Of a stretch of DNA of 32,123 bases, positions 1-32,123 are shown piece by piece. Position numbers and translations under genes: made by a program. The stretch's first letter is position 1, and each line of letters starts with the position of its first letter. Under the pieces are notes generated by a model. That model was not told where the DNA came from and did no database searches. It saw only the letters and a program-made list of their open reading frames with translations. Location of the stretch: positions 1 through 32,123 of IMG/VR virus record IMGVR_UViG_3300008050_000173. One strand, 5' to 3'. This DNA is from a virus.

Positions 1-176
1 AGGTCCAGGTCCAAGCTGGCATACACCAGCTCGGCTGCCAGGTCTTCAGCCACAGCTGCCTTGTCGAGCAGATGAAGCACGTAGCCCAGGCAGCCGCCCA
101 AGCACACCATCATGAGCACAAATGTACCCATGCAGGAGGTGAACGGAACAGTGGCAAGGATCTCGATGACAGTCAT
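1..176 (-). CDS. Small single-pass membrane protein (3' end outside window)
   Basis: Reading leftward from an ATG at 174-176, the frame stays open to the window edge (58 codons). The start is supported by an AAGGAAGAG Shine-Dalgarno immediately upstream and an in-frame TAA just before it. The protein begins MTVIEILATVPFTSC and has one hydrophobic segment at about residues 13-36 that contains three cysteines (TSC, VCLGGC). A polar, acidic stretch follows (KAAVAEDLAAEL). This looks like a one-helix inner-membrane protein. I do not recognise the family, so the function is unknown; small phage membrane proteins include holin-like and superinfection-exclusion proteins, but nothing here selects between them. 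It is divergent from the structural operon and so probably belongs to another transcription unit. Confidence 0.6.
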   Translation of the reverse strand, partial: MTVIEILATVPFTSCMGTFVLMMVCLGGCLGYVLHLLDKAAVAEDLAAELVYASLDLD

Positions 177-426
177 ATCTCTTCCTTAACAATTGGTTGG
201 GCATGATTGCCCGGGTGGTGGCGGGTACCCTCCCGCATTGGCGGCCTCGTGGACTTACCCTTGTGGGTGCCACTAGCCTTGGTATCGTGTCCTGCTTATA
301 CCTGCAGGTGTAGGTGCGGTAGCAGATAGAGCACGTGCCCATGTACCTGCTGCCTATGCTGCCGTTGGCATTGGTGATAGCCTCCTGGTGATACCAGGGC
401 CCAGGTGGAGGGCATTGACTCCCCAC
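46..426 (-). CDS. Doubtful leftward Cys-containing small ORF
   Basis: A leftward frame of 126 codons opens with GTG at 424-426. Its first 65 residues look protein-like: an early Cys-Pro-Pro and Trp-Tyr-His, then GTCSICYRTYTC, a possible zinc-binding CxxC cluster of the kind seen in tiny actinophage proteins. Against it, there is no convincing ribosome site at the GTG, and the last 131 bases overlap the better supported membrane-protein gene in another frame, where the translation becomes Cys/His/Arg-rich and random-looking. It may be a decayed gene or a shadow. It is listed because the Cys cluster is the only protein-like signal between 177 and 426. Confidence 0.25.
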   Translation of the reverse strand: MGSQCPPPGPWYHQEAITNANGSIGSRYMGTCSICYRTYTCRYKQDTIPRLVAPTRVSPRGRQCGRVPATTRAIMPNQLLRKRYDCHRDPCHCSVHLLHGYICAHDGVLGRLPGLRASSARQGSCG

Positions 427-485
427 CTACATGCTTATGTTCGTGAGCATGCACACTAGCCGGTTGCGACCCGACTACAGGCTAG

Positions 486-504
486 TACTAGGTGCTACCT
501 AGTA
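486..504. repeat. Perfect 8-bp inverted repeat, 3-nt loop
   Basis: TACTAGGT at 486-493 and ACCTAGTA at 497-504 are exact reverse complements around the loop GCT. A looser pair, ACTAGCC/GGCTAGT, lies just upstream, so the segment near 446-505 could fold as two consecutive hairpins. There is no T-tract, so it does not look like a terminator. It could be an operator or an RNA structural element. Confidence 0.5.
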
Positions 505-849
505 TGTGAGCTATTGGTGCTGGACCACCCTATATTGCGTGCACTCATCCACGCATACCCTTTATAGTCTGGGTGTTATTGACTATGTTTGCTACTCTTG
601 GCTAACGTGTATGGCGCTACACATACGCGTCACCTCACTGACCTTACCTACATAGCTCATGCCTGCTGTTACAGTGTTCTCACACTGATGTCGGACACAT
701 CTCGCTGTTGCGGGTCAGATGTACTGATATTAGCTAGAAGCCCGTCAGTAACGGTTATTAGCTGTACGTTCATCATGCTGAAGTGTGCTATAGACAACGT
801 ACTGCCTGCACACCCGAGGTTGACCACTCTTATCTAGCAAGAGCGTCCC

Positions 850-864
850 ACTGACAATGTCAGT
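850..864. repeat. Short inverted repeat, 6-bp stem
   Basis: ACTGAC at 850-855 and GTCAGT at 859-864 pair perfectly around a 3-base loop. It is short enough to arise by chance. It is noted because the same non-coding region holds several such elements. Confidence 0.3.
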
Positions 865-924
865 CCAAAGAAAAGGGTTGTGGATTAACCCCCGGTGGGC
901 TCCGAACAATAGGGGTCCCAGTCC

Positions 925-946
925 GTACCATTAACTAACCTGGTAC
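925..946. repeat. Short inverted repeat, 6-bp stem, 10-nt loop
   Basis: GTACCA at 925-930 pairs with TGGTAC at 941-946. It lies about 140 bases upstream of the first rightward gene and just before the AT-rich repeat. It could be a weak operator; chance occurrence is possible. Confidence 0.3.
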
Positions 947-980
947 ATCACTACTGTGTCAATTTTCACCCCGTGTCACG

Positions 981-1018
981 AATTTTTTGTAATTAAAATC
1001 ATAAATTTTGTAATTAAA
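981..1018. promoter_or_regulatory. AT-rich tandem repeat, candidate late-operon control region
   Basis: The 13-mer TTTTGTAATTAAA occurs at 985-997 and again at 1006-1018, a centre-to-centre distance of exactly 21 bases (two helical turns). The block is strikingly AT-rich against its surroundings. It lies about 70-100 bases upstream of the first rightward ribosome site. The spacer contains CATAAATT (1000-1007), which resembles the T4-type late promoter TATAAATA at six of eight positions. I see no good -35/-10 pair. It is best read as a regulator-binding or late-promoter element for the long rightward operon; this is inference from position and composition. Confidence 0.45.
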
Positions 1019-1046
1019 CGCCTTCGCCCCCTCGTCACGGAGCTTG

Positions 1047-1060
1047 CCGCGGCTTCGCGG
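1047..1060. repeat. GC-rich hairpin in the 5' leader
   Basis: CCGCG (1047-1051) and CGCGG (1056-1060) pair around the loop GCTT. It falls in the presumed leader between the AT-rich element and the AGGAGG ribosome site at 1077-1082. It could stabilise the 5' end of the late transcript. Confidence 0.4.
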
Positions 1061-1086
1061 GTGTCTAGCTTTTGTCAGGAGGACCT

Positions 1087-1434
1087 ATGAAATCACAAGA
1101 AAAATTTGTTAGCAACGCCCGCGTCCGCAATATCGCTGCCGCCTTGGCAGCAACTGCTGTGGAGCCCAAGGAGTTTCATTTCCGTGGTGCTTGCTGGTTG
1201 TACCATGGCGGTCGTGTGGCTGTTCCATCCGATATCAGTCTTCGAACACTTACTGACATCGGGTGTCGGGTATCGGATGTAGATGAGGTGCACGGTAGTT
1301 ACTGGCTCCCTGCTGGCCCGGTTGTTGCCGCCTGGGTGCGTGAGCAACAAGATCTTCAAGCTGCTCAGGTAGCGGGGCGCTGCTATGACCAATTAGGGAT
1401 TGTTCCAGAGGACATTTACGATGTACGCTGCTAG
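1087..1434 (+). CDS. Hypothetical small protein, first gene of the rightward operon
   Basis: The 115-residue product begins MKSQEKFVSNARVRN. The ATG at 1087 is preferred over an in-frame TTG at 1072 because a near-perfect AGGAGGA (1077-1083) sits just before it. The N-terminal third is helical and Ala-rich (IAAALAATAVEP). The middle has beta-like segments (FHFRGACWLYHGGRVAVP) followed by SDISLRTLTDIGCRVSD, and the C-terminus is helical. There is no signal peptide or membrane segment. I do not recognise the family. Its strong ribosome site and lead position suggest good expression. It overlaps the next gene by 14 bases, implying translational coupling. Confidence 0.75.
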   Translation: MKSQEKFVSNARVRNIAAALAATAVEPKEFHFRGACWLYHGGRVAVPSDISLRTLTDIGCRVSDVDEVHGSYWLPAGPVVAAWVREQQDLQAAQVAGRCYDQLGIVPEDIYDVRC

Positions 1435-1735
1435 ATACGAAAACCTTTGCTGGCTTGGCAGCCCGGGGGCTGCGCTGCTTCCCTGCTTGCCCAACCTTAG
1501 CCAACGTCAGCACCTAGGTCTGGCTGACTCCGAGTTGGTATCTGTAGGTACCGGCTGGGCCGCCGTGGGCGCAAGCGCCCGGGAGCTGCATACGCGCTAT
1601 CAGGCTTATCTGCACGCGCGCACAGCCTATCCTGAGTACCCGGTGTTCATCACTCCCAGTGGAGTAAGGGTGCTGCTACCAGCCGAACCCCGGGTTATTA
1701 CCATAGATGTGGCTATAGACAATGACAGCCCATGA
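1421..1735 (+). CDS. Hypothetical small protein
   Basis: The product has 104 residues and starts MYAARYENLCWLGSPG. The ATG at 1421 is chosen because an AGAGGA motif lies about 8 bases upstream and it gives a 14-base overlap with the preceding gene, typical of this operon; the frame is open slightly further upstream. The sequence has a small Leu/Ala-rich segment near residues 15-30, then a mixed helix/strand region (ELHTRYQAYLHARTAYPEYP) and a C-terminal strand-rich part (VFITPSGVRVLLP). It resembles no family I can name. Layout and length match the neighbouring small genes, which may be a set of late accessory or minor structural proteins. Confidence 0.65.
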   Translation: MYAARYENLCWLGSPGAALLPCLPNLSQRQHLGLADSELVSVGTGWAAVGASARELHTRYQAYLHARTAYPEYPVFITPSGVRVLLPAEPRVITIDVAIDNDSP

Positions 1736-2051
1736 TTTCCTTGCTGCCAGCGCGCTCATACGCCTTCTGGCAGTCCCCCAGGAACTTAAAGCCCCATTCT
1801 ACCTTGCTAGTATAGCCAGATATGAGGCCCTGTACACTAATAGTCCACGGCGCCACGACTGTCCTTTCTGTCGCCAGTTGCTTCGCCGACACGTTCAAGA
1901 CTGGCGGCCAGCCCGCGCACACGCCCAGCAGCTGCTAACCGAGCTCCAGGCAGCAGCGCCTGGACACCGTGCTTGCCAGCAACTTCAAACCATTATCGAT
2001 ATTGGCGATGAATTCGCCGGGAGCACCGATGAAACTACGAATACAGACTAA
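1722..2051 (+). CDS. Hypothetical small protein with a CPFC motif
   Basis: The 109-residue product starts MTAHDFLAASALIRLL from an ATG that overlaps the previous gene by 14 bases. It is mostly helical. Near residues 42-58 it carries HDCPFCRQLLRRH, a CxxC followed by His, which could bind a zinc ion or be a simple cysteine pair. The C-terminus is acidic and polar (GDEFAGSTDETTN) and probably disordered. Family unknown. The only other clue is co-transcription with the packaging genes downstream. Confidence 0.65.
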   Translation: MTAHDFLAASALIRLLAVPQELKAPFYLASIARYEALYTNSPRRHDCPFCRQLLRRHVQDWRPARAHAQQLLTELQAAAPGHRACQQLQTIIDIGDEFAGSTDETTNTD

Positions 2052-2241
2052 CGAAAACGGAGAAACCGAGGTATACTTGGGTACGGTGTTGATACCAGGG
2101 GTACAGCATGTGGCCTTTAGTGCCAGTGTCGACAACCCTGGCGGCCAGGCGTTGCTTATAGTTTCGCCCATCGAGGTGCTAGCTGTTGTTAACAGCCAGC
2201 TGGTTGACATCGAAACCACACCCGTAGGCACCAATGTATGA
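2029..2241 (+). CDS. Hypothetical 70-residue beta-rich protein
   Basis: The start at 2029 (MKLRIQTNENGETEVYLG) is preferred over earlier in-frame codons because GGGAG at 2019-2023 is well spaced and the overlap with the upstream gene is then 23 bases. The sequence alternates hydrophobic and polar residues throughout (TEVYLGTVLIPGVQHVAFSA, LLIVSPIEVLAVVN), which suggests a small all-beta domain. No catalytic or metal-binding motif is visible. Function is unknown. Confidence 0.65.
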   Translation: MKLRIQTNENGETEVYLGTVLIPGVQHVAFSASVDNPGGQALLIVSPIEVLAVVNSQLVDIETTPVGTNV

Positions 2242-2482
2242 TGATGTTGCAATAACAGTAGATGGCGAGCCAATATCTGTGGATTGGCTGTATGTGCGCG
2301 TACAGCCGCTGAGACCCCAGGTACTTAGTTGCAGGACTCACGCGCCCACTGAGGGAACGCGGTTGCAGCTACAGCTTTACAAGGTTATTGGCGCCAACAC
2401 CTACGTGGCAGAAACCAGTTACCTGCTGTTAACATCTGGAACCGCCTTGATAGCGCTGGAGACACCATGGGCGATGAGTTAG
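2234..2482 (+). CDS. Hypothetical 82-residue beta-rich protein
   Basis: It starts MYDDVAITVDGEPISVDW at an ATG that overlaps the preceding gene by 8 bases and ends 16 bases inside the next gene. Alternating hydrophobic strands (WLYVRVQPLRPQVL, LQLQLYKVIGANTYVAETSYLL) suggest a compact beta fold like its upstream neighbour. The two could be related or partner small proteins, but I cannot align them convincingly. The ribosome site is weak, so coupling to the upstream gene is likely. No function can be assigned. Confidence 0.6.
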   Translation: MYDDVAITVDGEPISVDWLYVRVQPLRPQVLSCRTHAPTEGTRLQLQLYKVIGANTYVAETSYLLLTSGTALIALETPWAMS

Positions 2483-3198
2483 TCAAGCACGACCGGGCAG
2501 TACCCGTCATACTTAGTCACGGTCAAGACTACGAGGCCTGGCTGGCCCGCCTACCAGCTGACAAGAAAAAGCGCGTGCTAACAAGCAATCAAAGCATGCG
2601 TACTGGCTTACATACGGTAGCGCCCCTTACCTGTTGTGGGCCCGCACGTTGTAAATACATAGCCCACTGCCCGCTAGCTGGTCGTGATGAGCACGGCAAC
2701 ATCGTGGCTGGCGATGCCGAGGATTATCCTGTTGGCAGACCCTGCGTTATGGAAGCGCTGTATATGCGCGCCAAGATCGAGGAATACTATGCTCATCTAC
2801 AGGTTGACGTACATAACCCCGTTGAGGTCGCGTTGGTTAACGAACTGGCGTTAATAGACCTGTATAAGAACAGGGCGTTGATGGTACTTAGTGCCGGTGA
2901 CTCCGCTGGTCAGGGGCAGGACCTGATGCGTACGGACGTCATTGGTATCACCGAACAAGGTCATGAGCTACAGACTACGCAAACACACCCTGCGTTTGAA
3001 GCCCTGGAACGCCTGGAGAACCGTCGTGGACGACTGCTTGACAAGCTGGTTGAAACCCGTCAGGCCAAAGTCAATGCCCAAGCTAAGCTCGGCAAGCACG
3101 ATGAGGCAAGTCAGGTACTACAAGAGCTGCAGGCGGTGAAGCGCCTGCTGCTCGATACCGGAGAAACAAGTAAGGAAATAGAGCTTAAGCTGGAGTAA
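2467..3198 (+). CDS. Cys-rich helical protein, candidate small terminase subunit
   Basis: The 243-residue product has an N-terminal Cys module: Cys56, Cys57, Cys62, Cys68 and Cys93 (CCGPARCKYIAHCPL, later RPCVMEALY), able to hold a metal ion. From about residue 95 it is helical (NPVEVALVNELALIDLYKNR), then has the segment GQDLMRTDVIG, and ends in a long charged coiled coil (about 178-243). The helical region followed by THPAFEALERLENRRGRLLDKL recalls the layout of P27-type small terminases, in which a helical bundle precedes a 'Np...l.....a......L' stretch. It also sits upstream of TerL, though with three genes between. TerS binds packaging-site DNA and loads TerL. The assignment is inference; a zinc-dependent regulator is the main alternative. 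Confidence 0.5.
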   Translation: MGDELVKHDRAVPVILSHGQDYEAWLARLPADKKKRVLTSNQSMRTGLHTVAPLTCCGPARCKYIAHCPLAGRDEHGNIVAGDAEDYPVGRPCVMEALYMRAKIEEYYAHLQVDVHNPVEVALVNELALIDLYKNRALMVLSAGDSAGQGQDLMRTDVIGITEQGHELQTTQTHPAFEALERLENRRGRLLDKLVETRQAKVNAQAKLGKHDEASQVLQELQAVKRLLLDTGETSKEIELKLE

Positions 3199-3200
3199 CT

Positions 3201-6065
3201 GTGAATCCACTACTACGCCAAATGTTTTTCCTTGATACGGAAACTACGGGCTTACACCGTGGCGCCTCTATCCACGAACTAGCGTTACTGGATTACGACA
3301 GGCGTCATGTCAGTAGCTGGATAGTAGATCCAAACGCTGTTACCACAAGTACAACAGGTGCCCAGGACCCCCTTCGACTAACCGCCAGGGCTGGTGACGT
3401 ACATACTCGCCTGCCAGTTAACACCTGGGACCAGGTATTTAGACACCAGTTGAAACTAGGGCCTGATAGCCCGGTAATGCGTAGTCTGGCCCAGGTTAGT
3501 CCGTGGTTGCACGAAAATATCGTTCGTGGCCTGTATCCGCACTTACGTGGAGATATCGAAACCTGGCAACAGCTAGACTTGCGCCGTCGCGCCATGGCTG
3601 CTGCTGGCTTTACCTTTAGTCAGCAACGTGGGTCCGTGCACGCGGCGCTTGGGGATATTCCTCGACATCTAAGCCCCGGCAGCACCTTGTGGATTGCCAA
3701 CGCCGCATTCGAAAGCAAGCAGGTGGGTGCACAACTAGCTGCCGACGGTCAGGCGTTACGAAATCAAATCGCTGCCAGCTTGGAAACCGCTGGTGAGGGG
3801 AGTGACATCCTGTACGTTACGGGACCAGAGGTTAACCAGGCAAGGACGCTGGCGGCTCATACGGGTGACTACAGGCCAGTCTACGAGGCTTACCGACGTC
3901 ATGTACCAGCCGCCGGCACCACGGCCGTCAGAGACATCCTGGACGTCACCAGGGCGCTTAAATCCTGGGGTACGGCAACCCGTATGAGATCCCAGAAGGG
4001 CCTGGGTCCTCTTGGTATAGACATAAACGCCCAGATGTTATCTCGTGCGTTTGGAGACCGGTTGGCTCTCGAGGCGCATCGCGCTGCTGAAGACGTGGCT
4101 TTACATGAACAGTATGTACTTAGGCGCCAAGCGGAGTTAATTGAGGCTTTTCGCGCCGATACCCCCGACCTACGTGCACAAGCCCGACGAGGTGTTGGTC
4201 CGCTCGCAGCAGCCTCAAGGTATTTTGGTTACGAGGCTGCGGTTAGTAAGGAGGCGCAGGAGCGTGCTGCCGCACAGCGTCTTGCGCGTGCGCGTGAGCA
4301 ACTACTGCTTGAAGGTCATGCTGTTAGTCAATCGGGTATAGCTGGTATTCGACGCCAGGCTAAAACCCGACCTGATGGCCAGCGTGTTTTCGAGCCCAGA
4401 CCCTTCTACCGACACAGGTATCACCAGCAACTATCAGAGGTGGTTGACCACATTCGAGACCAGTATGATGTCGATTGGCAGGCGCTTGAACGCCAGTATG
4501 GCAGCTACGCCACGGTTGAACAACTGCGTGCTGGTCATCATCGTCATGTACGCGACCTCGATGCCAGGATACTTGGTAAACTAGATGCTGCTCCCTCTGT
4601 GCGAACAGGAATAGCGGGTCCTAACCTGCGCCGTGTAGCCGGGGACTTGCGAACGGGTGGCGCGCTGTTGGCCGCAGGTGTTGCTGCCGTTGGTGTCGCC
4701 GCGGTGTTTCCATCTACAGGACCGCCCGCGCAGTCGTCTGTGCTAAGTTACGGATACAGTGATTGGCTTGCTCGCAACGAGGGAATGAGGCACGATGGAC
4801 CGATTGGCGCCCAAAGGCGGCAAAACACCGACTTTGGTAGCCCGTATCAGGGACCACAAACCAGTATGGGCGTACTAGCAGATCAGGAGCTATTGGCTGA
4901 GCGTGAGCGGTGGTTGCGAACCCAGTATGGGGTTGTACATGGCCCTGGCGGCATAGCCAGTGTATTTGGTTCCAAACGCGGTGCCAACTACATTTCCAAC
5001 ACCCGTACACGAGCACCAGGGGAATTTCCTGGCTTACGAGGGCAGGGTCTCCAGGTGCTTGATGTTGATCCAACAAAGTACGAAATCGAGCTAGAGGATC
5101 CAGATACGCTTAAACTCACCAGGCGAGGTGGAGCGCTTGCAGCATTCATGGGGCAACAAAGTGGATACAGCTTTCGTCTTGAAGGCATCGACGCCCCCGA
5201 AGTGCAACATGGGGTCTTTGACGGCGGTGGGGCTGGCTATCATACGCCGCAGCCCGGCGCTGACCAAGCCGCAGCCGCAGCCAGGGCGTTAATCGCCGGC
5301 AAGCGCCTACAACTTGTGATCAATCCTGGTGAAAGCACCTATGGTCGTCAACTAGCTGTCCTGTACGCAGATGGCAAGAACTACAACCTGCAGGCTGTGC
5401 AACGCGGCCACGCGGCCTTCCTTCCCTTTGGTAAGGCTGGCGACAGCATGGTTAGCTGGCAGGCGTTTAGAAGCGCTGAAACCAGAGCTTACAAGGCTAA
5501 TCGAGGTATGTGGAGTCAGCCGTGGGCACGGGCGTTTTACGAGGCTACCAGTGCTCGCGGAGATCGCATCACCTTCAACACCTTTACGCGTAAAGACCGT
5601 ATTGTCGCCAATAGCGGACATCTCAGTATTCTCACTACCATGGAGGCTGCACAGCAGCAAGGGTGGAATCCCGGCGTGGCTGCTGCCGCGCAGGCAGCTG
5701 GAGCAACAGCTGGTATACACGAGGACAAGGTGACTCCGTGGGTAATCAGTCAGCCAAACGCCCCGCATAAGAACTACCTGGTGGAGCAACAACGGGATCT
5801 GAGTTCATACATCAGTCAGCACGGGCGACCGCGGGGGCCCCACCGCCTCCGGGCGACAAATGGAGTCAGGACGCTAGACAGTGTGATGGCAGTTGATACA
5901 ATGGGTACCAGCACAAGTCCGCATACGCGTCGAGGCTACAGTGCCTACAGGCATTATGGAAGTCAACAGGCGATTCAGCGGCGACGCCAGCAAGGGCTGG
6001 CGCAAAGACAACAGAACCACATGATGTTTAGAAGTCCCGTGGGACACCATAGTATGGAGGCATGA
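3201..6065 (+). CDS. Dual-nuclease protein: DEDDh (DnaQ-like) exonuclease fused to SNase domain
   Basis: The 954-residue product uses a GTG start with GGAG five bases upstream. The N-terminus has Exo I FFLDTETTGL (Asp12, Glu14), Exo II WIANAAFESK (Asn167, Phe170, Glu171, where Asp is usual) and Exo III with His293-x4-Asp298, the signature of DEDDh 3'-5' exonucleases. A hydrophobic stretch at about 486-504 (GGALLAAGVAAVGVAAVF) could cross a membrane. Residues about 615-750 are a staphylococcal-nuclease domain with all key positions: Asp635 (DPDT), Arg659, Asp664 and Glu667 in RLEGIDAPE, and Arg716 in YGRQLAV. The C-terminal 180 residues are Gln/Arg/Gly-rich and unrecognised. Both active sites look intact except for the conservative Asp-to-Glu change. 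Its place between the candidate TerS and TerL suggests a virion-associated or late nuclease. Targets could be host DNA, competing phage DNA or packaging ends; the sequence does not decide. Confidence 0.85.
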   Translation: MNPLLRQMFFLDTETTGLHRGASIHELALLDYDRRHVSSWIVDPNAVTTSTTGAQDPLRLTARAGDVHTRLPVNTWDQVFRHQLKLGPDSPVMRSLAQVSPWLHENIVRGLYPHLRGDIETWQQLDLRRRAMAAAGFTFSQQRGSVHAALGDIPRHLSPGSTLWIANAAFESKQVGAQLAADGQALRNQIAASLETAGEGSDILYVTGPEVNQARTLAAHTGDYRPVYEAYRRHVPAAGTTAVRDILDVTRALKSWGTATRMRSQKGLGPLGIDINAQMLSRAFGDRLALEAHRAAEDVALHEQYVLRRQAELIEAFRADTPDLRAQARRGVGPLAAASRYFGYEAAVSKEAQERAAAQRLARAREQLLLEGHAVSQSGIAGIRRQAKTRPDGQRVFEPRPFYRHRYHQQLSEVVDHIRDQYDVDWQALERQYGSYATVEQLRAGHHRHVRDLDARILGKLDAAPSVRTGIAGPNLRRVAGDLRTGGALLAAGVAAVGVAAVFPSTGPPAQSSVLSYGYSDWLARNEGMRHDGPIGAQRRQNTDFGSPYQGPQTSMGVLADQELLAERERWLRTQYGVVHGPGGIASVFGSKRGANYISNTRTRAPGEFPGLRGQGLQVLDVDPTKYEIELEDPDTLKLTRRGGALAAFMGQQSGYSFRLEGIDAPEVQHGVFDGGGAGYHTPQPGADQAAAAARALIAGKRLQLVINPGESTYGRQLAVLYADGKNYNLQAVQRGHAAFLPFGKAGDSMVSWQAFRSAETRAYKANRGMWSQPWARAFYEATSARGDRITFNTFTRKDRIVANSGHLSILTTMEAAQQQGWNPGVAAAAQAAGATAGIHEDKVTPWVISQPNAPHKNYLVEQQRDLSSYISQHGRPRGPHRLRATNGVRTLDSVMAVDTMGTSTSPHTRRGYSAYRHYGSQQAIQRRRQQGLAQRQQNHMMFRSPVGHHSMEA

Positions 6066-7036
6066 TGCTTAGGCAGTATTTGGGATTAGGTGGCACGCTC
6101 ATGGCCGGTATGGAGCCATCTGCTGTTAGCCCGGGTGGCCAGGTGGTCAGTAGCGGCTACGGTGGCGTTATCACGCAACAACCTGGCAGGGTGTTGCCGT
6201 TAATGACTGGCCAAGCCCCTGGCTTCAACAAGATGACAGGTTGGCAACGTGCTGGTGATGTTGCCCCTGGTGCCGCAGGTCTGGCTTTTAGTGGATATCA
6301 GATTTACCAGGGATACCAGGAGGGCGGTTTAGCGGGTGCTGCTAGTTACGGCATGATTGACCTTGCGGCTTCTGCTGGTGCCGCCCGGTTCGCCTACGGT
6401 AGTCCCGGTACACGCGGGCACCAACCAGGTAGTGGCTACGGTAACAGGTTTCAGCGCCTCGGCCTCAAAGCCTCGGCAACGCAGTTAAGTTACGGGGGCT
6501 TTATGAGCCTGGGTGCCAGATACCTTGGCGGTTCTGTCGGTGCCACCGTAGGTATGGCTGCAGGACAGGCTGTTGGTGGCCTCGTAGGTGCTACCGGACT
6601 ACCTGGCAGCGAGGCCCTGGGCGGAGCCGTGGGTATGGGGCTTGGAACCGCTGGCGCGTTAGCAGGTGGCTACGTAGGTGCTGCGCCGTTAGCTGGTAGT
6701 GTCAACGCCCTGCGCCTAGCTGGCGTAAACCCGGTTATCGGCGGCTTGGCTGTAGCTGGTGGGGCTATGGCTGCAGTTGGGGTTGCAACAGCAGGCTATG
6801 GCACGTACCATGTTAGTAAAGCCGTCGCCAATGCCGGCTACGCTCATTCGCAAATGCAAAGAGGTGTTCATACCAGTGGTAGTATGGCTGCGTTTATGAC
6901 CAGGGGCGCTACCACAATGAGAGCCAGGGCAGTACAGGCGTTTCATCGAAACCATATGAACGCCCGTTCAGCGCTTGGCCAAGAAGCTAACTTCATGCAT
7001 TACAGTGGGCGAAATTACCATTCGAGGTATAGATGA
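6062..7036 (+). CDS. Gly/Ala-rich hydrophobic protein with glycine-zipper segments
   Basis: The 324-residue product begins MMLRQYLGLGGTLMAG. The ATG overlaps the stop of the nuclease gene (ATGA). A second ATG at 6065 is better spaced from the GGAGG at 6056-6060 and may be the true start. Most of the protein is Gly/Ala/small-residue-rich with GxxxG patterns in at least three segments, near residues 144-180, 187-212 (GGAVGMGLGTAGALAGGYVG) and 225-248 (VIGGLAVAGGAMAAVGVATA). The C-terminus is basic and His/Arg/Asn-rich. Such glycine-zipper proteins often insert into membranes or act as ejected pore or pilot proteins, which is the suggestion here. It has no recognised family. It is co-translated with the dual-nuclease protein and may deliver or anchor it. 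Confidence 0.7.
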   Translation: MMLRQYLGLGGTLMAGMEPSAVSPGGQVVSSGYGGVITQQPGRVLPLMTGQAPGFNKMTGWQRAGDVAPGAAGLAFSGYQIYQGYQEGGLAGAASYGMIDLAASAGAARFAYGSPGTRGHQPGSGYGNRFQRLGLKASATQLSYGGFMSLGARYLGGSVGATVGMAAGQAVGGLVGATGLPGSEALGGAVGMGLGTAGALAGGYVGAAPLAGSVNALRLAGVNPVIGGLAVAGGAMAAVGVATAGYGTYHVSKAVANAGYAHSQMQRGVHTSGSMAAFMTRGATTMRARAVQAFHRNHMNARSALGQEANFMHYSGRNYHSRYR

Positions 7037-7470
7037 GGTTAAAGCATTCTTTTCGAACACGGGACCATGCGTTAGCTGCGGCTGTTGACAAAGCCCTCAA
7101 CCAAGGGTGGAGTGTGCTGGTGCTGGGTACTGGATTTTATTTTGAGGCTTTCGAGCGCTATGTCGCCACTGCACTAGACCTTTACGCTGGTGAAGCCGTG
7201 TATATCATACAGGAGCAACCTTATGTTAGTGCTCGCTTTCATGGCGGTGGTACCATTAGGTTCGCAGACCTTACGCCAGGGCAGGAGAGAGGAAAGGCAG
7301 GTCTAAATAGCCAGGTGACAGCAGATTTAATCTATGTTATCGAGGACGATCGCGGATCGCTGGTCTCGCTACTTGCTCACATTGTGCATCCGATTATGGA
7401 ACGTAGTGGTGACCATTGCGTCCTTTCTATGATTGGAGAATCAGATGACCCCGAGTTTGGACAGTATTGA
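7033..7470 (+). CDS. Short protein resembling a P-loop-less terminase ATPase core
   Basis: The 145-residue product starts MRLKHSFRTRDHAL in an ATGA overlap with the preceding gene. By eye, residues about 25-145 follow the same order as the TerL ATPase core encoded next door. A strand plus helix (WSVLVLGTGFYFEAFERY) matches TerL IMIVTPYQSQILNIFDEM. FHGGGTIRFADL matches FDNGAIIKGF, a shared RG follows, and ADLIYVIEDD matches the Walker B strand ATIIYLDEMD. HIVHPIMERSGDHCVLSMIGES then matches VVMPILLTDQEGDVVLVATSTP. It lacks a Walker A segment, and the Walker B Asp is replaced by Ile. It may therefore be a catalytically dead terminase-like partner, or a remnant. The resemblance is visual only and needs structural comparison. 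Confidence 0.6.
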   Translation: MRLKHSFRTRDHALAAAVDKALNQGWSVLVLGTGFYFEAFERYVATALDLYAGEAVYIIQEQPYVSARFHGGGTIRFADLTPGQERGKAGLNSQVTADLIYVIEDDRGSLVSLLAHIVHPIMERSGDHCVLSMIGESDDPEFGQY

Positions 7471-10400
7471 AAGCAAACTGTATGTTGTTAACGAATACGG
7501 TGTAAAATATCAGGATTCAAATGCTCGTTTAGACACCGCAGAACAGCAGTGGCTTGCTAGCAACTACGGTGTCCGAACAGACTGGCACCCCACGTGTATA
7601 GGGTGCCAGGCTAGACAGCTAATCAAGTACAAGGAAGCCCGAGATAAAGATGGTACCCCCGTGCGGGACTTTCGTGTTCCCTGTAAGGGTATTCCCGCCG
7701 GGCTTGGCGCTGGCGCGCTAGCAGCTCGTGATGCACTTGTTACCAAGCATAATATCACCAAAACCAGGGCTAACAAACTGCTACTTAGTACCGTTGACCC
7801 CGTAGCTTGGGCCGAGCTGTTTTTTGGCTTCGATGACTCGAAGAAAACCTGGAGGCTCAGGCCCTATCAGAAAGAGCAGTTGCGATGCAGTAGCAAGCGC
7901 ATTGTCATCAGGGAGGGTCGGCGTAGCGGCAAGACCTTTGTAAGTGCGTTAAAGCTTCTTTACTTTGCCCTAACACGGCAGGTGCCTGCGGGTTATGATA
8001 ACGAAACTGGAGAACAGTTGTTTTCTGGCCCAGAGATTATGATTGTCACCCCCTATCAGTCCCAGATTCTTAACATCTTTGATGAGATGGAGAAGCTGTT
8101 AAAGCGCAATCGGGACCTGATGAAGAGACTGACCACAAGTAGTGGTGGAAGCCTGTATGTAAAGACTCCGTTTTTCCACATGGATTTTGATAACGGTGCC
8201 ATCATCAAGGGCTTTGTTTCTGGCGTTGGAACCAAGGTCGATGGTAGTGGTGGCGGTACCATGCGTGGACAGAACGCTACAATCATCTACCTGGATGAAA
8301 TGGATATGATTCCTGACGAGGTGCTGGACAAGGTTGTTATGCCTATCTTGCTTACCGACCAGGAAGGCGATGTGGTGCTGGTGGCCACAAGTACACCTAT
8401 TGGAAAGCGCGCCCGATTTTACAGTTGGTGTTTTCCGCCTGAAACCCTGGTAGAGACACCATATGGCTGGACGGATATCAAAGGGCTGGCTGAGCCGACT
8501 GCTGCATTGCCAGTGTTGACTGGCAATGGCGAGATCGCCCACACAGAAGAAGGAATGGTTCGTAATTACGACGGAGAGATGATAAGCATCTCTCCGTTCT
8601 ATCGCCCTGTTGTAAGTGCTACCAGTAATCATCCTGTGTATACTCGACGAGGATGGGTTCAAGCTCATGAACTGACTCTAGATGATGAACTTTTTATTCC
8701 CGTTCCAAAATTACAGTCAGAGCAACTCACGTTCGACAGCCTCAAGCTTCGTATGTGCGATCAGGATAAAACGCAATTCGCGCACGATGCTCTTAAAGCT
8801 GATTCTATTACGGGTTTTTCTAAACTAAAGAATATTCCGCGAAGAACGCTGTCCTCTTATATTGCCAAATATCGTAAGTATGGATTTGTTGCAGATCAGC
8901 GTCGAATAGCAGGCTTCTTGTCAGCGAAGGAGTTTATGCAGCAATGGCATGACGAGTTCAACGATGTTGATGCTCAGGTTTTAGGCTTATATTTAGCAGA
9001 AGGTTCGGTTGTTCGTTCTGTCAAAAATAATTATGTTTCTGGAATCAAATGGACTTTTCATGCTAGCGAATCAGAGTTAATTGATATAGTTTCTAGCTGG
9101 TGTACCCGTTGGAACTTACCTTATGTTATCAATGATCGCTCCGACCTAGATACGACTAGGGAAGTCATAGTCTACAAATCATGGCTCGGCTATGTATTCG
9201 GAGCCGAAATAGGAATCTCTCACGACAAGCAGATTCCAGGTTGGTTCGATCCTATCTTTACCGAATCTTTACTTAAGGGGTTGCTGCAAGGCGACGGCGG
9301 AGTGGGCGATTATGTCGATTGGACGATCACGCTTACCGCTCAAAATGTGTTGCTGCGCTTAGATCAGCTACTGCGTGCTAATGGAATTCTTGTCAGTTTA
9401 TCGTCATTAGATAGACCTGGTAAGAAACCTTGCAAGGCCCTACACAGTATAGCTCAGCGTTATTGCCAGCAGGTACCTGGTGGATGGTGGACCAAGGTTC
9501 GCAAGTTAAGTAGCAGTGATTATGTGGGTCATGTATACAATCTAGAGGTACCTAGTGCACATGATTATTCAGTTGGCTTCAAGGTTCACAATTGTCTGGA
9601 GGACCCTACCTTTAAGGAGGATCACCTGCCGTCGACAGTGCTACCTCAATGGGATAAGATAAAGGGCATGCTTGAAGGCGAGGGAACGCAAGAAAGTTTC
9701 CGAGCCGAGTATATGGCTGAGTTCATTGAAGGTGGACACGGGGTGTTCAAACCCAGCGCTGTTTTCCAGGCTAGGGCTGATTACCGGTATAACGAAATGT
9801 ACAATAACGGCAACTGGTGGCGGGGGCGAGGTGTTCTTGAGCGCAAGAACATCATTTACGCGATTGGCATCGACTGGAATAAAAATGCTGGCACCGAGTT
9901 CGTTGTTGTTGCCTGCGATCCCACAGGTAGTACAAATGACATCTTTGGAACCAAAGATGGTGGTTACAGGTATTGGGTAGTAGAAGCTATCAACATCGCT
10001 GCTGGCAAATTTAGCGCGGACCAGTGGAAGCGTGAGGTAATTCGACTCAATCACAAATGGCAGCCACATTACATCTACGCAGACGAAGGCTATGGACACA
10101 CCATCATCGAGGACCTAAAGTTACTTAGTATTCGCTTTAGAGGTCGAGCCTCTGACCCAATGCAGGTTAGTACCAGTAAGTTGGCTGACAGGTTAAAGAG
10201 CTTTAACTTCAGTAGCAATGTCGAAATGCGTAGTCCGGTAGATGGCCAGAAGATGAAGAAGGCTGGTAAGGCTTTCTTGGTTGAAAACGCTGTTAGACAG
10301 TTCGAGGATGGGCGAGTTTGGTTCAGCCTGTACGACGAGCAGCTCAAGAAAGAGCTTCTTAACTACGTGGTGCTGCGCCGTAGCCCCACAACCAACAAGC

Positions 10401-10921
10401 CGGTATATGGTGCTGAAAGCCCCACTATCGGCGACCATAGGCTAGATGCCTTCATGTTGGCGCTAGCTGGTATTCAGCTCGAAGAAGGTATTTACGTCAA
10501 TGGTCGAGCGGTTGGCCAGGGTGCGCCCGCACATATTTCCGAACAAGAGCTTAAGAACCGGGCTGGCAGGAATCGCGACCCGCTGGGAATCAGGGGGCTG
10601 TTTAATCAGTTGAGTAAAACCGGTGCTGGCAACAGTAAGATAGAATCGATACTGCCAAGAAGATTTGGGGAAAGCCAGGATGAGGCCATTAGGCGAGCTG
10701 CTCTCGACGCAAAAGATGATTCGGCTCGTGTTAAACACCGATCTCGGGGTATGATGAAGCAAGACCTTAGTGTCTACGAATACTATGATGAACGTGCTGG
10801 CATACCGGCTAAACTTTATGAAACAGATGAAGAACACAGTTGGCAACCGGGCTCAGCGCCACATGTTGTAAACCCTAGAGGACGTCGCGGACCGAAAGCC
10901 CGACGTATTAAACGGAGATAG
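7445..10921 (+). CDS. terL: Terminase large subunit (packaging ATPase-nuclease) with intein
   Basis: TerL translocates DNA into the prohead and cuts it. The ATG at 7445 follows GGAGA with good spacing and is preferred to an in-frame TTG at 7433; this gives 1158 residues, 770 after splicing. ATPase motifs: Walker A GRRSGKT at 158-164 (Lys163), Walker B IIYLDE with Asp284-Glu285, and coupling motif VATSTPIGK. The intein interrupts directly after this at KRARFYSW. The RNase-H-like nuclease follows with its acidic residues in GIDWNKN (Asp810), YADEGYGH (Asp880) and HRLDAF (Asp1001, unspliced numbering). The C-terminus is basic (RGRRGPKARRIKRR). The gene overlaps its upstream neighbour by 26 bases. 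All catalytic motifs are present, so the spliced protein should be active; activity depends on removal of the intein. Confidence 0.95.
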   Translation: MTPSLDSIESKLYVVNEYGVKYQDSNARLDTAEQQWLASNYGVRTDWHPTCIGCQARQLIKYKEARDKDGTPVRDFRVPCKGIPAGLGAGALAARDALVTKHNITKTRANKLLLSTVDPVAWAELFFGFDDSKKTWRLRPYQKEQLRCSSKRIVIREGRRSGKTFVSALKLLYFALTRQVPAGYDNETGEQLFSGPEIMIVTPYQSQILNIFDEMEKLLKRNRDLMKRLTTSSGGSLYVKTPFFHMDFDNGAIIKGFVSGVGTKVDGSGGGTMRGQNATIIYLDEMDMIPDEVLDKVVMPILLTDQEGDVVLVATSTPIGKRARFYSWCFPPETLVETPYGWTDIKGLAEPTAALPVLTGNGEIAHTEEGMVRNYDGEMISISPFYRPVVSATSNHPVYTRRGWVQAHELTLDDELFIPVPKLQSEQLTFDSLKLRMCDQDKTQFAHDALKADSITGFSKLKNIPRRTLSSYIAKYRKYGFVADQRRIAGFLSAKEFMQQWHDEFNDVDAQVLGLYLAEGSVVRSVKNNYVSGIKWTFHASESELIDIVSSWCTRWNLPYVINDRSDLDTTREVIVYKSWLGYVFGAEIGISHDKQIPGWFDPIFTESLLKGLLQGDGGVGDYVDWTITLTAQNVLLRLDQLLRANGILVSLSSLDRPGKKPCKALHSIAQRYCQQVPGGWWTKVRKLSSSDYVGHVYNLEVPSAHDYSVGFKVHNCLEDPTFKEDHLPSTVLPQWDKIKGMLEGEGTQESFRAEYMAEFIEGGHGVFKPSAVFQARADYRYNEMYNNGNWWRGRGVLERKNIIYAIGIDWNKNAGTEFVVVACDPTGSTNDIFGTKDGGYRYWVVEAINIAAGKFSADQWKREVIRLNHKWQPHYIYADEGYGHTIIEDLKLLSIRFRGRASDPMQVSTSKLADRLKSFNFSSNVEMRSPVDGQKMKKAGKAFLVENAVRQFEDGRVWFSLYDEQLKKELLNYVVLRRSPTTNKPVYGAESPTIGDHRLDAFMLALAGIQLEEGIYVNGRAVGQGAPAHISEQELKNRAGRNRDPLGIRGLFNQLSKTGAGNSKIESILPRRFGESQDEAIRRAALDAKDDSARVKHRSRGMMKQDLSVYEYYDERAGIPAKLYETDEEHSWQPGSAPHVVNPRGRRGPKARRIKRR
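8429..9592 (+). mobile_element. Intein with LAGLIDADG homing endonuclease inside TerL
   Basis: An in-frame 388-residue intein. Cys1 is at 8429 (block A, CFPPETLVETPYGWTDI). Block B has Thr and His in TSNHPV (His codon 8630). LAGLIDADG blocks C (VLGLYLAEG, about 8978-9007) and E (LLKGLLQGDGG, about 9268-9302) carry the acidic residues Glu and Asp. Block F is VGHVYNLEV. The C-terminal His-Asn pair lies at 9587-9592, followed by the +1 Cys at 9593 that starts extein CLEDPTFKE. All splicing residues of a class 1 intein are present, so it should self-excise. The endonuclease part probably spreads the element into intein-less terL alleles. It sits just after the conserved ATPase coupling motif, a typical conserved-site location. 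Confidence 0.95.
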
Positions 10922-10923
10922 TA

Positions 10924-11646
10924 ATGCCAGGCGTAAAAAATATACTTGATAGCACCTGGGGCGGTGCAGCTGTATGGGCTGGTAAATCTGCCCCTGCACT
11001 ACCGCCGCTACCTGCGCTACCAACACGGGGACCGCTGATACCCAAGGGTGATATTAACGACGTGCTGCCTATCAAAAGGCCGCCACTCGCAGGTGGCGGC
11101 CCACGACCAGAATCTATTCCTCATAAGCCTAGCAGGATACAACAGTCAGTCCAGGCTTTTCACCAGGGAGGCTCCGTAGCTCCTGCTGTAGCTGCTGCAG
11201 CTGCTGCTCCTCCAAGCCTAACGCGTGGCTTATCAACGCCAGGTCGCGGCATGGGCTTGGTTGGTGCTGGAATACTTGGCGGCATGGGCGGGTACACAAT
11301 GGGCAACCAAGATCTTAGTAGCTTTGCCGCCGGTGCCAGTTTTGGACTTGGTGCTGGTGCGTTAGCTAGACCCATGGCTAGGAATGCCCTTGGCAGATCT
11401 GCTATGGTACTCAGGCGCAATGCCCAATCTGTTCGATCTAACAATCCTAGCGCTGGCAGGCAACTCAATGCCGCAGCCGAGCGTGCTGCTCAAGCGCGTC
11501 GGGCTATGAATACTCAAGATGGTCGCTATCTTATGCATGCGGGTGGAAGCCTACTTGCCGGTGGCGCGTTCGGTAGTATGTTTATGAGCGGAAATCGTAA
11601 AAATCACCGCCGGGGCTTCAACCAGAGTCGTGGCAACACGTTTTGA
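10924..11646 (+). CDS. Second Gly/Ala/Pro-rich hydrophobic protein
   Basis: The 240-residue product starts MPGVKNILDSTWGG, with GGAG six bases upstream and two bases after the terL stop. The first 100 residues are Pro-rich and probably unstructured (ALPPLPALPTRGPLIPK, then APAVAAAAAAPP). Hydrophobic Gly-rich segments follow at about 109-127 (GMGLVGAGILGGMGGYTMG), 133-150 and 207-224 (GGSLLAGGAFGSMFMSG), with a basic Arg/Asn/Gln-rich linker and tail between and after them. The composition recalls the 6062-7036 protein on the other side of the 145-residue gene and terL. A membrane-active, ejected or minor head protein is plausible. No family is recognised. Confidence 0.65.
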   Translation: MPGVKNILDSTWGGAAVWAGKSAPALPPLPALPTRGPLIPKGDINDVLPIKRPPLAGGGPRPESIPHKPSRIQQSVQAFHQGGSVAPAVAAAAAAPPSLTRGLSTPGRGMGLVGAGILGGMGGYTMGNQDLSSFAAGASFGLGAGALARPMARNALGRSAMVLRRNAQSVRSNNPSAGRQLNAAAERAAQARRAMNTQDGRYLMHAGGSLLAGGAFGSMFMSGNRKNHRRGFNQSRGNTF

Positions 11647-11654
11647 GGTAGTAA

Positions 11655-12101
11655 ATGGGATTAGCCCTGTATGATGAATCAGAAGTACTCATGCCTATGG
11701 ACGCACTAGAGGTTGTGATTAACAAGCTGCGTACGTACCACAATGGACGAAATGGTGGCGCCTACGAAGTGTTACTGCATCTACGCAATGACGATCCAGC
11801 TGTTTACTACCATGGTCTTTCTGTCGGATATGATGCTGATGCAGGCATAGATAGTGGTCCGCTTGGAAACACCGGTTGGAGTATTAAGTTCAGCCAAGGA
11901 AGTAGGCAGCCAACTGAGGCTGAATGGGATCAGGTAATTAGTGGTGCGAGTTTGGCAATGGCAGATATTGGTGCTACAGGTACTCCTGATACAAGTACTT
12001 ATCACCCATTCTGGGTTCGTGTATATGCGCCGGGTGAAACCGCCGCACAACTACGCAGCGGTCAGAAGATAGAAGTAGATTACCTAGAGGACGTAGTGTG
12101 A
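11655..12101 (+). CDS. Putative virion structural protein, beta-rich
   Basis: The 148-residue product begins MGLALYDESEVLMPMDALEV. After an N-terminal helix the sequence is beta-rich: YEVLLHLRNDDPAVYYHGLSV, then GNTGWSIKFSQGSRQPTEAEW, and a distinctive TSTYHPFWVRVYAPGET near the C-terminus. A pattern of 'hydrophobic-R-N-D ... Y-G-V ... W-x-x-K ... P-x-x-x-E-W ... DTSTY-PFWVRV' is one I associate with phage structural proteins, possibly fibre or decoration-type beta domains. There is no catalytic signature. It lies between terL and portal with close spacing (8 and 1 bases). Called structural on gestalt and position. Confidence 0.55.
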   Translation: MGLALYDESEVLMPMDALEVVINKLRTYHNGRNGGAYEVLLHLRNDDPAVYYHGLSVGYDADAGIDSGPLGNTGWSIKFSQGSRQPTEAEWDQVISGASLAMADIGATGTPDTSTYHPFWVRVYAPGETAAQLRSGQKIEVDYLEDVV

Positions 12102-12102
12102 T

Positions 12103-12666
12103 ATGGCTGATCCAAAAATCCCTGTCAAGAAATTATATCGCCCAGATTACGAACCAGTAGATCCCGACCTTAATCGCTCTACCGGCAAGCCTTCTAAGAC
12201 CGGTGTACCCCGACAGACTTTTGAGGAAGCTAGGGGCGCTGCGGAGCAGGAGTTAAGGCGACTAAAACGTATTCGACTAGACGGCGGCAAGGCCAATCAG
12301 CCCAAAACAGTTAATCCTCAAGGCAGTAGATTGCGTCCCAGCCTTACCTTCGAGGAGGCTGTTGTTGTCGAGGCTAGAAAAGACGAGCTTATCGCTCGTA
12401 TTCGTGAGACGCGAAGTAAGGTAGCGGCAACCCGATCCACTATAGATGAGCTTCTTCGAGGTGACGGAACAGCATTGAGTTTCGATATTGATATCGAGCG
12501 GTTACCTCAGGTAAAAAGAGCTATAAAGAAAGCTTTTGGTATCAACAACCCTACCACAATCAGTTATCCGATGTATAAGGCGGCGCTGGCTGCGCGCCGC
12601 GAGCTAGAACAGAGGGAAGCTGATGATTACACTTCAGGTAATTGGGGCGAGGAAGAGGAGGAGTAA
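12103..12666 (+). CDS. Charged coiled-coil hypothetical protein
   Basis: The 187-residue product starts MADPKIPVKKLYRPDYEP, one base after the preceding stop. The N-terminal 60 residues are Lys/Pro/Arg-rich and look disordered. Residues about 80-120 form a charged helix (FEEAVVVEARKDELIARIRE), followed by a small mixed segment (INNPTTISYPMYKAALAARR) and an acidic tail ending EEEEE. The last motif suggests a small helical domain that could bind a partner. It has no family I recognise; assembly-chaperone, scaffold or minor head roles are possible from position only. The stop overlaps the next ATG by one base. Confidence 0.6.
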   Translation: MADPKIPVKKLYRPDYEPVDPDLNRSTGKPSKTGVPRQTFEEARGAAEQELRRLKRIRLDGGKANQPKTVNPQGSRLRPSLTFEEAVVVEARKDELIARIRETRSKVAATRSTIDELLRGDGTALSFDIDIERLPQVKRAIKKAFGINNPTTISYPMYKAALAARRELEQREADDYTSGNWGEEEEE

Positions 12667-12974
12667 TGGGTTTTTTAACCGAAGCCGCACGAGATGAAGA
12701 TCCGAATGATCCTGATAAGGGTGCGGAGGAAATGTACATGGAAATCTTTGCCAAAATTGCAAGAGACTTTGTACATCGTGAAGACTTGAAACTTATTTTG
12801 CTGGAGTTGCTAGTGGAGCTGGGTTTAGAAGGCAATGTTCCTACAGAGAACGACACGGCGGCAAGAGAGCGTGCCAAGGAATACCGCTCTATGCTCGATC
12901 AGGGTAAGCAGGGTAACGAAATCTATCCGGACCTAATTCCGGCTAGCGAAGGTGTTGAGGAAGATGGCAGCTGA
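12666..12974 (+). CDS. Acidic helical hypothetical protein
   Basis: The 102-residue product starts MGFLTEAARDEDPND. The ATG at 12666 is chosen over an upstream in-frame GTG because it overlaps the previous stop (TAATG) and follows a GGAGGAG purine run. The protein is strongly acidic, with an amphipathic helix EDLKLILLELLVELGLEG at about residues 39-56 and a polar C-terminus. It may pair with the larger protein encoded next, whose start lies 11 bases inside this gene. Function unknown. Confidence 0.6.
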   Translation: MGFLTEAARDEDPNDPDKGAEEMYMEIFAKIARDFVHREDLKLILLELLVELGLEGNVPTENDTAARERAKEYRSMLDQGKQGNEIYPDLIPASEGVEEDGS

Positions 12975-14709
12975 ATTCGAAATTAATTGGGAAGACCCAC
13001 AGCTATGGCAGCACCTTGGTGTTATCATCGGGCGCTTCGAAAAAGCTGCTTTGAAAAGTGAGTCCCGCGATGGACTCACTGCTATTGCTCGGGGACCGCT
13101 AGAAGCTACAGATATGCTTTTGGAAGGTGCCGAGAGCATGCTTACGTCTGACACGTGGGGTAGTACCAAGGGCCTCGCTGCACCAGAAGAGCAACCGGAT
13201 GAAAATGGGCGCTATGAAGCCAACAGGGTAAAAGAGACAGTCGCTGAATCTAATAACCAGGTGACTAATGCTGATGGGGATGTTGTAGCCGCAGGCTCGG
13301 CAGTCGGTGTTGTTTCTGCAGGTGTTGAGCGCCCAGAGCAATCAGAGTCTGATGTTATTGGTACCGTACCCAAGCCAAGTGTTCAGGTGGGCTTTGACAT
13401 AAATGCCGATGCGGATTTTGCAGCTATTTTTCCGGATGGTGAAGTTGGCAATAGGGTTGCAGAAGAGATTATGAATTGTGCTGGCATGGGAGCTGACGTT
13501 TGTAAGCCCCAAATTAAATTCAAGTGGCAGATGCAGCCGATTGATCTGCTTGGCCCACTAGGCGATCTGGTAGATAGCTTGAACAACAGTATAGATGGTT
13601 TGAATTCTCAACTGGACCCGTTTAGCCTATGGCAGAACTTTTGTGAAATTGGAGAAGAGTTTAAGCCCTGGTGTTTGCCTGACCTGATCATGATGCTAAT
13701 GGCTCTGAAGGTTGCGCTTCGGAAGTACCTGTCTTTTCAACTTGAGATTGCTTTAGACTGGACGGTAATCCTGGCTCCGCTACTAAAGATTATTACTGAA
13801 ATTATCAGCGGGCTAGTAAGTGCAATTGTTGCTGTCATGGTCTCCCCAATCGAATGTGCCATGTCTGCAGTGGCTTCGGTTGCCACTGCACAAAGAGAGC
13901 TAAACGCTGCTCTTGCTGCCGCTGCAGCAGTTGGTCAAAGAATTGGCGACACCGCTCAACAGACTGGCACTACCGTAGCCAGTGTTTTTGATGGTGAGCC
14001 AGGTATGGTTTACGAACCAGTTGACGGGGAAGAAGCTAATATCGGTGTAACTGAAAAAAGTGTTGAGCAGGGGTTGAAGAATCCGCAAGCTGGTAGAAAA
14101 GCTATTGTCGGAGGGCAAAGCACCTCGTCTGAATTGCCGCCGCCACCGCCTAAAAAGGTAGCAACCGGTATAGATTTTAGTAGTATTCGAGGCATGCAGG
14201 ATTCGTTTCAAAACCAAGAGTTTATTAACGGGCATTGGAGCGACCAGGTGTTGGCCGCACTACAGGACGCAAGGCTTTGGATTACCGATCTTGACGATAA
14301 GCTCCAACAGGCGCTATCCAACCTCAATATATTAGTTAGCGGTGCTTTCAGTATTACAATTGGTAATATCGGAATCCTTCTTTTAATTAAGGATCTTATT
14401 GGTTTGGTTTCTACTATGATTTCAATGCTAGCTAAGCTTTCACCTGGTGAGCGAAAAGCAAATTTCTGTGATATCGTAGAGGCCAATCCAGATATCTTGA
14501 GGGCTGGTATCCAGCGTACAGCCGGAAGAGCTGCTTTCAATCTTGAGCTAGATGCTCTTGGCAAAGAAGGAAGACTTACTAATGAATTGGTTGCCCTTTA
14601 CAAGGGCCCAGAGCGTGTTGGTACAATCAATTGTACTAATCAACTTGAGGGGACTCCTCAGGGTGAGCTGATCAAGCGTTGGATTAGTGAACTTGGAGGC
14701 ACTACATGA
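12964..14709 (+). CDS. Large protein with hydrophobic helices, probably virion-associated
   Basis: The 581-residue product starts MAAEFEINWEDPQLWQHLG. The ATG at 12964 follows GAGG and is preferred to a GTG at 12952. An acidic linker region covers about 75-140. Hydrophobic segments lie near 240-252 (DLIMMLMALKVAL), about 269-296, and 463-482 (SITIGNIGILLLIKDLIGLV). A Pro-rich hinge (LPPPPPKK) lies near 392. Six or more cysteines are scattered (MNCAG, DVCKP, QNFCEI, PWCLPD, IECAM, NFCDI), unusual for a cytoplasmic phage structural protein. It may be an ejected membrane-interacting protein or an internal head protein. Placed directly before portal with an ATGA overlap. No family is recognised. 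Confidence 0.65.
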   Translation: MAAEFEINWEDPQLWQHLGVIIGRFEKAALKSESRDGLTAIARGPLEATDMLLEGAESMLTSDTWGSTKGLAAPEEQPDENGRYEANRVKETVAESNNQVTNADGDVVAAGSAVGVVSAGVERPEQSESDVIGTVPKPSVQVGFDINADADFAAIFPDGEVGNRVAEEIMNCAGMGADVCKPQIKFKWQMQPIDLLGPLGDLVDSLNNSIDGLNSQLDPFSLWQNFCEIGEEFKPWCLPDLIMMLMALKVALRKYLSFQLEIALDWTVILAPLLKIITEIISGLVSAIVAVMVSPIECAMSAVASVATAQRELNAALAAAAAVGQRIGDTAQQTGTTVASVFDGEPGMVYEPVDGEEANIGVTEKSVEQGLKNPQAGRKAIVGGQSTSSELPPPPPKKVATGIDFSSIRGMQDSFQNQEFINGHWSDQVLAALQDARLWITDLDDKLQQALSNLNILVSGAFSITIGNIGILLLIKDLIGLVSTMISMLAKLSPGERKANFCDIVEANPDILRAGIQRTAGRAAFNLELDALGKEGRLTNELVALYKGPERVGTINCTNQLEGTPQGELIKRWISELGGTT

Positions 14710-16436
14710 ATCCAGAGATACTATTTAGTATGGTACAGGCTATGCCTTCTCATGACGCACAGCGGGCCGCTCGTCAAATGCGGCCTGCTGGTATGAAACG
14801 TGTGACGGATAAGACTCTGCATTTTAGCGGTCGCCATCGCGGACAGTGGTTTAAGCCGGATTTTAATCTTCGTGAGATACACATCGCACGTAAGACGGAC
14901 GGTTTCATATTCAAGTCTACCCAAAAGAAAGTTAATCGTGTCATGGTGGCTGGTTGGGAGATAGTCGGGAATAATCCCGAGCCACGAGACTACGTGGTAA
15001 GGCGCCTGTTGGAAATGGCATGGGCAAGTCAGACTGTGCTAGATCAAGTTGTGGAACAAACGTTTACCCAGCTGTTTTCAATCAGCAACTGTGCGTGGAT
15101 CAAAAAGCGAAGTGTTGATCTTAGTAGCGGCAGTATCAGGCGCCAGTTTGATCGCGAGTTAGAACCCGTTGCTGCTTACTTTATTGTTGATTTTGATACG
15201 CTAGAGCTTAAAACCAAACGTAATGGTGAACCCAAGAAGTGGCGACAGATTGATCATGTCACTGGCGAAACAAAAGAGTTCTTCCCTCACGATGTAGTTC
15301 ATTTCCGTACAAATCAGGATCCAGGCTACAGTATTGGCTTTCCAGAATTACATCCTGCTCTTGATGACATTGCGTTGTTGCGCCGTATCGAAGAGAACGT
15401 AGAAGATCTTATTGACGCCAACTTGTTTCCGGTGTTCCACTATAAGGTGGGCAGTGATACGTTTCCTGAAACATGGGGACCTGATGGGCGGAAAGAAACT
15501 GACATTGTCAAAAACACCATTGAGTACATGCCAGCTGGCGGTATCTACGTAAGCGATCACAGGCATGAGATTGAGGCGGTGGGTAGTGAGGGCCGGGCTT
15601 TGCGTATTGAATCCTATCTTTCGTATTTCAAAAGTCGCGCACTTGCCTCCCTTGGTACGACCGCGATTGACATGGGCGAGGGCGATACTGCAAATCGCAG
15701 TACCGCCAGTACCCTAAGTAAGGGTACCCTTGGTGACGTTGAAGCTATGACAAAGGTTTTTAAGCGATACTTTGATTTCTTCATCATTAATGAGTTGCTG
15801 CTAGAAGGTGGTTTCGATCCTCTCGATCCAGAGAACAAAGTTGAGATCAAGTTTGGAGTAATCGATAAGGAAGAGCGCCGCGCGGATGAGAACCAGGAGA
15901 TTCAATTTTGGTTAAATAATATCCATACCATTGATGAGGTTAGAAAGAACTTAGGCGATGAACCCTTTGTTGACGAGATGAGCGAGCGTACGTTCTTTAG
16001 TATGTATCAAGAGCAACTTGAACTAGTCAAAGCTGGTGGACCTGGTAGTGCTGCACATGAAGCATTAGCAGAACATCCTGGATCTAGTATCACACCTCAG
16101 GGCGTGGCAAAAGAAAAGCAGTTTGCAGAAAAGCAAGAGAAGCTTCGTAAGCAGGCTGGTCCGCAGGGACGTCCGGCAACTAAGAAGAGTGGAACGGTAG
16201 CAAATCGCTCACGCCCCGCGAACCAACATGGAAAAAGGGCTAGTGCGAAAACTACAAGAGATATAGTGTTTATGGATGGCTGTACATACAGTATAACTTG
16301 TGATACGGATATCGAAGCTGCTACACTTGATGCGTGGAAAGCCAAGGTGCATTCTCGCTGGGAGATGGTTGCTGACCACGGTGTTGGTCTAGAAGCCGTC
16401 ATCTATAACCTGTTACCACAGTTGGAGAATACATGA
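14706..16436 (+). CDS. Portal protein
   Basis: The portal is the dodecameric ring at the head vertex through which TerL pumps DNA and onto which the neck is built. The 576-residue length, an early beta/alpha region (FIFKSTQKKVNRVMVAGWEI), HDVVHFRTNQDPGYSIGFPE followed by LHPALDDIALLRRIEENVED, and later TTAIDMGEGDTANRSTAST with a long helix and an acidic strand-turn (VEIKFGVIDKEER) fit the portal pattern. The segment YSIGFPELHPALDDI is characteristic of portals ('G.s.l.pa...i'). A Lys/Gln/Arg-rich tail (about 470-520) is probably disordered, and the final 55 residues form a small extra domain. Position between TerL and protease supports the call. Starts in an ATGA overlap. Confidence 0.9.
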   Translation: MNPEILFSMVQAMPSHDAQRAARQMRPAGMKRVTDKTLHFSGRHRGQWFKPDFNLREIHIARKTDGFIFKSTQKKVNRVMVAGWEIVGNNPEPRDYVVRRLLEMAWASQTVLDQVVEQTFTQLFSISNCAWIKKRSVDLSSGSIRRQFDRELEPVAAYFIVDFDTLELKTKRNGEPKKWRQIDHVTGETKEFFPHDVVHFRTNQDPGYSIGFPELHPALDDIALLRRIEENVEDLIDANLFPVFHYKVGSDTFPETWGPDGRKETDIVKNTIEYMPAGGIYVSDHRHEIEAVGSEGRALRIESYLSYFKSRALASLGTTAIDMGEGDTANRSTASTLSKGTLGDVEAMTKVFKRYFDFFIINELLLEGGFDPLDPENKVEIKFGVIDKEERRADENQEIQFWLNNIHTIDEVRKNLGDEPFVDEMSERTFFSMYQEQLELVKAGGPGSAAHEALAEHPGSSITPQGVAKEKQFAEKQEKLRKQAGPQGRPATKKSGTVANRSRPANQHGKRASAKTTRDIVFMDGCTYSITCDTDIEAATLDAWKAKVHSRWEMVADHGVGLEAVIYNLLPQLENT

Positions 16437-18187
16437 TTCGTATCAACGACATTTATCGCATTCAGCCCGACAAACGATTTGCTAGCCTGTCAGCTGCTGG
16501 CCGTGTTCGCCTAATGGATTCGGTTCTAAATGTAGAGGATGCTGCCACGCGTGGACTAGAAGTTACTTTCAACCTGACTAACGCAGGTCGACGTATTAAC
16601 AATCGTATTTATATGCCGCGCGGCCAGGCTGCCGGCGCGGCTAATGCAATTGGGAAACCAATTATCAAGAACCATGATTCTAGAGATGTAGATAATATCG
16701 TAGGTCGATTTACTGATGTGCGATTCAATGTCCTAGATCATGTAGCCATGACCTTTTTCGATAATGCTGACGACTTTATGAGCGTCAAACGCGCATTCGA
16801 CTCCGATGATCCTGAGCGCATCTACAAGGTGCTTCGCAAGTACAACCTGCTTACCAATGATAATTGGCAGGGGCTTAGCGAACTAGAGGCTGTTGCTCGA
16901 ATTGCTGATGAGGAAGCTATTGAGAAATTTCTCAATGGTACCTACCTCGATTTTAGCGCTGGGGCCACTACTGATCGCTGGGTATGCACATGTTGCATGC
17001 AGGATTGGGCTCAAGATGGGCCGTGCGATCACCGTCCTGGCAGTATTGTAGATGGTGATCTTGCCTTAGGAGTACTTGGGAGTTACGATATCGAAGAAGG
17101 TTCGATCGTATTTAAGGGAGCTAACGCTTTCAGTAAAGTACGTAGCCTACAATTAATTGATAGCGAAGGTTCAGAAGTTGCGGTTCCAAAGAGTTGGGAC
17201 AGTTTCTCGGATAGCGCTATTTACGTAACCGATGCACATATTAACGATGGAGTTCTAATGGGAGCCAAATCAACAACGGGGGAGGCGGGCGCACAAGCAT
17301 TTGATGTTAGTGCACTGGCTGATGCCCTCGTACCGCTTCTTATCGAGAAGCTGAATACAGAGCTGCCACCCGCTGTTACGGACACCGAAGTTGTTAAATC
17401 AACTGATGTCGAGGACACGAATGAAGCAGTGCAACCTGAAAACCAGCCAGTCGTAGACGAAGCGGATACCAAGGTGAAAACCGAGGTAGTTGATTCTGAA
17501 GATGTTGTGGAGCCAGTGGTTCCCTGGACATTGCTCGATATGGCTTTTGACATTGAACTTAATGACGCAAAGCTAGGTGACGAAGCACGCGAAGCACTTG
17601 CTGATAGCGCCTTTTGTGGGCCTAACAGAAGTTTCCCTGTGCCCGATTCTGCGCATGTAGATGCGGCTCGTCGACTTATCGATCGTGCTGATTTGTCAGA
17701 CGCTCAAAAGGCTAAGGCACTTGAGTCCATTGACGAAAAAGCAGAAGCTATAAATTGCGATAGCACGCAAAGTACTTGCGATAATTGCAAGTGCAAAGAT
17801 TTCGACCAGCTTACTGTTGACTATGCTAATGCTCTCAATCAAATTGAAGAGCTGCGTAATCAAGTGGAAGCTGCGGCAGTAATTGCAGATAATCAGACTA
17901 CTGAACTTGACACAGAAGCTGCCACCACAGACAATGAAACAGATGACGGTAATTCCACAGTAGCCACTGAGGATATTTCTGCTGTTGAGAACAACTCGGT
18001 TGCTTCAACCGAAGATGCTCCGACACAAGTAAATCTAAGTGACTTTGAAAAGAATGTTATTACCCGTTATAAGAACATTCGAGACAATGAGGGCCAATCT
18101 CAAGCAGACCGATTCCTAGCAATCAAAATGCGCAAGAAGCATATCCCTCGTACTTTCGACATTACTCTCTATCTTGAGGAGAATTAA
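16433..18187 (+). CDS. Prohead maturation protease fused to scaffold-like C-terminal region
   Basis: The 584-residue product starts in an ATGA overlap with portal. The N-terminal 230 residues look like a phage prohead serine protease: NNRIYMPRG, then IIKNHDSRDVDNIVGRF with candidate catalytic His81, and YLDFSAGATTDRW with candidate Ser175. Immediately after is a Cys/His knuckle (Cys185, Cys187, Cys188, Cys198, His200 in VCTCC...PCDHRPG), a zinc-type insert seen in some large-phage proteases. The rest is acidic, low-complexity and repetitive (about 285-360 and 470-540) with a coiled coil (LNQIEELRNQVEAAAV), as expected for a scaffold released by self-cleavage. A conserved-looking block, DSAFCGPNRSFPVPDSAHVD (near 395), is also found fused to such proteases. 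It acts inside the prohead on capsid and scaffold. Confidence 0.85.
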   Translation: MIRINDIYRIQPDKRFASLSAAGRVRLMDSVLNVEDAATRGLEVTFNLTNAGRRINNRIYMPRGQAAGAANAIGKPIIKNHDSRDVDNIVGRFTDVRFNVLDHVAMTFFDNADDFMSVKRAFDSDDPERIYKVLRKYNLLTNDNWQGLSELEAVARIADEEAIEKFLNGTYLDFSAGATTDRWVCTCCMQDWAQDGPCDHRPGSIVDGDLALGVLGSYDIEEGSIVFKGANAFSKVRSLQLIDSEGSEVAVPKSWDSFSDSAIYVTDAHINDGVLMGAKSTTGEAGAQAFDVSALADALVPLLIEKLNTELPPAVTDTEVVKSTDVEDTNEAVQPENQPVVDEADTKVKTEVVDSEDVVEPVVPWTLLDMAFDIELNDAKLGDEAREALADSAFCGPNRSFPVPDSAHVDAARRLIDRADLSDAQKAKALESIDEKAEAINCDSTQSTCDNCKCKDFDQLTVDYANALNQIEELRNQVEAAAVIADNQTTELDTEAATTDNETDDGNSTVATEDISAVENNSVASTEDAPTQVNLSDFEKNVITRYKNIRDNEGQSQADRFLAIKMRKKHIPRTFDITLYLEEN

Positions 18188-18189
18188 TT

Positions 18190-19524
18190 ATGCCAGCTAC
18201 CCGCTACAATCGTGACTTTTATGTGCGCGATGATATTTGGGGTTCTATTACCCCAAACTGGCGTGTTCAGCCGAATATTGCCGTACCTCACGGTAAGGGA
18301 CAATGGAAACCAGCTCTCTGGCTTCCAATTGTCTTCACTCAGACTTCAATGCTTCCCGGAACTGATGCTTATGTAATTAGTTCTGGCAAGATTGTGGCTT
18401 TGGATGTTGAGGATCGCCTTGTTCCAGCCGGACTACGCTCTGCCCTAATTGGTGCCGCAACAACTACTGTTGTTATCACTTACACCCAGACGGATGTCGA
18501 CTGGGGTGTTGTTGATTTTGAAACAGGCGAACGCCTAACTGCTGCTAAGACGATCACTAGTATCGACTTTGCACACGCATGCGTTAACCGTGGTTTCGTA
18601 GAACGCGCCACCGCTGTTACGGATGTTTCCGAGATTACGGAAGTAATTGAAGCATTCATCAGCTTGCCTGTTGGTGTTGCAGCTTACGACTTCCATGTTT
18701 ACGCAGGTACACCAGAAGATGGTGACCAGCATTACCTCAACTACAACAAGCAGTCCCGCGTTCAGTTCCTGACGGAAATTGAGGCACACGTGCCCTACAT
18801 GTCGGGTGATACTACTACCGATGACACAATTGATGTCAGTGCCGTAACGCTTGATTCTGCGCCTACAGCCAACCAGCGACCTGCTGATGGCGATGTGCTG
18901 GATGCAACTGGTATCGCTGTGCTTGAGCGTTACAATTCCGATGACATCGGTGATGTTGTGCTCCTCACGCTGAGTGAGCGTGATGTCGCAGCTAATACAA
19001 GTCGTACTCCCATTGCCGAAGACATCGGTACCATCCTTGTAAATGAGGTTGGAAGCATTGCTGACGTAACTGCTGATGGCGACTTTTACCTTGATGCTCA
19101 GGCCGGCTACCTTATTTTCACGCGCGATGTGTGGGATACACTGGTAACTGATGACACTGATCCTACTTTCAGTTTCTACGCCTACAGTGATGCTGCACTT
19201 GCTGCCAGTGAGCAGTACATTTACTTCAATGGTATTCCGAACTACGGTAGCCGTCTAGTGTCTGTTGATGCCGCTAGTAACTTCTGCCAAAAAGGCAGTT
19301 CTGCCGACATTCTCGACGCTGGTGACCCGGCGCTAGGAACCCTACTTACTTTTGATGCAGAGCCCAAAGACCTCCTGCAGTACGTCAAGACAGCTTTCGA
19401 GCTAGACAATGTTAGTGCTGCAAGTCGTATGCCGGGTAGCGCTACCGCTGGCTATAGTGATAAGATTACTCTTGCCAACGAGACAGTTGCTAATCAGCTG
19501 GCTGTCATCAAAGTTCGTATTTAA
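18190..19524 (+). CDS. Virion structural protein encoded just before the MCP
   Basis: The 444-residue product starts MPATRYNRDFYVRDD, two bases after the protease stop with GAGGAG upstream. It is beta-rich and acidic, with alternating strands, few Lys/Arg, and aromatic-rich ends (IWGSITPNWRVQP, AYDFHVYAG). There are no catalytic motifs. It has the size and composition of an abundant capsid or decoration-type protein, and its place between protease and MCP is where head decoration or auxiliary head proteins are usually found. It could also be a tail or head fibre. The C-terminal strand (NQLAVIKVRI) is typical of a self-associating structural protein. Assignment is by context. Confidence 0.65.
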   Translation: MPATRYNRDFYVRDDIWGSITPNWRVQPNIAVPHGKGQWKPALWLPIVFTQTSMLPGTDAYVISSGKIVALDVEDRLVPAGLRSALIGAATTTVVITYTQTDVDWGVVDFETGERLTAAKTITSIDFAHACVNRGFVERATAVTDVSEITEVIEAFISLPVGVAAYDFHVYAGTPEDGDQHYLNYNKQSRVQFLTEIEAHVPYMSGDTTTDDTIDVSAVTLDSAPTANQRPADGDVLDATGIAVLERYNSDDIGDVVLLTLSERDVAANTSRTPIAEDIGTILVNEVGSIADVTADGDFYLDAQAGYLIFTRDVWDTLVTDDTDPTFSFYAYSDAALAASEQYIYFNGIPNYGSRLVSVDAASNFCQKGSSADILDAGDPALGTLLTFDAEPKDLLQYVKTAFELDNVSAASRMPGSATAGYSDKITLANETVANQLAVIKVRI

Positions 19525-19550
19525 CGAAACCCCCTCTTTAGGAGATCACA

Positions 19551-20843
19551 ATGAAGTTCAAGCTACATGATGGCAATGCTATCGACTTGCCTACTGAGCG
19601 AGCTGCTGCTGTCAATTACCTAGCTGATCTCATGGTCAACCAGGGGAATAATACTGAAGATGCTGTCGACCTTGTCTGGGAGGATGTGTACCAGCACATT
19701 CGCCCAACTCAAGATGCGGTTGCGTCTAGCGAAATTCGTCCACTTCTTCAAAGTGCGATGGAGGTCGTTATTCGTGAACCACTCGACCCAATCATGAGTA
19801 TTACTCCTCTATTCGACACTGTGATGGCAAAGGGGCTTACCACTCAGGTGCTTGCTGGTGCGATGGGGACGGTTACTGCAGCCGATATCCCAGAGCATGG
19901 TACGTATCCTGAGGTCATGTTCCAGATTGGTGGCGGTCTACAGACTGCTTGGATCGGCAAGAGTGGTCTTGCTGTATCCTTCACTGACGAGGCACTTCGG
20001 TACAGCACCTGGGACATCATGGCTCTTAACCTTCGCGAGATGGGCCGTGCGCTCACTCGTCATAAGGAGCAGAAGGCTATCGCGTTCTTGCGTAGCCTTG
20101 GTACAGAGTTGTTCAATAACGCAACTCCAGCTACCAGCCTTTTCGGTGTCACAACTGGCCGTGACCTCAGCATGCAACCCAATGCAACACTAACAATGGA
20201 CGACCTCTTCAAGGGCATGGCGCACTTGACCGAGGAAGGTTTCCAGCCTACCGTTCTACTTATGAATCCACTGTTTTTCTACATGTACATTCAGGACCCA
20301 GTCCTGCGCAACATGATGATTGCACATGGTGGTGGCGCATTCTTCAACCGCTGGTCTGGTAACCCTGGCCCACTTGACCCATGGTCAAATGGTAGCATGG
20401 GTGCGATGGGACCAAGTCGTGGAAATCGTATCACTCCCGTGGGTCAAACTGGAGCAACCGGTGTCGCTGGTCGCGAGCACGGCATGACTGCCGCGCCTCC
20501 AATTCCTTCTGGTTACTTCCCATGGCCGCTTAGTATCGTAACGAGTCCATTCGTTCCGTTCGATCGAGCAACTGGTCTTGGTGACATCTACCTGATTAGT
20601 CAGGGCAATGTCGGCATGCACCTTGTTGACGAAGAGCGTACACAAGTGGAATGGCGTGATGAAAGCGTCGAGGTTGTGAAGGCTAAGCTGCGTGAGCGTT
20701 ATGGCTTTGCAGTTACCCATGAGGGACAGGCTGTTGGTGTATTCAAGAACGTTAAGCTTGACCGCAACTACTGGGATCAGACTGTTAGCGCAGTTACCCA
20801 TGATGTAAGTGGCGAGGTTGACGCCTGGACCGCACTTGCGTAA
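19551..20843 (+). CDS. Major capsid protein (HK97 fold)
   Basis: The 430-residue product starts MKFKLHDGNAIDLPTE, with AGGAGA at 19540-19545 correctly spaced. Features expected of an HK97-type MCP include a helical N-terminal part (residues 1-75, possibly a delta domain), MSITPLFDTVMAKGLTTQVL, then PEHGTYPEVMFQIGGGLQ, a long spine-like helix (EMGRALTRHKEQKAIAFLRS), and LLMNPLFFYMYIQDP. A Gly/Pro-rich middle (about 265-320) is probably a flexible loop. The C-terminal half closes with KLRERYGFAVTHEGQAVGVF, typical of the P-domain end. It forms the shell after cleavage by the upstream protease. Ser codons are overwhelmingly AGY as elsewhere. A terminator hairpin follows. Confidence 0.9.
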   Translation: MKFKLHDGNAIDLPTERAAAVNYLADLMVNQGNNTEDAVDLVWEDVYQHIRPTQDAVASSEIRPLLQSAMEVVIREPLDPIMSITPLFDTVMAKGLTTQVLAGAMGTVTAADIPEHGTYPEVMFQIGGGLQTAWIGKSGLAVSFTDEALRYSTWDIMALNLREMGRALTRHKEQKAIAFLRSLGTELFNNATPATSLFGVTTGRDLSMQPNATLTMDDLFKGMAHLTEEGFQPTVLLMNPLFFYMYIQDPVLRNMMIAHGGGAFFNRWSGNPGPLDPWSNGSMGAMGPSRGNRITPVGQTGATGVAGREHGMTAAPPIPSGYFPWPLSIVTSPFVPFDRATGLGDIYLISQGNVGMHLVDEERTQVEWRDESVEVVKAKLRERYGFAVTHEGQAVGVFKNVKLDRNYWDQTVSAVTHDVSGEVDAWTALA

Positions 20844-20867
20844 TTGAGTTCGGTTTAGCAACTTGAT

Positions 20868-20895
20868 AAGGGAGGCCTACTTTCGGGCCTCCCTT
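20868..20895 (+). terminator. Terminator-type hairpin after the MCP gene
   Basis: AAGGGAGGCC (20868-20877) and GGCCTCCCTT (20886-20895) form a perfect 10-bp stem around an 8-base loop. It lies 24 bases after the MCP stop. The T-tract is short (TTT then CG), so termination may be partial, which would let some transcription run on to the tail genes. It is followed at once by a promoter. Confidence 0.75.
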
Positions 20896-20914
20896 TCGTG
20901 CTTAAGTTCCTAGG

Positions 20915-20923
20915 TGTTATAAT
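20915..20923 (+). promoter_or_regulatory. Extended -10 promoter for the connector/tail module
   Basis: TGTTATAAT contains an exact TATAAT (20918-20923) preceded by TG at the extended -10 position. The region 17-18 bases upstream has no good -35, which is tolerable for extended -10 promoters. It lies between the MCP terminator and the next gene. The predicted start is around 20929-20931, right at the GGAGG ribosome site (20930-20934), so the mRNA would have almost no leader. Confidence 0.6.
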
Positions 20924-20939
20924 GCCAATGGAGGTAACA

Positions 20940-21176
20940 ATGCCTGGTATCATTCCAGATTACAATTCAGAACTCGATCAACTTATTAATTACGACCCTT
21001 CATCTGCCGACAAGGGTTTATTCCAGGTTACAGATGTTGGTCTTGACGATGATCAAGAAGACTTCGTGGAAACCGTACTTGATGAAGTTGCAATTAACAA
21101 CAATGTCGATACGGTAAAGAAAGATGAGGAAGCTTTGAAGAAAGCAGAGCAAGAGGCACTTGACGCATTAAAGTGA
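20940..21176 (+). CDS. Small acidic hypothetical protein
   Basis: The 78-residue product starts MPGIIPDYNSELDQLIN. The ATG at 20940 is chosen over an earlier in-frame start (20898) because GGAGG at 20930-20934 is five bases upstream and the earlier start lies within the terminator-promoter region. The protein is very acidic (DVGLDDDQEDFVETVLDE) and ends in a charged helix (KKDEEALKKAEQEALDALK). It is probably a small assembly or minor structural protein. The family is unknown. Confidence 0.65.
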   Translation: MPGIIPDYNSELDQLINYDPSSADKGLFQVTDVGLDDDQEDFVETVLDEVAINNNVDTVKKDEEALKKAEQEALDALK

Positions 21177-21183
21177 GGTAACC

Positions 21184-22299
21184 ATGGCAGTACCCAGTAT
21201 CGACCAAACATATCCTGCAGATAGTGATGTCGGTATTCCGGTTGGCGCAACATTGCTTGTGTACTTTGATAACGTGGTTGACTTACAGACTGTAAAAGAC
21301 AGTCTTATCTTGCACGGTCCGGATTTTGATTTTCAAACCGGGCCTGGTGGAACCGATTTCATTAGTGAAGACGCCGCGCGCAATCCCTACTTCTTAAGTT
21401 CTCCTGGATTCACTGGTGTCGCCCCGCTGGCGATAGAACTTGCGTACTACACGTTAGGAACTACTACTGAAGTAGTTCCTGATGCGGCAGATACTCTAGA
21501 TGAGGCAGCTGCCTTAGCCGCGAATATTGGTCATGTGGCCAAGGTGACCCTGAATCCAGATTTCAACGCCTTGCTCGCTGGCGATACACAGTATACTTTT
21601 ACTATCGTGGGTGACCCTGACACCGAAGACGTTGGAGTAAGCACCCAAACAATTTATGCGGTACAGGAAACTGCGGTTGCTGGTGACGGTGGCGTTGTGG
21701 CCACCGGCACTTGGACGGGAGCAGGCACAGACGTTATACATGTTAAAATCACCAAGGCTGGGGATATTAATGTCGCCAAGTACAAATGGTGGTATGACAG
21801 TTCTGGTGAAGGTAGTGCAGTCACCGGTCGTATTGTCAGTAACAGATTCCGACTGCTGGACGATGGTGCCAGTATCAGATTTGTTGATGACGGGTTTCTC
21901 GTCGATGACGAATGGGAATTCAATGTTGAGGCCATCGAGCGCTTGGCAACAAATCAGCGTGTTGTGTTTACAACAAATGATGGAACGTATACGGCTGCAC
22001 CTGCTAGCCCAAGTACCCCAGCTCCAAGCTTGCCGCCGGCCACCGTTCTCCCCGGGGTTAGTATTGATGGAGCGCTGGAGATAGTTTCAATGACTCCAGT
22101 GGACGGTAGTTACAACAATGCTAATGTTAATGAGATTGTGATTGTGTTTAATCGTAATCCTGATCCAGCCAGCATTACCGCAGATACGTTGAAGCTATGG
22201 ACCTATCCAGTAGAGGGACTTTACCAATATGAGGTAGAGCAGCGCCCACTAGCGTACACCTATACGCTAGTGGATAACATCTTAACTATCAGGATCTAA
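21184..22299 (+). CDS. Virion protein with Ig-like (SbsA/Big_5-type) domains
   Basis: The 371-residue product starts MAVPSIDQTYPADSDVG. The C-terminal region, after a Pro-rich linker (about 272-291), reads ALEIVSMTPVDGSYNNANVN then EIVIVFNRNPDPASITADT, the classic 'P.dg...v.....i.v.F......s.t..t..l' pattern of SbsA-type Ig-like domains. The N-terminus (IDQTYPADSDVGIPVGATLL, then VYFDNVVDL) fits a second copy. The middle is beta-rich. Such domains on phages commonly form surface-exposed capsid or neck decorations that touch carbohydrates. It starts with a weak GAGG and is followed one base later by the next gene. Confidence 0.75.
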   Translation: MAVPSIDQTYPADSDVGIPVGATLLVYFDNVVDLQTVKDSLILHGPDFDFQTGPGGTDFISEDAARNPYFLSSPGFTGVAPLAIELAYYTLGTTTEVVPDAADTLDEAAALAANIGHVAKVTLNPDFNALLAGDTQYTFTIVGDPDTEDVGVSTQTIYAVQETAVAGDGGVVATGTWTGAGTDVIHVKITKAGDINVAKYKWWYDSSGEGSAVTGRIVSNRFRLLDDGASIRFVDDGFLVDDEWEFNVEAIERLATNQRVVFTTNDGTYTAAPASPSTPAPSLPPATVLPGVSIDGALEIVSMTPVDGSYNNANVNEIVIVFNRNPDPASITADTLKLWTYPVEGLYQYEVEQRPLAYTYTLVDNILTIRI

Positions 22300-22300
22300 T

Positions 22301-23332
22301 ATGAGCTATCGTGGTGCATTTCAGATTGGTGATTCTGCAGACTTGCGTGCTGTATTTACAGATGTTGGCGGCGACTTCATGTCTGCGGACGCCGATCCTA
22401 CTGTCTATTTCTATGACAATAGTGTAGATGATGCTGTACGGGCTGCGGAGGTTGAAGCGGAAACATTTACTAGCGCAATTGCCAGTGTTACTGCTTCAGA
22501 ATTGTCTACCGGATACTATAGTGCAACATGGACTATAGCTGCGGAAGAAGGTGTAGTCTATGAATACTGGTCTGCTACAGTAGATGGCGCAACGCAAACT
22601 ACAGTGTTTACCTGGACTGCAACAGCAGGGGCGACTGTGGCAAACCAGTCGCCCGGCAATAACACAATGGTCATCATTGAAATCAATGGTATCGAAGATA
22701 CTGATGAGAATGAATTGGTCGACCAGTTATTCTATACCACTGTGTACAATCCGCTGTACGGTAGTCCAGACATGATGCGTCTTGAGCTTGGCCAGTGGAT
22801 TAGCTATATTCCCGATGACACGCTAGCGCTTATGCTTTATTGGAGCAGCAGGGAAGCTGATTTTATCCAGGTTAAGACAACTGGTAAAACAGATCGTGTG
22901 AAATTTGCAAGGACAAAATTTGTCCTTTATGATGCTGCGCTTCGAGCGATGATGATACCTGGGCATGGTCAGACAGCAAGCACCCTACAAGGTGGAAGAA
23001 AAGCTCTTGGGGATTTGTCTATTCGGCTGGGCAGCACGTTAACGAATGATGATTTAGAAGACGTACTTACACGACTTCGTGCCGAACGACAAAAGTGGTT
23101 CAAGGTCCTGCAGGCTGGTGCCTGTATCAATCCAGGACAGAGCTTTGATCCCACTTATGCTGTCAAGGGCCGATTCGACCCTGATCGTCGTAATGTAGGT
23201 CGACTGTGGGAAGACCCACACGAGTTCTTTTATCCTAATCCAGCAGTTAACCAAAAGCGTCGCCGTCTTGGGCGGCGCCGCGCACGATGGGGCATGTATC
23301 CGGGTACGCGGTATAGCCAAGACTGGGATTAA
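22301..23332 (+). CDS. Two-part structural protein, probable head-completion/adaptor
   Basis: The 343-residue product starts MSYRGAFQIGDSADLRAVF. Residues 1-115 form an Ig-like beta domain (FQIGDSADLRAVFTDVGG; YYSATWTIAAEEGVVYEYW). After a short Asn/Thr/Gly linker, residues about 130-300 contain helices (DTLALMLYWSSREADFI, LYDAALRAMMIPGHG, LEDVLTRLRAERQKWFKVL). The C-terminal 40 residues are strongly basic (KRRRLGRRRARWG). The helical middle is reminiscent of head-tail connector adaptors, which attach beneath the portal. The basic tail suggests contact with DNA. Location between MCP and tail sheath fits a neck function; I cannot name a family. Confidence 0.6.
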   Translation: MSYRGAFQIGDSADLRAVFTDVGGDFMSADADPTVYFYDNSVDDAVRAAEVEAETFTSAIASVTASELSTGYYSATWTIAAEEGVVYEYWSATVDGATQTTVFTWTATAGATVANQSPGNNTMVIIEINGIEDTDENELVDQLFYTTVYNPLYGSPDMMRLELGQWISYIPDDTLALMLYWSSREADFIQVKTTGKTDRVKFARTKFVLYDAALRAMMIPGHGQTASTLQGGRKALGDLSIRLGSTLTNDDLEDVLTRLRAERQKWFKVLQAGACINPGQSFDPTYAVKGRFDPDRRNVGRLWEDPHEFFYPNPAVNQKRRRLGRRRARWGMYPGTRYSQDWD

Positions 23333-23334
23333 TA

Positions 23335-23922
23335 ATGGCACGACCGAATTTGTTTAGAAATGAAGTACGAGGTGGACGCAGTTACTCAACCTCGTCCTCT
23401 GAAATTGATTTACGCGAGCACTTTGATCTGTTTATCTACGGTAATGACAAAGGGGTTATTGCTCATGGCAGACCCTTCATAATTAGGCGTTTGCGCCGCG
23501 ACAGCAGCGGCAATCCAGATTATTGTACCTGTACACGCGTATCGCAAACCATTGAGCCAGATCCTGACTGCTCTTACTGTCAAGGAGAAGGCTACCTTTA
23601 TGATGCTGATTGGCTTATTGGTTACACCATGCTTGGTGGAGCTGACAGCGGGCTTGTCGCTCGACAGACTTGGATGCCTCCTGGGGCCGTTCGTATAGAT
23701 TACAGAATTTTCTTTTTTAGGTACGATGCTGATATCAAGTATGGAGACAAGATTGTTATCCCGGCGCTTGATATCGAGGGAGTACCTGTGCAACCATTAG
23801 CAGTAGAGGCAGTACATAAGCCACAAACTGTTGCAGAAATGAGATCTGATGGTGGGCGGCTTGAGTACTATACACTCTATTCCAGAGAAGAAGATGCCGT
23901 TAGGACGGACGTAGTTACATGA
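23335..23922 (+). CDS. Neck/head-closure-type protein with Cys zinc motif
   Basis: The 195-residue product starts MARPNLFRNEVRGGRSYS. It contains Cys64, Cys66, Cys79 and Cys82 in YCTCT and DCSYCQGEGYL, a DnaJ-like CxxCxGxGY zinc knuckle. The rest is beta-rich (YRIFFFRYDADIKYGDKIVI). Proteins with a C.C...C..C.G.GY pattern are found near the head-tail junction of large phages. The zinc probably stabilises a small fold. Its stop overlaps the next ATG (ATGA). Called head closure by position. Confidence 0.6.
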   Translation: MARPNLFRNEVRGGRSYSTSSSEIDLREHFDLFIYGNDKGVIAHGRPFIIRRLRRDSSGNPDYCTCTRVSQTIEPDPDCSYCQGEGYLYDADWLIGYTMLGGADSGLVARQTWMPPGAVRIDYRIFFFRYDADIKYGDKIVIPALDIEGVPVQPLAVEAVHKPQTVAEMRSDGGRLEYYTLYSREEDAVRTDVVT

Positions 23923-24656
23923 GTTCTGAGGATAATAGACTGCAAGGTGAAGTCCCGCCCGAATTACTTGAGGAGCGTGAACGCTTCCCTGTATCTATTA
24001 GCGAAGAAAAGATTTGGCCTACGTTAGAAATGCCAGTGTATTTTGATGATCCGTTTAAGACAAATGCACACGTTTTTGTTCCAACAGATAAGCCGCTGCT
24101 GTTCGAACATTTTATTGAATTGGCTGAACAGGTGGTTCAGAACGCCCAACAGAATGAACAGAAGACTGAGCTAGTCGAGTTTGTTGGAGAGTATCCGGGT
24201 GAGGACCTGCACAGGCTTGGTGATGAAGTAATTACCTGGAGGCTGATGCGTAGAGCCCCCGCGCGCACTGGGCGAGCTGGGGGCGGCACAATGATGCCAC
24301 AGTGGCAACACTCCCATAGCTTGAAGATTCCTGACTCACCAGATAGAGTAATCAGTATAGAGAGACGACTTGTTGATAACGTTGTAGCCTTTACTTGCTG
24401 GAGCAAATCTGCTCGGCTTGCAAATACCCGGGCATTATGGCTAGAGCGACTTCTTATTAACAACACATGGGTTTTCCAACAGAAAGGTGCAGATTTCTTC
24501 CAATGGAAGGACCGAGGTTCTGACAATTACCAAACTACCGGTGGAGTCAGACTTTATTATCGCACACTTCAATTTGATGTCAGGCTTCCTGAGTTTCGCA
24601 TCAAGGCAGATCCTTCAATTAATATAATCGAAACCAGGAGCGATTTGAGCTCTTGA
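23919..24656 (+). CDS. Putative tail-terminator/completion protein
   Basis: The 245-residue product starts MSSEDNRLQGEVPPELLEE in an ATGA overlap. It has an acidic N-terminus, an early beta part (EMPVYFDDPFKTNAHVFVP), VITWRLMRRAPARTGRAGGG, a central region with DRVISIERRLVDNVVAFTCW, and RALWLERLLINNTWVFQQKG followed by FFQWKDRGSDN and a strand-rich end with VRLYYRTLQFDVRLPEFRI. The order 'mixed N-part, then helix, then paired strands, just before sheath' fits a tail terminator or sheath-completion protein. No catalytic motif is seen. It is placed directly upstream of the sheath gene. Moderate confidence in the role. Confidence 0.55.
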   Translation: MSSEDNRLQGEVPPELLEERERFPVSISEEKIWPTLEMPVYFDDPFKTNAHVFVPTDKPLLFEHFIELAEQVVQNAQQNEQKTELVEFVGEYPGEDLHRLGDEVITWRLMRRAPARTGRAGGGTMMPQWQHSHSLKIPDSPDRVISIERRLVDNVVAFTCWSKSARLANTRALWLERLLINNTWVFQQKGADFFQWKDRGSDNYQTTGGVRLYYRTLQFDVRLPEFRIKADPSINIIETRSDLSS

Positions 24657-24677
24657 TCCTAACCCCAGGAGGCTTCA

Positions 24678-27080
24678 ATGCCTTACAGTGATATTCCAGG
24701 CACAAAGGCTGCCTACATTGACTCGGGTGCTCTTACTATTACACGTCGTACCACACAGCCCAATATACTTATTGTTGGGCCGTCAGGTAGTGGCACGTCC
24801 CTTCGTCGTTTTAACGTTGTAGAGACTGGATTGGCAGAACGTGAATTTGGTTCTGCTAGCCCGGTAATGCGTACAGTACATGAGGCTCTTCGACAAGGTT
24901 CAAATAACCTTAGTGTTCTCCGTGCTGGTGGCCATCCCGGGCGCTGGACGGCAACTGACTCCGACTCGGACACCCTGACTGTGATCACCAAGCGAAGCGA
25001 TGATGATGTTCTTGATCGTTATGCGCTACGCATTACCTTTGAAGACAGTACTCCAAGGTATGTTGTGTATGACATAACAGATCGTCAGTACGTTTACGAC
25101 AGTCTTCGTTTGCTCGCGCTGGATGATGGTGATGTCTACATCGAAGATACTGGTTTTGCGCCGGGTGCGTTGCTAAATGACACTGAGCCGCTACCACAAT
25201 TATGGACTAAGCTTACTGATGTTGTTATCGCTGACTTTGATGTCAGTGGTGCAGGCGGGGTAACGGTTCCTGCTGATCCAGTAAGTGAAGCTGGCGATGA
25301 TGGTACAAACCCGAGCTTGGTAGAGCGATACGCTGCCCTTGAGCAAGCATACTTCCGTCTAGACTACAAAGATGCTGACTTCTTGATTCCTGTTGATACC
25401 TACATTGATGCGCTGAATATCATTGATACTGCGGATGCAAGCAAGACGGGTGCTCCAGCAAGTGGAACTGATTACGGATATTTCTGGTCTGGGCCTCCTG
25501 TGGCAGGTAGTGACCGTGACCTGCTTGGTTACCTGTGGCGTTACGTTTACCGTGGTGTCGTATACTCCTTGTTTACTGATCAAACTGACTATTTCAGCTT
25601 TGCTCAGGTTGCAGCTAGCATCACGCATGACGGTGTGACGCTAGCTTGTTCGGAAACTGGTAAGGGCGGTAATGCCTGCACAATGGAATTTGTGGGTGGT
25701 GGAACCGCTGGTGCTGAAACTGTAACTATCGATCTAAATGATGATGGTGGCTACGACATCGTTGTCACTATCGAAGACGCAGTCTCAACCCAGACTCAAG
25801 CTTCTGCTGCTATCAATACTGCTATAGCAGCTGCCACAGCAGCTACTGTTGGTGCTCACAACTCTTGGGTACGACTACCTTCCGATGTATTTGGTACGGC
25901 TGGCGTTACGGTTGGCGCGACAGCAGTTAATATCACTGCAGCCGCTAACTTCACAAGTGGTTCTGGCGGCAACAAAATCCTTATGACTTTTGACCCTTAT
26001 GGTACAAATCCAACTGTAGTTGATACCAAGATCACCAATGGTGCTGATGCTGAGATTCGCGAAATTAACTTTGCCCATCAGCTAGCTGAAGCCTGCTATC
26101 TTGCAAGCGTCAACTGGAGTACCATGCTGGGCGTTATCAACTTCAAGGAGCCGGATCAAGATAGCTTGTCTATCAGCCGAAGCTACATTCCTAACGGCAA
26201 CTGGGTTGGTGATCTTCCCGAGTACAGCGACAATGATATCGATGTTTACATTGGTGCTGTTGCAGACAATGGTGAAGGCATTCTTGGTAACAAGTTCCTT
26301 GCTGGCGAGTACGGCTATCGCGGCCACCTGCTTGAGGCCGAGACAGACACAAGTGGTCTTGCCTATGGTGGGCTCATTCGTACTGTTGGCTCTGCTCTTC
26401 CAAACGGTGAGAAGTGGCCTTATGGTATTAGTCCTAATGACGAAGCTCTGGACGAAAGCGGTAGGCCGATTGATCTCGGCAAGCACATCTTTGTATGCTA
26501 TGACTGGCCGCTACTCAGTAACGGGTACAACGGTGGATCCCAGTACTACGGTACGCTGGCTGCGACATTCGCTGGTAAGTTGGCTGTAACGCCATCTGCC
26601 GAAGAGCCAATTGGTCAGCAAGGTCGACTCATTAGTGTTGGTGGCGGACTTGATATCCACAGTACGCAACTTAGTCAGCTTGCTCAGATCCGAGCAATTG
26701 GTATGCGTTTTGATGATGACAGTGGTTCGTGGATACTTACGACTGCCAAGAACGCTGCACACCCGAGTAGTGATTACCGTAGAGCAAGTACAATTCGTGT
26801 AGCTAACCGTCTGATTACAGGCGCACGACGCATCACGGCTCCTTACATCGGTAAGCAGTTCAACCCACAGGTGCTAATGTCACTTAAGAGTGCGCTCGAT
26901 CAGTATATTACTGCCGAGCATACTGCTGGTGTTCACAACGGTGGACGTATTGCGTTTTCGTATACTCCGCAAGACCGAATTCTCGGTCGCTTAACCCTTC
27001 AAATTAGATTTGTCCCTCCGTTCACTCTTGAGAGTATTGTGGTCAAGACCAGTCTTGCTGCAGATGAATCGGATCTCTAA
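24678..27080 (+). CDS. Contractile tail sheath protein
   Basis: The 800-residue product starts MPYSDIPGTKAAYIDSG after an AGGAGG. The sheath hallmarks are clear. The N-terminus runs PNILIVGPSGSGTSLRRFNV then VETGLAEREFGSASP, and the C-terminus runs DYRRASTIRVANRLITGARR, then a helix SLKSALDQYITAEHT and strands FVPPFTLESIVVKTSLA. The protein is long for a sheath: residues about 313-460 are an extra Gly/Ala/Thr-rich beta domain (GKGGNACTMEFVGG; ATVGAHNSWVRLP) inserted in a variable region and probably exposed on the tail surface. Contraction of the sheath drives the tube through the cell envelope. Located between completion and tube genes. Confidence 0.92.
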   Translation: MPYSDIPGTKAAYIDSGALTITRRTTQPNILIVGPSGSGTSLRRFNVVETGLAEREFGSASPVMRTVHEALRQGSNNLSVLRAGGHPGRWTATDSDSDTLTVITKRSDDDVLDRYALRITFEDSTPRYVVYDITDRQYVYDSLRLLALDDGDVYIEDTGFAPGALLNDTEPLPQLWTKLTDVVIADFDVSGAGGVTVPADPVSEAGDDGTNPSLVERYAALEQAYFRLDYKDADFLIPVDTYIDALNIIDTADASKTGAPASGTDYGYFWSGPPVAGSDRDLLGYLWRYVYRGVVYSLFTDQTDYFSFAQVAASITHDGVTLACSETGKGGNACTMEFVGGGTAGAETVTIDLNDDGGYDIVVTIEDAVSTQTQASAAINTAIAAATAATVGAHNSWVRLPSDVFGTAGVTVGATAVNITAAANFTSGSGGNKILMTFDPYGTNPTVVDTKITNGADAEIREINFAHQLAEACYLASVNWSTMLGVINFKEPDQDSLSISRSYIPNGNWVGDLPEYSDNDIDVYIGAVADNGEGILGNKFLAGEYGYRGHLLEAETDTSGLAYGGLIRTVGSALPNGEKWPYGISPNDEALDESGRPIDLGKHIFVCYDWPLLSNGYNGGSQYYGTLAATFAGKLAVTPSAEEPIGQQGRLISVGGGLDIHSTQLSQLAQIRAIGMRFDDDSGSWILTTAKNAAHPSSDYRRASTIRVANRLITGARRITAPYIGKQFNPQVLMSLKSALDQYITAEHTAGVHNGGRIAFSYTPQDRILGRLTLQIRFVPPFTLESIVVKTSLAADESDL

Positions 27081-27104
27081 TCCTAACCCCACAAGAGGTA
27101 TAAA

Positions 27105-27749
27105 ATGGCATCTTCTTCGCTAACACTGTCACGACAGTTTACCAGTTTCTCTGGTGTTGATATACGAGCTGTTGTCGAGGGTGAGCCAATTGGGTCTCTC
27201 CAGGCTATTTCTTATGCTGTTCAGCGTGAGAAAGCACCCATCTACGTGATGGGTCAGGTTGATCCACTGAGCTTCTCTCGCGGCAAGCGCGGTATCGCAG
27301 GAACACTGGTAACTCTCATGCTTGACCAGCATATTCTGTACGACACCCCGTTTGCAGATAATCAGTTTCTTGCTGACAACGACGAAATCTTTCCCAGTGT
27401 GGCGGATCTCGATGATGCGTCGAATACAAGTAACTTGGGCCCACTGAGTACTGATCAGTTTGATGCCGGAAACTTGTCAGCTAACTATCGGGTTAGTCAA
27501 GCTTGGTATGTCGATCAGCTTCCTCCGTTTGACATCGTTATTGTTGCTGCAAACGAATATGGTAAGTCTGCAAGTATGCGTATCTACGGTATTGAAATCC
27601 TGAATGAAGGAAGTGGATTCTCGGTAGACGATGTGGTCATTGACAATCAAATGACTTATGTTTGTCGTACCATTCTGCCCTGGCAGCGCCTTGGTGAATG
27701 GGACTTCCAAAGCAAAGATTTCATTGAGAATGGTGTTCAAGTTCCGTAA
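27105..27749 (+). CDS. Tail tube protein (tube-like paralogue 1)
   Basis: The 214-residue product starts MASSSLTLSRQFTSFSGVD with AGAGG upstream. The segment QAISYAVQREKAPIYVMGQV continues to FSRGKRGIAGTLVTLMLDQH, the typical beta-hairpin-rich tube pattern. It follows the sheath gene in the usual order, so it most likely forms the hexameric rings of the inner tail tube that carries DNA. Two further genes share the motif. A clear terminator follows, so this gene closes a transcription unit. Confidence 0.8.
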   Translation: MASSSLTLSRQFTSFSGVDIRAVVEGEPIGSLQAISYAVQREKAPIYVMGQVDPLSFSRGKRGIAGTLVTLMLDQHILYDTPFADNQFLADNDEIFPSVADLDDASNTSNLGPLSTDQFDAGNLSANYRVSQAWYVDQLPPFDIVIVAANEYGKSASMRIYGIEILNEGSGFSVDDVVIDNQMTYVCRTILPWQRLGEWDFQSKDFIENGVQVP

Positions 27750-27768
27750 TTAAAACGAACTTGATATT

Positions 27769-27803
27769 GGGGCCGGCGCCTTTAGTGGGCCCGGCCCCTT
27801 TTT
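27769..27803 (+). terminator. Rho-independent terminator after the tube gene
   Basis: GGGGCCGG (27769-27776) pairs with CCGGCCCC (27791-27798), with some further GC pairing in the loop side, followed by TTTTT (27799-27803). It is a textbook intrinsic terminator 20 bases after the tube stop. The next gene starts 13 bases beyond it with its own GGAGA ribosome site, but I see no clear promoter between them, so readthrough must supply the distal genes. Confidence 0.85.
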
Positions 27804-27816
27804 ACTTGGAGACTCT

Positions 27817-28662
27817 ATGCCTACCAGTGGAATTATTGGCAATCTTGTTAGTACATCAGCTAACCCTTATGATGGACCAGCTGATAGCGCTACCGTACTT
27901 CAGCATCCCGAACAGGGTGCACCACCTGACTATGGAGCCGATGAACAAGGGGCACGATTTCCACAAGAGGATCTCGCGGCGACATCTAAGCAATACCTTT
28001 ATAGCTTTAGTGGTGCAGATGCTCGTTGCTATACATGGTTTCCTCAGCAGCCAGCTGACATTCAGTTGCTGCGAACCTTACATACTATCAGCATAAGTGT
28101 TCACGAGGCTAAGGGCAGCGCTCGACGTCTTGGCCATCGAGGTATCAGTGGGCATTCTCGCGGCGTCAGAACTATCGCGGGCAGCTTAATCTTGACTGTT
28201 GTAAACGATCATCCGTTAGCTTCGTTAATGAGGCAGTGGACGCGGGCTGCCAAGTCAAATGTTTACGGCTGGAGTTTGGATCGGGAACTTATTGGTGTCG
28301 GTACGCTTGGGAATGAGCTACTGTTGGACAGTATTCTCCCTACGCTTTTACCTCCCTTCGACCTGGCAATGTATTATGCAAGCGAGGCATCTGATGTAGT
28401 TCGGCACCTCGACCAGGAGACGGGTGAAACAACAACCCATGCAGAGGGCGCAGCGTTGTTGCTGCGCGGTATAGAATTTCAAGATGATGGATTTGTAACG
28501 TCAGTTAATGATATCGTAAGTGAAGTAACACTTTCTTTTACTGCTTTTGATTACAAGCCTCTTGCGCGAATAGATAGAGATGGTCTTGAGAACATTGTCA
28601 GTAAAACCAGTAGTGTCTTTCAACAGCAGCTTGAGTTACAGCGACGAATCCAGGGGACCTAA
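27817..28662 (+). CDS. Tube-like paralogue 2
   Basis: The 281-residue product starts MPTSGIIGNLVSTSANPYD, with GGAGA 4 bases upstream. An N-terminal polar stretch of about 65 residues precedes FSGADARCYTWFPQQ. The central segment HTISISVHEAKGSARRLGHR continues to HSRGVRTIAGSLILTVVND, aligning with the tube protein QAISYAVQREKAPIYVMGQV then RGKRGIAGTLVTLML. It is therefore a tube-fold protein. Likely roles are a tube initiator, a baseplate-proximal ring or a minor tube protein. Ends one base into the next gene (TAATG). Confidence 0.7.
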   Translation: MPTSGIIGNLVSTSANPYDGPADSATVLQHPEQGAPPDYGADEQGARFPQEDLAATSKQYLYSFSGADARCYTWFPQQPADIQLLRTLHTISISVHEAKGSARRLGHRGISGHSRGVRTIAGSLILTVVNDHPLASLMRQWTRAAKSNVYGWSLDRELIGVGTLGNELLLDSILPTLLPPFDLAMYYASEASDVVRHLDQETGETTTHAEGAALLLRGIEFQDDGFVTSVNDIVSEVTLSFTAFDYKPLARIDRDGLENIVSKTSSVFQQQLELQRRIQGT

Positions 28663-29357
28663 TGTATTACGGATTTGAATACTTTTGTGGAGCTAATGTA
28701 ACGATACGTGTAGGCCAGTTCATTCTCCTGGAGGCTGCGGGCATTAGTTACGACTACCAAAACAGTAAGCGGCCTATCTACGGTTATAGCAGCATACACT
28801 ATGATGGTGTAGCCAACGGACAGGCCCTTGTTACCGGTAGTCTGATTATCAATTACGTTCACGAGGATTACCTGTTTCGCCTACTGGAGATGCATGCTGG
28901 CATTCCAGAAAAATTTGATGAGGTTAATCCCGACTACGTAAGCTCTCAAGATGCTGAGACGGCTTTCCTTGCCGATCAAGAAAATGCCCTATCAGCTGAT
29001 AGCAAATTTGTTGAAGACAGGAAGAAGAAATATTGGGATGCGCCTGGGAACACATCTACTGCGCCGCTCCACAATACATTCAGTCCTGTAGACCTAATTG
29101 ACGGCGTAGACATAAAGATTGTATTTGGTGATCAAGATACTGAATTCTCTCCTTCTGGTAAGACGGGTGTGCTTTTAGAAGATGTGCACTTTACCGGTGC
29201 ATCAAAGGTGGTTAGGATTAGCGAAGAAACGATAGTTGAAGTCTATCCATTCTTTGCCCGCAACCGTTATTCGTTACGTAATAACACGCAGGTTGTAACT
29301 CAGATTGATCCTACGGCTTCAAATCCTAATGAACGAAAAATTACAAACATAACTTGA
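28662..29357 (+). CDS. Tube-like paralogue 3
   Basis: The 231-residue product starts MYYGFEYFCGANVTIRVGQ in a TAATG overlap. The segment AGISYDYQNSKRPIYGYSSI, then VANGQALVTGSLIINYVHED, matches the other two tube-like proteins in order and spacing (is-Y-x-rek-x-piy ... GtL-x-i). It has a charged insert (about 85-130) and beta-rich C-terminal strands (KVVRISEETIVEVYPFFAR). A specialised ring at the tail tip or at the baseplate is plausible. It precedes the chaperone-like genes. Confidence 0.65.
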   Translation: MYYGFEYFCGANVTIRVGQFILLEAAGISYDYQNSKRPIYGYSSIHYDGVANGQALVTGSLIINYVHEDYLFRLLEMHAGIPEKFDEVNPDYVSSQDAETAFLADQENALSADSKFVEDRKKKYWDAPGNTSTAPLHNTFSPVDLIDGVDIKIVFGDQDTEFSPSGKTGVLLEDVHFTGASKVVRISEETIVEVYPFFARNRYSLRNNTQVVTQIDPTASNPNERKITNIT

Positions 29358-29364
29358 GGTGACG

Positions 29365-30204
29365 ATGCACGGACGCATCACTAAGGGTCCTGGCGCAAGC
29401 CGGTTGACCCCTCAACAAATTCGTGCCATGCAACAGCGTGGCCCTACACCCAATGACATACTTGAAAACGAGGGGTTCGCCCGAGAGCTTCATGAAGAGA
29501 TTGAACAAACATATGATGTTGATGACGCTCTTGTGTACGCTATCGAACATGATAGTTCTATCTTGGAGAGCCGTACTGGACATCTTGTTGATAACTATGA
29601 TGAATTGGGTGAACCAGAACATGAGGCCCCAGTGCCGATAAAGGAGACGCCAGTGAGTAATGAACTAGATCTTCCAGACGAGGAAGAGCTTGAGCGCCAA
29701 TTAGCAGAGGCGCGAGCACGTAGACAAGCTCGCGAGGCAGCTGAAAGAGAAGCAGTCGAAACTGAAGATGCAGAGGGTACGGTAGACGAAATGGACCCTG
29801 AAGCTCAGCGTGTTGCCGCGATTCGTGCCGTGCTAAATAAAATGCCTGGCGCGCCGAACGACAAGCAGATTCAACAGATGAAACGTAAGTACGGTGATAG
29901 TGTCTACGTTGTTGCTTTTGGTGACGAAGACGTATACCTGTTTACTCATCTACGACGTGGACAACTACAGAAGATTCAGCAGATTGTTGCAGAGCAAAGT
30001 CAGCAAGAAGGCTTTAATCAGGATCCAGAGGATGCTCTGAAAGAAAAGGTTCTGCAGTATTGCATACTGTGGCCAAGGCCCCTTACTATGGAATTCTGGA
30101 AGAACAGCCGAGCAGGTATCGTGGACAGCTTGTATCAAAATGTTTTGATGCATAGTTATGTATTGGCTCCACAGCAAACTCTGATGCTGACAGCACAGTT
30201 ATAA
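29365..30204 (+). CDS. Putative tail assembly chaperone 1
   Basis: The 279-residue product is read from ATG 29365 (MHGRITKGPGASRLTPQQI), which follows GAGG (29356-29359) with five-base spacing; an in-frame GTG at 29359 lies in that same motif. The N-terminal half is acidic and Arg/Glu/Ala-rich with a coiled coil (EEELERQLAEARARRQAREA). The C-terminal half reads SVYVVAFGDEDVYLFTHLRR, then a helix (GQLQKIQQIVAEQ), and ALKEKVLQYCILWP followed by SRAGIVDSLYQNVLMHSYVL. The 'E..l......ekvL.yC.L.P......aGi...l...I...S' pattern is typical of tail assembly chaperones that keep the tape measure soluble. It is next to a similar gene and directly upstream of the presumed tape measure. Confidence 0.6.
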   Translation: MHGRITKGPGASRLTPQQIRAMQQRGPTPNDILENEGFARELHEEIEQTYDVDDALVYAIEHDSSILESRTGHLVDNYDELGEPEHEAPVPIKETPVSNELDLPDEEELERQLAEARARRQAREAAEREAVETEDAEGTVDEMDPEAQRVAAIRAVLNKMPGAPNDKQIQQMKRKYGDSVYVVAFGDEDVYLFTHLRRGQLQKIQQIVAEQSQQEGFNQDPEDALKEKVLQYCILWPRPLTMEFWKNSRAGIVDSLYQNVLMHSYVLAPQQTLMLTAQL

Positions 30205-30205
30205 G

Positions 30206-30916
30206 ATGGTTGATATCGATCAGCTTGTTGCCGGGCCTGATCTGTATGTAACAACCGTTCCTTCTGGCCAACAATTTGCTTACAGGTTGTTGACCATGAA
30301 GGAGTATAAGGTTTTCTGTGCAATGAGGCTCAATAACATTGAGCACCCGTTCCTACTATATAATCGGGTGTTTAATCGTTGTTATGTTGGCCGCGCAGAT
30401 ATCCTGCATGAAGATCTGCCAGCGGGCATTTCTATTAGTATCGGCAACCTTATAATGTGGCTTAGTGGAGATAGTACTGGCGTCAGTGATAAAAGTGACC
30501 TGGATTATTCTCGAAGTCGTTATGACTCCTTGTCTCTGATAGAGTACATGAAGCACATAGTGTTTACCGCCTGGCCTGCTTATACGATTGAAGATGTAGA
30601 AGGGTGGACAAGACCGACTTTGTTTGATCGATTTGTTATGGCAGAAACGGTGTTGCAGAAACGAACTGCCTATGAGCCAATATCTCTAAAAGATATTCTG
30701 TCTCCAGAAGAGGCTCAGCAAAAGGCGAAGAAGCCTGCAATTGATTATGCACGTGAAAACGCAGACCTGGAAAGTATGGGTGGTCAGCACCATGTTCTCG
30801 ATCAGGATCCACGCGTGCTCGTTAACAAAATGCGTAAAGCAAAAAGAATTGATAAAATGGAGGCCAGAAGACTTCAACGTCTAGAAGACATTGAAAACCG
30901 TCAGCGAGGTAAATAA
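30206..30916 (+). CDS. Putative tail assembly chaperone 2
   Basis: The 236-residue product starts MVDIDQLVAGPDLYVTTVP. It has the same core as the previous protein: FAYRLLTMKEYKVFCAMRLN, then PFLLYNRVFNRCYVG, and LPAGISISIGNLIMWLSGDS, followed by helices and a basic tail rich in Lys/Arg/Gln (KMEARRLQRLEDIENRQRGK). No ribosome site is visible and the ATG lies one base after the preceding stop, so re-initiation is probable. I find no slippery heptamer that would make a frameshift fusion. It overlaps the next gene by one base. Confidence 0.6.
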   Translation: MVDIDQLVAGPDLYVTTVPSGQQFAYRLLTMKEYKVFCAMRLNNIEHPFLLYNRVFNRCYVGRADILHEDLPAGISISIGNLIMWLSGDSTGVSDKSDLDYSRSRYDSLSLIEYMKHIVFTAWPAYTIEDVEGWTRPTLFDRFVMAETVLQKRTAYEPISLKDILSPEEAQQKAKKPAIDYARENADLESMGGQHHVLDQDPRVLVNKMRKAKRIDKMEARRLQRLEDIENRQRGK

Positions 30917-32123
30917 TGCCACAATCATATGGCGGGTATGTATGGAGTTCGCAGGAACCGGTACCTTACAATAGTGACACAAGTAGTATCGGAGCCCTGG
31001 CCCTTTTCGGGGCCGGGGCTGCTGGTGCTTTCTGGGCCTCAACACGTGAGGGTGCTGGCGGCAGGCGTCCAATTGACTACATAGCGGCTAGTGCGCGTTA
31101 TGGCGGAAACCAGAGTCCTTTCCAGCTTTTCAATACGTTTCGAGCCCCAGAGTTTTTAAGTCCGTTTACTAGCGATGCATATCGTCGCATGGGTAGGGAT
31201 ACCTATGGTGAGGGTGCTGGATTTGGTTTCGCTCCCGACGGGTCTTATCGATGGAGCCAGGACTTTCTTTCAGAAGACAGTACCTACGACTGGTTAAAGC
31301 ATGTAAGTAACTTGGATGAAACTGCCTTGCGCGAGGCAGGAATAACTCGTGGCATGATTGGCTCTGATGGCCAAATGGCCAACGAGCTTGTTTGGGAAAG
31401 GACAGGAAGATTTGGCGGCAGGCTGTCTACGCAAATTGGAAGTGAACGCCGAGTTATAGCAGATAGCGTCAGCCTGATGGCTGCAAACCAGGAGTTAAAT
31501 ACTGCGTTTAGTGGTAAGCATGGTATCAACCGCGCTGTCGCTAGCGTATTTGCTGCTGCCGATATATATGGCAAGACCGGTGCTGACGCAGATAAGTTCG
31601 ACCGTACTATCTTTGCTCGTGCAGGTCGGGCTGGCCAGAAAAGTCAGACTGCTAGCTTTATTCCTGTTAATGCCCCTAGTCTTAAGCACTGGGGCGGAAC
31701 AGATTTGCTTCGTGCTGTCCCTGCTTTTTCGATGGATCGATTTAGCAGATTGCTATCTGACTTGTCCTATCAGTTTGGTGGCGAAACTGGTGCTAGCGCT
31801 TTCAAAAATCTGACCGGTACAACTGCTGGCATACTTCCTGGACCAGCTAGTGCTCAGTTTATGCGCTTTGGTGGTCGTGCTGCAGCCGTTGGTGCAGGCA
31901 TTATGGCTGTTGGAGAAGCTGATTGGGCGAGGCGCCAGTTTGGATTGCCAGGTCAGGTACTGGCTAGTGCTGCAGTAAGTGCGGGTGTGGCACAAGCTAC
32001 CTATAAGCTGACGAGGACAAATCCCAGATATGCTTTTGCAGCCGGCGTAGGCTCTTTCTTTGGGCAAATGGTTATGCCTGGTTTTGACCAGGGTGTTAAA
32101 GAGGGGATGCTTACAACGTTTGC
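30916..32123 (+). CDS. Large tail/virion protein, probable tape-measure N-terminus (partial)
   Basis: From the ATG at 30916 (MPQSYGGYVWSSQEPVPYN), overlapping the previous stop by one base, the frame is open to the window edge: 402 codons visible. It is Gly/Ala/Ser-rich with hydrophobic segments near 26-40 (IGALALFGAGAAGAF), about 320 (AAAVGAGIMAVGE) and about 374 (AAGVGSFFGQMVMPGF). The middle is polar and helical (RRVIADSVSLMAANQELN). A position directly after two chaperone-like genes makes a tape-measure or tail-tip protein most likely; its full length lies outside the window. A strong stem-loop sits in its first 105 bases. Confidence 0.7.
   Translation, partial: MPQSYGGYVWSSQEPVPYNSDTSSIGALALFGAGAAGAFWASTREGAGGRRPIDYIAASARYGGNQSPFQLFNTFRAPEFLSPFTSDAYRRMGRDTYGEGAGFGFAPDGSYRWSQDFLSEDSTYDWLKHVSNLDETALREAGITRGMIGSDGQMANELVWERTGRFGGRLSTQIGSERRVIADSVSLMAANQELNTAFSGKHGINRAVASVFAAADIYGKTGADADKFDRTIFARAGRAGQKSQTASFIPVNAPSLKHWGGTDLLRAVPAFSMDRFSRLLSDLSYQFGGETGASAFKNLTGTTAGILPGPASAQFMRFGGRAAAVGAGIMAVGEADWARRQFGLPGQVLASAAVSAGVAQATYKLTRTNPRYAFAAGVGSFFGQMVMPGFDQGVKEGMLTTF
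30993..31020 (+). repeat. Strong GC hairpin inside the start of the last gene
   Basis: AGCCCTGGCCC (30993-31003) pairs with GGGCCGGGGCT (31010-31020) around TTTTCG: 11 pairs, one of them G-U. It lies within the coding sequence about 80 bases from the start codon. No T-tract follows, so it is not a classical terminator. It might modulate translation or transcription of the long downstream gene. Chance coincidence with Ala/Gly codons is possible. Confidence 0.6.

Follow-up and report, generated by a model that had tools for sequence, protein, structure and literature searches.

A DEDD-type exonuclease and a staphylococcal nuclease domain fused in one late-operon protein of uncultured phages

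The stretch of DNA analyzed here (the window) is the 32,123-nt IMG/VR virus record IMGVR_UViG_3300008050_000173. About 1 kb at its beginning (positions 1 to 1070) holds no convincing gene and lies ahead of a late operon whose main features are collected in Table 1. Across more than 50 loci of the family described below, this operon has the same order: a Cys-rich/coiled-coil protein, the fusion protein studied here, a Gly-rich protein, (a 145-aa protein,) and the terminase large subunit (TerL), followed by a second Gly-rich protein, three to four small or medium-sized proteins, and the portal. Gene order was read from loci long enough for this, and the Gly-rich profile cross-matches other Gly/Ala-rich proteins as well. 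A first-pass annotation of the bare sequence had placed the fusion gene in a packaging/structural operon beside a glycine-zipper protein, and both observations extend to the family: TerL and portal are nearby in more than 50 loci, and a Gly-rich membrane-type gene is adjacent in nearly all of them. No tRNA or tmRNA element was found near the fusion locus.

Table 1. Features of the fusion protein and its neighbors (window coordinates)
Feature	Coordinates	Strand	Remarks
Cys-rich/coiled-coil protein, 243 aa	2467..3198	+	Directly upstream of the fusion gene; conserved in family loci
DEDD exonuclease-hydrophobic helix-DFGSPY linker-SNase fusion protein	3201..6065	+	954 aa; GTG start; 50 non-redundant full-length homologs of 942-1614 aa
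DEDD-type 3'-5' exonuclease domain, residues about 4-320	3210..4160	+	PHROG 192 match; AlphaFold pLDDT mostly above 90; Foldseek
Exo I, D12-x-E14	3234..3242	+	Invariant, 50/50
Exo II, N-A-A-F-E171	3699..3713	+	Glu replaces canonical Asp (Glu 49/50, Asp 1/50); intein insertion site in L098 and L275
Exo III, H293-x4-D298	4077..4094	+	Invariant, 50/50
Helical domain with beta hairpin, residues about 330-465	4188..4595	+	High pLDDT in full-length model; no function assigned
Hydrophobic helix, residues 485-503	4653..4709	+	Possible membrane segment; KD mean 1.97
Conserved linker element NEGMRHDGPIGAQRRQNTDFGSPYQGP, residues 526-552	4776..4856	+	F, S, and Y 50/50; D, G, and P 49/50
SNase domain, residues about 622-800	5064..5600	+	PF00565; Foldseek to staphylococcal nuclease; conserved residues
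C-terminal tag SPVGHHSMEA	6033..6062	+	Family consensus SPIGHHRM; H949 50/50
Gly/Ala-rich (glycine-zipper-like) protein, 324 aa	6062..7036	+	Conserved immediate neighbor; conserved C-terminus
TerL, interrupted by an intein (about 8429-9592)	7433..10921	+	Terminase_6N and intein matches; intein ends read from sequence

The Cys-rich protein, always found upstream of the slot that holds the fusion gene, combines the motif C-G...CPF..xCP...P.G..C..E with a C-terminal coiled coil. It may coordinate Zn or an Fe-S cluster; it had no match among the PHROGs, and its identification as the small terminase is only a guess. TerL is flanked by two Gly/Ala-rich proteins (the second at 10924-11646) that have strongly conserved C-termini of their own, NRDYFSxYR and RRGFNxxRGN. 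The TerL intein, 388 residues with LAGLIDADG-like traces, lies between FYSW and CLED; in some relatives, TerL is likewise interrupted by inserts, but at different sites.

The presence of two nuclease domains within a single late-operon protein, originally proposed from motifs, was confirmed by Pfam for the SNase, by PHROG 192 for the exonuclease, and by Foldseek searches with AlphaFold models of the whole protein and of its N-terminal part, in which both domains were present and matched nuclease folds. All of the residues on which the proposal had been based (D12, E14, N167-AAF-E171, H293, D298, D635, R659, D664, E667, and R716) are correctly placed. In the AlphaFold model, residues 1 to 465 are confidently folded and comprise the exonuclease plus the helical domain with its beta hairpin. 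Residues 467 to 600, which contain the hydrophobic helix and the linker element, are mostly disordered; the SNase domain and the helices after it extend to residue ~838, and most of the basic low-complexity tail was modeled with low confidence.

The exonuclease domain escaped Pfam at the cut-off for the window protein (best match, RNase_T; E = 0.07) because it is too divergent. Residues 4 to 45 of the fusion protein are, however, recognized by PHROG 192 (DNA polymerase exonuclease subunit; 1e-6). A separate AlphaFold model of the N-terminal 464 aa, with 44 homologs, had a mean pLDDT of 86.5 and a pTM of 0.75, and its top Foldseek matches in the PDB were the exonuclease domains of T4 DexA, RB69 polymerase, DnaQ (target TM, 0.51), RNase T, and PolC. 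These matches are individually weak (E, 0.02 to 0.5), plausibly as a result of large insertions, but DEDD exonucleases make up almost the whole of the top 20. A PDB sequence-profile search with the exonuclease region gave no decisive match (DnaQ, E = 0.09). The RNase H-like DEDD fold is supported by the AlphaFold model and by its best PDB matches, the E-values of the latter being weak. Conservation was counted over 50 non-redundant full-length IMG/VR proteins with both domains (942 to 1614 aa). Although the exonuclease domains average only 29% pairwise identity across the family, their catalytic residues are retained in 50/50 proteins (Exo II as Glu/Asp), so the match goes beyond chance, and coincidental motif matches were rejected on these grounds.

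The DEDDh signature first assigned to this domain holds for Exo I and Exo III but not for the Exo II aspartate. Glu for Asp is a conservative change, and judged by its residues the site departs from canonical DEDDh and is better named D-E-E-D-h, a variant within the DEDD superfamily. The window protein has the exonuclease fold and the Exo I and Exo III residues in common with T4 DexA, DnaQ, and RNase T but differs from them in its Exo II Glu, its large insertions, its fused SNase, and its location outside a replication module; a proofreading exonuclease of such a module was rejected on the basis of synteny. In two relatives (L098, 3340-7188; L275, 2674-6909), an intein is inserted exactly after the Exo II Glu (NA-FE/C...HN/S), and that of L275 contains a LAGLIDADG endonuclease.

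The SNase domain was recognized by Pfam (PF00565, residues 658 to 773; E = 4e-10, 40.4 bits versus a cut-off of 21), and its modeled OB fold led Foldseek to staphylococcal nucleases (target TM, 0.7 to 0.79). D633, D635, R659, D664, E667, and R716 are invariant (50/50), and the last five are the catalytic and Ca2+-site residues that correspond to D21, R35, D40, E43, and R87 of the Staphylococcus aureus enzyme. Long variable linkers and insertions (942 to 1614 aa in total length) and a low-complexity basic tail are features that would suit a head protein with a structural or scaffolding function, whose nuclease domains would mainly bind DNA or RNA and whose catalysis would be incidental. Such a role is very improbable in our judgment, since the catalytic residues of both domains are fully retained (50/50, with Exo II as Glu/Asp) and since two inteins have inserted exactly at Exo II, as is typical of motifs under functional constraint.

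The hydrophobic stretch that had been noted in the linker at about residues 486 to 504 was found at 485 to 503. It occupies the same place in most of the family, usually 57 to 81 aa before the DFGS motif, and is Ala/Gly-rich, with moderate hydrophobicity in several members (KD, about 0.8 to 1.1). Among the 43 members with a helix KD of ≥1.2, K+R residues are more frequent before than after the helix in 27 and tied in 9. A helix between the two domains throughout the family and a charge bias compatible with an N-in/C-out orientation could indicate a late, newly made membrane nuclease that is not packaged, with the exonuclease in the cytoplasm and the SNase outside, serving to degrade host DNA or DNA released at lysis or to exclude the DNA of superinfecting phages at the envelope. 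SNase usually requires millimolar Ca2+, which is scarce in the cytoplasm, and its preference for Ca2+-rich compartments would agree with this topology. However, the helix is modestly hydrophobic and its flanking charges are only weakly biased; genes for exclusion tend to be early genes standing on their own, without translational packing amid head genes; and SNase is found either here or in the virion hub (see below), which favors delivery from outside. We therefore consider a membrane nuclease of this kind unlikely.

Two further elements are conserved outside the nuclease domains. The linker element, near-invariant in the family as NEGM..DG...R...TDFGSPYQGP, contains a DFGS motif that occurs as two to three exact-motif repeats in distant relatives, and several proteins of the same slot repeat DFGSG. 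The C-terminal pattern [IV][GNSAQ]H[HNYT][RKSQ]M was present in 53 of 4082 distinct ORFs, each time at the C-terminus and never internally. Its carriers are 41 fusion proteins, 11 entries of a different DEDD-like protein type, and KLEB27-3 gp006, and all 12 non-fusion carriers are encoded 1.5 to 2.3 kb upstream of TerL. What these proteins have in common at their ends might be a sorting signal or simple homology of the C-termini; the linker and the C-terminal tag are concrete candidates for a cargo-sorting signal.

Single-sequence searches with the window protein gave no match in phages, IMG/VR, or GTDB, and relatives were reached through portal and terminase profiles run against IMG/VR contigs and then through a family profile. 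The gene upstream in related IMG/VR contigs proved to be the same fusion (E down to 1e-157), and the family profile identified 79 viral loci, the large majority with the fusion, so that the arrangement, with 50 non-redundant full-length representatives, is not a one-off. In a GTDB genome scan with the family profile, the matches listed were SNase-like and mostly confined to the SNase region, with no fusion among them, and a prophage or host enzyme was rejected accordingly. Distances among the exonuclease, the SNase, the Gly-rich neighbor, and TerL are correlated (0.56 to 0.79; null maxima, ≤0.24), a co-divergence consistent with long joint descent of the two domains with their neighbors. The protein A0A6J5NQ80 of an uncultured Caudovirales phage ("SNase-like, OB-fold"; 1342 aa) is a full-length structural match to the window protein (E = 5e-35) and, as judged from this model comparison, evidently a member of the family; its annotation covers the SNase part alone and assigns no function.

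The first-pass annotation knew of no standard phage family with this arrangement, and we found none described; the annotated relatives that we found are labeled "SNase-like" or hypothetical only and do not amount to a widespread family annotated for a different role. SNases, DEDD exonucleases, multidomain phage effectors, and a hub SNase in this lineage are already known. In the literature and the annotated phage records searched, we found no description of the fusion, the syntenic family, the alternation of SNase between hub and fusion, or the linker and C-terminal elements.

The named phages with related portals are Moorella MTATph1, Bacillus KLEB27-3, and Acinetobacter ME3, all of the 0305phi8-36 lineage, and the uncultured fusion-bearing phages are distant relatives of ME3 and Bacillus 0305phi8-36. 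Among named phages, ME3 gp011 (A0A172PZZ4; 529 aa, unannotated) gave the highest-scoring fold match. Like the window protein, it is encoded in the slot before the Gly-rich protein and TerL, two genes ahead of TerL. Its Exo I, Exo II, and Exo III motifs read DTET, NHRFE, and HTALSD, and it too has a hydrophobic helix, which in gp011 is C-terminal. Unlike the window protein, it lacks the SNase, the DFGSPY linker, and the GHHxM tag, and the SNase of ME3 sits instead in the hub protein gp037. Records of ME3, MTATph1, and BtI1-like phages likewise have SNase in a baseplate hub protein of about 2200 to 2450 aa.

The hub proteins of BtI1/ME3-type phages (PHROG 8809) resemble the window protein in belonging to the same phage lineage and in carrying a complete SNase domain within a giant late protein. 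They differ in being hub/tail proteins of about 2300 aa encoded far from TerL, with an M23 peptidase in ME3 and with no DEDDh domain found. The window protein is not a hub-type SNase protein, at 954 aa and encoded before TerL, the hub genes being located beyond the end of the window. Nor is it a displaced fragment of a giant hub protein, as the hubs of ME3, MTATph1, and KLEB27-3 share only the SNase with it and no DEDDh domain was found in them. The large fusion-bearing contigs tested, which are possibly incomplete, have one SNase each, with the exception of an extra copy in G022. This second copy, on a 161-kb contig (35707-35934), is stand-alone and broken by a stop codon, in a genome that encodes the fusion as well. 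The hub SNase of this lineage was noted in 2007, and the reason for its presence was called "not obvious" (PMC2147016). With SNase now found in either the hub or the fusion protein, that question becomes testable.

The slot upstream of TerL is modular. It encodes an exonuclease (DEDDh) alone in ME3 (gp011) and L062; DEDDh and SNase in L137; DEDDh, a zincin-like (HExxH) segment, SNase, and a kinase-like segment in L176 (8157-13277, minus strand) and L177 (7812-13166, minus strand); SNase and a kinase-like segment in L325; the same two with a possible nucleotidyltransferase in L326 (2130-5966); a kinase in L055 (PF00069, above the cut-off); and a kinase-like segment with a possible ADP-ribosyltransferase in L126 (733-4212). 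The zincin, nucleotidyltransferase, and ADP-ribosyltransferase readings are motifs recognized by eye, and most of the kinase matches are below the Pfam cut-off. In L075, L082, L129, and L152, no large protein occupies the slot.

These variants bear on a packaging role, which the first-pass annotation had raised as trimming of packaging ends. A nuclease associated with the terminase or portal could use its SNase to cut or debranch concatemers and its exonuclease to trim 3' ends, either ahead of headful packaging or as it finishes. The fixed site upstream of TerL in a head/packaging operon would suit such a role, as would the persistence of the DEDDh module, unlike SNase, in ME3 and L062, and other phages need branch-resolving nucleases, such as T4 gp49 and T7 gp3. 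Yet some relatives have no large slot protein, and others (L055 and L126) have a kinase-bearing one, and therefore the slot does not appear to serve a fixed packaging need. The millimolar Ca2+ requirement of SNase, the nuclease domain already present in TerL, and the hydrophobic helix, which is unexpected in a trimming enzyme, also argue against packaging. Occupation of the slot by kinase-bearing proteins makes end trimming less likely, and we assign a low probability to a packaging-associated nuclease.

The explanation that we favor, and to which we give about an even chance, is that this late gene encodes a modular effector with two nucleases that travels in the virion, interacts with membranes, and enters the host with the genome, where it would destroy host or competitor nucleic acid. 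The ejected-nuclease idea of the first-pass annotation thus seems to fit best, because the slot holds kinase-like and zincin-like modules in relatives and because SNase moves between the fusion and the baseplate hub. Delivery is favored by the hub SNase of sister phages, the hub being the part of the virion that meets the cell envelope at infection. Exchange of modules between constant late-operon neighbors is the pattern of injected virion effectors, of which T4 Alt is an example, and is difficult to reconcile with an enzyme dedicated to trimming ends. On the other hand, a site beside TerL would be equally natural for a packaging factor, and a nuclease in a head with the phage's own DNA would need restraint.

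Under the effector explanation, the C-terminal tag and/or the linker would direct the fusion protein into the head or to the portal, and the hydrophobic helix, with the Gly-rich neighbor, would insert in the membrane at genome entry. The neighbor had been suggested as a membrane anchor; it is indeed of membrane type but is not needed as an anchor, as the fusion protein has its own conserved hydrophobic helix. The SNase would stay inactive until it met Ca2+, in the manner of SNase artificially targeted into T4 heads, which lies dormant among the packaged DNA and cuts only once Ca2+ is added (PMC3012670). The exonuclease would degrade ends that the SNase or host enzymes had generated. If virion-borne, the protein would be a restrained two-step DNA/RNA shredder shipped with the phage genome, which raises the question of how that genome is spared.

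The window protein appears to resemble the polyvalent proteins, large multidomain phage proteins from late-gene neighborhoods in which enzymatic domains are mixed, as here (Iyer et al. 2017, PMC5512222). It has two effector-type domains in one polypeptide and a late/virion-gene neighborhood. The likeness has bounds: the window protein lacks the zincin-like and kinase-like parts, which are confined to distant relatives of the slot; neither SNase nor DEDD exonuclease is mentioned in PMC5512222; and of the domains characteristic of polyvalent proteins (MPTase, LPD, MuF, PBECR, and others) the Pfam search found none in the window protein, where SNase was the only match.

More broadly, we speculate that the slot is a virion-effector cassette of this large-myovirus lineage, in which interchangeable modules (exonuclease, SNase, kinase, zincin, and possibly ADP-ribosyl- and nucleotidyltransferase) are joined by DFGS[PG] elements and sorted to the head by a new C-terminal tag, [IV]GHHxM; this is a tentative proposal that we hold with limited confidence. 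If it is true, the tag would be the counterpart of the T4 capsid-targeting system for injected proteins. In the giant slot proteins of L126, L326, L176, and L177, the enzymatic segments are separated by DFGSG repeats. A further large protein, of 1396 aa (L175, 3573-7760, minus strand; identical to L056, 376-4563), has SNase without the exonuclease and a long Gly/Ala-rich hydrophobic C-terminal region, and from its sequence it is possibly a fusion with a Gly-rich neighbor.
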